Assembly (NCBI GenBank): GCA_028277515.1
Contig: JANQGC010000356.1
Span: 1 to 64,000, forward strand
Direction: 5' to 3'
Length of the DNA: 64,000 bases
Source of the DNA: Anaerolineae bacterium
GTDB lineage: Bacteria; Chloroflexota; Anaerolineae; Promineifilales; Promineifilaceae
The notes below the pieces were generated by a model, which made no database searches, was not told where the DNA came from, and was given only the letters and a program-made list of their open reading frames with translations. Positions 1 to 64,000 of this stretch are shown piece after piece. Both the position numbers and the translations under genes were made by a program. The stretch's first letter is position 1. Every line of letters begins with the position of its first letter.

Positions 1-192
1 AGGATCGCTGAAGGGCACACCCAGTTCAATCAGGTCGCTGTATGGGGCGATGGCTTCTATGATATCTAATGACGTCTCGCGGTCGGGATAGCCCAATGTG
101 AAATAGGGCATGAGGGCCGCGTTCCGTGAGGCGAGCGCTTTTTTGAAGGCCAGGGAAATTTGGCCTCGGCCGTTATGGTTATTGTCTCCCAT
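1..192 (-). CDS. trpA: Tryptophan synthase alpha subunit, N-terminal part
   Basis: The first 64 codons are present and the gene runs off the window edge. TrpA splits indole-3-glycerol phosphate into indole and glyceraldehyde 3-phosphate in the last step of tryptophan synthesis. The stretch LMPYFTLGYPDRETSLDII followed by LIELGVPFSDP is the family signature of strand 1 and loop 2; the Glu of IELG matches the catalytic Glu49 of the E. coli enzyme. Two adjacent ATGs exist (195 and 192); a GGAG lies 5 bases before the second, which is therefore preferred. It follows the CoA-transferase-like pair on the same strand with a gap of about 110 bases. Confidence 0.9.
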   Translation of the reverse strand, partial: MGDNNHNGRGQISLAFKKALASRNAALMPYFTLGYPDRETSLDIIEAIAPYSDLIELGVPFSDP

Positions 193-302
193 CATTTCTC
201 CAAATTATTTGTTCAGTTCAGGCCGCAAACAGGAAAGCTTACGGCACAAAATGATTATCATTCAAACCGGCCGGTTATCCAAATTTACTCACTGCCAGAG
301 AT

Positions 303-1145
303 TCAGGATTGGTCTTGCGCCTCGGCTTCTAATATCTGAATAAGTTTTTTCCGGCGGACGGCGCCGCCCAGCGTTTCCAACTGGCGCACGCCAAGAGGAT
401 CGATCACCTGGCGCAGTAAAACCAGTTCATTCTCGTTGGGTGGCTCGGTAGTTGGCAGGGGTTGGAAGACCTCAAATTCAAAGCCGGTCTTGGCCTGCAA
501 GCGTTGCCTCGAAACGCCGGGATGAATGGAGATCAATCTCATTCTGTCGCCCTCACCTGCATAATCAAATTGTCCTAAATCGGATATGAGGTAGCGTGGT
601 CCACTGCCGGCCGTTCGTGATGGATGATGGCCCAGGCCGCTTAGGAAATCAAGGGAATGAACAAAGGTGTGACGGCCGTGGCGGGGAACATAAAGGTACA
701 CATCATCCGAAAAAGTGGTCACATCGGGAATCCCCCCGCTGCCGGGCAAACGGAGTCGTGGATTTTTATGACTGCCCCCCATAAAAACATTGTTGAAGTT
801 GCCAAAGGGATCGACCTGTCCTGGACGAAAAAACTCTTTCGGCCGATGAGTTGGTAGAAATTCACAGACGGCCGTGGCAAAACTAAAGCTCTTTAACCCC
901 TGCTCAATCCACAGATTTTCGATACTGGCGACCCCCAATGGAGCCGGGTCCTGGCAAATGGTTTGGCCGATGGCAGAGACAAAGATGAGGTTAGGAGCGT
1001 GGGTATGCTTGGCAAGCAGATAGCCTGCGGCGACCAGGGGAGTAGCGATGCCTTGAGCCACTATCTCACCATCCACGATTTGACGGCTGATGCAGACGGA
1101 AATTAATTCATCAATTGTGTACATATTGTTGGAATTGATTTTCAT
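303..1145 (-). CDS. CoA-transferase family I subunit B-like protein
   Basis: The product resembles the beta subunit of glutaconate/3-oxoacid CoA-transferases and the related IpdB hydrolase subunit. The Rossmann-like core begins at MYTIDELISVCISRQIVDGE and continues through a VAQGIATPLVAAGYLLAK helix. The position where transferases carry the catalytic Glu (ENG or ESG before a glycine) reads VSAIG here, so the acyl-CoA-forming Glu is missing. The reading frame extends upstream to 1223, but the methionine at 1145 or 1124 fits the family start and overlaps the A-subunit gene by only 35 or 14 bases. It likely forms a heteromer with the upstream A subunit; the substrate is unknown. Confidence 0.78.
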   Translation of the reverse strand: MKINSNNMYTIDELISVCISRQIVDGEIVAQGIATPLVAAGYLLAKHTHAPNLIFVSAIGQTICQDPAPLGVASIENLWIEQGLKSFSFATAVCEFLPTHRPKEFFRPGQVDPFGNFNNVFMGGSHKNPRLRLPGSGGIPDVTTFSDDVYLYVPRHGRHTFVHSLDFLSGLGHHPSRTAGSGPRYLISDLGQFDYAGEGDRMRLISIHPGVSRQRLQAKTGFEFEVFQPLPTTEPPNENELVLLRQVIDPLGVRQLETLGGAVRRKKLIQILEAEAQDQS

Positions 1146-1890
1146 GGCAGGCGGTGATGTAACGTAGAATCTCCTGCCCGTCGACGGGGTAAAAGGGATG
1201 ACAGGATGTAGGCCAGGCGCCATTCGGCAAGGAAACTACGGCCGTAACCATATGCCCTGGGATGTCGATCGGTCCGGGCAGAGAATCCACAATGGATTCG
1301 GCAGTAACAATCACGGTATCGGAAACCTGGGCCAGTTCCAGATCGATTGTTGGATTGCCGCCCAACAGGGTATTGCCAAAGGGATCAGATTTTAAGGCGT
1401 GGATAACGGTGGTGTCGCAGGAAATGGCCGGAAAGGCGGTTAATTCCTGGCCGGTATAAGGATCGACTATCGTTTTAATATCTGGACGGACCTTAAACAT
1501 GTCGGTACCAATCCAGGCCGAACTGGGCATGAAGCCAATCCCGGCCATTTGGGCACGCAGCCCGTTGACAATGCTGGCTTCGCTTTCCTCAATGATTTCT
1601 AAATCTCCGCTTGAGGCAGCAGCGGTGAACATGGGAGCCAGGCCAAACGTTTCCAGGCCAAAGTAACAACAGCGGGTGCGGGTGACGATTCCAGCGCCAA
1701 CCAGCATGTCGGCGGCCAACCCGGCGGCGAAGGATAGTAAGGTCAGTTGGCGGGGCGGCCGTTGGCGCCGTATTAAAGCTTTCACGAACCCAATCGGCCG
1801 GCGATATATGGTCATACCTCCCAGGCCAAGGACTTGATTGTCGGTGACGAGATTGACCGCCTCTACCAATGTTGTCGTTTTGTCAATCAC
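1111..1890 (-). CDS. CoA-transferase family I subunit A-like protein
   Basis: This 259-residue protein resembles alpha subunits of glutaconate CoA-transferase and IpdA. The motif VLGLGGMTIYRRPIGFVKALIRR near residues 20-42 and the LTLLSFAAGLAADMLVGAG segment are typical of the alpha fold. An acidic cluster EESE at residues 101-104 lies where IpdA carries a functional Glu, which would fit a hydrolase or ring-cleaving role better than a transferase. It overlaps the B-subunit gene, so the two are probably translationally coupled. The substrate cannot be read from sequence. Confidence 0.78.
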   Translation of the reverse strand: MIDKTTTLVEAVNLVTDNQVLGLGGMTIYRRPIGFVKALIRRQRPPRQLTLLSFAAGLAADMLVGAGIVTRTRCCYFGLETFGLAPMFTAAASSGDLEIIEESEASIVNGLRAQMAGIGFMPSSAWIGTDMFKVRPDIKTIVDPYTGQELTAFPAISCDTTVIHALKSDPFGNTLLGGNPTIDLELAQVSDTVIVTAESIVDSLPGPIDIPGHMVTAVVSLPNGAWPTSCHPFYPVDGQEILRYITACHENQFQQYVHN

Positions 1891-2039
1891 AGTGGCTGAT
1901 CATGCTGCGGTGAAATGTAATAGTTATATTCATGAACAAACTGGAAAGTTCGTTCTACATTCTACATGGTGGGGGGATTGTAACGAAGGGATATGATCCC
2001 GTCCAGCAGCGTACGATGTCGATTGAGGCTAACTTTTTT

Positions 2040-2999
2040 CTAGTAACTGCGGTTTAGAACAGTATCAATTAAGGATAACAATTCCGACCGGGCCGTAGAA
2101 TGGGGGACTGATGCCAATGCCTGGCGTGCCCGGCGGCCCATTTCCTCAGCCTGTATGCGCGCGATTTCCACCGCACCGGATTCTCGCAGGCCGGCCATCA
2201 TTTGTTGGATAGGATCGATGGCTTCTGTTTTAACAGCTTCGGCAACGGCGATTGTGGAACCATCACCATCGACAGGCTGCCCATCCTGGTGGGCGGCCAA
2301 CACGCCGCGCCCCTGCAAGAGGTCGGAGCCAACCGGTTTACCCATCTCTTCCGGATCACCCACAATGTCCAGAATGTCGTCAACAATCTGGAAGGTAAGT
2401 CCCAGGTAGTAAGCGTAATTGGCTAAATCATCAATTAATTTTTGATCGTCGGCAGCCAGTTGGGCGCCCATGCGCGCTGCGGCTTCAAAAAGGCTGGCGG
2501 TTTTCAGCGAGATTATATCTTTGTAAGTTTCGCGGTCGATCGTTCCCGATTTCGCGGCTGTCGCTTGCAGCGTTTCTCCCTCAACCAGGCGAGAGCAGGC
2601 GCCGGCCATGATAACGTTAAACTCCGGCCCGTATGGAGCCATGAGTTCATACACCTTGGTGAATAAATAATCGCCGGTCAGCAGGGCGAAGGTGCGACCC
2701 CACACGGTATGAACGGTCGGCTTGCCTCTCCTGGTCAGGCTGTGATCATTGATATCATCATGCACCAGGGTGGCCGTATGCACCATTTCTACGGCCGCGG
2801 CAATGGGCACAACCGTATCAATGTCCTCACCCCCAGCGGCTAAATAAGCCAGTAAAGCCATTTGCGGGCGAATGCGTTTACCACCCGAAGTAAGAATATG
2901 CTGGCTGGCATCATACAGGACAGCAACCTCGCTATTGACGGCCGCGAGGAGATGCCCATCTATTGCTTCTAATCCTTCTTGAATAATTTCTATGCCCAT
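2040..2999 (-). CDS. Polyprenyl diphosphate synthase (trans-isoprenyl family)
   Basis: The enzyme condenses isopentenyl diphosphate onto an allylic diphosphate for quinone or carrier-lipid chains. The first aspartate-rich motif is VHDDIND with RRGKPTVH after it, and the second is FQIVDDILD followed by GDPEEMGKPVGSDL. GGKRIRP near the N terminus binds diphosphate. The frame opens with TTG at 3026, but the ATG at 2999 with AAGG upstream is the better start and gives about 319 residues, the usual size. The normal K-x-T-L-P stretch after GSDL is replaced by QGRGVLAAHQ, an oddity near the substrate pocket. Confidence 0.9.
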   Translation of the reverse strand: MGIEIIQEGLEAIDGHLLAAVNSEVAVLYDASQHILTSGGKRIRPQMALLAYLAAGGEDIDTVVPIAAAVEMVHTATLVHDDINDHSLTRRGKPTVHTVWGRTFALLTGDYLFTKVYELMAPYGPEFNVIMAGACSRLVEGETLQATAAKSGTIDRETYKDIISLKTASLFEAAARMGAQLAADDQKLIDDLANYAYYLGLTFQIVDDILDIVGDPEEMGKPVGSDLLQGRGVLAAHQDGQPVDGDGSTIAVAEAVKTEAIDPIQQMMAGLRESGAVEIARIQAEEMGRRARQALASVPHSTARSELLSLIDTVLNRSY

Positions 3000-3270
3000 G
3001 AGGGTTGCCTTGTTCACAACTTTCAATATTTTTTGAACGATCTATACCCAAATTATAAAAAATAGATCGGCGAAGGTCAAGCTGGTTGAGATTTCTTTCA
3101 CAATCTATTCTTCTCAACAACAACGTTGGCATCTACGTGGCTGCTGGCGCATAATATCGCTGTTTGCGAACAAGAATCATATAGGATATTTGCCATTTGA
3201 CAATGGTATATATCAAGAACCTTGATAAGGTTTAGCTTATTCACACATACAAGGGAGTTAACAACAAAAA

Positions 3271-3843
3271 ATGGAGATATTAAAGCAACGTATCCGCTCG
3301 GAAGGGAAAAACTTAGGTCGCGGCATCTTGAAAATAGACAGCTTCCTTAATCACCAGGTCGATCCGAACCTGATGGAGGTGGTCGGTGCAGAAATCGCCC
3401 GCCGCTTTGCCGGGAGTGGAGCGACGTTGGTGCTCACCGCCGAAGTTAGCGGCATTATTCCGGCCACGATGGCAGGAAAGGCGCTTGGCAATTTGCCCGC
3501 GTTATACGCTCGCAAACATAAACCGATCACCATGATGGAGCCGGTCCTTGTGGACAGTGCACCTAGCCATACAAAAGGTGGGGAAGTGCTGCTGATGGTG
3601 TCGCCGGAATTCTTGAAGGAAACGGATCGCGTCTTAATCGTCGACGATTTTTTGGCCAGCGGGCGCACGATTGATGCCCTGGGACGCATCGTGGCTAACA
3701 GCGGCGCTGCTTTAGTGGGCATCGCCACTGTGGTGGAGAAAACCTTTGAAGGGGGGCGAGAATTATTGCAGCATTGGGGCGTTCCCATTGAGGCGATTGC
3801 TCAGATCTCTGATATGAGCGAAGGTCAAATAGTCCTGGTATGA
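3271..3843 (+). CDS. xpt: Xanthine phosphoribosyltransferase
   Basis: Xpt converts xanthine and PRPP to XMP in purine salvage. The 190-residue protein starts [12 protein letters not shown] and has [12 protein letters not shown], matching the Bacillus Xpt N terminus closely. The PRPP loop is [13 protein letters not shown] at residues 121-133, and ARKHKP near residue 80 is a family signature. A GGGAG lies 10 bases before the ATG. It overlaps guaA in an ATGA junction, which fits XMP feeding directly into GMP synthase. No purine riboswitch could be recognised in the leader. Confidence 0.95.
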
Positions 3844-5402
3844 CGCAAGATACGATTGTCGTTCTTGATTTTGGATCACAATATTCACAGTTGATCGCCC
3901 GGCGGGTGCGCGAGGCGCAAGTTTACTGTGAGTTGTTTTCCTGGCGCAGCGATCAGCAGCAAGTGCTGGCCCACAATCCCAAGGGTTTTATTCTCAGTGG
4001 TGGGCCGAACAGTGTATATGAAACGGGCGCGCCAACTCTACCAGATTATGTACTTGCCAGCGGTCTGCCTATTTTGGGCATTTGTTACGGTATGCAGCTT
4101 CTCGCTCACCGATTGGGAGGGGGAGTCAGCGGCAGCAAGCTGCGTGAATATGGCTCGGCAGTTATTGAAATACAACGGCCGGAGAATCCACTTTTTGCCG
4201 GCTGGAAGCATGATGATTCGGAATCGCTACAGCAAGTGTGGATGAGTCATGGCGACAAGGTCGAAAGCCTACCTGCCGGTTTTGAGGTGATTGCCTCAAC
4301 GGTGAATGCTCCTTTAGCCGCAGCCGCTGACGTCCAGCGGGCTTATTACACTGTTCAGTTTCATCCGGAGGTTGCCCACACGCCGCAGGGGAAACGAGTG
4401 TTAAGCAATTTTGTGCATAATATTTGCGACTGCCGGTCCGATTGGACGCCGGCCAATGTAATTGAGGAGCAAGTTGGCCAATTAAGGGAACGAATTGGTG
4501 ATGGCCAGGTGCTGCTTGGCTTGAGTGGGGGTGTGGATTCGGCCGTTTCAGCAGCCTTAATACACCGCGCCGTGGGCGATCAATTAACCTGTATCTTCGT
4601 CGATCATGGCCTTCTGCGTGCCGGGGAAGCAGAACAGGTAATCGAGACCTTTGATCGTGAAATGGGGTTACGCCTGGTGTCGGTTAATGCCGTTGAAGAA
4701 TTTCTGACAGCGTTAGATGGTGTTGTCGATCCGGAACAAAAACGGCGAATAATCGGGGAAAAGTTCGTTCGCATATTTGAGCGGGAGGCGGAGCGTTTGG
4801 GCCAGTTCGATTTTTTGGCTCAAGGGACGATTTATCCGGATGTCATTGAGAGTGCCGGTAAGGACAAGAAAGAAGCACATCTGATCAAGAGCCATCATAA
4901 CGTAGGCGCTTTGCCGGAGGATATGGAATTTGAACTGGTTGAGCCGCTGCGTTTGTTATTTAAAGATGAGGTACGGCGCATCGGGTCTCGTTTAGGGCTT
5001 CCGGATGAAATTACCTGGCGCCAGCCATTCCCCGGTCCTGGGCTGGCCATTCGCTGTTTAGGTTCGATCACCTGGGAACGATTGCAGCATCTACGCCAGG
5101 CGGACGCTATTTTTGTAGGTGAACTCAATAGAGCGGGCATGCTGCGCCAGGATACCCAACAAGCGTTTGCCGTATTGCTGCCGGTGAAAAGCGTGGGGGT
5201 GATGGGTGACGGCCGGTCCTATGAGGAAGTGATTGCCCTGCGCGCCGTCACTACGGAAGATTTTATGACCGCCGATTGGGCGCGTTTGCCATATGATTTA
5301 CTGGCCCATGTCAGCCGGCGCATTGTCAATGAAGTGCCGGGAGTGAACCGGGTTGTTTTTGACATCACCTCCAAACCACCGGGTACGATTGAATGGGAGT
5401 GA
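3840..5402 (+). CDS. guaA: GMP synthase (glutamine-hydrolysing)
   Basis: GuaA aminates XMP to GMP using glutamine and ATP. The N-terminal class I glutamine amidotransferase domain carries the nucleophile Cys82 in GICYGMQ and the His175/Glu177 pair in FHPEV. The ATP pyrophosphatase P-loop is SGGVDS at residues 229-234, and the C-terminal dimerisation domain ends in the usual KPPGTIEWE. At 520 residues it is full length. It is translationally coupled to xpt by a 4-base overlap. Confidence 0.98.
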
Positions 5403-5516
5403 GCGGGTAATATTACAACCTTTGCAGGGTATACCCGTATAGATGATTACGACGCACCATCTTATGATGGTGGAAATTTTAATAGACTTCTTTAACTCTT
5501 CTCTACGGAGGGAAAC

Positions 5517-6494
5517 ATGGATTACGGAAATATTTTACGCAGATCCTGGAACATCATTTGGAATAACAAATTCATGATGGTCCTTGGTTTTTTGGCTGCT
5601 TTAGGTAGTGGTGCCAACTTCAGCGGCAGCGGAGGTGGAGGAGGCGATTCCGGCTCTACCTTTGATGGCAGTGAGTTTGGCGCGATTCCTGAAATTAGTG
5701 AAAATATCGGCGCTATTTTGGCGACAGCCAGTGTCATTATTATTGGACTGCTTTGCTTCTTCCTGGTTGTGGGGATTCTTCTCTGGCTCCTACGCTTAAC
5801 GGCACAGGCCGGGTTAATCGATGGCGCAGCGCGTCTCGACGCCGGTGAAAAAGTGACCTTTCGCGAGGCTTTTTCTGCCGGTTGGAAGAAGATTGGCCGC
5901 ATGGTGGGGATTGATCTCATCTTGTTTGGCGTTTTTATACTATTCGCCATTGTCGGAATAATCGTATTGTTCGGGGCAGTCGGAGCCACTTTTGCCGGGG
6001 CCGCAGGTGGCGGCGAAGATATTTCGGCTGTACTGGCCAGTGTAGGCGTTGGTCTAATAGCACTCATTTGCTGCCTGTTTTGCGTATTATTTATTTACGC
6101 GCTTGTCGTCTCTGTTATCCATCCTTTTGCTCAGCGGGCGGCCGTGCTGGAAGATAAGGGCGTCATGGACAGTATTCGTCGTGGCTGGAATGTGATTAGA
6201 GATAATCTGGGACAGGTCATCGTCCTGTTTATCATTTTTATCCTGATCGGCTTCCTCGTTGGAGCGATTACTTTTGCCGTATTTATTCCAGTAGCTGCCA
6301 TTTCCTTCGCCCCCATTGGGTTGAGGCTTCTTGGCGGTGAGGTTATCGAGGTGTTGGATGTCATTTTGGCGACTGGTGGCTTTTTATTCTTGATTTTGTT
6401 GGGAGCGGTGATAAATTCTGTTTTTATATCTTTCCGTGAAACAGCCTTTACGTTGGCTTATGAAGAATTTGTCAATAAGAACCTGGAAAGTTAA
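5517..6494 (+). CDS. Multi-pass membrane protein, function unknown
   Basis: The 325-residue protein has about six hydrophobic segments, beginning near residues 18-32 and 60-90 and ending near 285-310. A Gly/Ser-rich loop follows the first segment. The overall pattern, with amphipathic stretches such as REAFSAGWKKIGRMVGIDL and SIRRGWNVIRDNLGQ before membrane spans, resembles the membrane domain family found beside glycerophosphodiester phosphodiesterases and DUF975-like proteins. GGAGGG lies 5 bases before ATG. A terminator at 6505-6540 follows it. No enzymatic motif is visible. Confidence 0.75.
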   Translation: MDYGNILRRSWNIIWNNKFMMVLGFLAALGSGANFSGSGGGGGDSGSTFDGSEFGAIPEISENIGAILATASVIIIGLLCFFLVVGILLWLLRLTAQAGLIDGAARLDAGEKVTFREAFSAGWKKIGRMVGIDLILFGVFILFAIVGIIVLFGAVGATFAGAAGGGEDISAVLASVGVGLIALICCLFCVLFIYALVVSVIHPFAQRAAVLEDKGVMDSIRRGWNVIRDNLGQVIVLFIIFILIGFLVGAITFAVFIPVAAISFAPIGLRLLGGEVIEVLDVILATGGFLFLILLGAVINSVFISFRETAFTLAYEEFVNKNLES

Positions 6495-6504
6495 TCAATT
6501 CAAT

Positions 6505-6540
6505 GCCTGGCAGGTTTTATAAGTCTGCCAGGCTTTTTTT
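6505..6540 (+). terminator. Rho-independent terminator abutting a start codon
   Basis: The 9-base arms GCCTGGCAG (6505-6513) and CTGCCAGGC (6525-6533) are perfectly complementary and are followed by seven T residues up to 6540. It closes transcription of the membrane protein gene. The T run ends one base before the ATG of the next gene, so no ribosome binding site fits between them. Confidence 0.93.
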
Positions 6541-8589
6541 ATGAACCGCACCGGCACTGATACAGGGGGGACTTTCACTGATTTTGTCTGGTTTGATGGC
6601 GACGGCCGGCTGCAAATCCATAAACAGCTCAGCACCCCACAGGACCCGTCCCAGGCCATTTTAAGGGGCTTAATGCAACTGCATCATGTCCCCAGTGAGG
6701 CTGAAATCATTCATGGCAGTACCGTCGCCACGAATGCTTTATTGGAAGGCAAAGGGGCGCGAACGGCCTTGATTACAACGGCCGGATTTGCCGATGTACT
6801 GGCCATTGGCCGGCAGGACCGGCCTGACATTTATGCCCTGGTTCCGCAGAAAAAAGCGCCGCTTGTGCCTAAACATTGGCGTTTTGAGGCAGAGGAACGA
6901 ATCACAGTCCAGGGGCAAGTGCTGGTTTCGTTGAATCTGGAGAAATTGCGGCCGGTTCTGGAGCAAATAGCGGCCGACGGCATTGAGTCCATTGCTGTGT
7001 GTCTCTTGTTTTCCTTTTTATATCCTGATCATGAACGGTCGATCCGCGAGTCGATCCGCGAACATAAGCAGTTACAACAGGTGTACGTCTCTTTGTCATC
7101 CGATATTTTGCCGGAATACCGTGAATATGAACGAACGGCGACGACCGTTATCAATGCCTACGTTAGCCCCTTAATGGATCGTTATCTAAGCCACCTTGCT
7201 GAAGGGTTGGGGCAACGCCGCCTGACTGTTATGCAGAGCAATGGTGGGGTGATTAACGCCCTGGTCGCGGGACGTGAGGCAGCGCGGACTGTGCTGTCCG
7301 GGCCGGCAGGTGGCGTTGTTGGCGCTCGGTTTGTGGCAGGATTAGCTGGTTACGATGATTTGATCACCTTTGATATGGGAGGAACCAGCACCGATGTGGC
7401 GCTTTGTCCGGGAAAACTCCCCACAACCTCCCGCGCAGAAATTGGCGGTCTGCCGCTGCGTCTGCCGGTGATCGATATTCATACCGTGGGGGCAGGAGGC
7501 GGCAGCCTGGCATTCGTTGATCCCGGGGGGGCTTTGCATGTAGGACCACAAAGCGCCGGTGCCGATCCTGGCCCCTCCTGCTATGGTAATCCCGCAAATG
7601 GCTGGCAGATGATGGTTCAGGGGCGACGATTGACTTATCGAGCGACCACAACAGATGCTAACCTGGTTTTAGGCCGCCTGGATGCCGGCAATTTTCTTGG
7701 AGGAACGATGACCCTCGACCAGGAGATGGCGCGGCAGGCGGTTGGAAGATTGGCTGCTGAAATGGGGGTGGCGTCAATTGAGGCGGCGGCTGCCGGCGAC
7801 ATCCGAGTGGCTAACGCCAACATGGAGCGCGCCATCCGGCGTATTTCCGTGGAACGTGGCTTTGATCCACGCCGCTTCACTTTACTGGCTTTTGGCGGAG
7901 CAGGACCATTGCATGCTTGTGAACTGGCACAGCATTTGGATATTCCGCGCGTGCTCATTCCCCCTGTGCCAGGCGTTCTATCCGCCCTAGGCATGTTAGC
8001 GGCTGCGCCAACAAAAGAATATTCTTTGACGGTCATGACCCTGGCGGGCAGAGATGAGGCTCAGTTAGGGCTGTGGTTGGCGGATCAATTTGGTCCGCTA
8101 AAGAGCCGTGCGCAACAAGATATGATTGGTGAAGGGCATAAGCGCCAATCGCTGCAACTCAATTACAGCGTTGACATGCGTTATCGAGGCCAGTCTCATG
8201 AATTAACTGTGCCCTACCGGCAGGAGGGCTTAATCAATGACTTTCATGAGGCGCATGAAAAGCGATTTGGCTATAAACGGTTGGAGGCCGAAGTAGAGAT
8301 TGTGAATTTGCGGGTTTCGGCCGTGGCTAAAATCGCACCAATCCAGTTGCCAACCATCCCGCAAAATGCCCATGATGAGGATGATGTTGTCCTGGGCAGC
8401 AAACCGGTCTGGTTTGATGGCCAAATGACATCCGCGACTCTCTTTGATCGGCAAAAACTACCGGCAGGTTACACTTCCTCCGGCCCGGCAATCATTTTCC
8501 AGTATGACACGACGACCGTTGTTCCACCCCACTGGAATATGAGCGTTGATACCTATGGAAATCTGATGCTTGCCAAAGATTTATCATAA
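6541..8589 (+). CDS. Hydantoinase/oxoprolinase family protein (HyuA-like)
   Basis: HyuA/OplahA-family ATPases open five-membered imide or lactam rings such as hydantoins and 5-oxoproline. The N terminus GTDTGGTFTDFVWFDGDG is the diagnostic phosphate-binding motif, and ITFDMGGTSTDVALC and LAFGGAGPLHACELA are the second and third family blocks. At 682 residues it is the single-subunit A type; no HyuB partner follows. The start must be at or near 6541, because the motif begins at residue 5. There is no Shine-Dalgarno sequence, since a terminator occupies the upstream bases, suggesting a leaderless message or unusual initiation. Confidence 0.9.
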   Translation: MNRTGTDTGGTFTDFVWFDGDGRLQIHKQLSTPQDPSQAILRGLMQLHHVPSEAEIIHGSTVATNALLEGKGARTALITTAGFADVLAIGRQDRPDIYALVPQKKAPLVPKHWRFEAEERITVQGQVLVSLNLEKLRPVLEQIAADGIESIAVCLLFSFLYPDHERSIRESIREHKQLQQVYVSLSSDILPEYREYERTATTVINAYVSPLMDRYLSHLAEGLGQRRLTVMQSNGGVINALVAGREAARTVLSGPAGGVVGARFVAGLAGYDDLITFDMGGTSTDVALCPGKLPTTSRAEIGGLPLRLPVIDIHTVGAGGGSLAFVDPGGALHVGPQSAGADPGPSCYGNPANGWQMMVQGRRLTYRATTTDANLVLGRLDAGNFLGGTMTLDQEMARQAVGRLAAEMGVASIEAAAAGDIRVANANMERAIRRISVERGFDPRRFTLLAFGGAGPLHACELAQHLDIPRVLIPPVPGVLSALGMLAAAPTKEYSLTVMTLAGRDEAQLGLWLADQFGPLKSRAQQDMIGEGHKRQSLQLNYSVDMRYRGQSHELTVPYRQEGLINDFHEAHEKRFGYKRLEAEVEIVNLRVSAVAKIAPIQLPTIPQNAHDEDDVVLGSKPVWFDGQMTSATLFDRQKLPAGYTSSGPAIIFQYDTTTVVPPHWNMSVDTYGNLMLAKDLS

Positions 8590-8618
8590 GCTAGGTGAAA
8601 ACAACTTTTTTGCCGGCC

Positions 8619-8822
8619 GTCATTTCGAGAAATTACACGTCGCGCGTGATGTTCTATGAGAAAAGAACCATTCCCTCGTCATCCTGAACGAAGTGAAGGA
8701 TCTTTCATTCCTGCCGACAAAAGATTCCTCACGCAGTTCGGAATGACGGTTTTAGAGTTTATTTCTTAGCAGCAGCAAAGCGAGAAATCCCTCGAGAGAT
8801 GCCTCGACAAGGTCGGCATGAC
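8619..8822 (+). repeat. Composite intergenic palindromic repeat block
   Basis: This intergenic stretch holds several GTCAT-ended units. The clearest pair is GTCATCCTGAACGAAGTGA (from 8678) against the reverse complement of GCAGTTCGGAATGAC (to 8747), forming an imperfect hairpin with ATCTTT in the centre. A third unit ends GGTCGGCATGAC at 8822, and a first begins GTCATTTCGAGA at 8619. A related copy begins GTCATTCTGAACGTAGTGA at 31731. This is the common short dispersed repeat class with GTCAT...ATGAC ends seen in many environmental bacteria. Confidence 0.85.
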
Positions 8823-8843
8823 ATATGCAACAATTATTTATAC

Positions 8844-9377
8844 TTAATTGAGGGTGATGACAATATCCGAGTAACTGCCCTGGGAGAGGCGCTGCATGTC
8901 ATAGGGGAGTTTGTTAAACACATTGATTATTGCCACATTGTCATTCTGGATATTGGCCACAATTCTCTTGTAACCTAGCACTCTCGCTTCATACGCAATC
9001 AATTTCACAAGCTGTGTACCAATGCCCTGATTTTGAAAGTCATCACGAATAGAGATGGCTAATTCCACTTCCTGGGGGTTCAATTCTACTATTCGAACTG
9101 CGCCAACAGGGACCAATCCTTCTTCCGGATGATTGGCCAACGCTAATAAACCCCGGTTGGTTTGGGGATCGGCCTGAGCAATATTCTCCGCTTCCTGACG
9201 GACCCGGCTGGTGGACACATTGTCTAATGTTTGGTGAAAGCGCCGGTAGCGGCTTTCCGGAGTCATGTGATCGAAAACACTAACCAGAAATGGCCCATCT
9301 TTTGGCATGAGCCGACGCACCCAGATCCTGTTTTCTTCTTTTGACAAAAAGCTGTAATTGGTCTCTTTTTTAATCAT
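8844..9377 (-). CDS. GNAT-family N-acetyltransferase
   Basis: The protein starts MIKKETNYSFLSKEENRIWVRRLMPKDG and has the acetyl-CoA loop DDFQNQGIGTQLVKLI (Q/RxxGxG/A type). The segment MTPESRYRRFHQ is typical of the acetyltransferase domain related to protein lysine acetyltransferases of the Pat type. The open frame extends to 9440, but the ATG at 9377 has AAGGAG 8 bases upstream, giving 177 residues. It stands alone and faces the GTPase gene; the acceptor is unknown. Confidence 0.88.
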   Translation of the reverse strand: MIKKETNYSFLSKEENRIWVRRLMPKDGPFLVSVFDHMTPESRYRRFHQTLDNVSTSRVRQEAENIAQADPQTNRGLLALANHPEEGLVPVGAVRIVELNPQEVELAISIRDDFQNQGIGTQLVKLIAYEARVLGYKRIVANIQNDNVAIINVFNKLPYDMQRLSQGSYSDIVITLN

Positions 9378-9651
9378 AGGATTACTCCTTATGACGCACT
9401 GCGTCACGCAAAGGTTAGCACAACCAAACCGGGAATTCAAGCTTATTATTAATAATGCAACCTTTCTCTTAATGATGCGTAATGATGAGTGTGCAGGATA
9501 GTTGACACATTTGCTATGATATGTTTGAGGGAATATCCCAAAAACCTGCCGGCTTTTCTGAAAGTTGGCCTTTTTATATCTAATAAAAAACTAACGTAAT
9601 CATTTGTATGATATAGGCATTACCCACAGATTGAGATCAAAGGAAGTAAAA

Positions 9652-12300
9652 ATGAGTCCAAAAAAAGATGAGAAATACGCGGATTTGCGAGTTTCACTGG
9701 AAACTCTACCGCATATTAGCCAGGCTCAGGTGGAGACCTGGGTCGATTTGCAGAAGTCGATTGACAGCACGCGCGATTATTTGATTCGCGCCGTTCCTGA
9801 AGCCCAGTTCAGTATTGATGAAGCGCAAAAAATTCTGGAACAGCGGACCTATACGCTGGTGTTTTTTGGCGGAACGGGGGTTGGCAAGAGCACCTTAATC
9901 AATGCCTTGCTGGGGCGCAATTTATTGCCTACGGGGGCCGTGACGGCCGTGACCGGGACCATCGTTTACATTGAGCAGGCTGAAGATGATGAGGCAGAAT
10001 CCCTGGTTCTCAATTATTGGAGCCGGGATGAGTTCGCCGACCGTGTACGCCGTCTATGTCAGTTAGCCGAATTAGACAGCTTCGACATCACCAATGATGG
10101 TGAACGGGAGCAGGCGGAAGAGGATATCAAGGCGGCTATTGAAGATAGCCAGGAAAATGCCAAAACTGAGCGAGATGAATACCTGGAAATTTTGCTGGAC
10201 TGCATTGCCTCTTATGAAAACAACAAAGAGCTGTTCAAAGCGGGCACGCCACCGCCAATGAGCCTGCCCCTGGAGGACGCTGATTCATTGCGCCACCTGC
10301 GTGAGGATGGCTTTAAAGGCAGCAACCAGCGCCAGATTCGCTTGATCAAATCAGCGACCTTCCGCATTCAACCAAGGGCGGGCGTTCCTAACTTATTAAT
10401 GAACGGCTTCCTGCGCATCGTGGATGTGCCCGGTTTGGGCGCCGGCATGCGTTTGCATGAAGAGATCACGCTGGAAGAGATGAAGCGTGAGGATGCGATG
10501 ATTGTCCTGGTGACGGATGCCGGACGGCAGCGCGTTGATGAGATGAAATCATTGTCGGCCGTGAATTGGATCAAAGAAAATCGCTTATTCGGCTTGAAGG
10601 GGGGTGATTTGGATGAGGCAGCAGCCAAGATTTTCCTGGCTGTTAATGGTGGTAATGTTCGCCAGGCCTTTGACCGGTTGAACTCCGGTTTGCCGGAAGC
10701 AGAATTGGAAGTGAAGGAAGTCACCCGCTATATTGCTCCCAGCTACTGGGATCGCTACCAGGATCGTGGGCACAATCGACCCTACTTCCTGGTGATGGCG
10801 CCAACGGCTCTTTACTTGCAAGATCCTGAAAATGCACCGAAAGAGTTCGCCAGTGAAACCGAACGGGTTTTGAAAGTTTTCAAAGATCAGCTTGGTCCGG
10901 TAGAACTAAGCGACCCCTTTGCAACGGACAGCAAAGAAGCTTTGCTTGCTTTGAGCGAAGTGCCACTTCTGCGTGATCGCCTGGTTGAGTTTATTAAGAC
11001 GGAACGGGTGCGCAGCCAGCTTAGAGAAGCGGCAACGCGGATTCGCAACGCCCTGCAAGCCCTGCGGTTCTACTATGAAAAGCAGCTTGCGCATCGGGGT
11101 GTGCAGCCTCCTTTCGCCAATAACTGGGAACAACTGCAAGAGCGTCGCTATGAAAACGTGTTGATTCGCCAGCAGAAAGAACTGCCCCGCGCCTTCCACA
11201 ATGCTTTGTTGGAGTTAAGCGCGAGAACCAACACGGATGATAAATTCCGCGATCTGTTACGGCCGACATTGAATGGGGTTCAGGGATTGGTCCAGGACAC
11301 CGTGCAGCGTGAAGTGGAAACGCTGCTGGAAAGCTATGGAACCGAATATTGGGATGATCGTGATGTGACCTACGATAATTTGATCTGGGGTACGAGCGGG
11401 ATCGAAATTCCCATCAAACGTATCTTGTTCCAGGTGGAATTAATCATGCAGGAGTCCGTTTCCAAGTTTATGCCCGAGGTCGCCGACGTGATGAGCGCCG
11501 AGCTTGAGCGTACCCTTGAAGCGCATGAATTATTCTCAAGATTACAGCGCGCCAGCTATGAGCAGGAATACAGCTACACGATTCCGGGAGAGACAGCGGA
11601 AGAGCCATATAATTTGGATGCTGCATACAAAGCCCTCATCGGCCGAATTGAGCGTAACTATCGCCATGTTTGCCAGCAGTCCACCATGTATGAACTGATG
11701 AAACCGGATCGCTCGGTACACAGTCGCCTGGAAGCGGGCGAGCGTGAACTGGCCTTGTCTTCCAACGAGCGTTGGTTGGATGTTGCCCTGCATGGTCCGG
11801 ATGCCGTGCGTGAAGAAATGGCGGAGATGATGCCCGCCCAATCAAATAACTCACAACTGGCGGCCGAGGAAGGGGAAGCTGAGGAAGAAATTAATATCAG
11901 CATTCTTGACGAGCCGGCCCAGCCTGATTTTGATATCAGCTTCTTAGGGGAACAAGATGCTGAGCCGCCGGCAGCCGATCTTGAGCAGAGTTATGCTGAT
12001 AAGTTGGATGATGTGGCCGTGAAGGTCAATCGCATCTTCGGCAATATCATTCAGGATTTGTTCAGCGATGATGAACTGCTACCCCGGCTGCGCCGCCTGT
12101 TCTGGTTAGAAACGACGAAAGCGGAAAGGGATTTCATCAACCATATGGTGAAACCGATGTTGAAACAGCATGATCGCAATCTCCATAATGAGGAACTACG
12201 CAAGGCGATGGAAGTCGATCTGGAATCCGTATCGGACCTGGAAGCCTTGATGCATACCTGGGAAGGTTTGCATAAGCTGGAAACAGAATTAGCAATTTAG
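9652..12300 (+). CDS. Dynamin-like large GTPase
   Basis: This 882-residue protein has a dynamin-type GTPase domain: P-loop GGTGVGKST at residues 73-81, switch threonines in PTGAVTAVTGT, G3 motif DVPGLG at 258-263, and a degenerate G4 at FLAVNGGN near 328-335. An acidic helical insertion (residues 145-215) splits G2 and G3. Long helical stalk-like regions follow, with an acidic linker near residues 735-790. No transmembrane segment is obvious. The frame opens at 9604, but the ATG at 9652 has AAAGGAAG upstream. It heads a co-directional run that leads into the ubiquitin-like genes. Bacterial dynamin-like proteins remodel membranes or take part in phage defence; the role here is inferred. Confidence 0.85.
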   Translation: MSPKKDEKYADLRVSLETLPHISQAQVETWVDLQKSIDSTRDYLIRAVPEAQFSIDEAQKILEQRTYTLVFFGGTGVGKSTLINALLGRNLLPTGAVTAVTGTIVYIEQAEDDEAESLVLNYWSRDEFADRVRRLCQLAELDSFDITNDGEREQAEEDIKAAIEDSQENAKTERDEYLEILLDCIASYENNKELFKAGTPPPMSLPLEDADSLRHLREDGFKGSNQRQIRLIKSATFRIQPRAGVPNLLMNGFLRIVDVPGLGAGMRLHEEITLEEMKREDAMIVLVTDAGRQRVDEMKSLSAVNWIKENRLFGLKGGDLDEAAAKIFLAVNGGNVRQAFDRLNSGLPEAELEVKEVTRYIAPSYWDRYQDRGHNRPYFLVMAPTALYLQDPENAPKEFASETERVLKVFKDQLGPVELSDPFATDSKEALLALSEVPLLRDRLVEFIKTERVRSQLREAATRIRNALQALRFYYEKQLAHRGVQPPFANNWEQLQERRYENVLIRQQKELPRAFHNALLELSARTNTDDKFRDLLRPTLNGVQGLVQDTVQREVETLLESYGTEYWDDRDVTYDNLIWGTSGIEIPIKRILFQVELIMQESVSKFMPEVADVMSAELERTLEAHELFSRLQRASYEQEYSYTIPGETAEEPYNLDAAYKALIGRIERNYRHVCQQSTMYELMKPDRSVHSRLEAGERELALSSNERWLDVALHGPDAVREEMAEMMPAQSNNSQLAAEEGEAEEEINISILDEPAQPDFDISFLGEQDAEPPAADLEQSYADKLDDVAVKVNRIFGNIIQDLFSDDELLPRLRRLFWLETTKAERDFINHMVKPMLKQHDRNLHNEELRKAMEVDLESVSDLEALMHTWEGLHKLETELAI

Positions 12301-12311
12301 GGTTTGTAGAT

Positions 12312-12348
12312 GGAAGCGGCCGTCCTGGCTTGGCTGACGGCCGCTTCC
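12312..12348. terminator. GC-rich hairpin between GTPase and next gene
   Basis: Perfect 13-base arms GGAAGCGGCCGTC and GACGGCCGCTTCC are separated by 11 bases. There is no T run, so it may be a weak or factor-dependent terminator or an mRNA-stabilising hairpin between two genes that otherwise look operonic. Confidence 0.7.
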
Positions 12349-12363
12349 GGTGAGGTGCTTTGA

Positions 12364-13563
12364 ATGCAGAATGGAGCTACAGAATTAGTTAAATCAATCC
12401 CGGACCAGGCCCATTTAAACCTTTTAGCCTCCCGCCTGCTTACCTGGTTGGTGGCTGATCTCAACCGCAGTGATGAAGCGGTTCCTGATTTCACGGAATC
12501 GCGCGCCCGTGCTTTGTTAAGAGCGTCTGATTTGATTGATGATCCGACGCGGCACAGTTTTGAGCGATTGTTATCGAACGAGCCGGCTCTGCGGGCTGCC
12601 TTGTTTGATTTACTCAAGGATAGTGAACTGGCTGAAGATGATGAGGTTGGTGCTCTCGCAGCGACAACGGCCGTGCGTGATATTGAGGAATCGTCACCAG
12701 ATGTAAACTGGCAGGCGCTTTCTATCGCCGCTTTTGCCTGGAAGAGCGGCTATCCGCTTTACCAGCTCGATCCGGCCTCTCCACCGGGAGCATACAGCCC
12801 GGCCGGACAGGTATTAAAGCAAGCAGCGAGTTTCATCCGCCAACAGGTTCAGCGGAGCGCGACCGAACGGGACAAATTAGGACGCAAACTGGCTTATGTG
12901 ACCGATGCTGCCGGCACGTCATCTTTGGATAATCTGGCGGGACAGCAACCTTCAGCGCCTTTGCCGCCCCATTATCGGCCGCCTATTCCGGTGAATTATC
13001 CGGAGGTTTCTTCGCAGACCATCCGGTTGGATGAATCTGAAGAGTCTCAACCACCGGAGATTATTCGGGGCGAACCGATTGTCATTACGTCAGAGGACCT
13101 GACATCACACGATCCCATACCGGAACGACAGGCTCCTATCCAGATTACACCTGAGCAAACCCAGCAATCTGCCCCGACGCGCGTGGTTACACCGAGCGCA
13201 ACGGTAGCATCAGGATCTTCTTTGGCCGCTTCCGTGCGCAAAAAATTCGCACGGTCTAAAGAGTCGATGAAAGTGACTAAACTGCGAGTGAAGGTCCAGG
13301 AATATCCTGACGGACCGGGCTTATACGGCCTGCAAGTGCGGGTGACCTGCCAGGGCATAAAAAGCCATGTCGCGGGAACAACGACCGAAGAAGGGATGTT
13401 TGTATGTGAGCTGCCTGTTCCGGAACACTCAGGGCTGACCTATGATGTGGATGTCACCTGGCCTCGCGAATTGAATAGTGAAATTGAACGAAAGTCGATC
13501 ACCTTAAACTCGGACCGCACGGCGTTTACCTTGCCTTTCTACCGGCATTTGAAGCCGGTATAA
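12364..13563 (+). CDS. Unknown protein with C-terminal Ig-like domain
   Basis: No family was recognised with confidence. The 399-residue product has a helical N-terminal region (residues 1-190), a proline-rich disordered middle (about 195-300), a short basic patch (VRKKFARSKESMK) and a beta-rich C-terminal module of about 95 residues with alternating strands, like an Ig or carboxypeptidase regulatory domain. No signal peptide or membrane segment is present. GAGGTG lies shortly before the ATG. It is 63 bases after the GTPase gene and 60 before the CAP gene, all on one strand, so a shared role with either is plausible. Confidence 0.72.
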   Translation: MQNGATELVKSIPDQAHLNLLASRLLTWLVADLNRSDEAVPDFTESRARALLRASDLIDDPTRHSFERLLSNEPALRAALFDLLKDSELAEDDEVGALAATTAVRDIEESSPDVNWQALSIAAFAWKSGYPLYQLDPASPPGAYSPAGQVLKQAASFIRQQVQRSATERDKLGRKLAYVTDAAGTSSLDNLAGQQPSAPLPPHYRPPIPVNYPEVSSQTIRLDESEESQPPEIIRGEPIVITSEDLTSHDPIPERQAPIQITPEQTQQSAPTRVVTPSATVASGSSLAASVRKKFARSKESMKVTKLRVKVQEYPDGPGLYGLQVRVTCQGIKSHVAGTTTEEGMFVCELPVPEHSGLTYDVDVTWPRELNSEIERKSITLNSDRTAFTLPFYRHLKPV

Positions 13564-13623
13564 TGGTCCGAAAGAAAATTTTGCGGCCGTCCATTGCTGA
13601 ATTAAAAGCCGCCAATATTCCTT

Positions 13624-14274
13624 ATGAGTGATCGTCTGAAGCTCACCGAAGAAGAAATCGATCGTGTCTTGGAACAGGTTCAGGAAACACCGCCAACCCC
13701 GGAAGTCCTGAGCATTAGCCTGGATGAGTTGGCTGAGGAGGTCCAGCCTCCGAGTCCAAGAACTTCGGCAATATTAAAAGTAACAGAGAGCGATCTCTCG
13801 CCGGTTGGCCCTCAATCTGCCACAGATCTGAATCTCACAGAATTGGAAACGCTGATGTTTGGCTTGGTGAACAGCGCCAGGCAAACGCATCTTCCCCGCT
13901 GGTTGGGTGGTCCCAATCTCCGATGGCATGATGGGCTGGCCCAGGTTGCGCGGGGTCATTCGGCGGATATGATCAAACGCCATTATGTAGAACATACATC
14001 CCCAGAGGGTGTCAAGGTTGCCCAGCGGATGGAGCGACAAGGTATTGGTTATTTAGCCTGCGGTGAAAATATCGGGGTTGTTTATGGCGCAGCCAGCCAC
14101 AGCGATCAAGGCATTATTGAAATTCATAAGGCCTTTATGAACCAGCCGCGCCGATTAACCAATCACCGGGGCAATTTATTAAATCCTATTTGGTCTCATG
14201 TGGGCATTGGAGTGGCTTATGATCCGGCCGGATCGTTGATCGTCACCCAAAATTTTATCGCCCAATATGGATGA
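13624..14274 (+). CDS. CAP-domain (SCP/PR-1-like) protein without signal peptide
   Basis: Residues 75-216 form a CAP domain: LVNSARQTHLPR, then the metal-site region GHSADMIKRHYVEHTSPEG with His112, CGENI with Glu148, and the closing HRGNLLNPIWSHVGIGVAY. CAP proteins are usually secreted, yet residues 1-70 here are acidic and helical (EEEIDRVLEQVQ) with no signal peptide or membrane anchor, so this one appears cytoplasmic. It sits between the GTPase/Ig-like genes and the E1 gene. A palindromic element follows in the 155-base gap. Confidence 0.85.
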   Translation: MSDRLKLTEEEIDRVLEQVQETPPTPEVLSISLDELAEEVQPPSPRTSAILKVTESDLSPVGPQSATDLNLTELETLMFGLVNSARQTHLPRWLGGPNLRWHDGLAQVARGHSADMIKRHYVEHTSPEGVKVAQRMERQGIGYLACGENIGVVYGAASHSDQGIIEIHKAFMNQPRRLTNHRGNLLNPIWSHVGIGVAYDPAGSLIVTQNFIAQYG

Positions 14275-14309
14275 TTTTTGTGGTTTATTTTCTAAAAAAT
14301 TTGAGCAAT

Positions 14310-14365
14310 GTGACAGTCACTTTGGTCATTATGAGTAGCGATGCTATTAATAAAGTGACTGTCAC
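14310..14365. repeat. Palindromic element, family A copy 1
   Basis: A 56-base element with perfect 14-base ends GTGACAGTCACTTT and AAAGTGACTGTCAC. The end sequence is itself nearly palindromic. Read on the minus strand it aligns along almost its whole length with the element at 17871-17929. It lies between the CAP gene and the E1 gene and could act as a terminator, an operator or a mobile palindromic repeat. Confidence 0.88.
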
Positions 14366-14429
14366 TTGTTAAAGTACTTTGACTGACTTTTAACACGACA
14401 TCTGGCATTTAATTGAAAAACGAGTAAGC

Positions 14430-15605
14430 ATGAGTGAAACAATAATTATTACTGATCCGGACAGCGATCGCTACCACACCTTCGGATATATTAGCTGGTG
14501 GCAGCAGGAAGTGGTTCGGAATTCCAAAGTTCTTGTTGTAGGCGCAGGGGCGCTCGGCAACGAGGTTCTAAAAAACCTGGCATTAATGGGAATTGGCAAT
14601 TTGTTGATTGCTGATTTTGATACGATTGAAGATAGTAATTTGAGCCGGTCCGTTCTGTTTAGAGAATCCGACAATGGGGCGCGGAAGGTGGATGCCGCCG
14701 CGCGTGGTGTTAAAAACCTGAATCCTGATGTTAAGGTCAAGTCCTGGCATGGAGATATAAATTTTGAGTTAGGTTTAGGTGTTTATCGCCATGTTGATGC
14801 AATTGTCGGTTGTTTAGATAATCGGGAGGCTCGATTGTCGATTAACCGCGCCAGTTGGGCGGTTGATCGTCCCTGGGTCGATGGGGCAATCCAGGAATTA
14901 ATGGGCATTGTGCGCGTGTTCTGGCCCGGTCAGGGCGCCTGTTATGAATGTACCCTGACGGACCATGATTATCAAATGATTGGACTGCGTTATTCCTGCC
15001 CCTTATTAGCGCGCGACAATTTATTAATGGGTAAGGTGGCTACCACACCGACCAGCGCTTCAATTGTCGCCGCTTTTCAAACCCAGGAGGCTTTGAAATT
15101 GATCCATGACATGGAAGTTCAACCAGGCAAGGCGATGATGATTAACGGGTTGACCAATGATGTATATACCACGGAATATCCGGTGAAGGATTTTTGTATG
15201 AGTCACTCCAAGCTCGATCCGATCATTGAGTTGCCCCAGGTCAGGTCGGATCAAACGACCATTGGTGAGCTATTGGAAATTGCCAGGGAACGACTTGGCC
15301 CGGAAGCTATGTTAGAATTTAATGGCGAACTGGTTGTGGCAATGCAGTGCATGGAATGTGGAAATGAAGAACTGGTATTCAAGAAAATGGCACGCTTGTA
15401 TGACAGCATGGCGATTTGCCCGGATTGTGGAGCGCGAAGAGAAATGGTGCTGACCCATCGTATCAGTGGTGAGGAGGATTTTCTCGACCGAACATTGGCG
15501 GAATTAGACATTCCACCCCTGGATATCATTCGCGCGCGAAAGGAGGAAGAAAGTCAATATTTGGAGATAACCGGCGATAAGGATTATTTCCTGAAATTTG
15601 AATGA
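14430..15605 (+). CDS. E1-like ubiquitin-activating enzyme with UFD-like tail
   Basis: The 391-residue protein is a ThiF/E1-superfamily adenylyltransferase. The ATP site VVGAGALGNEVLKNL (from residue 36), DFDTIEDSNLSR with Arg73, and CLDNREAR with Asp130 are all intact. CYEC (171-174) pairs with a later Cys pair for zinc. Cys190 in RYSCPLL falls where eukaryotic UBA3 has its thioester Cys, after a CFEC block. ATTPTSASIVAAFQTQEALK matches the E1 crossover-helix region. Residues about 275-391 hold TIGELLEIARERLG and TLAELDIPPLDIIRA, resembling the E1 ubiquitin-fold domain that recruits E2, with an inserted CMEC/CPDC zinc ribbon. It heads the conjugation gene set. Confidence 0.92.
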   Translation: MSETIIITDPDSDRYHTFGYISWWQQEVVRNSKVLVVGAGALGNEVLKNLALMGIGNLLIADFDTIEDSNLSRSVLFRESDNGARKVDAAARGVKNLNPDVKVKSWHGDINFELGLGVYRHVDAIVGCLDNREARLSINRASWAVDRPWVDGAIQELMGIVRVFWPGQGACYECTLTDHDYQMIGLRYSCPLLARDNLLMGKVATTPTSASIVAAFQTQEALKLIHDMEVQPGKAMMINGLTNDVYTTEYPVKDFCMSHSKLDPIIELPQVRSDQTTIGELLEIARERLGPEAMLEFNGELVVAMQCMECGNEELVFKKMARLYDSMAICPDCGARREMVLTHRISGEEDFLDRTLAELDIPPLDIIRARKEEESQYLEITGDKDYFLKFE

Positions 15606-15748
15606 GGTCAATCGGCCGTTCCGTTCATATGAGGGTTGGAAACAGAGAAAATCGCCCGGCGTACTTTTCTTAGAATTGCAACTAAAAATGGCAATATACG
15701 TAAATATTAGTGTAGATTTTATGACAATAAACCATGGAGGCTTATTAA

Positions 15749-16015
15749 ATGGCTAGCACAAAAGTAATTATTTATGATCCCACCGGCTCGAAGAAAACAC
15801 CGGTAGAACTACCGAACGATGTTCCTATGCGTCGTTTGATCCCGGCGTTAGTGAGCAAGATGGGCTTGCCTACCAGCCAGGGCGCAAACCCGATTACTTA
15901 CCGGCTCGATCATCGCGATTCCGGTAAGCGATTGGGAGATGATGAATCATTAGGTGATGCTGGGGTTAAAGAAGACGATATCTTGAGTCTTTTTCCTGAA
16001 GTCACTGCCGGCTAA
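15749..16015 (+). CDS. Ubiquitin-like protein (YukD/EsaB-type beta-grasp)
   Basis: An 88-residue protein with the beta-grasp pattern: strand STKVIIYDPTG, loop and helix PVELPNDVPMRRLIPALVSKMG, strand ITYRLDHRDSG, and LGDAGVKEDDILSLF at the end. This is the YukD/EsaB style of ubiquitin fold. It ends in FPEVTAG with the stop codon directly after Gly, so the C-terminal Gly needed for E1 activation is exposed without processing. It has Ala-Gly rather than Gly-Gly. GGAGG sits 9 bases before ATG. Position between E1 and E2 genes supports a role as the conjugated modifier. Confidence 0.9.
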   Translation: MASTKVIIYDPTGSKKTPVELPNDVPMRRLIPALVSKMGLPTSQGANPITYRLDHRDSGKRLGDDESLGDAGVKEDDILSLFPEVTAG

Positions 16016-16103
16016 AAAACCTTATTACCTGGGAACCTGAGGAAGGGGAACGACATTATTGAATGTTGTTGTCCTTCCTGCCGTTGTTCCCGGAGATGGA
16101 AAT

Positions 16104-16637
16104 ATGTCTTTTGATATTCGTGAAACTAGGCTGCGCAACGATTATGGGCGAATCCGCGATCTTGTCGATCGCAGTGATTTGATCCACGTGCGGGCGACGG
16201 AAAGCACTCCCCCGGAAAAATACTTGATCCGCTTTACCTGTAAAGGGGTGGAAAAAGTTTCACCTTCTGGGAGACCCGTTTATCGGGAGTCGCATGATGT
16301 AAGCGTTTATCTTCATGCAGAATATCCCTTAAAACAACCTCAGCTAAAATGGCTGACCCCCATTTTTCACCCCAACATCCATGTAACCGGTGCGGTTTGC
16401 ATTGGTGCCTGGTGGCCGGCCAAAACGTTGGACGAGCTGCTTTTGACATTGGGTGAAATGGTCCAATATAAAAATTTCGATCCCAAGGATCCTATGAATT
16501 CAAGGGCGGCTACCTGGGCGCTGAAAAATAAAAGCATATTCCCAATCGACCCACGGGATTTAAAAGGTCAGTCCCTCTCAAATCTGATTGTGATTGGAGA
16601 AGAGGAATCTGATGACCTCGGCATCAACATACTCTGA
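16104..16637 (+). CDS. E2-like ubiquitin-conjugating enzyme
   Basis: The 177-residue protein has a eukaryote-like UBC core. The HPN motif is FHPNI (His89-Pro90-Asn91), and the candidate catalytic Cys99 follows in TGAVCIG, the standard eight residues later. EYPLKQPQLKWLTPIFHP is the usual strand before HPN, and WWPAKTLDELLLTLGEMV matches the helix after the active site. The final helices (MNSRAATWALKNKSIFP) are also E2-like. The frame opens at a TTG at 16059, but ATG 16104 with GGAG upstream is preferred. It overlaps the next gene by 26 bases. Confidence 0.92.
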   Translation: MSFDIRETRLRNDYGRIRDLVDRSDLIHVRATESTPPEKYLIRFTCKGVEKVSPSGRPVYRESHDVSVYLHAEYPLKQPQLKWLTPIFHPNIHVTGAVCIGAWWPAKTLDELLLTLGEMVQYKNFDPKDPMNSRAATWALKNKSIFPIDPRDLKGQSLSNLIVIGEEESDDLGINIL

Positions 16638-17847
16638 GATAGAAGAATCAAAACCGGTAGAATTTGACCCTCAAAGATGGGCGACCATTAACAGCCACCT
16701 GGAGGCGTTGAATGCACTGCCGGCGGCCAAGCCCCTAAATTTGGATGAGAAATGCCTCTTCCACGGCCAAAAGGGGGAGGAAGACAATGTTGATGTGGTC
16801 CTTTCCCAGGTAGCAATCAAGCACATCGCGGCGCATAGTTACAGCAATGTACAGTGTGAGGTCGGCGGCGCCTTATTAGGCAAAGCGTACCGCAACGACG
16901 GCCGTTTCATTGTCAATGTCCAGGCTGCTATCCCAGCCGTGACCGCTGACCAGGGGCCGGTGCATTTTACCTTTACGGCCGATGCTTGGTCCCAATTGCA
17001 GCGGGATCGCCTGTCAGAATATCCTGACCTGGACATCGTTGGCTGGTTCCATACACATCCTGATTTAGGAGTTTTCTATTCCAGTGATGATGTCGTGGTC
17101 CATTCGGCCGCTTTCACCCAACCCTGGCATGTAGGCATGGTTATCGATCCCCTGCGCAAAGAAACAAGTTTCTTCGGCTGGATCGATGGCCAGCTTGAAG
17201 CTAAAAAGGGGTTTTACGAGAATCCTGATTTGCAACCTTATTCCCTGTTGGAGTGGCAGGCGGTGCAAACGGGTGTTTGGGATCATCCTTATGAAGAACT
17301 GGATGCTGAAGAACCTGCCTCAAGTACAGTTTATTTACATCCCAGCAACCGGCCAATGTTGCCTATGCTCAAACCTTATATCGGAATTGGAATCGGAATT
17401 TTTGGCTTGCTGTTGAGCGTCTTTTTGCTATTTGCCTGGGTATTACCCTTGACCCGACAGGTGGATCAACTGCAAACCATGACCCTTGTTCTGGCTGATT
17501 CGGCGCTGGCCGAATCCAATGCCGCGACATGCCCGGATGCCCGGTTGCGAATTTTGATGCCGCTCTCCGGCCAAAATATTCAAGCAGGCACGATTGCCGA
17601 AGTCATGGGCACAACCATGATTGAGGATGCGGTTCGCTACCAGGTGAACGTCAGGGCGCAGGGGGCTGACAATTGGGTGTTGCTGAACGCGAGCCGCCGC
17701 GACAGTAAATTGGGGCAACTGGCAAGTTGGGATACCAGTTCCACGCCGCCAGGGATTTATGAGATCCGGCTGACGGCCGTTGACAACAACAACATCCGCC
17801 TGCCCGGCTCACCGCCTTGCTCTATTGCTGTTGAATTGACGCCTTAG
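16612..17847 (+). CDS. Membrane-anchored JAMM/JAB isopeptidase
   Basis: This 411-residue protein has an N-terminal JAB1/MPN domain (about residues 60-210) with all zinc-site residues: Glu83 in CEVGGALLG, His147 and His149 in HTHPDLGVFYSSDD, Ser157 and Asp160. A single membrane helix follows at about 256-280 and then a beta-rich domain of about 115 residues with FlgD/Ig-like features (SGQNIQAGTIAEV, STPPGIYEIRL). If the JAB domain is cytosolic, the tail is outside. It probably removes the ubiquitin-like protein from targets at the membrane. ATG 16612 lies within the end of the E2 gene, preceded by GGAGAAGAGG, implying coupled translation. Confidence 0.9.
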   Translation: MTSASTYSEIEESKPVEFDPQRWATINSHLEALNALPAAKPLNLDEKCLFHGQKGEEDNVDVVLSQVAIKHIAAHSYSNVQCEVGGALLGKAYRNDGRFIVNVQAAIPAVTADQGPVHFTFTADAWSQLQRDRLSEYPDLDIVGWFHTHPDLGVFYSSDDVVVHSAAFTQPWHVGMVIDPLRKETSFFGWIDGQLEAKKGFYENPDLQPYSLLEWQAVQTGVWDHPYEELDAEEPASSTVYLHPSNRPMLPMLKPYIGIGIGIFGLLLSVFLLFAWVLPLTRQVDQLQTMTLVLADSALAESNAATCPDARLRILMPLSGQNIQAGTIAEVMGTTMIEDAVRYQVNVRAQGADNWVLLNASRRDSKLGQLASWDTSSTPPGIYEIRLTAVDNNNIRLPGSPPCSIAVELTP

Positions 17848-17870
17848 TGGTTTGTTCGCAACCTTAACTA

Positions 17871-17929
17871 GTGACAGTCACTTTATTACGAGTATTGCCC
17901 CCTAAATAATGGACCAAATTGACTGTCAC
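17871..17929. repeat. Palindromic element, family A copy 2
   Basis: A 59-base element starting GTGACAGTCACTTTATTA and ending TTGACTGTCAC. It matches the reverse complement of the element at 14310-14365 with a 3-base length difference in the centre. It lies between the two JAB genes, so the two copies bracket the E1-UBL-E2-JAB block in opposite orientations. Confidence 0.88.
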
Positions 17930-17987
17930 ATTACTTGAAAATCTTTTTTTCTTTGGGGCCATTACTTTTCTCCTTATTGATTAAATT

Positions 17988-19121
17988 ATGTCTGAACTTA
18001 ACGAGCAAACTTACGCAGCATTGATAACTTTATCCATTCCGGAAAAAGGGGAATCGACGACGGTTTCGGTCATGCTGCTGCCGGCCGATGTTGTGCCTCT
18101 AGAAGGGAACGCGAAATTGCTACGCGACTGCACGCTGGGTGATTTGCAGGCGTATGCTCAAGAGCTTGAGAAAGAAGTATGGGATGCCTATGAAGCCATT
18201 TCTCTGTTGGATTTGGAAGCGAATGATAATGTCGGCGTAGAGGTTACGTTGGGAATTGAAGATGATGAATCGGTTGGTTATTGGGATCAACAGATCTTAT
18301 TATTGCCACAGGGTGAAACGACATCGGAAGAAGTTGAGCAGTTGCCGGAAGATGTGCAGGAAGTCGTTGATGAGGAAGTGGAAAAGCACCCTTTCCAAAT
18401 CGATCAATCAACTTTGCCCCCGAATGTTGACGTCGTAGAAGACTATGAATTGGAGGATGATCCACCCGATGTTGCGGTTTCGGAAACGGAGCTGGTCTTT
18501 CCAGAAATTGAGGAAGAGATCGCGGACCCCGATCATTATGAGCCTTCGCCCGAACAGTTTGAGGAAGTACCGGATATCATTCCCAGCAAGGCTCGCGTGC
18601 GCGTGGCCGGGGAACGGCTTCCTATTGGCCATCCAACCTGGGCTGCGGTCGATATTTTGATCGATGAGCCTGCGCTGCGGGCCACCCAGGCTCATGCCCT
18701 AAGCAGCTTACAACGAGAAGTCGCCGGCGTGCTGGTGGGACGCCGGCCGGAGAAACAGCCGGACGGCCGATACCTGGTCCATATTTTCGATACGATCGTC
18801 GCCAGGCATACCGTCATGCAAGGGGCCAGTGTAACCTATACGCCCGAAAGCTGGCGCTATCTAAACGATACCTTGGCAGAGCGATATCCGGATGAAACGG
18901 CCGTGATGGTTGGTTGGTACCATACCCACCCCGGCTTTGGTATATTTTTATCGGGCATGGATCTGTTTATTCATCAAAATTTCTTTACTCAAATCTGGCA
19001 TGTGGCTATGGTGCTGGACCCGCGGGCGCGGACGAGTGGTTTCTTTTGTTGGGATCGGGGGAAAAGCCGGGTTAGCCGCTGTGATTTTGCCTGGCCGAAA
19101 TGGGCGGCAAAATCCTGGTAA
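17988..19121 (+). CDS. JAMM/JAB isopeptidase with acidic N-terminal region
   Basis: The 377-residue protein carries a C-terminal JAB domain (about residues 215-377) with Glu244 in REVAGVLVG and the motif HTHPGFGIFLSGMD giving His312, His314, Ser322 and Asp325. Residues 1-105 form a separate folded region not recognised, with CTLGDLQAYAQELEKEV as a possible helix, and 108-200 is a very acidic linker. There is no membrane segment, so it differs in location from the first JAB protein. The pair may split the work of removing the modifier from soluble and membrane targets. Confidence 0.88.
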   Translation: MSELNEQTYAALITLSIPEKGESTTVSVMLLPADVVPLEGNAKLLRDCTLGDLQAYAQELEKEVWDAYEAISLLDLEANDNVGVEVTLGIEDDESVGYWDQQILLLPQGETTSEEVEQLPEDVQEVVDEEVEKHPFQIDQSTLPPNVDVVEDYELEDDPPDVAVSETELVFPEIEEEIADPDHYEPSPEQFEEVPDIIPSKARVRVAGERLPIGHPTWAAVDILIDEPALRATQAHALSSLQREVAGVLVGRRPEKQPDGRYLVHIFDTIVARHTVMQGASVTYTPESWRYLNDTLAERYPDETAVMVGWYHTHPGFGIFLSGMDLFIHQNFFTQIWHVAMVLDPRARTSGFFCWDRGKSRVSRCDFAWPKWAAKSW

Positions 19122-19240
19122 ACGGTATATGATTGAACCATTGATTCTGCGACTGGAGGGCACGATCATCGTATTAAATATATAAGATAGATCGTAACTT
19201 TCTTGACCTTTTGGCCGTTCCGATTTACGCTTTAACTATC

Positions 19241-19672
19241 ATGGAAGAGCAAGAATTTCCACTTATTCAGATCACGGAAGATGACATCAATGAAGCGAAT
19301 CGCTTAAGCTTGCATTGTCCTATTTGCGCTGACGCGGTCGAGTCAAATAGAGATGGTGTCGCTTATCTACCGGTCGTTTGTGATAACTGCGGCACGCTTT
19401 ATCATAAGGCTTGTTGGGAGCAAAGCGGCGGTAAATGTGCGGTCTTAGGCTGTGAGCATGATGTTTATCACATTCATGGTCAAAACCTCGCGCCTGCTCT
19501 GAAGGTGGAATATCGTGATATTAAAGAGCCGGCAAAAAACGGCCGGGGGCCTAGTCAACGGACCAAGCGCCTTAAATATGAGCAGCAGCGTCAAGTTGAA
19601 CAGCTCAATCGACCCAGCTTGTTACAACGCTTGTGGCAGTGGCTTTTGAACCAGATCAGGATTCAAGAATAA
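19241..19672 (+). CDS. Small RING-like zinc finger protein (candidate E3)
   Basis: A 143-residue protein with a complete eight-ligand cross-brace pattern: Cys26-Cys29 (CPIC), Cys47-Cys50 (CDNC), His55-Cys58 (HKACW), Cys66 and Cys71 (CAVLGC). This is the prokaryotic RING family known from comparative genomics to travel with E1, E2 and JAB genes. The C-terminal half is basic and helical (KRLKYEQQRQVEQLNR) and ends in an amphipathic Trp-rich helix (LLQRLWQWLLNQI) that could touch membrane. The frame opens at TTG 19211; the first ATG is 19241. Neither has a clear Shine-Dalgarno site. Confidence 0.85.
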   Translation: MEEQEFPLIQITEDDINEANRLSLHCPICADAVESNRDGVAYLPVVCDNCGTLYHKACWEQSGGKCAVLGCEHDVYHIHGQNLAPALKVEYRDIKEPAKNGRGPSQRTKRLKYEQQRQVEQLNRPSLLQRLWQWLLNQIRIQE

Positions 19673-19742
19673 CCGTTTAGGCCATATTGTTTTCGGCCGG
19701 AGTTGTTGCCCCAGCTAACCATGATATAACTCCAGGATTCTC

Positions 19743-20261
19743 ATGCCTGCCCAATCATTTATCAGGCCAGTGTTAATAGATGAAGCATCCCCATTTTTTG
19801 GGGAATCTTGTGCGCTGTGTAAGGAATCATTTGCGGAAGGTGATGAATTAATTATTTGCCCGGAAGATGGCAGCCGCCATCACAATCATTGCTGGCGGGC
19901 TAACGGCAATAAATGTACGGCATATGGATGTTCGGGGGAAGGGGAAATTTTGCCGCGCAATGCTCGCCGGCAGAGACGACATCGTACACAAGTGATCATC
20001 CAGGAAGGCGGAGAGAGGCCACAATCCAAAGTGCGTACCATGCCCAGCAGCAATTTCGGTTGTGCCCAAACATGCCTGTTCATCAGTATCGCAATTGCTA
20101 TCGTCTTGATTGCCGCCGGCTGTTTTGGCATGTGGGCGGTGGCAGATTATATCCTGATTGAAGTCCTGGGCTGGCAGTATCGTTCCCCGTTCACTGGAGT
20201 GGCGCTCCCGGCAATTTTGCAGCTTGGAATACAAGATGCGCTGCTATTTCTTCTTTCCTAA
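19743..20261 (+). CDS. RING-like zinc finger protein with membrane helix
   Basis: A 172-residue protein whose N-terminal finger matches the preceding gene: Cys23-Cys26 (CALC), Cys39, His47-Cys50 (HNHCW), Cys58 and Cys63. The expected second Cys of the CxxC pair is Asp42 (CPED), which may still bind zinc. A basic stretch (RRQRRHRTQ) leads to a hydrophobic segment at about residues 110-135 and a second weaker one near the C terminus. This fits a membrane-tethered E3-like adaptor and pairs with the membrane-anchored JAB. It is the last gene of the co-directional set. Confidence 0.83.
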   Translation: MPAQSFIRPVLIDEASPFFGESCALCKESFAEGDELIICPEDGSRHHNHCWRANGNKCTAYGCSGEGEILPRNARRQRRHRTQVIIQEGGERPQSKVRTMPSSNFGCAQTCLFISIAIAIVLIAAGCFGMWAVADYILIEVLGWQYRSPFTGVALPAILQLGIQDALLFLLS

Positions 20262-20301
20262 AAAAAGTGATAAAGTACGGTTTCATTAATCATTTGCACA
20301 G

Positions 20302-20361
20302 AAATTTGACAACTTTTCACGTAATCTGAACGAAAATCATTTAATAAAAGTTGTCAAATTT
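20302..20361. repeat. Palindromic element, family B copy 1
   Basis: A 60-base element with perfect 16-base ends AAATTTGACAACTTTT and AAAAGTTGTCAAATTT. Its reverse complement resembles the element at 48333-48395 along its length, including TTATTAAATG and TTTTCG in the interior. It closes the ubiquitin-like gene set and could be a terminator. Confidence 0.88.
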
Positions 20362-20429
20362 TAGGTAACACAATATTTAATTCTCAGCCTATTCCTGGCG
20401 GCGTGAAAAATTGATCGTTGGAGCATACA

Positions 20430-21935
20430 ATGACTACGAAGTATGAAAAATTATTGGAAAAAGTCAAAGAGCTGGATGATTTGAACAAGGCCGTTTCAGT
20501 TCTGAATTGGGATAGGGAAGTCAATATGCCTAAAGCGGGAACAGCAACACGGGTGCAGCAGGTTACCACGCTTAGCCGGCTGACGCATGCCATGTTTACG
20601 ACTGATGAGATGGGAATATTGATTGAGCAGGCTGCCGCTGAGTTAAATGGGGCAGATTACGACAGTAATGAAGCAAGCATGATCCGCGTTTTACGCCGCT
20701 CATATTCTGACGCACGCAAATTGCCTCCGCAGTTCGTAGCCAGGGTAAGCGAAATCAGCGGGCTGGCCCACAAAGCCTGGATTCAAGCACGAAGAGATAA
20801 TGATTTTGCCGGTTACCAACCCTGGCTAGAAAAAATTGTGGATTTAGGTCAGGAAAAAGCGGAACTCCTGGGATATGAAGATGAAAAATATGACGCTTTG
20901 TTAGATCAGTACGAACAGGATATGAGTACGGCCGAAGTGCGGGCCACGTTTGCTGCTTTGAGAAAAGCTATGATTCCATTAAGGGAAGCGATTGAAGCGC
21001 GTGGCAAAGATATTGATGATAGCATGCTGCACCAATCTTTTCCTGTTGAAAAACAGAAAGCGTTTGCCCGCTACGTAGCTCCAAAAGTAGGTTACGATTT
21101 TTCCCGTGGACACTTGGGCACGGTGGTGCATCCTTTTGCTATCACCTTCGGCCGCAATGATTCACGGATTACCACGCGTTGGAATCCGAATTTCCTGAAA
21201 CCTTCCTTATTTGGCACGTTGCATGAGTCCGGACATGCGATATATGAACAGGGAACCGCTCCTGAATTAGAGCGGACACCATTAGCGAGGGGGACTTCGC
21301 TGGGGGTGCATGAATCTCAGTCGCGAATGATGGAAAATATTGTCGGCCGAAGCCGCGGTTTTTGGCAGATCCATTATCCCCAATTGCAGTCCACTTTCCC
21401 TGAACAGTTGGGCGCATATTCCGCTGAGGATTTCTACCAGGCGATCAACAGGGTTCAACCCACATTCATTCGTGTAGAAGCGGATGAGCTGACCTACAAT
21501 TTTCATGTTATTCTGCGTTTTGAATTAGAGCAGGATTTAATGAATGGCGATTTGGCGGTTAAGGATGTGCCGGAAGCGTGGAACAGTAAAATGGAGGAAC
21601 TCTTGGGCGTGGTTCCGCCAACGGACAGCCAGGGCTGTTTGCAGGATGTGCATTGGAGCCGGCCGATGTTCGGCTATTTCCCCACCTATGCGCTTGGCAA
21701 CCTGTATGCGGCACAGTTCTTTGAAACGGCCGTGGCCCAAGAACCTCAGATTGAGACTGAATTGGCCGTGGGCAAAACGAATGCGCTCCTGGCCTGGCTA
21801 AGGGAAAATATCCATCAACACGGCAAAAAATATACCCCACGCGAATTGGTGCAAAGAGTGACCGGGAGGCCCCTGGATCATGAACCATTCATGCGCTATG
21901 TGACGGCTAAATTCAGTGAAATTTATGAGCTTTAA
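20430..21935 (+). CDS. M32-family metallocarboxypeptidase
   Basis: The 501-residue product is a thermostable carboxypeptidase Taq-type enzyme that trims C-terminal residues from peptides in the cytosol. The zinc motif HESGH lies in GTLHESGHAIYEQG, with the third ligand in HESQSRMMEN shortly after. The N-terminal LNWDREVNMPK block and the PTFIRVEADELTYNFHVILR block are diagnostic of M32. The frame opens at TTG 20418; ATG 20430 with GGAG 8 bases upstream is chosen. Confidence 0.95.
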   Translation: MTTKYEKLLEKVKELDDLNKAVSVLNWDREVNMPKAGTATRVQQVTTLSRLTHAMFTTDEMGILIEQAAAELNGADYDSNEASMIRVLRRSYSDARKLPPQFVARVSEISGLAHKAWIQARRDNDFAGYQPWLEKIVDLGQEKAELLGYEDEKYDALLDQYEQDMSTAEVRATFAALRKAMIPLREAIEARGKDIDDSMLHQSFPVEKQKAFARYVAPKVGYDFSRGHLGTVVHPFAITFGRNDSRITTRWNPNFLKPSLFGTLHESGHAIYEQGTAPELERTPLARGTSLGVHESQSRMMENIVGRSRGFWQIHYPQLQSTFPEQLGAYSAEDFYQAINRVQPTFIRVEADELTYNFHVILRFELEQDLMNGDLAVKDVPEAWNSKMEELLGVVPPTDSQGCLQDVHWSRPMFGYFPTYALGNLYAAQFFETAVAQEPQIETELAVGKTNALLAWLRENIHQHGKKYTPRELVQRVTGRPLDHEPFMRYVTAKFSEIYEL

Positions 21936-21965
21936 GATTAACTGATACCTAAGTGCCGGGCATTT

Positions 21966-23429
21966 TTATTTTTCAGAATCGGCCGGTTGATCCCCACCCA
22001 CCTCTTGGTTTTCTTCTCGTTCAGGAACAGGGTATTCAACCCTAACACGTGATACGGCCAGACGGTCAATATCCAGCACTTTAATCAGAACTTCATCCCC
22101 ATAGGTCACTTCATCATTAATCTGCGGTGGACGACCTAACTGGGTGATCACCAGGCCTCCTACGGTTTCCACATCGGGCAGGGTTGCTTCATTGCCAATG
22201 TAAACTTCTTCAATAAGATCGTCGACCAGGTAGTCGCCGGCCATTTCGAGAACGCCGGGAGCGATTTCCACGTAGGGTTCTTTTTCCAGATCAAATTCAT
22301 CACGCACCTCACCCACAACTTCTTCCACCAGGTCTTCCAGGGTAACGATTCCGGCGATGCCGCCGAATTCATCCAAGACCACCGCCATATGCAACCTCTG
22401 CTGTTTGAAGATTGCCAGTAAGGTTTCCACAAGCTGGTCTTCCGGAACGGCCGGTGCGGCACGCAGAATGAGGCGCAGATCAAAGGAAGCAGCCGGCTTG
22501 ATCGTCTGGCGAACCAGATCCTTTAAGTGCAATATACCTAGAATATGATCGAGATCGCCGTCATAAACCGGAAAACGGCTGTGGCGGCTTTCGGTGACCA
22601 ACTTCAGCAGTTCATCCATACTAATATCTAATGGAACAGCTTGAACTTTGGTTCTGGGGGTCATGACCTGGCCCACCGTGCGATCGCCGAAATCGAAAAT
22701 ATTGCGAATCATTTCTTCGGCACCTTCCTCCAGCAGCCCACCTTCGGCGCTTTCAGAAACGACAAGTTCCAGTTCTTCAGGAGCCAACAGGCGGGATTGC
22801 CCGTGGGCGGGAGGAATCCGGAAAAGCTTGAGTAACAGATTGCCAACACCATTCAAGGCCTTCACGGGAAGGGTCAGTATCGTTTGCGAAATCTGCATCG
22901 GCCGGGCAATAAACAAGGATGCCCTGGAGGCATCGCTTAAAGCCAGGGTTTTAGGAACCATCTCACCTAAGACGACATGTAAATAGGTGAGTAATCCCAG
23001 GGCGACAAAATAGCCAACACCATTGGCTACGGATTCGCTCATACCAAACCATTCAACCAGATAGGCTTCGATGAAGTGGGAGATTCGAGGTTCGCCATAC
23101 ATGGCTAAGCCTAATGAAGCAATTGTGATGCCCAATTGGGCTGTGGCGATATATTGATCTTGCCTTGGCCGAGATTCTAAAATATCAAAAACACGCTGGG
23201 CTGTTCTGTTCCCATCGTTTACTTTTTGTTCGATCTGAGTAGGACGCACGCCGATGATCGCAAATTCGGCCGCAACATATAGCCCGTTGAGTAAAATCAA
23301 CAAGAGAATGATGACAAAAGGAATAAATAACGTAGAGACATTGGGAAGTGCCCCTTCGGCCGCTTCCAGAACCAGGAGTAAAAAGCTCATCGCCGGAACC
23401 ATGAGAGAAATGAGAAGGAATTTACTCAT
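21966..23429 (-). CDS. CNNM/CorC-family transporter-associated membrane protein
   Basis: The 487-residue protein has an N-terminal CNNM domain with about four membrane spans (from FVIILLLILLNGLYVAAEFA), two CBS domains (VGQVMTPRTKVQAVPLDIS and EDQLVETLLAIFKQQRLHM) and a C-terminal CorC/HlyC domain starting near DYLVDDLIEE. Family members take part in Mg2+ or other cation efflux. The start at 23429 has GGAGGGG just upstream and overlaps the stop of the upstream paralogue by 8 bases. Confidence 0.93.
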   Translation of the reverse strand: MSKFLLISLMVPAMSFLLLVLEAAEGALPNVSTLFIPFVIILLLILLNGLYVAAEFAIIGVRPTQIEQKVNDGNRTAQRVFDILESRPRQDQYIATAQLGITIASLGLAMYGEPRISHFIEAYLVEWFGMSESVANGVGYFVALGLLTYLHVVLGEMVPKTLALSDASRASLFIARPMQISQTILTLPVKALNGVGNLLLKLFRIPPAHGQSRLLAPEELELVVSESAEGGLLEEGAEEMIRNIFDFGDRTVGQVMTPRTKVQAVPLDISMDELLKLVTESRHSRFPVYDGDLDHILGILHLKDLVRQTIKPAASFDLRLILRAAPAVPEDQLVETLLAIFKQQRLHMAVVLDEFGGIAGIVTLEDLVEEVVGEVRDEFDLEKEPYVEIAPGVLEMAGDYLVDDLIEEVYIGNEATLPDVETVGGLVITQLGRPPQINDEVTYGDEVLIKVLDIDRLAVSRVRVEYPVPEREENQEVGGDQPADSEK

Positions 23430-24810
23430 CTTCCCCTCCTTCCCACTCTGGAATAGAAGTGACATTATCTGTTAATGGAAGCTGGAGGGAAACTTCTTGC
23501 ACACCTAAATCTTCCATGGCCTCTACACGTACTTTCGTGCCACCGGCTATGATCTCGTCGCCTACGGTCGGAGCGCCGCCTAATAAGCTGAAGACCAGTC
23601 CACTCAACGTATCTGCTTCTTGAGGTAAATCTAAATTGAGATATTCATTGACGTCAGCAACGAGGAGATCGCCGCGCAGGAAGATTCGCCCCTCATTATC
23701 TCTAACGATTAGGGCCATTTCGTCATCGAATTCATCTTGCAATTCACCAAAGATTTCTTCAATTAAGTCCTCAAAGGTGACTAATCCGGCCGTGCCACCG
23801 AATTCATCAAAAACGACCGCCAGGTATTTCCGCCTTAAATTGAGTTTTTCCCACACCCTGTTGACCGGCATGGTTTCCGGCACGTATACGACATCACGAA
23901 TGACGCTTTTAATATCTTCATCTCCCTTAACATAAAGACGAAATAGATCTTTAACATGAACAAAGCCAATAATATTGTCGATTGATTCACGGTAAATGGG
24001 GATTCTTGAAAAACCCTCCTGGATGGCCAGGTTTAACACTTGCAGAATAGTGTAATCTTCCGGTGCTGCGACAAGTTTTGTGCGGTGGAGCATGACCTGT
24101 CTTGCCGTCAGGTCGCGCAGACGGATAGCATTGCGCAGCATTTGACGTTCAACATCGTCCAGCAGACCGCCTTCATGGCTTTCAGATACCAGCAGTTCTA
24201 TCTCTTCAATTGAATGAACATGTGTACGTTTATCGATGCTTTTTCGACCCAAGAGACGCAAAATGAGATTGCCGCTGCCGTTAAACAGCCAGATGAGTGG
24301 GGCGAATAACTTTAAGGAGATACGCATAGGCCATACAATGCTCATGGCTACCCGTTCCGGGTATTGAATTGCCACAGATTTTGGGAAGAGTTCGCCCATG
24401 ATGACTTGTATGGTTGTGATGGCAATTAACACGATGGTAACCGATAACGAGCGGGCCAATACCATTGATGCTGAAGTTGAATTGCTGCCTAACAGGCTGG
24501 CGACTGAGGGAAACTGCTCTAGCAGCATTGTAATGGGTTCAATGAGTCTACTTGCCAATACATTTTGACCATACGCGCCTAAAACAAGAGAAGAAATAGT
24601 GATGCCAATTTGACAGCCGGCGACATACCGGTCAAGCGATTTGCTGTCTTCGATGAAGGTTAACAAGGCTTGCGCGAGACGATTGCCCTGGCCGGCTAAT
24701 TGATTAATTTTCGTGCGCCGGGAAGAAACGGTGGCAAATTCGGCCGCTACATAGAGGGCATTAAAAAATACCATCAATGTAACCGTTGCGATAACAATTA
24801 TGACATTCAT
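23422..24810 (-). CDS. CNNM/CorC-family membrane protein, paralogue
   Basis: A second CNNM protein of 462 residues in tandem with the one below it: membrane domain from VTLMVFFNALYVAAEFATV, CBS pair (ARQVMLHRTKLVAAPEDYT, VNRVWEKLNLRRKYLAVVF) and CorC/HlyC tail (LLVADVNEYLNL). The overlap of the two genes indicates one transcript and possibly a heteromer. The tandem arrangement points to an old duplication. Confidence 0.92.
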   Translation of the reverse strand: MNVIIVIATVTLMVFFNALYVAAEFATVSSRRTKINQLAGQGNRLAQALLTFIEDSKSLDRYVAGCQIGITISSLVLGAYGQNVLASRLIEPITMLLEQFPSVASLLGSNSTSASMVLARSLSVTIVLIAITTIQVIMGELFPKSVAIQYPERVAMSIVWPMRISLKLFAPLIWLFNGSGNLILRLLGRKSIDKRTHVHSIEEIELLVSESHEGGLLDDVERQMLRNAIRLRDLTARQVMLHRTKLVAAPEDYTILQVLNLAIQEGFSRIPIYRESIDNIIGFVHVKDLFRLYVKGDEDIKSVIRDVVYVPETMPVNRVWEKLNLRRKYLAVVFDEFGGTAGLVTFEDLIEEIFGELQDEFDDEMALIVRDNEGRIFLRGDLLVADVNEYLNLDLPQEADTLSGLVFSLLGGAPTVGDEIIAGGTKVRVEAMEDLGVQEVSLQLPLTDNVTSIPEWEGGEDE

Positions 24811-25201
24811 TTATACATTTTATTTTAGAAGGAACATTATCCTGATGGATGAGCGGGTTTTATGGGATTGGTTATTAATCATAACCAGATCCTGTGGAAG
24901 ATCGGATCGCTTAATTGATCCATGAAAAAGAGTTGAAGATTGGGATGGATAGAAACTAGGAGGCTCCGATTCAGAGTCGGATGTCGGCGCAGATTCCCCC
25001 CGGGTTCCAGTCGGGGTGTCCAATGTGTTCAGTTTTTGAGTTGACATGCGATTTGGCAAACACACCTACGTGAGATTATCAGGTTAAGAAGGTATGGAAA
25101 GCGTCACAATTGTAAGTTTAAAAATAGAACAAATGCCTAAGCCCACTCTTAACTAGATGGGATTATAGAAAAGTGATGGGAAAAGTCAAACTTGCTGAAG
25201 A
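24811..25201. other. Intergenic region, no gene recognised
   Basis: About 390 bases separate the CNNM genes from the LacI promoter. A minus-strand frame of about 75 codons (25044-24820) exists but lacks a ribosome binding site and has low-complexity composition. A small TCCGA/TCGGA hairpin lies near 24965-24981. No known riboswitch was recognised. Confidence 0.5.
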
Positions 25202-25230
25202 TTGACACCCAAAACGTTTTGGATTATACT
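25202..25230 (+). promoter_or_regulatory. Sigma70-type promoter of the LacI-family gene
   Basis: TTGACA (25202-25207) and TATACT (25225-25230) are separated by exactly 17 bases. One operator fills the spacer. The start codon of the regulator lies 84 bases downstream of the -10 box. Confidence 0.9.
25209..25222. promoter_or_regulatory. LacI-type operator 1 (promoter spacer)
   Basis: The perfect 14-base palindrome CCAAAACGTTTTGG, with the AACGTT core typical of LacI/GalR-family operators, lies between -35 and -10. Confidence 0.92.
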
Positions 25231-25241
25231 GAAATTGTTAT

Positions 25242-25255
25242 CCAAAACGTTTTGG
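25242..25255. promoter_or_regulatory. LacI-type operator 2 (downstream of -10)
   Basis: An identical CCAAAACGTTTTGG lies 33 bases centre to centre from operator 1, about three helical turns, so two dimers could bind the same face and block transcription. Confidence 0.92.
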
Positions 25256-25314
25256 ATAACGGTGATCGCCACTGAACAGTATTTCATTAACTTAAAATTG
25301 GAAGAAGAGGGGAA

Positions 25315-26337
25315 ATGCCGGTTACGCTAAAAGATATTGCCAGGGAAGTTGGTGTCTCAGTTACCACTGTCTCCAGGGGGTTGGCCGGCTACAGTGACGT
25401 CTCACCGGCCACACGGGATCGCATCAAGCAGGCAGCTACCGATTTAGGTTACTTTCCAAATATTACAGCACAACGGCTGCGCAAGCAGCGCACAGATACC
25501 TTAGGCTTCATCATGCCCACCTTTGGTCCTCGATTTTCCGATCCTTTTTTCAGCGAGTTCATTGCCGGTATTGGCACAGAAGCCGGTGAGTATGAATATG
25601 ATTTGCTGGTCTCGACCCACGCACCCGGTAGCTCTGATGAAATTAAGGCCTACCGTCGGGCCGCGCGTGGCGGCTGGGTGGATGGCTTAATCGTGGTGCG
25701 TACCCGGGAAAATGATGCCCGGCTGCAATTGCTTTGTGAGAATGAGTTTCCGTTTGTTGCTTTCGGCCGCACCGATGATGCGCTTGATTTTCCTTTTGTC
25801 GATGAAGATAGCGAAGCGGGGATGGAAATGTTGGTCCAGCATTTTATCGATCTGGGACATCGACGCATTGGCTTTATTGCTCCGCCTGAGGGATTGATGT
25901 TTGGTCGCTATCGCTTGCACGGATACTACCAGACCATGGCTAAAAATGACCTGGAGATTCTTCCCCAATGGGTTGTTGAAGGGGATATGACCCAACATGG
26001 CGGGGCGGATGTCGTCCAGAAATTACTCGATTTGCAGCCCCGGCCTACAGCTATTATTTGTAGCAACGACCTGATGGCCATTGGCGCTGCCAATCGTATC
26101 CAACAATCGGGTCTCGTCGTTGGCCAGGATATTGCTTTAGGCGGCTTCGATGACATCCCTCTATCTGCATTTGTAAACCCACCACTCACGACTTTGCACC
26201 AACCTATTTACGAGATTGGCCGTCGCACCTGTGCGATGTTAATCAATATTTTGAATGGAAGTGCCCCTAAGAACCAACATATTTTACTCACACCGTCTCT
26301 GGTTGTGCGTCAATCTAGCGGGTCTTTTATAGGTTAA
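25315..26337 (+). CDS. LacI/GalR-family transcriptional regulator
   Basis: The 340-residue protein opens with VTLKDIAREVGVSVTTVSRGLAG, the LacI helix-turn-helix, followed by the hinge helix region ITAQRLRKQRTDTLGFIMP and a periplasmic-binding-protein-like sensor domain (GFDDIPLSAFVNPPLTTLHQP at the end). The twin palindromes in its promoter show autoregulation. It is directly followed, without a visible terminator, by a sugar ABC transporter and glycoside genes, so it probably controls that whole set in response to a sugar or glucoside. Confidence 0.96.
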   Translation: MPVTLKDIAREVGVSVTTVSRGLAGYSDVSPATRDRIKQAATDLGYFPNITAQRLRKQRTDTLGFIMPTFGPRFSDPFFSEFIAGIGTEAGEYEYDLLVSTHAPGSSDEIKAYRRAARGGWVDGLIVVRTRENDARLQLLCENEFPFVAFGRTDDALDFPFVDEDSEAGMEMLVQHFIDLGHRRIGFIAPPEGLMFGRYRLHGYYQTMAKNDLEILPQWVVEGDMTQHGGADVVQKLLDLQPRPTAIICSNDLMAIGAANRIQQSGLVVGQDIALGGFDDIPLSAFVNPPLTTLHQPIYEIGRRTCAMLINILNGSAPKNQHILLTPSLVVRQSSGSFIG

Positions 26338-26435
26338 AAGGAGGTGTCAAAATAGCAAAAGACTTTTTTAGCAAAATCACGTTGTATCAGAATTTTGGTA
26401 GATTTTATTATTTCTTGAAGCACGATGGAGGTGCA

Positions 26436-27935
26436 ATGAGGATGAAGAAAATAATTTTAATCAGTTTAGTAATATTGAGTTTTTCGCTGGTATTGGCTGC
26501 CTGTCAACCACAAACGGTAGAAGTCACGCGCGTTGTGACCGAAACGGAAACCTTGACCGAAGAGGTTGAGGTTACCCGGGTGGTAACAGAGACAGAAACC
26601 ATGACCGAAGAAGTCGAAGTTACCCGTGTTGTTGAAGTAGAAGCTGAACCGGGTGAAAGAACGGTGGTTGAGTTTTGGACCACAGATAACGAGGAAGAGC
26701 GGGTCAATACCTATGAGGCCATAGCAGAGCAATACATGGCTGAAAACCCAGATATTGAAATTCGTATCGTTCCTATTGAAGAAGGGGGAATCACCCAGCG
26801 CATTGCCACGGCCCAGGCAGCCAATCGTTTGCCTGACATCGTGAGAATGGGTGTTGAGCGCGTCGCTGCCTTTGCTGCTGATGGCATCTTAGATGAAGAT
26901 GCCGCTGAGGCAGTCATCAACAGTATCGGTGAAGATGATTTCCGTGCGGGCCCGTTGGCCATGGTCACCGATCCGGCAACTGGCCAATACGCGGCTGTGC
27001 CTTATGATGGCTGGATTCAGGCGATTTGGTACCGAAATGATGTCTTTGAGGAAGCAGGTTTAGAAGCACCTACAACCTGGGAATCTATTCAAGCGGCCTG
27101 TGAGGCATTACCTGGATTTGGCAATATGCTTTACGCTGTCACATTAGGTACGGACCCTGGACAGAATTATGGCCACCAGATTTTTGAGCAGGTCGCTATT
27201 TCAAATGATGCCTGGCCATTTGATGCGGATGGCAATGTGACCATGAATACTCCAGAGATGATCGAAGCCTTGCGTTTCTACACCGATCTGCAAAGCTGCG
27301 CTGCCCCTGGCCCACAGTTTTGGCGTGGTGCTCGTGAAGCCTATCAATATGATCAGGCCGGCATGCTGTTTTACAGCACCTATATCATGGATGACCTGGT
27401 AGACGGATCTGGACTTGAAGAAGGTGGAAATGTTGAAATAGCAGTTGATGACCTGGCGGCTAACACAGGTTTTGCCCCAGAGATGGCCGGACCGAATGGT
27501 TCAGCATCCTATGGCCAGTTGGTGACCCTGGGCATTATGCAAGGTGCCGATCCGCAGGCGCAGGACGTCGTTGAGTACTTCTTGACTGAGGGTTATCAGG
27601 ATGTGTTGGCCCTGGCCCCATTTGGAAAGGTTCCCGTGTTGGAAAGCGCTGTTGAGGATTGGAAAGGTAGCAGTGAATACTTCGCCAATTACTCTCCCGA
27701 AACATTAGACCAGATTGCCAATGGTTATGAGACGATGCAGCGCTGGTTGTTCCGTCCCGACTATGATGCCGCTCAGCGTGCTGTAGTTGGCGATGTCGAG
27801 GGTCGACTCTTGATCCCGACAGTTGTTAGTAATATTGCTTTGGAGGGAATTATGACGCCCGAATCGGCGGCCGAATTCCTGCAAACAGAAGTTGAAAACA
27901 TGTTAGCCGAACGTCAGGCTGAAGCCGAGGGTTAG
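26436..27935 (+). CDS. Sugar ABC transporter solute-binding lipoprotein
   Basis: The protein has a lipoprotein signal with lipobox LVLAAC (Cys23), a repetitive linker of two and a half VEVTRVVTETETxTEE units (residues 28-67), then a family 1 extracellular solute-binding domain beginning at TVVEFWTTDNEEERVNTYE. It captures a carbohydrate outside the cell for the following permeases. The frame opens at 26382, but ATG 26436 follows a GGAGG; ATG 26442 is an alternative. The linker probably lifts the binding domain off the membrane or through a cell-surface layer. Confidence 0.93.
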   Translation: MRMKKIILISLVILSFSLVLAACQPQTVEVTRVVTETETLTEEVEVTRVVTETETMTEEVEVTRVVEVEAEPGERTVVEFWTTDNEEERVNTYEAIAEQYMAENPDIEIRIVPIEEGGITQRIATAQAANRLPDIVRMGVERVAAFAADGILDEDAAEAVINSIGEDDFRAGPLAMVTDPATGQYAAVPYDGWIQAIWYRNDVFEEAGLEAPTTWESIQAACEALPGFGNMLYAVTLGTDPGQNYGHQIFEQVAISNDAWPFDADGNVTMNTPEMIEALRFYTDLQSCAAPGPQFWRGAREAYQYDQAGMLFYSTYIMDDLVDGSGLEEGGNVEIAVDDLAANTGFAPEMAGPNGSASYGQLVTLGIMQGADPQAQDVVEYFLTEGYQDVLALAPFGKVPVLESAVEDWKGSSEYFANYSPETLDQIANGYETMQRWLFRPDYDAAQRAVVGDVEGRLLIPTVVSNIALEGIMTPESAAEFLQTEVENMLAERQAEAEG

Positions 27936-28004
27936 TTCCAGTTCCGGCGTATGATTAAGTAGGGGACCGGCGTGGTTCTGTCCCCTACTTAGAAGGGGTT
28001 CGCC

Positions 28005-29045
28005 ATGACATCGCTCACCGAATCATCAGAAGTTGAACGCCAATCACAGACCGGTGGATGGCGTAAAAGGTGGAGATCGCAACATGCTCAGGAGGCTCGG
28101 CTGGCCTGGATTCTTATCTTACCGACGGCCGTCATCGTTCTTGGCCTGGTTGTATTTCCTGCAATATTTAGTATTTGGATCAGCTTTCATAAAGTTGGCC
28201 TGGCTGATTTGAATAATGTATTCCAAACGCCTTTCGTTGGCTTAGACAATTTCCGTGCGGTCGTTAATGATTTTGCCTTCAAGCCTGGTGCATTGCCTCC
28301 AGAGTGGGCGGAAGCAAATATTTTCCAAAAAATATGGTTGTCGATAACCAAGTGGAATTGGGGAGCAGCGATCACGACTGTCATTTATTCGTTTGTTTCC
28401 ACAGCCTGGACCTTATTGTTGGGCCTGGGTGCATCTCTTTTGCTAAACCATCCCTTTAAAGGACGAGGGGCGACAAGGGCTATTTTTCTTGTGCCCTACA
28501 TCGCACCAATCGTAGGCGTGGCTTTCGTATGGCGCTGGATATTAGATCCCCGGCCATCTGGCGTACTCAATGATGTATTAATGAATTTAGGGGTCATTGA
28601 TTTGCCGGTCGCCTACCTTGCCCAACGCGGGCTGGCCTTATTATTGGTCATACTCTTTACAGGGTGGCGTTATTTCCCATTTGCGATGTTGATGATCCTG
28701 GCACGGCTTCAAGCAGTTGATTCAACTTTGTATGAAGCGGCCGATGTTGATGGTGCCAGCACCTGGCAAAAGTTTTGGTATGTAACTCTACCAGAACTGC
28801 GTTATGTGATGGGCGCAATATTTCTGCTGCGTCTCATGTGGACCTTCAATAAATTTGACGACATCTTTCTCCTCACCGGCGGCGGCTTTGGAACAAAGGT
28901 CTTGCCTATCTTGACTGTGGAATTTAGTTTTCAAACCCGAGATTTTGGTAAAGGTGCGGCGACTGGTATGATTCTGCTGGTCATGCTGGTGATTTTTCTG
29001 CTTCTTTATACAAAATTTGTTATGAAAAATGTGGAGGATGCATAA
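28005..29045 (+). CDS. ABC transporter permease, MalF/UgpA type
   Basis: The 346-residue inner-membrane protein has about six spans, beginning at AWILILPTAVIVLGLVVFPA. The cytoplasmic EAA loop EAADVDGASTWQKFWYVTLP is intact for docking to an ATPase. It shares a TAATG junction with the next permease gene. The operon has no ATPase gene, so a shared MsmK/UgpC-type ATPase encoded elsewhere is expected. Confidence 0.95.
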   Translation: MTSLTESSEVERQSQTGGWRKRWRSQHAQEARLAWILILPTAVIVLGLVVFPAIFSIWISFHKVGLADLNNVFQTPFVGLDNFRAVVNDFAFKPGALPPEWAEANIFQKIWLSITKWNWGAAITTVIYSFVSTAWTLLLGLGASLLLNHPFKGRGATRAIFLVPYIAPIVGVAFVWRWILDPRPSGVLNDVLMNLGVIDLPVAYLAQRGLALLLVILFTGWRYFPFAMLMILARLQAVDSTLYEAADVDGASTWQKFWYVTLPELRYVMGAIFLLRLMWTFNKFDDIFLLTGGGFGTKVLPILTVEFSFQTRDFGKGAATGMILLVMLVIFLLLYTKFVMKNVEDA

Positions 29046-29959
29046 TGAGTCACGTAGCTGCTTCACAAGAACGAATGAGTCCTTTAGATCGCATGGCTCG
29101 ATCTTTAACCTGGAAGCGTTTCATTTTCCTGATCGCTCTATTTATGTTTTTGGCCGTGATCGTGTTTCCCTTTTATTGGATGATCAGCTCTTCATTTAAG
29201 ACGCGGGCTGAGATCGGCGCGCGGGAGCCGGTTTATGTGCCGGAATCTCTCAATCTGGATGCTTATCGAGAACTTTTTGACCCCAGCCATCCTAGCTATC
29301 AAGATTTCGGAAGAGCTATTCTTAACAGCCTGATCGTTGCTATTCCGACTTCACTCATTGCCGTCATACTTTCAGTTTTAGGGGCGTATGCCATCGCTAG
29401 ATTGGCCTTTCGGGGCAAAAATATCATGCTGAACAGCATCTTGATGATCTATCTATTTCCAGGTGTATTGATCATCATTCCCCTCTTTGCCATGTTAGCC
29501 CGATTGGGAACGATGTTGGGCTTTGATGTGCAGGATAATCTGTCTGTGCTTGTCTTCACCTACCTGGCTCAAACGCTCCCTGTGGCGCTTTATATGCTGG
29601 TCAATTATTTCCGCACGATCCCTTCGGAAATCGAACAAGCCGGTTTGATTGATGGCTGTAGCAGGCCGGGTGTCATTTGGCGCATCACGTTGCCCCTGGC
29701 TATTCCGGCCGTCATTTCTGTAGCCATTTACACTTTCATGATTGCCTGGAATGAGTTTCTTTATGCTTTCATTTTCTTAAATGACAGTAATATGTTCACT
29801 ATGCCCATTGCTGTTAACACAATATTTAATGATCCCTCCCCGCGGCCGCATGTCGTCATGGCTGCATCCACGATTATGACCTTGCCGGTGATGTTTCTTT
29901 TCCTGGCGATGGAACGTTATCTTGCCGAAGGACTCTCTGCCGGTGGCGTTAAGGGTTAA
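29045..29959 (+). CDS. ABC transporter permease, MalG/UgpE type
   Basis: The 304-residue partner permease starts with a span at FIFLIALFMFLAVIVFPFYWM and contains the EAA loop EQAGLIDGCSRPGVIWRITLP. Its ATG overlaps the stop of the first permease by one base. Together with the solute-binding lipoprotein it forms a carbohydrate importer. Confidence 0.95.
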   Translation: MSHVAASQERMSPLDRMARSLTWKRFIFLIALFMFLAVIVFPFYWMISSSFKTRAEIGAREPVYVPESLNLDAYRELFDPSHPSYQDFGRAILNSLIVAIPTSLIAVILSVLGAYAIARLAFRGKNIMLNSILMIYLFPGVLIIIPLFAMLARLGTMLGFDVQDNLSVLVFTYLAQTLPVALYMLVNYFRTIPSEIEQAGLIDGCSRPGVIWRITLPLAIPAVISVAIYTFMIAWNEFLYAFIFLNDSNMFTMPIAVNTIFNDPSPRPHVVMAASTIMTLPVMFLFLAMERYLAEGLSAGGVKG

Positions 29960-29972
29960 TAATGATGGAGTA

Positions 29973-31700
29973 ATGAACGAACGAATTTACCAGCACCTGG
30001 CATTTTTGTACGGTGGAGAAAAAGCCAGGTCCTTAGCGGGAGAATTAGAAGAAAAGCTGGCCAGGTTTCGTATTGATCATCCTGAATTGTCCGCTTCCCA
30101 AACGGTTGAACGTGTCAGTGAAAAGGACACGATCTTAATCACTTATGGTGATATGGTGCGGGAGAAGAGGGGATCGCCTCTGAAAAGCCTGGCCGATTTC
30201 TTGTCAGCAACCGTTGGCGGCACGATCAGCACCGTGCATCTTCTGCCATTTTATCCTTTCTCTTCGGATGATGGTTTTTCGGTCATTGATTACCTGCAGG
30301 TTGATCCGCAACTGGGTGATTGGCGAGATATTGAGGAAATCGGCCGATCCTTTCGCTTGATGTTTGATGCTGTTGTCAATCATATTTCCGCCCAAAGCAA
30401 GTGGTTTATCAGATTTCAGCAAGGAGACCCCCATTATCAAAATTACTTCACCGTTGTTGATGGAAGGGCAAATGTAGAGCAGGTCTTTCGTCCCAGAGCA
30501 TTGCCCTTGCTGACCGAGGTCCGGACAGCGGAGGGCAGCAAGAAAGTATGGACCACATTCAGCGCCGACCAAGTAGACTTGAATTATGCGGAACCAAGGG
30601 TGCTGATGGAGGTGATCGATACCCTACTGTATTATGTTGCCTGCGGGGCAGAATTCATCCGCCTGGATGCGGTTGCTTACATTTGGAAAGAAGAAGGGAC
30701 ATCCTGCATCCACTTGCCCCAGACCCATGAGATCATTCGCTTGATGCGCACCGTGTTGGATGTTATCGCTCCGAGAGTAGCAATTATAACGGAAACAAAT
30801 GTGCCTCATAAGGATAATATCACTTACTTTGGGGATGGAATCAATGAAGCGCAAATGGTTTACAATTTTTCTCTCCCTCCCTTGACCCTGCATTCTTTTT
30901 TAACCGGCGATGCGCGAGTACTAAGCGATTGGGCGCGGAAACTTGAGCCACCTTCCCAGCAAACCACTTTTTTGAATTTTTTAGCCTCTCATGACGGCAT
31001 CGGGCTGACCCCGGCCCGTGGTTTATTGCCGGAAGACGAATTACAAAAAATGGTCAAACATGTGGAGGAAACAGGGGGGTATGTCTCCTATCGTGCTAAT
31101 CCCGATGGATCGCAAAGTGCTTATGAATTGAATATCAATTTTTTGGCTGCCCTGGGAAGTCCTGATGAGCAAGAAGAAGATCCGGACCTGGTGGCACACC
31201 GCTTCATTGCCTCACAGGCGATCATGCTGGCTCTACGCGGTGTGCCGGGAATTTATTTCCATAGCCTTTTTGGCTCGCGTAATTGGCGCGAAGGTGTTGC
31301 GAAGACAGGTCGCTATCGAACAATTAACCGCCAAAAGCTCGAAGTGGAAGCATTGAAAAAGGAACTTGCTGATCAGGATTCACTGCGCTATAAAGTGTTC
31401 TCTCTTTACCGTCAACTTTTGGATATTCGGCGTAAGCAGCCGGCTTTCCATCCTAAAGGGGAACAGATGGTACTAGATATCGATCCGGCCGTTTTTGCTT
31501 TAAAACGCATATCTCCTGATGGACGGTCCACGCTGTATTGCCTGCAACATGTCACATCAGATCGGCGACTCATTAAACTGCCCAAAATAAATGCTGCGTT
31601 AGGCAACTTATTGACTGGTCAAGTGATTGAGAGCCGCCAGATTGAACTTGGGCCATATGAAGTCATGTGGCTCGGGCAAATTGGACCAGGAGAGGCGTAG
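29973..31700 (+). CDS. GH13_18 sucrose phosphorylase-like enzyme
   Basis: A 575-residue alpha-amylase-fold enzyme of the sucrose phosphorylase subfamily. The nucleophile Asp232 lies in FIRLDAVAYIWKEEGTSCIH, the acid/base Glu274 in ITETNVPHKDN and the stabilising Asp341 in SHDGIG. ITYGDMVREKRGSPLKSL and HLLPFYPFSSDDGFSVIDY are subfamily blocks. It should phosphorolyse or transfer glucose from an alpha-glucoside; glucosylglycerate or a similar osmolyte is as likely as sucrose given the GT4 neighbour. The start at 29973 follows GGAG; an in-frame ATG at 29922 lies inside the permease gene. Confidence 0.9.
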   Translation: MNERIYQHLAFLYGGEKARSLAGELEEKLARFRIDHPELSASQTVERVSEKDTILITYGDMVREKRGSPLKSLADFLSATVGGTISTVHLLPFYPFSSDDGFSVIDYLQVDPQLGDWRDIEEIGRSFRLMFDAVVNHISAQSKWFIRFQQGDPHYQNYFTVVDGRANVEQVFRPRALPLLTEVRTAEGSKKVWTTFSADQVDLNYAEPRVLMEVIDTLLYYVACGAEFIRLDAVAYIWKEEGTSCIHLPQTHEIIRLMRTVLDVIAPRVAIITETNVPHKDNITYFGDGINEAQMVYNFSLPPLTLHSFLTGDARVLSDWARKLEPPSQQTTFLNFLASHDGIGLTPARGLLPEDELQKMVKHVEETGGYVSYRANPDGSQSAYELNINFLAALGSPDEQEEDPDLVAHRFIASQAIMLALRGVPGIYFHSLFGSRNWREGVAKTGRYRTINRQKLEVEALKKELADQDSLRYKVFSLYRQLLDIRRKQPAFHPKGEQMVLDIDPAVFALKRISPDGRSTLYCLQHVTSDRRLIKLPKINAALGNLLTGQVIESRQIELGPYEVMWLGQIGPGEA

Positions 31701-31730
31701 ATGCTATTAAGAAGCAAGCCGTCTCAAATC

Positions 31731-31800
31731 GTCATTCTGAACGTAGTGAAGAATCTTTCGCTGATCGAGAGCCAGATCCCTCGGTCCCCTCGGGATTGTT
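31731..31800 (+). repeat. Dispersed GTCATTCTGAAC repeat, single unit
   Basis: The unit begins GTCATTCTGAACGTAGTGA followed by AGAATCTTTCG, and continues with ATCCCTCGGTCCCCTCGGGA, a short hairpin. It matches the central units of the block at 8619-8822. Confidence 0.82.
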
Positions 31801-31823
31801 TGGTGGATAGATAGGATGTAGGT

Positions 31824-33068
31824 ATGAAAATTGGGTTTATTTCAACGCGATTAGCCGGCACCGACGGGGTTTCGCTTGAGACAGCCAAAATGGCGGCCGT
31901 TTTGCGACAGATGGGCCATGAAATATATTATTGCGCCGGAGAGTTGGATGGCGATATTCCTGGTTTATTGGTGCAGGAGCTGCATTTTACCGATCCGGCG
32001 GCCGTGGAATTGAGCCGGCGTGCATTTAAGGGGGGTGATGAAGATTTCCAGCTTCTCGCTGAGATTGGCCAACAAGCAAAGCGATTGAAAGAACCGCTTC
32101 ATGCATTTATCTCCGACTTCCAAATTGATTATCTTATCGTTCAAAATGTATTTGCACTTCCTATGCACCTCCCGCTTGCTCAGGCGCTCGCAGAAGTTTT
32201 GCAGGAAACCAGTTTGCCTGCTTTAGCACATAATCACGATCTCTACTGGGAGCGGGAACGGTTTCATAACTATTGTGTGGGTTTATTTTTGGATACCTAT
32301 TTCCCTCCCGATTTACCCTTACTCAGCCAGGCGGTGATCAATTCCCCGGCAAAGCGCGCTTTGCTGGAGCGCAGGGGTCTGGAAAGCAAATTGATTCCTA
32401 ATGTTTTTGATTTCGAGACGCCTACTTCCCGTGTAGATTCTTATAACGCTGATTTTAGAAAGGCAATTGGGCTTAAAGAAGACGATAAATTGATCTTACA
32501 GCCAACGCGAGTCGTGCCACGCAAAGGCATTGAGCTGGCGATTGATTTATTGGCAACGTTGGAAGATCGCCAGAATAAGTTGGTCATAACCCACAAAGCA
32601 GGCGATGAGGGATTTGATTATTTACAACGGCTGCAAAAGATGGCTGAAGATAAACAGATTGACTTGCTTTATGTCGCTGACCGTGTCGATGACAAGCGGG
32701 GGATTGATGCACAAGGGCGAAAGATTTATTCACTTTGGGATTCTTATGTTCATGCTGATCTGGTAACCTATCCCAGTTTCATTGAAGGTTTTGGCAATGC
32801 ATTGATTGAGACGGTTTATTTTCGACGACCGGCACTAGTCAATCGCTATGAGGTGTATGTGCAAGATATTGCGCCGAAAGGGTTTAAATTTGCGGAGATT
32901 GATGGTCAGGTCACAGAGGAAGCGGCCGAAAAAGTTCGGCAGTGGCTGCGAGATCCGTTAAGCGCAAAACAAATAGTTGACCACAATTTCCAACTTGGAC
33001 ATATTCATTACTCCTACCAAACTCTCGCTGATTGCTTGCAGTCTATTTTGCCTTATCCCATCGTGTAA
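31824..33068 (+). CDS. GT4-family glycosyltransferase
   Basis: The 414-residue GT-B enzyme starts MKIGFISTRLAGTDGVSLET. The C-terminal domain has LQPTRVVPRKGIELAIDLL and the nucleotide-sugar loop PSFIEGFGNALIETVYFRRP with the E-x7-E pair. The sequence style, with HNHDLYWERERF in the N-terminal half, resembles enzymes of the mannosylglucosylglycerate and sucrose-phosphate-synthase-like group. Together with the GH13_18 enzyme and importer it suggests compatible-solute glucoside metabolism. The exact donor and acceptor are not readable. Confidence 0.88.
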   Translation: MKIGFISTRLAGTDGVSLETAKMAAVLRQMGHEIYYCAGELDGDIPGLLVQELHFTDPAAVELSRRAFKGGDEDFQLLAEIGQQAKRLKEPLHAFISDFQIDYLIVQNVFALPMHLPLAQALAEVLQETSLPALAHNHDLYWERERFHNYCVGLFLDTYFPPDLPLLSQAVINSPAKRALLERRGLESKLIPNVFDFETPTSRVDSYNADFRKAIGLKEDDKLILQPTRVVPRKGIELAIDLLATLEDRQNKLVITHKAGDEGFDYLQRLQKMAEDKQIDLLYVADRVDDKRGIDAQGRKIYSLWDSYVHADLVTYPSFIEGFGNALIETVYFRRPALVNRYEVYVQDIAPKGFKFAEIDGQVTEEAAEKVRQWLRDPLSAKQIVDHNFQLGHIHYSYQTLADCLQSILPYPIV

Positions 33069-33097
33069 GTTTTGTTTTTGGACCTATGTTGTAATCA

Positions 33098-33115
33098 CGA
33101 AAATTGGAATTTTCG
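33098..33115. terminator. AT-rich hairpin after GT4 gene
   Basis: CGAAAATT and AATTTTCG arms separated by GG. It may mark the end of the sugar operon; there is no long T run, so support is modest. Confidence 0.45.
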
Positions 33116-33188
33116 GCTACGATGCGGGTGACTGAAAACCCTGTTAATGATGATAGGCTCTTCTCATTGGGTCTGTTAGAATGGAAAA

Positions 33189-34040
33189 ATGGAACAAAAC
33201 AAACAATCCCCTGTTGTCGTAGCCTTTGTGGCCGACTTGATGTTTACAACTCGAATTAATAATGTGATCCGCCATCTGGGATACCGGGTGGAATGGGTGG
33301 AGGAGACGGCCGATTTAGGGGGCGATCAATCACCAACGAACCAGGTTGGCGTCAGCGAACAGATTGGTGGTCAAACCGGGCAATTATTCATTAAAGTGGC
33401 CGCCTGGCAGCCTGCATTATTGATTTTTGACCTGGCCAATAAGGCTATCCCCTGGGAAAGCTGGATGCCGCTTTTGAAATCATCCCCGGCAACAAGACAA
33501 ATCCCCATAATCGCTTTTGGACCGCATACAAATGTAGAGATCATGGAACAGGCTCAAAAAGCGGGAGCCGATGCCGTTTTAGCTCGTTCGCGATTCACTT
33601 CTGACATGCCGAATTTAATTAAAAAATATGCCCGGGTGCCGGATTATGATTCCCTGGAAGTCACCTGCCGGGAGCCATTGTCTGACCTGGCTATCAGCGG
33701 CATAAAACAATTCAATGAAAGGCAATTTTATCCCTGTCATGATGATTTAGAAGAAGCTTGGGTCCAGGATAAAAGCCCTGGTCGTGATTTGTATCAGGGT
33801 ATACTACAAGTGGCTATCGCCTACTATCAGATCGAGCGCGGAAACTTCCGGGGAGCGATGAAAATGCTGCTGCGCTTGAGACAACGCTTGGAGCCTTTAC
33901 CCCCCATCTGCAGGGGAGTGAACGTGGATAAATTGCGGCAGGATGTTGATGCCGTACAAAAGGCCCTGGTTGGGATTGGGGGAAATCAAATCGAGGATTT
34001 TGATACCTCACTTTTCAAGCCAATTGAATTTGTGTATTAA
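33189..34040 (+). CDS. Receiver-like plus DUF309 domain protein
   Basis: The 283-residue protein has an N-terminal region (about 1-145) that looks like a degenerate response-regulator receiver (VVAFVADLMFTTRINNVIRHLGY, LLIFDLANKAIPWESW, PIIAFGPHTNVEIMEQAQKAGAD). Its C terminus is a DUF309 helical domain with FNERQFYPCHDDLEEAWV and YQGILQVAIAYYQIERGNFRGA. The Asp at DLAN could be a phosphoacceptor. The fusion suggests a regulatory input on a DUF309 module whose function is not known. Confidence 0.82.
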   Translation: MEQNKQSPVVVAFVADLMFTTRINNVIRHLGYRVEWVEETADLGGDQSPTNQVGVSEQIGGQTGQLFIKVAAWQPALLIFDLANKAIPWESWMPLLKSSPATRQIPIIAFGPHTNVEIMEQAQKAGADAVLARSRFTSDMPNLIKKYARVPDYDSLEVTCREPLSDLAISGIKQFNERQFYPCHDDLEEAWVQDKSPGRDLYQGILQVAIAYYQIERGNFRGAMKMLLRLRQRLEPLPPICRGVNVDKLRQDVDAVQKALVGIGGNQIEDFDTSLFKPIEFVY

Positions 34041-34065
34041 TGTAGCGTAATCTACCCAAATTGCG

Positions 34066-34107
34066 TGACAAAGATGATAACTATTTGAAAAGTTGCCATC
34101 TTTGTCG
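34066..34107. repeat. Palindromic element with TGACA/TGTCG ends (terminator-like)
   Basis: TGACAAAGATG and CATCTTTGTC arms enclose AACTATTTGAAAAGTT. It lies between convergent genes and probably terminates both. Its TGACA...TGTC ends recall the family A and B elements. Confidence 0.7.
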
Positions 34108-34113
34108 AATCTT

Positions 34114-36843
34114 TTATATCGTTTGAGAACGATCGCGCATCCGGCGAATCCATTTTTCAATTTCAACCGCTATAAACACAACCATACTACAAACGAGAGC
34201 GATAAGCAGGTCTTCCAGGGCTAACGGTTTCGTCCTGAAAAAGGTTTGGAAGAGAGGGACATAGATAAGCACAAGCTGAAGCAGAAATGTCGTGCTTATT
34301 GCTAATACCATTAAGCGGTTGGAGAATAAGCCAATGGAAAAAACCGATTCCTTATTGGAGCGGATGGCCAGGGCATTGCCCATTTGGGCCAATACAAGGG
34401 TTGTGAATACCATCGTTTGCCAGACACCGTTGGGATCTTCGAGCCAGTAGAAATAGCCCACGGCTAAGGAAACCAAACCCATCAAGGTGCCAATCCAAAT
34501 GACACGCCAGCCCATGCCGCGGCTGAAAATACTTTCTTGCGGATCCCAGGGGGGGCGTTCCATGATCCCTTTTTCGGAAGCCTCCCTGGCTAAGGCAAGA
34601 CCCGGCAGCCCGTCGGTCACAAGATTGATCCACAAGATCTGGGCGGCAAGCAAGGGTAAGGGCATGCCCAGGAAAGGAGCAACTAACATGACAAACAATT
34701 CGCCCGTGTTACTGGATAAAGTGTATTTGATGAACTTGCGAATGTTGTCGAAGATGGTGCGTCCTTCTTCAATGGCTGAAACAATGGTGGCGAAGTTATC
34801 ATCAAGGAGTACCATATCGGCCGCTTCCTTGGAAACGTCTGTTCCTGTGATGCCCATCGCCACGCCAATATCCGCTTTCTTTAAGGCCGGCGCATCATTG
34901 ACCCCATCCCCGGTCATGGCCGCAATTTGTCCTTTATCTTGTAATGCCTCAACGATTTTTAATTTATCTTCAGGTGATACGCGGGCGTAAACGGAAATCT
35001 CATCAACGACCCCTTGCAATGCCCCAACATCCATTTGAGCCAAATCCCGTCCGGTCAAATTGCGGTCGTTTTCCGTGATATTTAAATCTTTGGCAATGTA
35101 TTGCGCGGTTAAAGGATGATCGCCGGTGATCATCACCGGCCGTACCCCTGCCGAACGCGCTTTTCTCACGGCGGTTTTCACTTCCGGTCGGGGCGGATCG
35201 ATCATGCTGACAAGTCCAACAATAATCAAATCATGCTCTATATTTTCAACCGTAAATTTTTCGGGCAGTTCCTCAATTGGGCGAAAGGCGACTCCTAACA
35301 CGCGTTGACCCAATTGCGCCTGACGAGCGTTGGCGTTACTGATTCGCTGTTCCATTTCCCCGTCTATGGGCAGCAATTCCTCCCCGGTCCAGATCTGGTC
35401 GCAAATGTCTAACAAACTGTCAACAGCCCCTTTGCTAAAGGCTACATAAGGAATTTGACGCCATTCTTCCTCTAAAAGCGGCCGTTCCACATCTGCTTGA
35501 TGAATGGTGGTCATTCTTTTGCGCTCAGAAGTAAAGGGAACTTCTCCAATGCGTGGCAGTTGATCCTCCAACAGATCCTTGGTATATCCCAGTTCTTGAG
35601 CCGCAGCAACCAATGCTCCTTCAGTGGGATCACCGATGTAACGTAGTTTGCCGTCATCATCGGTCTCCATGATCGCATCATTACAGAGCGCGGCCGCCTT
35701 CACCAATAAACTGAGGGTGCGTTCTTCCGGCGGCAGCTCGGCATTTAATTCCGCATCCTGAATGATACCCTTGCTGTTGACCAGCGTTTCGATATCCTGC
35801 GTGCGTCCTACAACATCAAGCAGGTTAACGGTCATCAGGTTTTGGGTCAGAGTGCCGGTCTTGTCGGAGCAGATTACCGTAACAGAGCCAAGTGTCTCCA
35901 CGGCGGGCAGGCGGCGAATCAAAGCGTTGCGCTGTAACATACGTTGGGCGCCGAGGGCCAGGGTAATGGCCACAACGGCGGGTAATCCTTCCGGCACAGC
36001 GGCCACGGCCAGGCTGATGCCAACCAGGAACAATTCTTCTAATGGCTCTCCGCGCAGCAGGCCGAGCACAACGACCAGGGCGATGATCACCAGGGCGACG
36101 GCGGCCAATATTTTGCCTAGATAATCGAGACGACGCTGCAAGGGCGTTTGCTCTTCTTCTACACCCTGGATCAGGTCGGCGATATTACCCAATTCCGTCT
36201 GCATACCTGTTTCGGTGATGACGGCCGAGCCTCGACCATAAGTGACCACGGTGCCCATGAAGACCATATTGCGCCGGTCGCCAATCGGGACATCATCAGC
36301 GGAAATGGGGACAGTTGATTTCTCAACAGCCTCTGATTCGCCGGTAAGCGCCGCTTCTTCAATTTTCAAGTTGACTTCTTCCAACACACGGCCGTCGGCG
36401 GGAACATAACCTCCCGTTTCCAGGCGTACTATGTCTCCGGGAACGAGATTGAGAGAGGAAATTTCAACTGTGTGCCCATCGCGCAATACCTGCACGTTGG
36501 GGACGGAGAGCTTTTTCAAGGCGGCAATGGCCTGTTCGGCGCGGTATTCTTGCGAGAAACCAATGGCGGCGTTCAGGATTACGATGGCCAGGATAATAAT
36601 GGCATCGGTATATTCTCCCAAGAGAAAGGAAACGACCGCGGCCACGATCAAGACGATGACCATGAGTTCTTTCATCTGATCCCACAAAATGAGCAGCGGG
36701 CTTTTTGCTCCTTCTTCAACGAGTTCATTCGGCCCATATTTCTCTAAGCGACTTTGCGCTTCATTGCTTGACAAGCCATTTTGGGGATCGGTGTTTAAGT
36801 TCTCTAAAACCTGGTCATTTTCAAGTTGATACCACTTGCTCAT
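34114..36843 (-). CDS. Calcium-type cation-transporting P-type ATPase
   Basis: A 909-residue P2A-like pump. The phosphorylation Asp327 lies in CSDKTGTLTQN, the actuator motif is ALTGESEAVEK, and MTGDGVNDAPALKKADIG is the hinge. The TM4 motif VPEGLPA and TM6 ILWINLVTDGLPG are those of SERCA/PMR1-type Ca2+ (or Mn2+) pumps. An N-terminal cation ATPase domain starts at residue 4 and the C terminus has four spans. It stands as a single gene. Confidence 0.95.
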   Translation of the reverse strand: MSKWYQLENDQVLENLNTDPQNGLSSNEAQSRLEKYGPNELVEEGAKSPLLILWDQMKELMVIVLIVAAVVSFLLGEYTDAIIILAIVILNAAIGFSQEYRAEQAIAALKKLSVPNVQVLRDGHTVEISSLNLVPGDIVRLETGGYVPADGRVLEEVNLKIEEAALTGESEAVEKSTVPISADDVPIGDRRNMVFMGTVVTYGRGSAVITETGMQTELGNIADLIQGVEEEQTPLQRRLDYLGKILAAVALVIIALVVVLGLLRGEPLEELFLVGISLAVAAVPEGLPAVVAITLALGAQRMLQRNALIRRLPAVETLGSVTVICSDKTGTLTQNLMTVNLLDVVGRTQDIETLVNSKGIIQDAELNAELPPEERTLSLLVKAAALCNDAIMETDDDGKLRYIGDPTEGALVAAAQELGYTKDLLEDQLPRIGEVPFTSERKRMTTIHQADVERPLLEEEWRQIPYVAFSKGAVDSLLDICDQIWTGEELLPIDGEMEQRISNANARQAQLGQRVLGVAFRPIEELPEKFTVENIEHDLIIVGLVSMIDPPRPEVKTAVRKARSAGVRPVMITGDHPLTAQYIAKDLNITENDRNLTGRDLAQMDVGALQGVVDEISVYARVSPEDKLKIVEALQDKGQIAAMTGDGVNDAPALKKADIGVAMGITGTDVSKEAADMVLLDDNFATIVSAIEEGRTIFDNIRKFIKYTLSSNTGELFVMLVAPFLGMPLPLLAAQILWINLVTDGLPGLALAREASEKGIMERPPWDPQESIFSRGMGWRVIWIGTLMGLVSLAVGYFYWLEDPNGVWQTMVFTTLVLAQMGNALAIRSNKESVFSIGLFSNRLMVLAISTTFLLQLVLIYVPLFQTFFRTKPLALEDLLIALVCSMVVFIAVEIEKWIRRMRDRSQTI

Positions 36844-37025
36844 TTACAATCCTTGCTGGTAAATTTGATTTTACACATAAGACCCAATGGGGATCTTGAT
36901 GTACAATTATCTGTCTAATTATTGAACTAAAATTTTATCCAAGTTTAGCACATTCTATTGAAAGGCAGAATCGGGGAGGCCTTGCTAGAGATAAAATTAA
37001 GATCCATTTTTGGAGGTAATTTTTA

Positions 37026-37766
37026 ATGAATTCCAGTGCTTATGTACCGGAGCGAGCCATGTTTATTTTTGCGCACCCGGATGATATTGAGTTCGGCGTT
37101 GCCGGAACTGCGGCCTATTGGATTAAACATGGCTGTGAGGTGCATTATGTATTGATTACAGATGGCAATGTGGGTAGCCATGAAGATGGTATGACTTCCG
37201 AGCAGTTGGCTGCCATTCGCCGTAAGGAGCAATTGGCTGCGGCGGAGGTTGTTGGCGCTAAGTGCATCTTTCTAGGTTATGATGATGGATTTTTGCAACC
37301 TACTCTTGAACTGCGTAAGGATCTGGTGCGCTTAATTCGCAAACATAAGCCTACAGCCGTGGTATGCGGTGATCCGACGATGTTCTTTCCCAGCGACACC
37401 TATATTAACCACCCCGATCATCGCGCGGCCGCACAGGCCGCACTGGATGCGATATTTCCCGCTTCCGAAATGACCTTGTTGTATCCTGATTTGGCGGCCG
37501 AAGGTTTACAAGGACACAAGGTGAACCATGTGTATGTGCATTGGGGCCAGGAACCTAATGTTTACATCGACATTGGTGAAGTCATTGACTTGAAGATAGA
37601 AGCGCTGCGCCAGCATAAAAGCCAGTTAGGTGATTGGGATCCTGAGGAAATGGTCAAGAACTGGACGGCTGAAGCAGGTAAAAAAGTCGGTTTTGCACAT
37701 GCAGAAGCCTATAAACGGATTACCTTAAAACCCTTGGAGACTGAAGAAGAAAGCGAGAACGGTTAG
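37026..37766 (+). CDS. PIG-L/LmbE-family deacetylase
   Basis: The 246-residue protein has the zinc motif AHPDDIEFG (His17, Asp19, Asp20) and the later NHPDHRAA block. Such enzymes remove N-acetyl groups from GlcNAc-type sugars, for example in mycothiol or bacillithiol precursors. GGAGG lies 9 bases upstream of ATG. ClpS follows 11 bases later, so the two are co-transcribed. Confidence 0.92.
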   Translation: MNSSAYVPERAMFIFAHPDDIEFGVAGTAAYWIKHGCEVHYVLITDGNVGSHEDGMTSEQLAAIRRKEQLAAAEVVGAKCIFLGYDDGFLQPTLELRKDLVRLIRKHKPTAVVCGDPTMFFPSDTYINHPDHRAAAQAALDAIFPASEMTLLYPDLAAEGLQGHKVNHVYVHWGQEPNVYIDIGEVIDLKIEALRQHKSQLGDWDPEEMVKNWTAEAGKKVGFAHAEAYKRITLKPLETEEESENG

Positions 37767-37777
37767 GATACCAGGAA

Positions 37778-38104
37778 ATGGAAGACATTTGGCTGCAAAT
37801 AACCGAAGAAGAAACAGAACTTGATCTCGATGCTGATCTAAATGAAGCGCTGGAGCCAAATTGCAAAATCTTTATCCACAATGATGATGTTACCCCTTTT
37901 GATTTTGTGATTGTGATATTGCAAAAGATTTTCAAGCTCAAACCGTTAGCCGCTGAACATGTGGCTTTTATGGCCCACACAGGAGGTATTGCCTATGTGG
38001 CCACGCTCCCCTGTCCGGAAGCGCATAAAAGGGTAGGCAAAGCTCATTTCGCCGCTTCCTTAGAAGGGTATCCGCTTATGTTCACGGTTGAGCCTGAAGA
38101 TTAG
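37778..38104 (+). CDS. clpS: ATP-dependent Clp protease adaptor ClpS
   Basis: ClpS delivers N-degron substrates to ClpA/C-ClpP. The 108-residue protein has the typical acidic extended N terminus (about 30 residues), then CKIFIHNDDVTPFDFVIVIL with the NDD substrate pocket, HTGGIAYVATLPCPEA, and LMFTVEPED at the end. The core is intact. Confidence 0.88.
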   Translation: MEDIWLQITEEETELDLDADLNEALEPNCKIFIHNDDVTPFDFVIVILQKIFKLKPLAAEHVAFMAHTGGIAYVATLPCPEAHKRVGKAHFAASLEGYPLMFTVEPED

Positions 38105-38169
38105 CATTGTAATAAGGTTGCTTTTGAATTCTACAATTTCCCGGACACTTTACCTCACGATTAACGCGA

Positions 38170-38346
38170 ATGTTGCAAGTGAACATGAAAGATAATATTG
38201 TAGCGCTTAAGAGAAAGTTAGCCGGTGGGTTTTCGCCGGCAATGGCAACCCCCCTGTTCCCGGACAGCTATGAGGTCAATGGTGCGGTTGTTCCTGATCC
38301 TGATGAAGATATTTGGCCTCAATTACGAGAATTACCTAGCCCATGA
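38170..38346 (+). CDS. Small hypothetical protein (58 aa) coupled to HAD gene
   Basis: An open frame of 58 codons starts MLQVNMKDNIVALKRKLAGG and ends WPQLRELPSP. Its TGA overlaps the ATG of the following HAD gene in an ATGA junction, which supports translation. A second possible start is the Met at codon 6. No family was recognised; PATPLF-like and proline-rich text suggests a short unstructured peptide. Confidence 0.5.
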   Translation: MLQVNMKDNIVALKRKLAGGFSPAMATPLFPDSYEVNGAVVPDPDEDIWPQLRELPSP

Positions 38347-39032
38347 GATTACTTCTATTCGATATTGACGGAACGTTAATCCGCAGCAACAGCGCCGGCC
38401 GTATGGCTATGCAAGCTGCTTTGGAAGAAATGTTCGACAGCAGCGGTCCGCTGGAAAGCTACAATATGAGTGGTAAAACGGACGCTCGAATTATCACTGA
38501 TTTATTGACAGCAATTGGTATTTCAGATCATGAGATCGATAAAAAACTACCGGCAATCTATAAGCTCATGGCGACCAAAGCACGGGAGATTTATCCTAAG
38601 CGGGACATCATGCCCTGTCCGGGCGTGGAACCGCTGCTGATTGAATTGGAAAAACAAAAAAGTGTATTTGTTGGTTTGTTGACCGGAAACTCCCGCACAA
38701 CAACACCCTTGAAGTTGAGAGCGGCAGGGATAAATCCAAACCAGTTTGCTGTAGCCGCCTATGGATCCGATCATCTTGATCGCAACCGCCTGCCGGCTAT
38801 TGCCATGCACCGTGCTTCTGTATTGACAGGTAGGCAATTTTCAGGCGATAATACAGTCATCATCGGCGATACGCCAGCCGATATTATGTGCGCACGTGCT
38901 GGTAGGGCTAGAGCTATTGCTGTTGCCGGTGGCTGGCATTCTTCGGGTTCGCTGGCCCGTTACAATCCGGATTATTTATTTGAAGACCTGGTTGATGTAC
39001 CGGCAGTGATCAAAGCGATAATTGAACAATAA
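38343..39032 (+). CDS. HAD-family hydrolase
   Basis: The 229-residue protein has motif I LLFDIDGTLI at residues 3-12, motif II LLTGNSR, and motif IV VIIGDTPADIMCARAG. A helical cap follows motif I. It resembles phosphoglycolate phosphatase-like HAD enzymes that dephosphorylate small metabolites. It is coupled to the small upstream ORF. Confidence 0.92.
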   Translation: MRLLLFDIDGTLIRSNSAGRMAMQAALEEMFDSSGPLESYNMSGKTDARIITDLLTAIGISDHEIDKKLPAIYKLMATKAREIYPKRDIMPCPGVEPLLIELEKQKSVFVGLLTGNSRTTTPLKLRAAGINPNQFAVAAYGSDHLDRNRLPAIAMHRASVLTGRQFSGDNTVIIGDTPADIMCARAGRARAIAVAGGWHSSGSLARYNPDYLFEDLVDVPAVIKAIIEQ

Positions 39033-39119
39033 GCGAGTCGGACGCTTATGTAGGTTCATGCTCGAGAATAAAGAACAATTCATCTCACAGATTTTTTTGA
39101 TGCTGAGATTGGAGGGAAA

Positions 39120-39398
39120 ATGACAGAAAAGTATGTTGCCGGGGTAGACCTGTGTACAGATCGGCCGACCTCTCTGACATTTACAGATCTGTTCCATTGG
39201 GTTATCTGGCAATTTCCAAAGCCAGAAAAGAAAGGATTATGTGGGGCTGTTCGGCCGCCATTGGCCGAGCACGACTGGTTTCCTGCGATAATCGAAGCTG
39301 ATAAAAAAAGGGTATATGTGCATGCTCACGTGGGGGAGACCTTCTCTTCGCCAGAACTTGCAGCTCAATTTATTCATTCTCAAAAGAGGAAAAAGTAG
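39120..39398 (+). CDS. Hypothetical protein, 92 aa
   Basis: GGAGG sits 5 bases before the ATG, which supports a real gene. The product MTEKYVAGVDLCTDRPTSLT... has no signal peptide or membrane span and no motif I recognise. Aromatic-rich segments (FHWVIWQFP, HDWFPAII) suggest a small folded domain. Confidence 0.65.
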   Translation: MTEKYVAGVDLCTDRPTSLTFTDLFHWVIWQFPKPEKKGLCGAVRPPLAEHDWFPAIIEADKKRVYVHAHVGETFSSPELAAQFIHSQKRKK

Positions 39399-39439
39399 AA
39401 AATTTCGGATGCCATACAAAGGACCAAATTAATAAAAAT

Positions 39440-39874
39440 ATGAGCCGTGTTATAAACATTGATAATCCAACTAAAAAGCGCAATAAAAATCGGCGTACGA
39501 TTGCTGAACTGCTGCGCCGGTTAAGTCAGAAACCGGAAATTGATAGTGAAGTAAAAGATATGGCATCGACGATTGTCTTCGCCTTGCGGGAAATTACGGA
39601 AGGGGTGGAACAAACCGTTGTCGCCTGGGAAAAACGGGACTATTGGATGAAAGCCGAACGTTTTGTCCGCCAATGGGAGTGGACAAAAGAAGCGGCGGCC
39701 AATCTTGAAGATGTGATTCGTCATGATGCCTGGGATTTACTTCCTGAATTATTGGCTGATTTGTTCCCTCGTTTCGCCGATATCCAGATTAAAACCATGA
39801 CGCGAAAGCCGGATACCTGGCTTGGGGCATATGAACGCCTGCTGGCCGAGCCGGCAGGCGAATTGCCCTGGTAA
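39440..39874 (+). CDS. Hypothetical helical protein, 144 aa
   Basis: The protein is basic at the N terminus (PTKKRNKNRRTIAELLRRL) and mainly helical, with many Trp residues (VVAWEKRDYWMKAERFVRQ). No known domain is recognised. It lies on the same strand between the 92-residue gene and the esterase gene, with weak ribosome binding support. Confidence 0.65.
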   Translation: MSRVINIDNPTKKRNKNRRTIAELLRRLSQKPEIDSEVKDMASTIVFALREITEGVEQTVVAWEKRDYWMKAERFVRQWEWTKEAAANLEDVIRHDAWDLLPELLADLFPRFADIQIKTMTRKPDTWLGAYERLLAEPAGELPW

Positions 39875-39912
39875 GAGGGTGTTTTAAGGATGTAATTGGA
39901 GAGCATGTTTAG

Positions 39913-40992
39913 GTGAAGAATGTTGATCCATTCTTGCTCCTGGCTTTTCTGATCGTAGCCCTCTTGCTCTCCGGCTGTGGCCAACAAGCCGCTGAAATTG
40001 CTCTCGATCAGGAGGCGAATTTCCCACCGGAGTCGGATTCCCCACCAAAGTTGCCGCTTGCAAATGAACCGGTTGTGACATCCTCATCCACGGCCGTTCC
40101 GGCGACAAAGCCACCAACAAGTCTGTTAGCCGCGGTTAAATCAACCCTGGAAGCGGCCACTGGGGTGATCGTCGTTCCCTCACCCAGCCCCACCTCTAGC
40201 CCATCGCCGACACCATCACCAACGCCTTGCAGTTCACCAGGGCAAATTGTCCAGGGTACTTATCCAAGTGAAGCGGCCGGAAACAGCGCCTACCGTGTCT
40301 ATCTGCCACCTTGTTATGATCCGGATGGACCGGCTTATCCTACGCTGTACATGCTGCCCGGAAACATATACCGCGATGAAGTGTGGGATAGACTTGGGAT
40401 TGATGAGGCGGCCGAAAAAGCCATCAACGAAGGGAAAATTACACCTTTTATGATTGTCATGGCCGACAGCGGCACGCTGCTGAATAATACCTCTGGGGGT
40501 GATTGGTCCTACGAAACGCAGATCGTTGAAGATCTCATCCCCTTCATTGAGCGTGAATATTGTGCCTGGGCTGAGCCGCGGGGCAGGGCGATTGGTGGTA
40601 TGTCCCGTGGAGGATACTGGTCCCTAGAGATAGCTTTCCGCCATCCGGACATGTTTGCCAGTGTTGGTGGTCACAGCGCTTCTTTATATGACCTGTATGG
40701 CGGGCCGGATGTTATTCCCCAGGCAACAGGCCTGGCAAATGACCTTGGTGAGTTACGGATCTATTTTGACATCGGTGAGAGTGATGGGTTTTTATACAAT
40801 ATTCGCCAGCTTCATGAGGATATGGAAAGCGCCGGAATTCAACATGTATGGATGCTCAATGAGGGGCGGCACAATGAAGCTTATTGGTCCAGTCACATTG
40901 AAGAATACCTTAAATGGTATGCCGAACCCTGGCCTTTGGCACGCGAGGCTTACCCCAGATGTTTAAGAGAGGGGGAAAACAGCTCAAATTGA
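39913..40992 (+). CDS. Secreted lipoprotein esterase (esterase D/antigen 85 type)
   Basis: Starts with GTG. The signal ends in the lipobox LLLSGC, followed by a long Ser/Pro/Thr-rich linker (residues 35-115). The alpha/beta-hydrolase domain has YRVYLPPCYDPDGPAYPTLYML and the nucleophile elbow GGMSRGG, with HNEAYW near the C terminus supplying the His. This matches putative esterases related to the enterobactin esterase and antigen 85 group. The 3' end overlaps the mtaB end of the opposite strand by 9 bases. Confidence 0.88.
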   Translation: MKNVDPFLLLAFLIVALLLSGCGQQAAEIALDQEANFPPESDSPPKLPLANEPVVTSSSTAVPATKPPTSLLAAVKSTLEAATGVIVVPSPSPTSSPSPTPSPTPCSSPGQIVQGTYPSEAAGNSAYRVYLPPCYDPDGPAYPTLYMLPGNIYRDEVWDRLGIDEAAEKAINEGKITPFMIVMADSGTLLNNTSGGDWSYETQIVEDLIPFIEREYCAWAEPRGRAIGGMSRGGYWSLEIAFRHPDMFASVGGHSASLYDLYGGPDVIPQATGLANDLGELRIYFDIGESDGFLYNIRQLHEDMESAGIQHVWMLNEGRHNEAYWSSHIEEYLKWYAEPWPLAREAYPRCLREGENSSN

Positions 40993-42282
40993 GCCGGGCG
41001 GTATCGTACCATACGCGCCCTCGGCTTCAGCCTGGAAAATGAGCGCCGGTGTTACCCTATTGGCTAATTCCGGCGGCCCTGATGTAGTCACGCGAATGTA
41101 ATTGTCTGTGTAGCCTGTCCAGCGCAATCCATTTTTGTCTGCTCCAATTGTCGATTCCCACAATACTGAGCGGACAGTTCCCTCATACCGGTTGTGAAAT
41201 TGGTGTGAAAGCTTTTTTCCTAAAGCGATCATTTGCCGGGTGCGTTCTTTTTTCACCATATTGGGTAAATGGCCGGGCATCCTGGCAGCCGCTGTACCGG
41301 GTCGTGAGCTATAGGTGAAAGCATGGAGACGGCCGAATCCTATCTCCTTGACATAGTCCAGGGATTGCCCAAAATCAGATTCTGTTTCCCCAGGAAAGCC
41401 AAGAATGATATCTGTGCTCAAATTTAAGTCTGGGATATGCTCGCGAGCCGCTCCCACCAGCCGGCGGAAGTCTGCGCGGGATGTGCGCCTGGCCATGCGT
41501 CGTAAAACCTGGTCGCTGCCTGACTGCAAAGGCATATGCAGATGGGGCAGCAGCCGGGGATTATCCCATAGTTCAAAAAAGTCGGGGTCAATATCCCATG
41601 GTTCTAATGAAGATAAGCGCAAGCGGGGTAAGTCGGTATGGTCCAGCAGCGCCATAACCAGCTGTTTTAAACGAATGTCGCGGCCTAAATCACGGCCGTA
41701 TGAACCCAAATGAACACCGGAAATGACCGCCTCTTGATATCCGGCGGTTGACAAAGCCTGCACTTCAGCGACGATATCACCCAGATGACGGCTGGCCGAT
41801 TGGCCACGTGCGACGGTAGTGATGCAGAAGGTGCATTTGTTGTTACAGCCATCCTGCACTTTCACAAATGCCCGGGTGTTGCCCCAACTACCGGCCAAAT
41901 ATTCACGCATGATTGGTTCTTGTTCAAAAAGGGGCATGCTTTCATCGCTCATTGGGTCCATCATTTGGATCAGACGATCCTTGTCTTTGTTGGCGATAAC
42001 GCTAATAGCGCCGTCCAGCTTTTTCAATTCCCCTGGAGCGACGGTGGCGTAACAGCCGGTAAGGAAGATTTCCACATCACCGTTTTGGCGCCGGATGCGG
42101 CGCGTTTGTGAGCGGGCATCACGCGCAGCTTGCGATGTCACGGCGCAGGTGTTGATGACCACCTTGTCCGCGACGGCGGCATCGGTGACGATTTCATGCC
42201 CTTGAGCCAATAATTGCCGGCCCAGCGTTTCTATCTCGCTCTGGTTCAAGCGACAACCGATACTGTTCAGAAAAACCTTCAT
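40984..42282 (-). CDS. mtaB: tRNA t6A37 methylthiotransferase MtaB
   Basis: This radical-SAM enzyme converts t6A37 to ms2t6A37 in tRNAs. The UPF0004 domain has cluster cysteines Cys10, Cys46 and Cys77; the radical SAM motif is CNNKCTFC (Cys146, 150, 153). LSTDIILGFPGET is the usual SAM-domain block and a TRAM-like tail begins near residue 360. At 432 residues it is full length. It follows a THUMP-type methyltransferase gene, both acting on RNA. Confidence 0.93.
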   Translation of the reverse strand: MKVFLNSIGCRLNQSEIETLGRQLLAQGHEIVTDAAVADKVVINTCAVTSQAARDARSQTRRIRRQNGDVEIFLTGCYATVAPGELKKLDGAISVIANKDKDRLIQMMDPMSDESMPLFEQEPIMREYLAGSWGNTRAFVKVQDGCNNKCTFCITTVARGQSASRHLGDIVAEVQALSTAGYQEAVISGVHLGSYGRDLGRDIRLKQLVMALLDHTDLPRLRLSSLEPWDIDPDFFELWDNPRLLPHLHMPLQSGSDQVLRRMARRTSRADFRRLVGAAREHIPDLNLSTDIILGFPGETESDFGQSLDYVKEIGFGRLHAFTYSSRPGTAAARMPGHLPNMVKKERTRQMIALGKKLSHQFHNRYEGTVRSVLWESTIGADKNGLRWTGYTDNYIRVTTSGPPELANRVTPALIFQAEAEGAYGTIPPGSI

Positions 42283-42330
42283 GGTCCGATTTTAGCTTAT
42301 GCAAGTTGTCGGGGCGAACTGGCGCACTTA

Positions 42331-43455
42331 TTATGAGGGATTATTTTCTTTTTTTGATGCCAGGCGATCCACAACATGAATCCTACCCCACTGGCCCAGC
42401 GTGGCCATGGAATAGCCGGTGACGATTTGCAGGTGTTCATGTTGGCGTATACATTGTTTGACCAGTTCATATTCGCTGGAAAGTAGAACAAGCCGGCCGC
42501 CCGGCTTCAACACTCTCTGTAGTTCTGAGAAAACTGCATTATATAAGCCTTCCAGCTCTTGTTTCGAGCTGACTTGTTTCCCGAAGGGTAAGTTGGTTGC
42601 GGCCTTGTCCACGCTATGATTCTCTAAGGGAAGCTGTTGCGCATCCCATTGACGAATGATGATCTTTCTCTTTTTCCGCCCCTTTTTCCGCGGAGGTATA
42701 TTTTTTCGCGCGGCGGCCACGTGCCCGGCGTCAATGTCCCCTCCTAATATCTCTTTAGAGGCGTTGGCGTAGAGGCGTTCGAGTAACAAGGTGCCGCTGC
42801 CACACATTGGATCAAGAAACACATCATTGTCGGCCGGTTCGGTTAGAAAAACCATAGCCGCGGCGATTGATGGACGCAATGAAGCCGGCAATTCGACACG
42901 CTTTTTGTAACGGTGGCGCATGGCGCGGTCGGAAAGGCGCAGCCCGATCAAAAGCTGTGATCCCAGGAGATTAGCCCATATTTCAACCTGGGCATTATCG
43001 GTAACGGGTCGCCAACGTGGGTAGCGGGATTGGATGCCATACAGCACGGCCGTCTCCAGATCCTTGCGTCTGTATTGGTGTTTGCCGTACTTGCGGCTGA
43101 TCACGCGATAGCTTGGTGGACCGCTGAATTTGCGGAAACGGGTCAGGGCATTGGCAGCACGGCCGAATGATTCAGATTTATGAACCAACGTTGTGATTTG
43201 TTTTAAATCTTGCCGGCCCCGGGTGACCTTCTTTTTATTGATCGCTTGTAGAAAGACATCTTCAGTCGTACGCAGGTTGAGCAAATCCTGTAAAGAACCG
43301 CCATAATTAAAAACCAGGATGCCGTTTTGATCCCTGGCAAACAGTTTTTCTCGGAATGAGACCGGCTTCAGTTTATCTCGAATTTCAAGCCAGGCGATTT
43401 CCTCAATCCCCGGCATGGTTTGACAATAAACTGGTAAATCCGTGTAGCTGCTCAT
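42331..43455 (-). CDS. THUMP-domain RNA (guanine-N2) methyltransferase, TrmN-like
   Basis: The 374-residue protein starts PVYCQTMPGIEEIAWLEI, the N-terminal domain of the TrmN/RlmL group, with a THUMP region to about residue 170. The SAM site is FLDPMCGSGTLLLE (215-222) and the catalytic motif IV reads NLPFG at 288-292 in place of NPPY, as in TrmN/THUMPD3-type enzymes. It probably makes m2G in tRNA. Confidence 0.87.
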   Translation of the reverse strand: MSSYTDLPVYCQTMPGIEEIAWLEIRDKLKPVSFREKLFARDQNGILVFNYGGSLQDLLNLRTTEDVFLQAINKKKVTRGRQDLKQITTLVHKSESFGRAANALTRFRKFSGPPSYRVISRKYGKHQYRRKDLETAVLYGIQSRYPRWRPVTDNAQVEIWANLLGSQLLIGLRLSDRAMRHRYKKRVELPASLRPSIAAAMVFLTEPADNDVFLDPMCGSGTLLLERLYANASKEILGGDIDAGHVAAARKNIPPRKKGRKKRKIIIRQWDAQQLPLENHSVDKAATNLPFGKQVSSKQELEGLYNAVFSELQRVLKPGGRLVLLSSEYELVKQCIRQHEHLQIVTGYSMATLGQWGRIHVVDRLASKKENNPS

Positions 43456-43458
43456 AAA

Positions 43459-44823
43459 TTATTTCCCAAAGCGATCTTCGCTGCGCGCCCTGAAGATCAT
43501 CCGAATAGGCGTTCCGTCCAGAGGGAAAACCTCACGCAAACGGTTATCAAGAAAGCGCTGGTAGCCAAAATGCACCCACTTGGGCTTATTGACAAAAAAT
43601 ATAAAGGTGGGCGGGGCGACACCGGGCTGCGTCGCGTAAAAGAATTTGACCCGGATGCCGCTCTTGCTGGGCGGCGGGTGCTGGGTAGTCACTTCACGCA
43701 TGAATTTATTCAAAGCCCCTGTGTTGATGCGCCGGTGGCGGGCTTCATTAACTTCAATGGCTAAAGAGAGTATTCGATTCACCCGCTGGCCGGTCAAAGC
43801 TGAGATAAATAGGATGGGTGCATAAGTCAGGAAATTGAGATCATGTCGAATTTGCTGTTCAAATTGATGCATGGTGTAGCTGTCTTTATTGATCTTGTCC
43901 CACTTATTGACCAGGATCACGATGCCTGCTGGTGAATCGGCCAGCATACCCCCAATGTGCGCGTCTTGCGCTGTAATACCTTGTTCGGCGTCGACGATCA
44001 GCAGGGCCACATCCGCCCGTCCTAATGCTTTGATAGCCCGCAGCACACTATATTTTTCGATGCCCGGATCGATCCTACCTCTTCTACGTATGCCGGCAGT
44101 ATCAATTAATGTTATGTCGTGTTCCTCAAAGCGTAGCTTGGTATCTGTCGCGTCCCGGGTTGTGCCTGGGATTGGGCTGACAATGGCCCGTTCCTCGCCG
44201 ATGAGTTTGTTCAGCAGAGTTGATTTTCCGGCATTGGGCCGGCCCAAGATGGCGATCTTGATTGATTCATCCTCTTCCTCCTCCGCCAGGTGATCGGGGA
44301 TAGCCTCAACAATGGCGTCCAATAAATCCCCTGTACCGCTGCCGTGCAGGGCTGAAACGGGATATACATCGCCAAGACCCAGCTCGTAAAATTCGTACGC
44401 TGTATCCCAAAGCTTTAATGATTCCAGCTTGTTGGCAGCGATGATGACTGGTTTTTTTGATTGGCGCAGGATGGCTGCTACTTCACGGTCGGCCGCTGTA
44501 ATTCCTACCTGGCCATCGACAACCTGAACGATGACATCGGCATCTTGAATGGCAATATTAGCCTGTTGGCGGATGAGCGGCAGGAAGCGTTCTGAATCCT
44601 CAGAAAGTGGAGCTGTATGGCGTCCACTGGTCACTTCAATCCCACCGGTATCAACAACGGTAAAATTAAACCCGCCCCATTCACTTTCTGCATATAAGCG
44701 GTCTCGGGTTGTTCCTGCTACTTCGGATACCACTGCCAATCTTCTGCCTACGATCCGGTTAAATAGTGTGGACTTGCCCACGTTAGGGCGCCCCACAAAG
44801 GCGATAAGTGCTTGATTGCTCAT
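43459..44823 (-). CDS. der: Ribosome biogenesis GTPase Der (EngA)
   Basis: Der has two tandem GTPase domains, P-loops GRPNVGKST and GRPNAGKST, G3 motifs DTGGIE and DTAGIRRRG, and a C-terminal KH-like domain. It works in assembly of the large ribosomal subunit. The 454-residue length is normal. It overlaps the cdaR gene by 4 bases. Confidence 0.96.
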   Translation of the reverse strand: MSNQALIAFVGRPNVGKSTLFNRIVGRRLAVVSEVAGTTRDRLYAESEWGGFNFTVVDTGGIEVTSGRHTAPLSEDSERFLPLIRQQANIAIQDADVIVQVVDGQVGITAADREVAAILRQSKKPVIIAANKLESLKLWDTAYEFYELGLGDVYPVSALHGSGTGDLLDAIVEAIPDHLAEEEEDESIKIAILGRPNAGKSTLLNKLIGEERAIVSPIPGTTRDATDTKLRFEEHDITLIDTAGIRRRGRIDPGIEKYSVLRAIKALGRADVALLIVDAEQGITAQDAHIGGMLADSPAGIVILVNKWDKINKDSYTMHQFEQQIRHDLNFLTYAPILFISALTGQRVNRILSLAIEVNEARHRRINTGALNKFMREVTTQHPPPSKSGIRVKFFYATQPGVAPPTFIFFVNKPKWVHFGYQRFLDNRLREVFPLDGTPIRMIFRARSEDRFGK

Positions 44824-46232
44824 GAAAATATTTTCCTTGGAAGATGGGCGATGCGGCCACTAAGCATTGAAAGTGCCTCAATAGCAGCAGTAAAAGGGGC
44901 ATCCGTTTCAACTGATTGTGTAGCCAAATGTTGTTGGTTGAGCCGGTTGATTGCGTCAAGCAACCCGCTGTTTGTCGCGACGGCTGGAATGGTTTGCGTT
45001 ATGTCTTCCGTATTGGTCAACGTTTGGGTGATGGTTACACTGACTGAACCGGGGCGGATCGAACGGACTTCAATCCCGCGCTCCGGCAAATCTACCATAG
45101 GTTCGATGCTGTGTGTTCCTGATATAAACCCAAATAAATCGACCGTAACCCGCACATCGTCATCAATCAGGGAATCGAGAGCGGCCAGGGGGCCAAAGAG
45201 AACGATACGTACCCGTTCCGGATCGGTGGTAGCGATCATGTCTTCACCCAAACCTAACACTTCTACCTCCCGTTCTTTGATGCCCGTGGTGAGAATGGGT
45301 TCAATTTCGATGGTAACAAAAATTTCCTGGTCTTGATCAAGGCTTACCCCGGATGGAAAATCAAGGGTCGCTTGTTGGGTGAAGGATTCGGTCAGCCCGG
45401 TAATGTCAATGGGTTCTGTGCTAAGGCGGGTCAAGGCGTTCAACCTGGCTGGTGAACCTCTCACCAAGACGCTGGGTGGTTCAACACGTACGCTAAGCAG
45501 GCGGTAGCCTGGAGCAGGGTCGCCATTCCAATCCACTGTGATGAGCTTGTCGGCAAAACCATCTGATTCCTCAACGGGAATGGTTATTTCTACCTGCTCA
45601 GTGCTCAGATCGAGGTTCGAGGTGCTGGCCACGCGCCCGCGCTGATCGTAAAAAATTGGTAGGTGTTGACCAACACTTGTTTCTCGAGCTTCATTCAAAA
45701 ATATAGTGGCCAGGGCAAAATCCAGCTGCTCTACGCTAGAAGCCGGGCCAACAACGGTTACGAAGGGAGGATCGATTAATGGATCACCCTGGGCATGGCC
45801 ACGGGCCACGCCTCCCCGGATGTCAAGTTCAATCGGTATGTCGCGAGTAACCTCTTGTTCCATCAAAACTTCAATTTCTTCCGGAATTGGCTCTGAATAA
45901 TCGATATTCGTGGCCGTTGTGCTGATTTCAACCGGCACAAGAGATGACTCTCCAAATGGAACCTGGCTGAGATCGAGGAAGGCGTTGAAATCACTGGGAG
46001 AAATTTGATTGATGACTGATTCCGGACCCTCTACCCGCAGTTGCACGCTTTGCCTCTCAGGTCGGATTAGAATGCTATCTTCCGGTTGGCCGGCAAAGTC
46101 GAGATCGATTTGAAAAAATTGAGTGCGTAACGGATCTTGTTCCTGGGTCGCGGTTAACCAGATGATGATTGCAAGGGCAAGGGCGAGGAAGAAGCTGCCC
46201 ATATAAGATAGGATTGATCCGGTGTATTTCAT
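44820..46232 (-). CDS. cdaR: YbbR-domain protein, regulator of CdaA
   Basis: A 470-residue protein with one N-terminal membrane helix (FFLALALAIIIWLTATQ) and an extracytoplasmic array of about four YbbR repeats (PVEISTTATNIDY, ITVDWNGDPAPGYRLLSVRVEPPSV, DVRVTVDLFGFISGTHSIE). YbbR/CdaR proteins modulate the diadenylate cyclase encoded next door. It overlaps both neighbours by 4 bases, a tight cdaA-cdaR-der operon. Confidence 0.9.
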   Translation of the reverse strand: MKYTGSILSYMGSFFLALALAIIIWLTATQEQDPLRTQFFQIDLDFAGQPEDSILIRPERQSVQLRVEGPESVINQISPSDFNAFLDLSQVPFGESSLVPVEISTTATNIDYSEPIPEEIEVLMEQEVTRDIPIELDIRGGVARGHAQGDPLIDPPFVTVVGPASSVEQLDFALATIFLNEARETSVGQHLPIFYDQRGRVASTSNLDLSTEQVEITIPVEESDGFADKLITVDWNGDPAPGYRLLSVRVEPPSVLVRGSPARLNALTRLSTEPIDITGLTESFTQQATLDFPSGVSLDQDQEIFVTIEIEPILTTGIKEREVEVLGLGEDMIATTDPERVRIVLFGPLAALDSLIDDDVRVTVDLFGFISGTHSIEPMVDLPERGIEVRSIRPGSVSVTITQTLTNTEDITQTIPAVATNSGLLDAINRLNQQHLATQSVETDAPFTAAIEALSMLSGRIAHLPRKIFS

Positions 46233-47026
46233 TCAGATTCCTCTTCAGATCGGGGTGTTCCATCTTGTAGAAAGGCATGTAAAATGGAGCCTAGATGAGA
46301 AATTTCTTGCTTGCGCAGGATACGGCCGTTATGGGCGATTGAGGCCTGACCGGTTTCCTCGGAAATGACGACGATCACGGCGTCGCTGACCTCACTTGTG
46401 CCTAAAGCTGCTCTATGTCTTAATCCCATTTGCCGGTCGGATAGGCGGCTGGTGGAAAGCGGCATCACACAGGCAGCGGCAGCAAGTTTGTTGTCACGAA
46501 CAATAACTGCACCATCATGAAGTTCTGTATTTTTATTGAAAATAGTTAAAAACAGTTCTGGAGAAGGTTCGGCGTTGAGTATGGTGCCGGTGTCGATGTA
46601 TTCTTGTAATCCGGTTTCTTGCTCAAACACGATTAGCGCACCGTGACGCCTTTGCGAAAGGCGCAAGGCAGCATCTTGGAAAGCGGTAACTGCCGGAAAT
46701 TCCTGGTCACGACGAAAGAAGCGCATAAATTGGCCTGTCCGGCCAAGCTGCTCTAATGCGCGGCGCAGTTCGGGTTGAAAAATGACAGGAATGGCAAAGA
46801 TAAGGGCGGGCAAACTCCTTTCAATTAACCAGGTGAAGGCAGGTAGATCAAAAATGCTGGTTATCAGGAGAATGATCACCACCAGAACCAAAACCCCACG
46901 CAATACGGGTACAGCTCTTGTCCCGCGAATGAGCAGCAAAAAAATAAGAATGGCGGCCGTCACCAACAGAATGTCTAATAAACTGCTGGGGTTGAGGCGT
47001 GAAAATGTATTGAGAATTTCTTCCAA
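46229..47026 (-). CDS. cdaA: Diadenylate cyclase CdaA
   Basis: CdaA makes cyclic di-AMP from two ATP. Three membrane helices occupy about residues 17-33, 41-57 and 67-83. The DisA_N catalytic domain has DGA at 171-173 (LHDGAVIVRDN) and RHR at 203-205 (GLRHRAALG). At 265 residues it is standard. It is first in an operon with cdaR and der. c-di-AMP controls potassium and osmolyte balance. Confidence 0.96.
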   Translation of the reverse strand: MEEILNTFSRLNPSSLLDILLVTAAILIFLLLIRGTRAVPVLRGVLVLVVIILLITSIFDLPAFTWLIERSLPALIFAIPVIFQPELRRALEQLGRTGQFMRFFRRDQEFPAVTAFQDAALRLSQRRHGALIVFEQETGLQEYIDTGTILNAEPSPELFLTIFNKNTELHDGAVIVRDNKLAAAACVMPLSTSRLSDRQMGLRHRAALGTSEVSDAVIVVISEETGQASIAHNGRILRKQEISHLGSILHAFLQDGTPRSEEESE

Positions 47027-47234
47027 GTTTCAAATCCAAAAATCTTGTCGCTTCCAAAGAGTAAAAATCTTATTTGCAGCCAGTTGATTTTGGAAGTGCA
47101 AGGGGTGGGTCGCGAGCTTTTGCTTAAATTCACTCTATTTCTGGCGATCTTGCTCACCTGTTGGCGAGTATACCACACGCAAAAATGGAGGGAAAGAAGT
47201 GAACCTCATGGACTAAAGCGTGTATACTAGAGAT

Positions 47235-47945
47235 ATGAAAGTCCAATTCGGTGTGGCCAAAGTTAGTAAATACGCGACGAGCGAAAGTGGGGATACATTG
47301 GAGATGATCGAGCGGCCGCATGGTGGTATATCGATGGTCCTGGTGGATGGTCAAAGGAGTGGCCGATCGGCGAAAGCAATAAGCAATGTCGTGGCTCGTA
47401 AAGCGATTCAGCTACTAGCCGAAGGTGTGCGGGATGGAGCGGCAGCCCGCGCAGCTCATGATTATCTCTATACATATCGAAAAGGGAAGGTCAGCGCCAC
47501 GCTCAATATTTTGTCTGTAGATACAGTCACGAAAACGTTTGTCATTTCGCGCAATAATGAGGCGCCCGTGATCATTCGAACGGTGGCTGATGGCCTGCAA
47601 GCGCTTGATGACCCTTCCAAAAGTGTCGGGGTGCACCGGAACACCAAGCCAGTCATTTCAGAGATTCCTATTTCCGTGGGCACGCTCATTGTTGTTTTCA
47701 CTGATGGGCTGCGCCACGCGGGTACGCTGAGTGGAAATGGCCATTACGATCCCTACATGGCCGTTCAACGGATGTTGGGCGAAGGTGAACGAGATGCGCA
47801 GACGATTGCAGATACACTGTTGCAAGAAGCTATGGATATGGATGATGGACGGCCACGTGACGATATCAGCATCCTTGTGATTTCGGTTAAGGAAAATGCC
47901 AGCGGCAGCAAGGTCAGGCGCTTAAATGGAACAATTCCTATATGA
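47235..47945 (+). CDS. SpoIIE-type PP2C-like serine phosphatase
   Basis: The 236-residue protein has a PP2C/SpoIIE fold: ISMVLVDGQRSGRSAKAISN supplies the metal-binding Asp, FTDGLRHAG and PRDDISILVI the later metal motifs. It may dephosphorylate an anti-sigma antagonist or similar partner. The frame opens at GTG 47220; ATG 47235 is chosen. A TATACT box at 47223-47228 lies only 6 bases before the ATG, so the message may be leaderless. It overlaps the next gene in ATGA. Confidence 0.87.
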   Translation: MKVQFGVAKVSKYATSESGDTLEMIERPHGGISMVLVDGQRSGRSAKAISNVVARKAIQLLAEGVRDGAAARAAHDYLYTYRKGKVSATLNILSVDTVTKTFVISRNNEAPVIIRTVADGLQALDDPSKSVGVHRNTKPVISEIPISVGTLIVVFTDGLRHAGTLSGNGHYDPYMAVQRMLGEGERDAQTIADTLLQEAMDMDDGRPRDDISILVISVKENASGSKVRRLNGTIPI

Positions 47946-48334
47946 GAAAAACGCAAGCAAGTAGTGAGGTTCAATCAAGCATACTACCAACCGTGGTGGT
48001 CGTTGGGCCTTGTTCTGCAGGCAAGACCATACTTCTCCCGGCCTTAGAAGCAGCAGGTTTTGCAGCGCAGACCCCTGCCCAGGAGCATTCCATCGTACCT
48101 GATATGTGGCGGCGTCACAACCGGCCACAAAACCTTATTTACCTGGATGTCGGTTACGAGGCAGCCCGCGCCCGCCGTCCGCATATTGATGGCGGACCCC
48201 AACGTCTTGCCGACCAGCATCAGAAATTGGCTCATGCTCTGAAACACAGCGACTATTACCTGGACACAAGCGATCTTACGCCTCAAGAAGTGAGCAGAAA
48301 AGTGCTGCAATTTTTAGAATCTTATCGTACCTAA
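47942..48334 (+). CDS. Small P-loop NTPase-like protein
   Basis: The 130-residue protein has a Walker A motif GPCSAGKT at residues 22-29 and a strand IYLDV (about 61-65), followed by a helical tail. It is short for a kinase and lacks a clear lid. Coupling to the SpoIIE-type phosphatase by a 4-base overlap suggests a joint signalling role. The function is unknown. Confidence 0.78.
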   Translation: MRKTQASSEVQSSILPTVVVVGPCSAGKTILLPALEAAGFAAQTPAQEHSIVPDMWRRHNRPQNLIYLDVGYEAARARRPHIDGGPQRLADQHQKLAHALKHSDYYLDTSDLTPQEVSRKVLQFLESYRT

Positions 48335-48395
48335 ATTTAACAACTTTTTATTAAATGGTTTTCGCCAATATTCAAGTGAAAAGTTGTCAAAAAAT
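48333..48395. repeat. Palindromic element, family B copy 2
   Basis: AAATTTAACAACTTTTT at one end and AAAAGTTGTCAAAAAAT at the other enclose TTAAATGGTTTTCGCC. It is the opposite-orientation relative of the element at 20302-20361. It lies immediately after the P-loop gene stop and runs into the groEL terminator. Confidence 0.85.
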
Positions 48396-48436
48396 AAAAA
48401 GGCCCCTCGATATAGAGGGACCCTTTTTATTTTTAA
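48391..48436. terminator. Bidirectional terminator between convergent genes
   Basis: A stem with CCCTC/GAGGG core is flanked by A-rich and T-rich arms (AAAAATAAAAAGG and CCTTTTTATTTTT), which serves both the P-loop gene and groEL. Confidence 0.9.
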
Positions 48437-48450
48437 GGAGGGCTGTGGAA

Positions 48451-50112
48451 TTAGAATCCCATTCCACCACCCATGCCGCCCATACCACCCATATCGGGGG
48501 CAGCAGGTGCCGGTGCTTCCTCTTCAGGAATATCGGTAACCAGGGCTTCTGTCGTCAAAATCATAGCCGCGATGCTGGCAGCGTTCTCTAATGCGCCTCG
48601 CGTAACTTTGGCCGGGTCGATGATTCCGACTGTAATCATGTTCTCGTATTCACCTGACAAGACATTGTAACCAATATAAGGATCGCCTTTCTCTTCCTGA
48701 GCGCGGCGAACATTCTGGATAATGACATCGCCGTTCTTGCCTGCGTTTTGGGCAATTTTGCGCATCGGCGCTTCCAAAGCCTGACGTAAAATGCCGACGC
48801 CGGTCGTGGGGTCGCCGGCGGCCACATCTACATCGTCCAATGCGGGCAGGGCATTAAGCAAGGCAACACCGCCACCGGGCACAATGCCTTCTTCTACGGC
48901 CGCGCGCGTGGCGCTCAAGGCATCTTCAACGCGATGTTTCTTTTCTTTCAGTTCCACCTCGGTTGCCGCACCGACACGAATAACGGCAACACCACCGGCT
49001 AATTTGGCCAATCGCTCTTGCAGTTTCTCGCGATCATAGTCAGATGTGCTGCGATCGATTTCGACTTTGATCTGCTCGACGCGAGCGCTGATTTGCCCTT
49101 CTTCGCCACGGCCGTCAACGACAGTGGTCTCATCTTTTGTGGAAACGATCTTGGCCGCTCGACCTAAGTCGCTCACTTGGACGCTGTCCAATTTACGGCC
49201 CATCTCTTCGGTAATGACCTGGCCGCCGGTCAAAGTAGCGATATCCTGCAACATAGCCTTACGGCGATCGCCGAAACCAGGAGCTTTGACAGCCAGCGCA
49301 TTGATCATACCACGCAGTTTGTTCAGAACGAGGGTAGCCAATGCTTCACCGTCGATATCTTCGGCGATGACAACCAGGTTTTTCTTGCCAATCTGGACTA
49401 ATTTCTCAAGAATGGGCACGATGTCCTGGGCGGAGCTGATTTTCTTATCATGAATGAGAATGTAGGCATCTTCAATCACCGCTTCCATGGCGTCTGAATC
49501 GGTGATGAAATAGGGGCTGATGTAGCCGCGGTCGAACTGCATACCTTCGACGTATTCAGTCTCAAATTCGAGGGCGCGTGATTCTTCAACCGTGATGACG
49601 CCGTCTTTACCGACTTTGTCCATCACTTCGGCGATGAGCCGGCCGATTTCCGGATCTTGGGCAGAGATGGAAGCGACAGAGGCGATTTCATCAAAGCTGT
49701 CGATAGCCACCGCCATGTCGCGAATTTTATTTGATAAGGCGTGTGTGGCGGCTTCGATACCCAATTTGAGCTGCATGGGATTGGCACCGGCGGCCACATT
49801 TTTCAGTCCTTCATGAACCATGTGTTGGGCCAGCACGGTGGCTGTGGTGGTTCCATCACCGGCGATATCATTGGTTTTAATAGCTGCTTCTTTGAATAAT
49901 TGAGCGCCCATGTTTTCGTATGGGTCTTCGAGTTCAATTTCTTTGGCGACGCTAACACCATCATGGGTGATCGTGGGCGCGCCCCACTTTTTGTCGATAG
50001 CAACATTGCGGCCTTTAGGGCCTAACGTAGTGGAAACGGCCGTTGCGACCGTGTCAATTCCTTTCTTTAACTTACGACGGGCGTCTTCTGAGAAAACAAG
50101 TTGTTTTGCCAT
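48451..50112 (-). CDS. groEL: 60 kDa chaperonin GroEL
   Basis: GroEL folds proteins in a double-ring cage with GroES. The 553-residue protein begins [19 protein letters not shown] and has [12 protein letters not shown], the conserved ATP-site DGTTT motif, [13 protein letters not shown], and the Gly-Met tail [12 protein letters not shown]. It is downstream of groES and controlled by two CIRCE sites. Confidence 0.99.
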
Positions 50113-50174
50113 AATAATTTCTCCGTGATTTTTCTCTAGGTTTTAACTTGTGATATTAGAAATATGTTCAGTGC

Positions 50175-50468
50175 TTACTCTACAATAGCCAGGACATCAG
50201 TTTCTTTGAGGATCAACAATTTCTTATCCTCAATTTTGACTTCCGTTCCGCCATATTTGGCATACAGGACCAGGTCACCTACCGCGACTTCCATGGGAAT
50301 GCGGTTGCCATCATCATCCCGACGACCGGGGCCGGCAGCAATGACTTTACCTTGCTGAGGTTTTTCAGCGGCCGTTTCCGGTAAAACTAACCCGGAACTC
50401 GTTGTTTGCTCACGCTCTTGAGGTTCGATAACCAGACGGTCACCAAGCGGCTTGAGATTCATAGACAT
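50175..50468 (-). CDS. groES: 10 kDa co-chaperonin GroES
   Basis: The 97-residue protein starts [16 protein letters not shown] and has the mobile loop [20 protein letters not shown] and the [20 protein letters not shown] end. The frame is open to 50564, but AAGGAG lies 8 bases upstream of 50468. Confidence 0.98.
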
Positions 50469-50530
50469 AATACTATCTCCTTGGAAAAAATATTTACAAT
50501 TTTGTAAAAAATCTGGTGCTATGCATTGGG

Positions 50531-50557
50531 TTAGCACTCTTGGCTTCAGAGTGCCAG
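50531..50557. promoter_or_regulatory. CIRCE element, downstream copy (HrcA operator)
   Basis: TTAGCACTC-N9-GAGTGCCAG. The left arm is perfect, the right matches 7 of 9. It lies between the promoter and the groES start. Confidence 0.9.
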
Positions 50558-50571
50558 CACGCATACAAGGA

Positions 50572-50599
50572 ATTGTAACATAGATTTTATTGAAGTCAA
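50572..50599 (-). promoter_or_regulatory. groESL promoter
   Basis: On the minus strand TTGACT (50599-50594) and TACAAT (50577-50572) are 16 bases apart, flanked by CIRCE elements on both sides. Confidence 0.8.
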
Positions 50600-50606
50600 G
50601 GGTTTT

Positions 50607-50633
50607 TTGGCAGTCAGGAAAAATGAGTGCTAA
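50607..50633. promoter_or_regulatory. CIRCE element, upstream copy (HrcA operator)
   Basis: TTGGCAGTC-N9-GAGTGCTAA. The right arm is perfect, the left matches 7 of 9. It lies just upstream of the -35 box. Confidence 0.8.
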
Positions 50634-50706
50634 ACTGAAGGTGCGGAACCAAAATAGATGAAAGAAAGCTGAAGATCAAACTGTCTTTGAAGCATAATGA
50701 CACGTG

Positions 50707-51921
50707 TCAACCGCCAATTTCTGCCCTGCGGCATTCATCTAACCCTTCCTGAGCGCCTTCTAAAATAAGGGTGTTTTGTGTTGCATTTAGCACTTGTTGA
50801 AACAGGGGAACAGCCTTAGGGCAATCATTTAAGGAGTTGCGAATATAAGCCGTGGCCAACATATTAAAGAAAGGGGCATTTAAATCATTCGGTTTTCCGT
50901 ACAACTCGGCCGCTATTTCGAGAGGGGGAATAGCATTGAGATAATTGTTTTGCCGGAAGTAAGATTCACCCAGACGTCCTTGAGCACGTGCGATAGCGGG
51001 GTTTAGATCAACCGCTTGCAAAGCACTGTTTTCGGCCAGGGGCGCATCTCCGAGTTGAAGATACATATGGGCCAGCCCGGCATATGCAACAGCATTATCA
51101 GGATCGGCGGCCAAGGCATCCTCGAAGCTAATGATGGCATCAGATATTCGGCCGTCACCATAATAATTGTAAGCGAGACCGATATGTAAATTGGCATCGG
51201 TCGGATCAGCTTGAAGACCCAATTGGTATTGTTCCAAGGCGGCCTGGTAGAGCCCCTGATAAGTAAAGACTGTTGCCATAGAAAAGCGCGCTTCCGGGTT
51301 GTCCGGTTCCAGAAAGGTAGCTGTATCGGCTAACTCCTGCGCCTGGGCATATAGATCAGCATTGCCTTGCAGAACCAGTCCCAGTGCGCCCAGGGCAAAT
51401 GCTTCTGCATTTTCCGGATCTAATCCAATGGCTTTTGCGGCCGATTGAAAAGCAGTGGCATACTGGATATTGGCCCCGCCAATATCCCCGCGATCGGCCA
51501 GGCGATCGCCATTGGCCAGGTATGCCGCGGCCGATGCGGTCCACACATCATCGTTTTCTGGGGCCAATATAGTGACCTGTTCCGCTTTTTCGACCGCGAG
51601 TTCTGCCTGGTCTTGTTCAATCAGTAGATCGATGAGTCGGATAAAAAATTCAGGTTTTGTTGCATCCATAGCGATTGCCTGGTCGTAAAATTGAATCGCT
51701 TCCTCAAGTTGGCCATCATCCTTACTTAATTCAGCCAGGACAGCATACTCCGTGGCTGAACGAGTCGGTTCCGGAGTTGGTGTGGGAATAATAATTTCCC
51801 GCACATCGTCCCGGTTTTGGATAATATAGGTGCTGACGGCGATGCCAAAAAGCACAAAAATTACCAAAAGGCAGGAGGGTCCCTTACGGGGGTGGCGCGG
51901 TGGCTTGCGTTCAATTATCAT
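50707..51921 (-). CDS. Membrane-anchored TPR-repeat protein
   Basis: The 404-residue protein has a short basic N terminus, one membrane helix at about 16-35 (SCLLVIFVLFGIAVSTYII), a TPTPEPT linker, and about eight tetratricopeptide repeats such as GQLEEAIQFYDQAIAMDAT and GRISDAIISFEDALAADPD. TPR arrays hold protein partners; the partner is not evident. It appears as a single gene. Confidence 0.88.
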   Translation of the reverse strand: MIIERKPPRHPRKGPSCLLVIFVLFGIAVSTYIIQNRDDVREIIIPTPTPEPTRSATEYAVLAELSKDDGQLEEAIQFYDQAIAMDATKPEFFIRLIDLLIEQDQAELAVEKAEQVTILAPENDDVWTASAAAYLANGDRLADRGDIGGANIQYATAFQSAAKAIGLDPENAEAFALGALGLVLQGNADLYAQAQELADTATFLEPDNPEARFSMATVFTYQGLYQAALEQYQLGLQADPTDANLHIGLAYNYYGDGRISDAIISFEDALAADPDNAVAYAGLAHMYLQLGDAPLAENSALQAVDLNPAIARAQGRLGESYFRQNNYLNAIPPLEIAAELYGKPNDLNAPFFNMLATAYIRNSLNDCPKAVPLFQQVLNATQNTLILEGAQEGLDECRRAEIGG

Positions 51922-51950
51922 ACGTAATTGGCTGGTCCCTTATTGCAAAA

Positions 51951-51973
51951 ACGCCGACGTTATTCGTCGGCGT
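51951..51973 (-). terminator. Hairpin terminator on minus strand
   Basis: Perfect arms ACGCCGACG and CGTCGGCGT with a 5-base loop; on the minus strand the stem is followed by TTTTG. It likely ends the glycosyltransferase transcript and lies just upstream of the TPR gene. Confidence 0.8.
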
Positions 51974-52170
51974 GGGTAAAAGGATCTTAGCAGTGTGGCC
52001 CGTGAGGGTCAAGCTGGGGGGATAATTCGCGATTCCCTTTAATAAATAATTCAGACAGGCGGAAGATATCATTATTAGAGAGTGCTTAAAATTGTGTTTT
52101 GCTGCTATAGATGGATTGAATGCTGACTGGTTTCTAACCTATTGTCCACTCAACATGGAGTCTCATTATT
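51974..52170. other. Intergenic region, nothing recognised
   Basis: About 200 bases between the terminator hairpin and the GT2 gene end show no open frame with a start site, RNA motif or repeat. Confidence 0.4.
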
Positions 52171-53133
52171 TCAACTTTTTATTTGATTGAAGTTGCGCCA
52201 GCGCCATATAAGCCCAATCGGATAGCCTACCATCTTGGCCACATCGCCAACAAAACGGATGATCGGGATGAGGGCAAATGCTCTCAGGCGGGAAGGGGGG
52301 CGCCAGCCCCAGGTGCCGGCCCACAATCTTTCTGCCGGGCGTCGAGAATAAGAACCGATACCTAGAAGGAGAAGCAGCCAGCCGGGCCATTTGTCATGCC
52401 AAATGAGACGGAGTATGAATGGCAAGATCGCCAGGTAAACGAAATATCGAATGGCGTGCCGAATAGGCCATAAATTCGCTTTGCCATCGCCTCTCGCGTA
52501 GTAAAAATATTGGCGTGAAAAGGCGCGCAAGCTGCCACGCGGCCGAAAATAAGCGATAGCCTTTTCGGCGAAATGGAAGGGGCCGAATTTTTCGGTAAGA
52601 GATATATCGAAGACAAGATCTTCGCCATAATCGAGCCATTCCGGGTATCCGCCACCTTCTTTCCAGGCGGTTTTTAGAAAGGCGACCGAGCGGCTTGAGG
52701 GCAGAAATTTTTTGGGGTCCACATCCTGACGTTCGGGCAATACGGTTGCACCCATGACCACCTCAAAATCGGTATATGGATCAGGCTCGAACCAGCCGCT
52801 CACAATGGACGCATTTCCGGAAAGAATGGGGTGAACAATAGCCTCCAGCCAATCAGGGGCCAGGATCACGCCACCATCGGTGACGGCGATGATGTCGCTT
52901 GATGTTGCTTTAATGGCCAGGTTTCGGCCGCGGCTGATGTTGCTGCCAGGGGCTACGATGATTTTCAAAGGTAAATATTTTTTATACTCTTCCAGTATGG
53001 CCAGCGTATGATCCGTCGATCCGCCATCGCAAATGACGATTTCATCGGCATAATAAGTCTGGTTAATCAGGGAATCTAATAAGGGGCGTAACTCATCCCC
53101 CTCATTTTTCACCGTACTGATCACCGCTACTTT
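52171..53133 (-). CDS. GT2-family glycosyltransferase with membrane region
   Basis: A 320-residue GT-A enzyme starting MKVAVISTVKNEGDELRPLL. It has IVICDGGSTDHTLAIL and a DGG at the metal site (IAVTDGGVILAPDW), and GEDLVFDISL downstream. Two hydrophobic stretches near residues 235-275 probably anchor it. The frame opens further upstream at 53217; ATG 53133 fits the family start. Likely transfers sugars to an exported glycan or lipid. Confidence 0.87.
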   Translation of the reverse strand, partial: KVAVISTVKNEGDELRPLLDSLINQTYYADEIVICDGGSTDHTLAILEEYKKYLPLKIIVAPGSNISRGRNLAIKATSSDIIAVTDGGVILAPDWLEAIVHPILSGNASIVSGWFEPDPYTDFEVVMGATVLPERQDVDPKKFLPSSRSVAFLKTAWKEGGGYPEWLDYGEDLVFDISLTEKFGPFHFAEKAIAYFRPRGSLRAFSRQYFYYARGDGKANLWPIRHAIRYFVYLAILPFILRLIWHDKWPGWLLLLLGIGSYSRRPAERLWAGTWGWRPPSRLRAFALIPIIRFVGDVAKMVGYPIGLIWRWRNFNQIKS

Positions 53134-53242
53134 CATCAAAGTCAATATCCTCTTTACTATTCGCGAAAAAGATGATCTTATCTTATATTGGAAACACGCA
53201 ATAGTGACGAAAGTCACACATTAAGTTGAAGGAGATGAAATA

Positions 53243-53797
53243 ATGGTCGAACCACCCATTATGGGACTGCTTTTGCATGGCAACCAGTTAAAGAGAACGA
53301 TTCGCACAGGATGGTTTCAAAGAGGGGTTGCTGACGCTGAAGATGTAGCCGCCCATAGTTATGGAGTTGCCTTTATTGTGTTGATGCTCTCCTATGCTAT
53401 TCCGGATGAGTTTGACACACAAAAAGCCTTATCTATGGCAATTTTGCATGATTTACCCGAAGGTTTAACAACCGACATTCCTTCGCCGGCCTGGAATTTT
53501 TTGCCTCCAGGTATAAAAATTGACGTTGAAAGGGGGGCAATGAACACGATTTTCACGGATGTTGTTTTTTCTCCAAAGTTAATGGACATTTGGGAGGAGT
53601 TACATCAGAGTCAATCTGCTGAAGCCTTACTCGTCCATGATGCGGATAAGCTGGATATGTATTTGCAGGCATTTATGTACGAAAAGCAAACCGGCAACCG
53701 GCAGCTTGCCGAGTTTTGGTCGAAGCCGCGCACTTTCGCCTTTGAGGAGTCACAACAAATCTTTGATTACCTGGTAAGCTTAAGAAAAAAAGAATAA
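53243..53797 (+). CDS. HD-domain hydrolase (YfbR/HDDC2-like)
   Basis: The 184-residue protein has the HD metal site: His in DVAAHSYGVAF, HD in LHDLPEG, and Asp in HDADKLDMYLQA. This matches the YfbR/HDDC2 group of 5'-nucleotidases acting on deoxynucleoside monophosphates. AAGGAG lies 8 bases upstream of ATG. Confidence 0.88.
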   Translation: MVEPPIMGLLLHGNQLKRTIRTGWFQRGVADAEDVAAHSYGVAFIVLMLSYAIPDEFDTQKALSMAILHDLPEGLTTDIPSPAWNFLPPGIKIDVERGAMNTIFTDVVFSPKLMDIWEELHQSQSAEALLVHDADKLDMYLQAFMYEKQTGNRQLAEFWSKPRTFAFEESQQIFDYLVSLRKKE

Positions 53798-53814
53798 GTA
53801 TCAGACTAAAGCCG

Positions 53815-53843
53815 TTTACACTGGATTGTGGCTGGTTTATACT
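53815..53843 (+). promoter_or_regulatory. Promoter giving a leaderless message
   Basis: TTTACA (53815-53820), 17-base spacer, TATACT (53838-53843). The expected start point is about 7 bases later, only 2-3 bases before the ATG at 53853. Confidence 0.72.
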
Positions 53844-53852
53844 TCACATCTT

Positions 53853-55301
53853 ATGTTACCAGGGATTTATTGGACGAACGCCAAAAAAAGTTTCATACTA
53901 GCCACATTCATATTGGTTGTTCTTTTTTTCCTGACCGTTGAATTTAGTTTCGCGCAAACTGAAGAACCGGCCGCGCCGGAATCGGGCCGAGCCGGATTAA
54001 CGATTCATACGGTGCAGGAGGGTGAAAACTTAACGGTTATCGCTCAAGAATATGATGTTTCCGTAGAAGCCATTCGCCTGCTCAACCATCTGCGGAATGC
54101 TGATGTGCTTCATGTTGGTTATGAGTTATTGATACCAGGTGGTGAAGGGGATAGGGTTGCGGCCGTTGCTAATGCGCAGCTTGGCGATTCACTATTGACC
54201 ATTGCCAGACGATTTAATACATCGGTTCAGGAAGTTCTGGAGGCGAACCTGCTCATCAATCGCGACTATATTCCCACAGTAGGTCAATCTCTGTCAGTGA
54301 TTAGCCATACAGGTTCGGATCAACCACGAACAATAGACGGTTTTCCGCATATCGTCGGCCAGGGGCAATCGATATTGGAGATTGCTGCCTGGTATGGTTT
54401 GTCCACGGCCGAAATCGCCCAGGCCAATGATTTATCCTATCCGATTAGATTGTTCCGCGGCCAACGATTACTCATCCCCGGATCAGGCCAATTTCAAGAT
54501 TTGCCGGACAATTGGAAAACAGTCGCCGTGCGGCCGGAGCAGATAAAACAAGGAGATACGGTTGTTGTTTATGTGGAGCATATGCAAGAAGGGATGCCCA
54601 CGGGCGAATTTGGCGGCCAGGAATTAAACTTCATTGCCAAAGATAATGGGTATGCGGCATTGGTTGGATTTGACGCCTTCACACCCCCAGGTTTTTATAC
54701 GCTGAACCTGGCCGGGACCGGTGAGCAGGAGTGGCACGGCTTTTCGCAAGAAATTCCCATCATTTCCGCCAACTACATCACTCAATCAATTACCGTTCCT
54801 GGTAACCTCAGCTTGTTATTAGATCCGGACATTCGGGAGGAGGAAGACCGGCAGTTGCTGGAGATTTATTCTAATATTTCCGGAGAGCCAAGGTGGGAGG
54901 GTCCTTTCCGGGTTCCGGTCACAGACACAGTAGTGACCGCACCTTATGGTGGCGGACGCTCTTATAATGAGGGGCCTGTCACCATCTTCCATACCGGCAC
55001 AGATTTTAGCGGTGGTGTCGGAACACCTATTTTAGCTGCCGCCAACGGCACCGTCATCTTCAATGATTGGCTGGAGCTGCGTGGAAACAGTGTCATTGTG
55101 GACCATGGTCAAGGGGTGATGACGGGGTATTATCATCTTGCAGAGTCATACGTTGCAACAGGCCAGGAAATACAGATAGGAGAACCAATCGGGACGGGCG
55201 GATCAACAGGATTATCTACCGGCCCCCATCTGCATTGGGATTTGCGTATCATGGGCGTTCCGGTTGATGGTATGCGCTGGACGGAAGAGATTTTTCCCTG
55301 A
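53853..55301 (+). CDS. LysM-repeat M23 metallopeptidase
   Basis: The 482-residue protein has an N-terminal membrane/signal helix (FILATFILVVLFFLTVEF), three LysM domains (from IHTVQEGENLTVIAQEYDV; QLGDSLLTIARRFNTSVQEV; HIVGQGQSILEIAAWYGL), a beta-rich middle region and a C-terminal M23 domain. The zinc ligands are in FHTGTDFSG and HLHWDL. It probably cleaves peptide bridges in the cell wall or a surface layer. A TTG at 53826 is in frame, but the promoter position favours ATG 53853. Confidence 0.92.
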   Translation: MLPGIYWTNAKKSFILATFILVVLFFLTVEFSFAQTEEPAAPESGRAGLTIHTVQEGENLTVIAQEYDVSVEAIRLLNHLRNADVLHVGYELLIPGGEGDRVAAVANAQLGDSLLTIARRFNTSVQEVLEANLLINRDYIPTVGQSLSVISHTGSDQPRTIDGFPHIVGQGQSILEIAAWYGLSTAEIAQANDLSYPIRLFRGQRLLIPGSGQFQDLPDNWKTVAVRPEQIKQGDTVVVYVEHMQEGMPTGEFGGQELNFIAKDNGYAALVGFDAFTPPGFYTLNLAGTGEQEWHGFSQEIPIISANYITQSITVPGNLSLLLDPDIREEEDRQLLEIYSNISGEPRWEGPFRVPVTDTVVTAPYGGGRSYNEGPVTIFHTGTDFSGGVGTPILAAANGTVIFNDWLELRGNSVIVDHGQGVMTGYYHLAESYVATGQEIQIGEPIGTGGSTGLSTGPHLHWDLRIMGVPVDGMRWTEEIFP

Positions 55302-55302
55302 A

Positions 55303-55389
55303 AACGCTCCATTACGATTGGTTGAACCGCCCTGACCGTTGCCTGCAGAGCTTGCCGGAATTCCGTGAATATGGTCAGGGGGGAGCGTT
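55303..55389 (+). terminator. Long nested hairpin after M23 gene
   Basis: Two arm pairs, AACGCTCC/GGAGCGTT outside and CCCTGACC/GGTCAGGG inside, form a nested structure that ends in TTT just before the next gene. It is probably a terminator. Confidence 0.65.
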
Positions 55390-55404
55390 TAGAAAGATAT
55401 TACC

Positions 55405-56745
55405 ATGAAAAAACAAATATTTGTTGTTATCATGTTTTTAGTACTTGTGAATCTGTCTTGTTCTAGTACTGAGGAGATATCGGATCCAATAGCTCAAACC
55501 AAAAGCGCAGAAATAAATGATCTCGAACCCCAGGAACAGTCGGTTGAGTTAAGTTTGTCAACTGTTGAAAACGATGAAATTTCATTCAATACTCCGCAAG
55601 CAACTCTGACATCGGTACCAACTTTAACCCCAACACCATCGCAAGTTGCGACGCCCACAATGGAAACTATCCCCACCACAAAAAATTCAGCAGTGCTGTT
55701 TAAAGGGCCATTGGTAGGTTTTAATATTGAAGGATCCGATGATTTTTCCTTATTATTATTGGACTTTGATAGTTTGACTTTTAGGGAGATTGGGGGTGAA
55801 TTAATCGATTCTCCGCTCGAGATACAGTGGACAAGCAATGGGTGTGAGTTATTTATCCTGGGAAAATTAATTGATCTGCATGGTAATATACAAGAAGATA
55901 TTACGTTTTTGGATAGAGGCAGCTTTGCAGGGACAAGATTATCTCCGGATAAGAAGCGGCTTGCATACCCTCTTTTTGGTGGGCAGCAAACGCTTGATGG
56001 CGCTACATTAATTGATGTTGTGATTACTAATATAGAAAATCCAATTAAAGAAGTTCAAGTATCAAAAAATGGAGGGGCTTCTTCCTTCTCTTGGTCTCCC
56101 AATGGACAATGGTTGGCATTCAGTGATTATGATGAACAAGGGATTTTACAGATTTATCGTTCAACTCCAGATGGAAAAATAATAGAGCAGCTTACGGAGC
56201 ATACAGAACCTTATGAGAGTATTGAAACAATATCCTGGTCTAATGATTCCCTGAAAATTGCTTATGGAGTTGAAAATTTCTCCGATTCAGTAACAGAAGA
56301 AACAGTAGAAAATTATGAAGGATGGGTTGGTTTAATCGAATTAGGAGAATTAAAGCCAATAGTTATTAGGTCTCCCAAGCTAGGTTTTATAATAGATATT
56401 TGGTGGGATGAGAAATCTTCCCGCCTTGCATTTTCAGGCAGTAGCCTTCCTTTTCTTTCGACAGATGATCCGTATCGAGGGAGGCGAATTCATTGGGTTG
56501 ATGCTACAACCGGAAAGATAGAAAGCTCTTTTTTTGATATTGATGGACCAGGTGGGCACTTTACTGTGGCAGTTCCTGTTGGAAATATAGACACTTTTTT
56601 AATTAGTGGTCTTGGTGGTTTTTATACCCTAGATGGTAGAACAAAAAGTTATGATTCACTCGGAAACTTTGAGTTAGGCGGCATTATTCGTGGTGTCCAA
56701 AGTTCTCCATTCAGTTTTCCTGGGGAATCAAATTGTTCCTATTAA
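55405..56745 (+). CDS. TolB-like beta-propeller lipoprotein
   Basis: The 446-residue protein has a lipoprotein signal with lipobox LVNLSC, a Thr/Pro-rich linker (residues 60-90) and a propeller with PD40/WD40-like repeats such as SSFSWSPNGQWLAFSDYD and ISWSNDSLKIAYGVE. Its base composition and codon choice are markedly more AT-rich than neighbouring genes, which suggests recent acquisition. No enzyme motif is seen. Confidence 0.82.
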   Translation: MKKQIFVVIMFLVLVNLSCSSTEEISDPIAQTKSAEINDLEPQEQSVELSLSTVENDEISFNTPQATLTSVPTLTPTPSQVATPTMETIPTTKNSAVLFKGPLVGFNIEGSDDFSLLLLDFDSLTFREIGGELIDSPLEIQWTSNGCELFILGKLIDLHGNIQEDITFLDRGSFAGTRLSPDKKRLAYPLFGGQQTLDGATLIDVVITNIENPIKEVQVSKNGGASSFSWSPNGQWLAFSDYDEQGILQIYRSTPDGKIIEQLTEHTEPYESIETISWSNDSLKIAYGVENFSDSVTEETVENYEGWVGLIELGELKPIVIRSPKLGFIIDIWWDEKSSRLAFSGSSLPFLSTDDPYRGRRIHWVDATTGKIESSFFDIDGPGGHFTVAVPVGNIDTFLISGLGGFYTLDGRTKSYDSLGNFELGGIIRGVQSSPFSFPGESNCSY

Positions 56746-56929
56746 TAAAACCATGAGAAGATACCAAAAGAAATGGCCGGTTACTGTTCTGATCCTAGTC
56801 AGACCTAATTTTTGGGTTTTTATTTCGTGTGTGCAATGAGAAGTCCAAATAATTTTTCATCTGCTGTAACTTCATCTATGTTAATAACACTACCTTGGAT
56901 CAAAGACCAAAGAGTCATTTGAGCCGTAT
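56746..56929. other. Intergenic region, nothing recognised
   Basis: AT-rich stretch after the lipoprotein gene with no convincing open frame; it adjoins a transposase remnant and may be its decayed flank. Confidence 0.4.
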
Positions 56930-57106
56930 TTAATAATGAGAGATTACTTTGGCTTGCAAGAATGAACAGAACTTATGCAAAGGGTATTGCTCAAACCAAG
57001 CAACAATCGCCTTGGCCAAAGTATCAAGTGAATCAAAGAACTGGTTCCTGGTTACTTGATGACGCATCACTCGTCAAAGTCGCTCTGAGGTTCCCCGGGT
57101 TTTGAG
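56930..57106 (-). pseudogene. Remnant of IS630-like transposase, C-terminal end
   Basis: Read on the minus strand the frame gives SERL, a stop codon, then RVMRHQVTRNQFFDSLDTLA and KAIVAWFEQY to a normal stop at 56930. IS630-family transposases end with ERLWR...H..THN.FF.SLD.L, so the TGA stands where TGG (Trp) is expected. The catalytic DDE core is absent from the window. Only a C-terminal fragment remains. Confidence 0.7.
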
Positions 57107-57235
57107 ACAGTACAGTTATCTATTTCGCCGGCTATAATGAGTCCCAAGATCCATCCTCGAATAAGTTACTATGATTGAAAGTGGCAACCAAGCCCTTGTT
57201 TGGATATAATTTCGGATGGAACATATACCAGTTAT

Positions 57236-58864
57236 ATGACTTCAGATTTCCCCTTCATGCAGGAGATAGATGTGATTCAGGCTCAGACGCAGATGGCGGA
57301 ATACTGGGGAGAGCAGTTTTCCCTGAAAGATTCTGACATCGAGCAACTATATAACCATTTACTTGAGGTTGAAAAACCGCAAACCATTGAGGAGCTGACG
57401 GCTACCTTGATTCATAAACGGGTAGATGAAGAAATCCGTTCAATTAAACGGTCGGCAAAAGGCCATAAAATTTTCCAGCCGCAAAATGAATATGAGAAGG
57501 GAGACAAACTCCTTTTTCCCGCTATGGGTTTCAAGCGAGGCGTTGTTTCAGCTATCCGCGATGGCTTCAATCCAGATGAAGGCAATTTCAAAGTTGTTGC
57601 TGTAGATATTGACGAAAAGACGCGCGAATTCGCTTCGAGATATACCGCAGACCACATGCTGAATACAGATAATGGGGTTGAAATTCTTGATCTCTTCGAT
57701 TTAGACGCTGATGATTTGTTTAACAGATATGGTGCGTCCGTTGCTGAAAAGCTGGCCAGGCAACTCCATAAACATCCCGATTTTGTGGAAATCGGTTCAT
57801 TTTGGTTTGTCGAATCTTTGTTGGTTGAAGTTGACAAAGGTCATCTCCACCTTTCCGAGGCCATACTTGAGATGCATGAAGGAGGCCCTCTGCCGGCCAG
57901 AGAGATTTTGACACATCTCGATCTTGACCCGGCGATTAAGGAGGAAGTGCAACTCTTCTCCTTAAACAATGCCCTTCTGAAAGATAATCGTTTTGATAAT
58001 GTTGCTCCACAGGGACAGTTTTCCTGGTTTTTACACCGGTTGGAACCGGAGGAGGTTTTAAAGACCCCGGCGAGATTAGAATATGAACCCATTCCGGTGA
58101 ACAGGGATTTACTAGGACCGTTATTGTTGCAGTTAGAACATGAATTGGATGATGAATGGTCCGATCTAAAACCAAAAGCATTTCCTCCCGGCGAACCGGT
58201 ACAAGTTGTGCTGACATTCCCCCATCGCTGGGCGGGCACTTTGCCGCTCAATGCCAGCTTGCGCAACTTGTTTTCATCCGGCAGCGAAGCGCGAAAAAGA
58301 GTGGTTTTCGTCGATGATGAAACAGGGCAAGAAATTGTCGGTTGGGTGGTTCCCGATGATCGTTATATTTTCGGTTTTAGTGAATGGTTTGAAGCAAATG
58401 AGATCCCTGTCGGTGGATTCTTGCACCTCACTCCCAATTCAGAGCCTGGGAAAATTAATATCGGCTTTGACCGCAGACGGCCGCAGCGGGAATGGGTCCG
58501 GTTGGCCACTGTTACCGACAATAAACTCAGATTTGAATTGAAGCGACGGTCCGTGGGTTGCGGGTATGATGATTTACTCATTGTGGGCACCGAAGTATTG
58601 ACGGCCGTTGATGCACACTGGCGTCGAGTTGAGAACAGCGATCGTTCCTTGACTTCAATTATTGTTGAGGTTTTTCCTTCATTGGCTTCCCTCTCAACGC
58701 AAGACACGGTTCATGCAAAGACCATATACAGCGCCGTCAACATGCTGCGCCGCATGCCCCCTGGGCCGATTTTTGAAGTGCTGGTACGCAACCCGGCTTT
58801 TAAGACGGTCGGCGATCATTATTGGATTTTTGATAGCAGTCGCTGGCAAGAGCGATCTAAATAG
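57236..58864 (+). CDS. Hypothetical protein, about 542 aa
   Basis: No family is recognised. The N terminus has a helical region with EQLYNHLLEVEKPQTIEELT and a beta segment after NEYEKGDKLLFPAMGFKRGVV; the middle reads as a winged-helix-like LPAREILTHLDLD; the C-terminal half is beta-rich. No signal peptide or membrane span. It starts a three-gene unit with spacing of 14 bases and a one-base overlap. The frame opens at TTG 57200; ATG 57236 is chosen, 27 bases after a TATAAT box. Confidence 0.75.
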   Translation: MTSDFPFMQEIDVIQAQTQMAEYWGEQFSLKDSDIEQLYNHLLEVEKPQTIEELTATLIHKRVDEEIRSIKRSAKGHKIFQPQNEYEKGDKLLFPAMGFKRGVVSAIRDGFNPDEGNFKVVAVDIDEKTREFASRYTADHMLNTDNGVEILDLFDLDADDLFNRYGASVAEKLARQLHKHPDFVEIGSFWFVESLLVEVDKGHLHLSEAILEMHEGGPLPAREILTHLDLDPAIKEEVQLFSLNNALLKDNRFDNVAPQGQFSWFLHRLEPEEVLKTPARLEYEPIPVNRDLLGPLLLQLEHELDDEWSDLKPKAFPPGEPVQVVLTFPHRWAGTLPLNASLRNLFSSGSEARKRVVFVDDETGQEIVGWVVPDDRYIFGFSEWFEANEIPVGGFLHLTPNSEPGKINIGFDRRRPQREWVRLATVTDNKLRFELKRRSVGCGYDDLLIVGTEVLTAVDAHWRRVENSDRSLTSIIVEVFPSLASLSTQDTVHAKTIYSAVNMLRRMPPGPIFEVLVRNPAFKTVGDHYWIFDSSRWQERSK

Positions 58865-58878
58865 GAAGAGGAATCAAT

Positions 58879-59325
58879 TTGGCAAGCAATCCACGCCCCA
58901 AAATTAAACTCAGGTCACCCATGAGGACGACCGCCGACACCAAATTCTATATTGATTTTGATTGGTGGGAGCGGTCTAATCTTGATTTGAAAACCTATTT
59001 GGTTACCCGTTTTGCCATGGGCGATGATATCTCGCTTGAGGCGGAATTTGATCAGGTGGACCTCGTTGACCCCAATACCGGGGAAGTACACCAGGTTGAT
59101 GGTTTTCAATATTTGATCCAGGCTTATTTTCACCGGCTTCCACAAGATTTTGTGACCCAGGCTTCGCTTGTTGATGCCGCTTTTTGTGTCATTTTGGCCA
59201 ATGCCAACCAGCCGATGAGTGCCAAAGAGATAGCCGCCCGTGTCGGCCGGCCGACGGAAGTTGTCATCCGAACCCTCGGCGGCACCAATGTTTACCAGGG
59301 CATAAGACCCATTCTCAAAGAATAA
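58879..59325 (+). CDS. Hypothetical protein with winged-helix-like tail, 148 aa
   Basis: Starts with TTG after a GAGGAA Shine-Dalgarno site; an ATG at 58921 is an alternative. The protein has aromatic-rich FYIDFDWWERSNLDLKTYLV followed by a DQVDLVDPNTGEVHQVDGFQ beta hairpin. Residues 105-148 (SAKEIAARVGRPTEVVIRTL) look like a small HTH. It lies between the 542-residue gene and the next gene. The function is unknown. Confidence 0.72.
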   Translation: MASNPRPKIKLRSPMRTTADTKFYIDFDWWERSNLDLKTYLVTRFAMGDDISLEAEFDQVDLVDPNTGEVHQVDGFQYLIQAYFHRLPQDFVTQASLVDAAFCVILANANQPMSAKEIAARVGRPTEVVIRTLGGTNVYQGIRPILKE

Positions 59326-59759
59326 TGCATATATTCATCGCCGGTGTCATGCAGGGGAACCGCCTGGATCATGAAATTGATGATCAGCATTACCGGGTGC
59401 GTATCAGTGAAGCCTTGAAAGATTCCCTTCCTGACGCACAAATAACTGATCCCTGGGCTTTGAATCCGCATAGCGTGCATTATGATGCGGACCGGGCAAG
59501 ACGTACATTTTTGGACATGACGGGCCAGGCGGGTGAAGCCGATCTGCTTATCGCCTATCTTCCAACATTGAGTATGGGAACGGCGATGGAAATGTGGCAG
59601 GCGTACCAATCGGGGACGTATATCATTGCCGTAACGCCTTTTGTCCATCATTGGGCGATTCGCTTTACCGCCGATGAGGTTCTGCCCGATTTAGAAACTC
59701 TTCTCAATAAAATCCATAGCGGTGATTTAACACGCATTATAGAAAACCGGCAGAGTTGA
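59325..59759 (+). CDS. Nucleoside 2-deoxyribosyltransferase-like protein
   Basis: The 144-residue protein MHIFIAGVMQGN...YRVRISEALK with ADLLIAYLPTLSMGTAMEMW matches the NDT-like fold that binds nucleosides or related ligands; the Met/Glu helix (GTAMEMWQAY) carries the usual active-site Glu region. It overlaps the previous gene by one base, TAATG. Whether it hydrolyses or transfers nucleobases, or only senses a nucleotide, cannot be told. Confidence 0.75.
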   Translation: MHIFIAGVMQGNRLDHEIDDQHYRVRISEALKDSLPDAQITDPWALNPHSVHYDADRARRTFLDMTGQAGEADLLIAYLPTLSMGTAMEMWQAYQSGTYIIAVTPFVHHWAIRFTADEVLPDLETLLNKIHSGDLTRIIENRQS

Positions 59760-59809
59760 CGTTGGCAACGTTGCTGTCTAGAATTGGGCTTGTGATTCGG
59801 ATTAATTAC

Positions 59810-59882
59810 GCCCCAGTAGCTCAATGGATAGAGCGCCGGACTTCTAATCCGTAGGTTGCACGTTCGAGTCGTGCCTGGGGTA
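59810..59882 (+). tRNA. tRNA-Arg (anticodon TCT)
   Basis: Cloverleaf with acceptor GCCCCAG/CTGGGGT, D stem GCTC/GAGC, anticodon loop CTTCTAA, and T stem GCACG/CGTGC with loop TTCGAGT. CCA is not encoded. The gene is followed by a terminator. Confidence 0.96.
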
Positions 59883-59898
59883 CTAGAGAGAAAACAAG

Positions 59899-59934
59899 AA
59901 AAACCCCGCTAAATTTTGGTTTAGCGGGGTTTTA
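59899..59934 (+). terminator. Terminator after tRNA-Arg
   Basis: ACCCCGCTAAA and TTTAGCGGGGT arms with a short loop followed by TTTT. Confidence 0.95.
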
Positions 59935-60091
59935 ATTTGCTTATTATTTGCTTATAGATTCAATTTTTTCAGGTCTGGAAGGAATGGACTCAATGGAAAC
60001 CGGTATCAACTTAGAAGCGAATATCACTAAAAAGAGAAGATTGCCTATCAGCAGATAGATAAAAACGCTGTTGAAAATCTACAAGCATTTT

Positions 60092-60268
60092 TTACAAATC
60101 AGGGCGGGTCATTTTCTCCAACCAATCAAGTAAATCCGATTGCCTGATCCTGACATTCCGACCAATCTTTATGAAGGGAATCTTTTCCCTTTTGACCAAG
60201 TCATACATTTTTGATTTCGACATCTTTAGGTATTCAGCTACTTCTGGTACTGTATAGATTGTTTCCAT
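60092..60268 (-). CDS. Excisionase-family DNA-binding protein (HTH_17)
   Basis: The 58-residue protein METIYTVPEVAEYLKMSKSK...IPFIKIGRNVRIRQSDLLDW has the MerR-like helix-turn-helix of excisionases. AAAGGT lies 7 bases upstream of ATG 60268; a longer frame to 60397 is not supported. No integrase is next to it. It sits 210 bases beyond a tRNA gene, a usual integration site. Confidence 0.85.
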   Translation of the reverse strand: METIYTVPEVAEYLKMSKSKMYDLVKREKIPFIKIGRNVRIRQSDLLDWLEKMTRPDL

Positions 60269-60479
60269 TTTATTACCTTTAGATTTCTTAATAGCTAGAG
60301 GCTTTGTTAAATTCATTTTGATAGTCCTGAATACATTAATTGATCCGTTTCTTGGTTTATCAACAAGGTGTATCTTCTCAATCGAGATTTTCGTCAATGA
60401 CTATTCACTTGGACGGTAAAAGCCATATCAATAACCTTGAAACAATCAGTAATGTATGTTTTTCATTTGATTTTGATAT

Positions 60480-60497
60480 ATTACATTTATTTGTAAT
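60480..60497. promoter_or_regulatory. ATTACA-N6-TGTAAT palindrome
   Basis: A perfect inverted repeat 30 bases upstream of the GTG start of the next gene, in an AT-rich promoter-like region; a candidate operator. Confidence 0.45.
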
Positions 60498-60527
60498 GGA
60501 TTAGAATGAGGATCTGATGCAGAAATA

Positions 60528-61685
60528 GTGCGGATATGGCGTATTGGAGATTGTACTAAATTGAAAGGGGAACATTCAGAACAAAATTACAAAAACATGC
60601 TAAGTGCATTACAAAATCTGGGGAACCCCAAAATTTTAGGAGGTTCCAATCTTACCTCAAGCTGTTTGGTAAAACGTTACGTAAGAGGTAATCCTCAAAT
60701 CTCATCCGCGGAAGCTTTACGAGCGGTTTTAACAGAATTATTAACCTTGATGGAAGTGGGTTCAAAGGCTCATTTGGAGTTAATTTATTCTAGATTTTGG
60801 GAAGGAAAAACACTTAGAGAGATTAGGGAAAGCAAGGTAATTAATCCACTTGATTTGTCCATGAGAACGATTCAAGACAATCAAAAAACTGGTATCGAAA
60901 CACTTACAGAATGGTTTCAGGAAAGGGAGAAAGCATGTAAGGATGCTAAATTTGAAGAAGCCGGTGTTGTTTCCAGTAGCACTGAATCTCAAGATGCTAG
61001 AATATTGTCAATGGAAATCCTAGAAAGTTGTATATCGGCTTTTGAAACATCAAAAGCCAAATATTTTGTTGAAGACTTTAGCAGCTATCAGATCGGCCAA
61101 TCCCCAGGCGGATGGCGAGAATATGGGAAATCTGCCGGCACAAAGCCAGGGGTCAAAATAGTTGAAGATCTTCTGGAGAATCAACAGGTGCTCGAATTCC
61201 CTTCCCTGTCGATGGAAGCAACGAATAAAGATATGGTCAGGAACAACCCTGTTTTTAAACCTCCTTTTCAAATCACCCTTAAACTCAAGTTTCTCAATGA
61301 ACCCTCAGACCGCGCCGGCCTGCTCATTGCCTGGAAAAACAGAAGCACTCTCATTCGGGTACAGGCCAACCTATATTGGAACCATCTTTTCTTTCAGGAA
61401 AATGTAAGCGGCGAGCAGCACAATCCAATAAAAGTACCCATTGAGGATGTCATCGAAGTTGGAGCCGATTATTGGTTAAGGGTAATAGGCATTTCCCAGG
61501 AACCAAATTTAGGCCTTGTGTCCGTTCTGTGGTCATCCGATGGCGCAGCTTATGACCCTATTCTGACAACGAAATGTATGTCGGATCTAACGGGGAAAAT
61601 TGGTGTCTGTACGACAGGACCCAACCTTCCCCATGTTCAATTTTCTCATATAGAAGGTGCATTTGAAGATCTGGAAAAGTCATAA
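60528..61685 (+). CDS. Sigma4-like HTH fused to LamG-like beta-sandwich
   Basis: The 385-residue product has a sigma-factor-region-4-like helical segment (LELIYSRFWEGKTLREIRES and LDLSMRTIQDNQKTGIETL) in the N-terminal half and a concanavalin A/LamG-like sandwich from about residue 180 (YFVEDFSSYQIGQSPGGWRE to HVQFSHIEGAF). The start is GTG at 60528 or a later ATG near 60597. There is no signal peptide or membrane span, so a carbohydrate-binding-like fold appears in a putative DNA-binding protein. Confidence 0.7.
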   Translation: MRIWRIGDCTKLKGEHSEQNYKNMLSALQNLGNPKILGGSNLTSSCLVKRYVRGNPQISSAEALRAVLTELLTLMEVGSKAHLELIYSRFWEGKTLREIRESKVINPLDLSMRTIQDNQKTGIETLTEWFQEREKACKDAKFEEAGVVSSSTESQDARILSMEILESCISAFETSKAKYFVEDFSSYQIGQSPGGWREYGKSAGTKPGVKIVEDLLENQQVLEFPSLSMEATNKDMVRNNPVFKPPFQITLKLKFLNEPSDRAGLLIAWKNRSTLIRVQANLYWNHLFFQENVSGEQHNPIKVPIEDVIEVGADYWLRVIGISQEPNLGLVSVLWSSDGAAYDPILTTKCMSDLTGKIGVCTTGPNLPHVQFSHIEGAFEDLEKS

Positions 61686-61700
61686 GAGCAGCTGAACCGA

Positions 61701-61712
61701 GGGGAGCCTGCG
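61701..61712 (+). repeat. Left arm of 12-base inverted repeat
   Basis: GGGGAGCCTGCG, inverted at 62090-62101; the match extends to 15 of 17 bases inward. The pair brackets a 389-base interval carrying one orphan gene. Confidence 0.75.
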
Positions 61713-61735
61713 CTGCTTGTTCCTTAATTACAAAC

Positions 61736-62062
61736 CTAATCGCATCGTTTACCTCCAAGTTGTATCTCTGACAATCCTTTGGGATGGCGTGGCTTCGCCC
61801 GAGCGTAAGCCCTTTGCCACTGATATTCGATGATCTTGTCTGGCAAGTCCAAGTGGCTCGATGCCTGCTTTATCCGTCTTAATGCCTCGTCTCTGGCAAC
61901 ATAACCGGCCTTAGAAATCCCAGCCAGGCGGAACAGACTTTGCCAGTATGGATTATTGGGCTTTTGCACATTAATACCTTCCCCTAGCTGTTCAATTCTT
62001 TGCAGTTCACGTTCAATAGCGGTCTCCGACCAACGCTTCTTCCTTTCTTCAATATCCATCAT
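61736..62062 (-). CDS. Hypothetical helical protein, 108 aa
   Basis: The protein MMDIEERKKRWSETAIEREL is highly charged and helical, with ISKAGYVARDEALRRIKQAS and WQRAYARAKPRHPKGLSE. GAAGGTG precedes the ATGATG start. It resembles small proteins of plasmids and islands in style only; no family is assigned. It is enclosed by the inverted repeat. Confidence 0.6.
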   Translation of the reverse strand: MMDIEERKKRWSETAIERELQRIEQLGEGINVQKPNNPYWQSLFRLAGISKAGYVARDEALRRIKQASSHLDLPDKIIEYQWQRAYARAKPRHPKGLSEIQLGGKRCD

Positions 62063-62089
62063 TTCACCTTCAAATTTATTCTAAGGCAC

Positions 62090-62101
62090 CGCAGGCTCCC
62101 C
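62090..62101 (-). repeat. Right arm of 12-base inverted repeat
   Basis: CGCAGGCTCCCC, reverse complement of 61701-61712. Confidence 0.75.
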
Positions 62102-62177
62102 AGATCTCATCTCCATCGTTCTACATTAACAGTCACATATGGGATGGATAAAGTCAATTTCAGGTGAAAAAACAGGC

Positions 62178-62206
62178 TTCAAAACCTATTTTCCAGTTGC
62201 TATAAT
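62178..62206 (+). promoter_or_regulatory. Sigma70-type promoter
   Basis: TTCAAA (62178-62183), 17-base spacer, TATAAT (62201-62206), upstream of the gene at 62329. Confidence 0.72.
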
Positions 62207-62328
62207 GCAAGCAACCCCGATGGGGGAGCCAAACCAACGTTCATAAATTGAAAAGTATCGTTTCGATGGCAAAGTCAGGCCTTGCCGGATCTATCGCCAC
62301 GCCTAAATACAGAAGGAGCTTAATTCAG

Positions 62329-62703
62329 ATGACTGAAGAATTACAACAACCAATTGCACTCATTGCCATCACGGTAGAGGAAGTGCAAGCATTTGCATTG
62401 CAGGAGATGATGCAGGATATCAGTGAAACCAAGGCGCAACAAGTCGTTAACCGGCTTAAAAGCACGCTCCAAAAGGAGGTCGCGTTTCGCGCCATGATCA
62501 AAAACAGTATCGAAGCCATTGATCTGGAAAGCCAATATGCTGACTGGTTTGAGCAGGTAGATGACGCCGTGTGGCGAATGGCCGGACTTAGTGCCCACGA
62601 TTTACCGGATATCGATTACTATAACCTTTTCGTTGTAGACACATCCCCGGCGCTGGCAGCGAAAAAGGCTTTAACCAATGCCGGTTTTGAGCACTTTACC
62701 TGA
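62329..62703 (+). CDS. Hypothetical protein, 124 aa
   Basis: Starts MTEELQQPIALIAITVEEVQ with AAGGAG 11 bases upstream; a TTG frame further upstream is less likely. The product is helical (QEMMQDISETKAQQVVNRL) with an acidic middle. The next, interrupted gene starts 11 bases later, so the two form a pair typical of mobile elements. No function assigned. Confidence 0.65.
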   Translation: MTEELQQPIALIAITVEEVQAFALQEMMQDISETKAQQVVNRLKSTLQKEVAFRAMIKNSIEAIDLESQYADWFEQVDDAVWRMAGLSAHDLPDIDYYNLFVVDTSPALAAKKALTNAGFEHFT

Positions 62704-62714
62704 GGAGAAAGATA

Positions 62715-62999
62715 ATGGTACCAAAGAAATTGTTGTTTCCTCTAGGTCAGATTGTGGCAACACCAGGAGCGTTAACGGCATTAAATGAAGCAGAGTAGAC
62801 TCCCTTAGAGTTTCTGGTGCGTCATCAAACAGGGGATTGGAGCGAGATGGTTGAAGAGGATCAGGAAGAAAATATGAGAGCGGTTCAAGTGGGTACGCGC
62901 GTATTCTCCTCGTACAAGATGAATAGCGGCGAAAAGATCTGGGTGATCACCGAGCATGATCGCAGTGTGACAACCCTGCTTCTACCACACGAATATTGA
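62715..62999 (+). pseudogene. Mobile-element protein with in-frame amber codon
   Basis: One frame of 94 sense positions begins MVPKKLLFPLGQIVATPGAL with GAGGAG upstream and runs to EYTGA at the end (IWVITEHDRSVTTLLLPHEY). Codon 28 is TAG at 62796-62798. The pattern LFPLGQIVATPGAL...TPxEFLxRHQ.GDW...ILLPxEY is a widespread plasmid/phage-linked small protein, often misnamed as a restriction subunit; homologues have Gln or similar at this place, so CAG to TAG is likely. Confidence 0.8.
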
Positions 63000-63048
63000 T
63001 TGAAATTGAGGCTAAGATTGAGGGGTCAGCAAAATAACCGGCAACGGT

Positions 63049-63621
63049 TTATGATGTTGGCCCTTTTTCAGTTAAAGGGGCACTTTCTGCAAAACGTTCA
63101 TCGAACCATGATCTGATAATCTGTACAAAATAGGGGTCTCGAACCAATACGGCTGTATAGGAATCCACACCTGGAAAGGCTAACACAACTTCCTTATCAG
63201 AAAGACCCTGAAGCGACATCGCATTCTCTGTGCTTGCCGAAATTTCAGCGGTTTGTAACGGTATAAATAAAGATTGGAAGTCATTCAAAGCGGGGGAATG
63301 CTGGTTAATCAACATCTTGAATTTAACCCCTTTTCCCGCAGCGGAAAGAATCTGCTTACGAACATCCGGGGTGAAGTAGGTACAGCGAATACATTGCGCC
63401 CAGATAACATCACCCTCATCTGCGTGAGAATACATGGCCACCAAATAGGTCATCATTGCTTCACGCGATAGGAATAATCCTGCTCGTCGCCCCTCATCAA
63501 TGATTTGTTCCACTTGCTGCCGGTGCTCAAGACGTTTGTAGTGGAGAGCGATAAGGGAAGTGATTAGCGCCGTTGCACCGAAGAAAATATTGATGATGTT
63601 TTCTGTGATAATGCTCCCCAT
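63049..63621 (-). CDS. Hypothetical protein with N-terminal membrane helix, 190 aa
   Basis: An N-terminal hydrophobic helix (NIINIFFGATALITSLIAL) is followed by a soluble domain with DEGDVIWAQCIRCTYFTPDV and GKGVKFKMLINQHSPALND, reminiscent of phospholipase D-like folds but without an HKD motif. No close family recognised. Confidence 0.6.
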   Translation of the reverse strand: MGSIITENIINIFFGATALITSLIALHYKRLEHRQQVEQIIDEGRRAGLFLSREAMMTYLVAMYSHADEGDVIWAQCIRCTYFTPDVRKQILSAAGKGVKFKMLINQHSPALNDFQSLFIPLQTAEISASTENAMSLQGLSDKEVVLAFPGVDSYTAVLVRDPYFVQIIRSWFDERFAESAPLTEKGPTS

Positions 63622-63716
63622 AAATGGCTAAAGTTTTTACACATTCACTTTAGCATATGTTGAAAGGTATGTGGAACTTACGAATAATAAGACTTGGCTC
63701 TCTAAAAGATTCTGGA

Positions 63717-63941
63717 TCATTTTGCAGAAACCTTTAGTTGCCTCAATCGGCGATAGAAATTCTCCCGCGATGCACAAAAAAGGATGACCACCTGGCGCTT
63801 ATCTTCCCGAACCTGATACACAAGACGATAATGCGTTCGGTCATGAATGATGCGTAGCGAACGCAGTAATTTATATTTTTCTTTCAATGGCTTACCCAGG
63901 TAAGGGTCGGTAACCGGCGATCTGAAAGGCACCTTATCCAA
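63717..63941 (-). CDS. RelE/ParE-like toxin
   Basis: The 74-residue protein has GKPLKEKYKLLRSLRIIHDR followed by YRLVYQVREDKRQVVILFCA, the core of RelE/ParE toxins that cut mRNA or poison gyrase. It starts with TTG after GAAGG; an in-frame TGA lies upstream. No antitoxin gene is seen on either side within the window; it could lie beyond 64000. Confidence 0.72.
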   Translation of the reverse strand: MDKVPFRSPVTDPYLGKPLKEKYKLLRSLRIIHDRTHYRLVYQVREDKRQVVILFCASRENFYRRLRQLKVSAK

Positions 63942-63944
63942 TTT

Positions 63945-63975
63945 GAGCCTTCAAGATATGGTATCCTGAAGGCTC
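63945..63975. promoter_or_regulatory. Inverted repeat next to toxin start
   Basis: GAGCCTTCA (63945-63953) and TGAAGGCTC (63967-63975) with a partly paired GAT/ATC loop. It could be the terminator of a gene beyond the window, or an operator for toxin autoregulation; the Shine-Dalgarno GAAGG of the toxin lies inside one arm. Confidence 0.6.
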
Positions 63976-64000
63976 TTGGTAACCAGGTATTAACCAATCA

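Follow-up and report, generated by a model that had tools for sequence, protein, structure and literature searches.

Prokaryotic operons combining YukD-type ubiquitin-like proteins (Ubl) with E1, E2, JAB and RING components were reportedly described by Burroughs, Iyer and Aravind in 2011. In this class, a YukD-type Ubl is encoded beside an E1, an E2, a JAB and a Prok-RING_1 protein in one cluster; the class is further characterised by an E1 bearing a ubiquitin-fold domain (UFD) at its C terminus and by covalent attachment of the Ubl. A module of a dynamin GTPase, DUF399 (our label) and a CAP protein is, to our knowledge, not part of these operons. The window analysed here, a stretch of 64,000 nucleotides from an Anaerolineae bacterium (Chloroflexota), contains a locus that shares with this class the YukD-type Ubl, separate E1 and E2 proteins, JAB and Prok-RING_1, and that differs from it by doubled JAB and RING, in membrane and soluble forms, and by the TAG end of the Ubl. 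The pairing of membrane and soluble forms, the TAG end and the link to a dynamin are new here, the outline itself being known. In the open-access literature, nothing was found on Promineifilum together with ubiquitin, the matches listed for Anaerolineae or Chloroflexota included none on 'ubiquitin-conjugating', and those listed for dynamin and Ubl showed no such operon in their titles and abstract openings.

Results

Gene content and architecture of the locus

The initial annotation had described positions 14430-20261 as a ubiquitin-like locus of seven co-directional genes. This was borne out by seven open reading frames, located on one strand at the coordinates it had given, by their Pfam matches and by the gene order in other Chloroflexota. 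The set comprises a ThiF-type E1, a YukD-type Ubl, an E2, two JAMM/JAB proteins and two RING proteins (Table 1), and the order E1-Ubl-E2-JAB1-JAB2-RING1-(RING2) was found again in related Chloroflexota loci, in some of them together with the flanking chromosomal genes. The component calls and the assignment to a membrane-linked subtype could be retained; the extent of the unit could not, as it reaches upstream to 9652 and includes a half that had been overlooked, with the dynamin-family GTPase, DUF399 and the CAP-domain protein. The start sites of E2, JAB1 and RING1 were revised from homologues; JAB1 likely starts at 16612, with an overlap of 26 bases with the end of E2, and 19241 is the likely start of RING1.

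Table 1. Predicted genes of the extended locus, with positions in the window and Pfam E-values
Feature	Position	Strand	Description	Pfam match
GTPase	9652..12300	+	dynamin-family GTPase, 882 aa	Dynamin_N 4.5e-13
DUF399	12364..13563	+	GTPase partner; N-domain helical, linker disordered, C-domain resembling transthyretin/CnaB	
CAP	13624..14274	+	CAP-domain protein, no TM-like segment; N-terminal tail repeats a short motif	CAP 4.6e-13
E1	14430..15605	+	E1-like activating enzyme; C-terminal domain in UFD position, zinc-ribbon insert	ThiF 2.5e-51
Ubl	15749..16015	+	YukD-type ubiquitin-like modifier; C-terminal end EVTAG	YukD 2.8e-11
E2	16104..16637	+	E2 conjugating enzyme (HPN, C99); 177 aa from revised start	UQ_con 6.6e-14
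JAB1	16612..17847	+	JAMM domain, TM-like segment (residues 250-268), then further domain	JAB 2.3e-9
JAB2	17988..19121	+	soluble JAMM protein, N-terminal extension	JAB 1.3e-8
RING1	19241..19672	+	soluble RING protein, N-terminal motif IxITxxDI	Prok-RING_1 5.1e-9
RING2	19743..20261	+	RING protein with TM-like segments	Prok-RING_1 4.4e-10

Conserved residues of E1, Ubl and E2

The key residues noted in the single sequence proved to be conserved in aligned homologue rows of E1, E2, both JAB and both RING proteins, contig-cut rows being excluded from the E1, E2 and RING counts. In the E1, a protein of 391 aa with one ThiF domain (predicted structure with pLDDT 83.5), C190 is invariant (41/41 rows). 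In its VIA alignment, some rows of SAE2, UBA7, UBA3, UBA6 and UBA1 span 280-299 residues and reach 380-383; other rows of the same enzymes, like those of MoeB/ThiF, cover about 200-215 residues and end at about 255-263. A sequence search of the PDB with the C-terminal domain alone gave no UFD match. We make no claim that this E1 is nearest to eukaryotic E1s: Foldseek placed ThiF first, MoeB and SAE2 were tied by Z, and UBA7/UBA1 came first by sequence.

The Ubl, a single protein of 88 aa, ends in TAG in all 48 loci, four of which (L024 among them) carry 1-5 extra residues after it. The end is a single Gly (AG) and not GG; covalent conjugation of this Ubl is predicted. Among the eight loci having all compared genes, window included, mean pairwise identity is highest for the Ubl (0.943), followed by E1 (0.797), GTPase (0.786), E2 (0.779) and two flanking genes (0.719 and 0.597). 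In the E2, H89-P90-N91 and C99 are kept in 48/48 rows, so that the active Cys and HPN Asn typical of the YukD/E1/E2/JAB/RING class are present, and the closest solved sequence by profile is E2-24 kDa (1fxt, 1.8e-11).

Membrane and soluble forms of JAB and RING

The JAMM motif HxHP..S..D was found in 47/47 rows of JAB1 and in 37/42 of JAB2, where the five rows lacking it are truncated by a contig end or have a broken frame. All eight zinc ligands are present in RING1 (34/34 rows), and those of RING2 are kept in 24/24 rows, with Asp as the fourth ligand in 22 and Cys in 2; among the 33 RING1-bearing loci, 9 showed no recognisable RING2 of its own. A hydropathy scan agreed with the earlier proposal that each pair holds one soluble and one membrane protein, with TM-like segments in 41/42 JAB1 and 24/24 RING2 rows as compared to 2/37 for JAB2 and 0/34 for RING1. 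The conserved Arg/Lys following the last zinc ligand, described as important for the Caldiarchaeum RING in the accessible part of PMC5654768, was not found in RING1.

The upstream module and its linkage to the Ubl genes

The GTPase belongs to the dynamin superfamily by its Dynamin_N domain with P-loop and DxxG; the P-loop K/S and the D/G of DVPG are present in 19/19 rows. Membrane binding and self-assembly, which characterise this superfamily, would be putative properties of the protein. The hydropathy scan detected a TM-like segment in none of these 19 rows, nor in any of the 15 CAP protein rows. Two stretches of the GTPase linker, ISILDEP and DISFLGE, look like SUMO-interacting motifs by eye. 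DUF399 had no match in Pfam. Its AF2 model (pLDDT 77.5, pTM 0.47) suggests a C-domain for which HIU hydrolase was the best of the Foldseek matches listed (E 1.9e-4), followed by CnaB and transthyretin folds, over about 100 residues; these matches identified no fold for the N-terminal helical domain.

GTPase and DUF399, often together with the CAP protein, lie upstream of E1 in 20/48 loci, and in 17 of the 26 loci with at least 5 kb of sequence there. Where the GTPase is distant from the Ubl genes or lies on a different contig (n=15), DUF399 follows 37 to 1925 bases downstream on the same strand in 11; in the remaining four the contig ends on the DUF399 side, three being unseen and G198 an apparent exception. 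Such separation, found in many genomes, would fit a merely syntenic relationship in which GTPase-DUF399 is an unrelated clade-specific module located upstream by chance, as would the genomes that hold GTPase without E2 (5/56) or E2 without GTPase (4/56). We consider this explanation rather doubtful. Among the three genomes with E1 truly apart from Ubl-E2, two keep it with DUF399 (G034) or with CAP-DUF399-GTPase (G025); no DUF399 was visible within about 1.5 kb on each side of the third (G026). In L011 (G198) and L038 (G559), DUF399 adjoins E1 and other genes replace the GTPase upstream of it. In two of the five GTPase-only genomes, G552 and G549, a contig with a GTPase match also retains E1; the E1 of G552 is separated from the start of its contig by 409 bases, and the remaining genes may therefore have been lost at the cut.

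Chance synteny is also countered by a motif common to RING1, DUF399 and CAP. IxITxxDI was present in RING1 in 34/34, CAP in 14/15 and DUF399 in 21/23 (shuffled-sequence means 0.4, 0.4 and 1.1), at densities per 1000 aa of 8.3 for RING1, 10.1 for CAP and 2.8 for DUF399, and of 0.26 and 0.37 for two sets of neighbouring genes. JAB2 was dropped as a carrier, its 29/37 matches being mostly the JAMM stretch itself and falling to 6/37 once this was removed (6/34 versus a shuffled mean of 1.6). The palindrome GTGACNGTCAC was considered as an operator, since the window has three copies and each of them is located at the operon; it occurs in 0/48 loci and was rejected as a conserved regulator site.

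Distribution and alternative functions

Within the class (n=249 genomes), E2 and GTPase were both found in the same 14. Within the order (n=56), 43 genomes hold both, 4 only E2, 5 only GTPase and 4 neither; three of the E2-only genomes (G030-G032) form a divergent E1/E2 branch, in which the GTPase seems dispensable. Because presence and absence follow one clade, the co-occurrence amounts to few independent events. The occurrence of the E2 family in 47/56 order genomes, with one match each apart from G009, which has another of 44 bits, speaks against an anti-phage system of the Bil, Bub or CBASS-conjugation kind with the GTPase as Leo-type dynamin effector. Ubl conjugation is used by Bil (PMC11354881) and CBASS (PMC10449767), according to the portions consulted of both reports; PADLOC E1-E2 models matched E1 (best 61.5 bits), its JAB models matched JAB1 (31 bits), LeoA/LeoBC models gave weak matches to the GTPase (34 and 29 bits), and the NCBIfam model for anti-phage 6A-MBL gave 40.6 bits against E1 at a cut-off of 320. 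However, Ubl, E2, RING2, DUF399 and CAP had no PADLOC match at the thresholds used, no relative of the system was found on viral contigs, Ubl conservation is far above that of the flanking genes, and some of the loci have chromosomal flanking genes in common. A defence function is unlikely, and the distribution of the locus suggests a resident system and not a defence island.

A role in degradation, with tagged proteins passed to a proteasome or to an AAA+ protease such as Clp, FtsH or Lon, is likewise unlikely. It would find a parallel in the archaeal relative, for which the available text of PMC5654768 places an Rpn11-type JAMM protease beside the operon, but the 12/249 class genomes with PF00227 above cut-off include 0/14 holders, a count that covers the proteasome route. 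Finally, membership of the Ubl in the YukD family and WXG100 genes in 4/14 holders would agree with an accessory role in type VII secretion, whose YukD is encoded with WXG100/ESX genes. This association is not seen here: WXG100 is missing from 10/14 holders, a Pfam scan of ten window proteins found none, and two holders have an additional YukD, which is the copy that adjoins WXG100, on another contig (G011 C105, G025 C85). We regard such a role as extremely improbable.

Discussion

On balance, we interpret the locus as a eukaryote-like modifier system whose predicted activity is the tagging of proteins at the cytoplasmic membrane and which probably controls the upstream GTPase and DUF399. Ubl conservation, the lack of a proteasome match in the holders and of relatives on viral contigs, and the absence of WXG100 from 10/14 holders favour a resident membrane-linked system over defence, type VII secretion and proteasome tagging. 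Intact catalytic residues throughout the clade, the presence of a membrane form in both the JAB and the RING pair, the GTPase-DUF399 linkage and the shared motif also speak for it. Counted against it are the single-Gly end, the RING1 without Arg/Lys, the four E2-only and five GTPase-only genomes, L011/L038, G026, the one-clade pattern and the JAB2 without the motif.

Taking gene content, order, conserved residues and co-occurrence as established, we infer all chemical steps, the substrate and the cell-biological role as follows. A JAMM protease would trim the few Ubl precursors with extra residues to expose ...TAG, a step needed if TAG is the active end, since 4/48 loci carry residues beyond it. 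E1 would adenylate the terminal Gly and then hold the Ubl on C190, from where its C-terminal domain would hand it to C99 of E2. Soluble RING1 and membrane RING2 could discharge the Ubl onto substrates, from which membrane JAB1 and soluble JAB2 could remove it. GTPase and DUF399 would be the main client or effector, and the IxITxxDI motifs of RING1, DUF399 and CAP putative docking peptides for a common partner, perhaps the Ubl. More tentatively, reversible membrane tagging, written by the membrane RING and erased by the membrane JAMM, might switch the GTPase and its DUF399 adaptor in membrane remodelling or septation, with the IxITxxDI peptides as readers. If true, ubiquitin-style control of membrane machines, thought to be typical of eukaryotes, would exist in bacteria too, and the locus would offer a compact gene set for probing it.

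The likeness to known clusters proposed at first applies to the YukD/E1/E2/JAB/RING outline; the architecture is unlike Bil and operons 6a-6e. The L047/L048 loci (Zipacnadia, Armatimonadetes) share a Ubl ending in ITAG, E1, E2 and JAB with a TM-like segment, and in L047 a RING; they differ by a trypsin-like protease gene and, in L047, by a second E2 and a JAB-TM-LysM protein, and no full-length GTPase was found in G035 and G036. The Caldiarchaeum E1/E2/srfp/Rpn11 system, as far as PMC5654768 could be consulted, shares E1, E2, RING and JAMM and a modifier precursor trimmed by JAMM; it is archaeal, has a di-Gly end and a single RING and JAMM, and a GTPase goes unmentioned in that part. Operons 6a-6e, in the accessible text of PMC1779556, have E1, E2, JAB and Ubl themes in common with this locus, but 6a-6c encode E2-E1 multidomain proteins where E1 and E2 are separate here, 6d has an E2 without the classical His (H89 here in 48/48), and 6e has a polyUbl with tandem repeats, absent here. 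Bil shares Ubl, E1, E2 and JAB, yet the portion seen of PMC11354881 describes a tandem Ubl (BilA), an E1 in which an inactive and an active adenylation domain are joined to a Cys domain, and a CEHH-type E2; here the Ubl is single, the E1 has one ThiF domain and the E2 is HPN-type, with no Glu/His set after C99 in the alignment. Bil and CBASS, the bacterial Ubl systems for which a test of function was met in the literature consulted (PMC11354881, PMC10449767), act in defence, and a nearly order-wide, highly conserved E1-E2-RING-JAMM system tied to a dynamin would stand in contrast to them.

Operon genes and their conservation

The seven ORFs of the initial annotation are present in the window as described, each with a significant Pfam match, and, contig-cut rows excluded, the E2 residues HPN and C99 are kept in 48/48 aligned relatives. 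Comparison with homologues placed the E2 start at 16104; the probable starts of JAB1 and RING1 are 16612, which makes JAB1 overlap the end of the E2, and 19241. With rows cut by contig ends excluded, E1 C190 was kept in 41/41 aligned relatives, the RING1 zinc ligands in 34/34 and the RING2 ligands in 24/24, the fourth ligand being Asp in 22, while the JAMM motif, counted with contig-cut rows included, was found in 47/47 JAB1 and 37/42 JAB2 sequences. Y74, P75 and P79 of the E2 stretch YPLKxP, which resembles canonical YPFKPP, are kept in 48/48, and the WPA loop is mostly kept (P105 in 39/48, Ala in 9). In the E1 alignment, several sequences (e.g. L021, L030 and L034) have lost both the CYEC pair (C171, C174) and the cysteines of the zinc ribbon; this joint loss suggests that these branches can do without metal binding.

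Mean pairwise identity among the eight loci having all compared genes, window included, was 0.943 for the Ubl, 0.797 for E1, 0.786 for the GTPase and 0.779 for the E2. The flanking controls gave 0.719 (M32 carboxypeptidase) and 0.597 (CNNM/CBS protein), and the remaining genes 0.619 (RING1), 0.561 (JAB2), 0.538 (DUF399), 0.518 (RING2) and 0.479 (JAB1). The Ubl ends in TAG in 48/48 loci, followed in four (L024, L031, L036, L046) by 1 to 5 further residues; such a fixed end with occasional tails would be the pattern expected of a processed modifier.

The motif [ILV]x[ILV][TS]xx[DE][ILV] was found in 34/34 RING1, 14/15 CAP and 21/23 DUF399 proteins (contig-cut rows excluded), with two or three copies in each CAP protein. 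Its frequency per 1000 aa was 8.3, 10.1 and 2.8, respectively; neighbouring genes gave 0.26 (222 unlabelled) and 0.37 (55 labelled). Like SUMO-interacting motifs, this candidate binding peptide resembles a hydrophobic strand with acidic residues after it.

The near-palindrome GTGACWGTCAC occurs within the 64 kb only at the operon. Its 14-base form, with up to one mismatch, gave 6 strand hits against 0.01 expected in the window; the near-palindrome was found in 0/48 related loci.

Coordinates of features in the window and in related contig stretches
Feature	Stretch	Position	Strand	Details
Near-palindrome GTGACWGTCAC	window	14310, 14355, 17871
M32 carboxypeptidase	window	20430-21935		Peptidase_M32, 1.6e-183
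Cpn60/TCP-1 family chaperonin	window	48451-50112	-	553 aa, 1.3e-71
554-aa ORF	window	57200-58864		no Pfam match at 0.001
Zipacnadia/Armatimonadetes relative	L047	1088-7383
Zipacnadia/Armatimonadetes relative	L048	1482-6258
Second Ubl system (example)	L074	6027-12502

Relatives and gene order

A 12-row alignment of the E2, scanned against genome contigs, yielded 48 loci, 46 of them titled Chloroflexota or groups within; the two more distant are titled Zipacnadia and Armatimonadetes. A protein search gave 384 E2 homologues, with the top 120 listed. A pattern search of viral contigs matched 52 stretches, but no relative was encoded in any of them. Chloroflexota loci keep the order E1-Ubl-E2-JAB1-JAB2-RING1-(RING2), many being cut by contig ends. 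In the 48 loci plus the window we counted Ubl 49, E2 49, JAB1 47, E1 43, JAB2 42, RING1 34, RING2 26, DUF399 26, GTPase 21 and CAP 16, the last including a weak match (22 bits) in L036. E1 is absent from six loci, yet a full E1 was found in 6/6 of those genomes: a contig break can explain this in G014, G030 and G032, and in G025, G026 and G034 E1 truly lies elsewhere, away from Ubl-E2.

The M32 carboxypeptidase gene lies 3' of the operon in the window and in 12/48 loci, counting one weak match (L046) and some loci with intervening genes; a C-terminal exopeptidase adjoining a modifier gene may be chance. In the two distant relatives, E2 and Ubl are separated by a gene for a trypsin-like protease, identified by Pfam in L047 and as an ORF similar in position and look in L048. 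L047 also encodes a second E2 and a JAB with a TM-like segment and a LysM match, again suggesting an envelope link for these relatives.

The upstream GTPase and DUF399

GTPase-DUF399, with CAP in a subset, lies 5' of E1 in 20/48 loci and in the window, and in 17 of the 26 loci whose contig extends 5 kb or more upstream of E1. Of 36 holder genomes searched, 30 carry the GTPase at full length (62-87% identity), and one more gave only a 24-bit match. We examined the neighbourhoods of 15 GTPases that are distant from the Ubl genes or on a different contig, and of one distant homologue. In 11/15, DUF399 follows 3' in the same orientation at a distance of 37 to 1925 bases, with at most short ORFs intervening; one of these, in G022, probably reflects an intact arrangement split by a contig break, with DUF399 cut between the end of contig stretch L092 and the start of L030. 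The remaining four sit at a contig end on the DUF399 side. In one of them, G198, the pair seems to be apart, since DUF399 adjoins E1 on another contig (L011); L038 (G559) likewise has DUF399-E1 with no GTPase upstream. In G025, E1, CAP, DUF399 and GTPase share a 9-kb stretch that lies about 27 kb from Ubl and E2; in G034, E1, apart from Ubl-E2, adjoins DUF399; in G026, the short stretch visible around E1 held no DUF399. These split arrangements show that the locus does not always break at one point, and that pairs among E1, DUF399 and GTPase are often, though not strictly, preserved.

Distribution across genomes

In the class of genome G001 (n = 249), 25 genomes had any E2 match: in 14 it belongs to the operon's family (>300 bits), and in the other 11 it is distant (44-152 bits). 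The GTPase was found in 15 at E <= 1e-20, one at 84 bits and 14 above 1000 bits, the latter being the same 14 that hold the family E2. In the phylum (n = 301), the same two genomes carry both genes and nine others distant E2s only. In the order (n = 56), 47 have the family E2 and one more a distant one; 48 have the GTPase, six as fragments (G548, G549, G551, G558, G559, G560). Both occur in 43, E2 only in 4, GTPase only in 5 and neither in 4, and in 2/5 GTPase-only genomes E1 shares a contig with a GTPase match. As completeness, names and kinship are not given for the genomes, this co-occurrence may largely reflect gene content shared by descent within a single clade, and not a large number of independent events. 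The proteasome family PF00227 was found in 12/249 class genomes, none of them among the 14 holders; the type VII secretion marker WXG100 is missing from 10 of these and present in 4, and 12/14 have a single YukD.

Other genomes of the class carry a second Ubl system (L071-L077), with E1 in a longer frame, a Ubl-E2 fusion, a stand-alone Ubl and a JAB. By Pfam, L074 has a striking fusion of a GntR DNA-binding domain to E1; it also encodes one FHA and one VWA protein, and a 289-aa protein with a C-terminal RING. In L077 one JAB has a weak FHA match.

Relation to known systems

The locus holds the parts of a Ubl system, in order and with their residues, in association with GTPase-DUF399. Its best-supported reading is a membrane-linked cycle of Ubl conjugation and deconjugation, with the GTPase-DUF399 pair as likely client or effector. 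The Ubl would be activated, transferred, ligated and removed; these steps, like substrate and role, we infer.

YukD/E1/E2/JAB/RING systems were reportedly predicted in a 2011 paper. By gene content, the locus belongs to this broad kind.

Operons 6a-6e are described in PMC1779556, the Caldiarchaeum cascade is reconstituted in PMC5654768 and Bil features are set out in PMC11354881; PMC13373217 names Bub and states that no protection from phage has been demonstrated for it.

With its GTPase module, its TAG end and its pairing of a membrane with a soluble form of each enzyme, we regard the locus as a new form within the YukD/E1/E2/JAB/RING kind.
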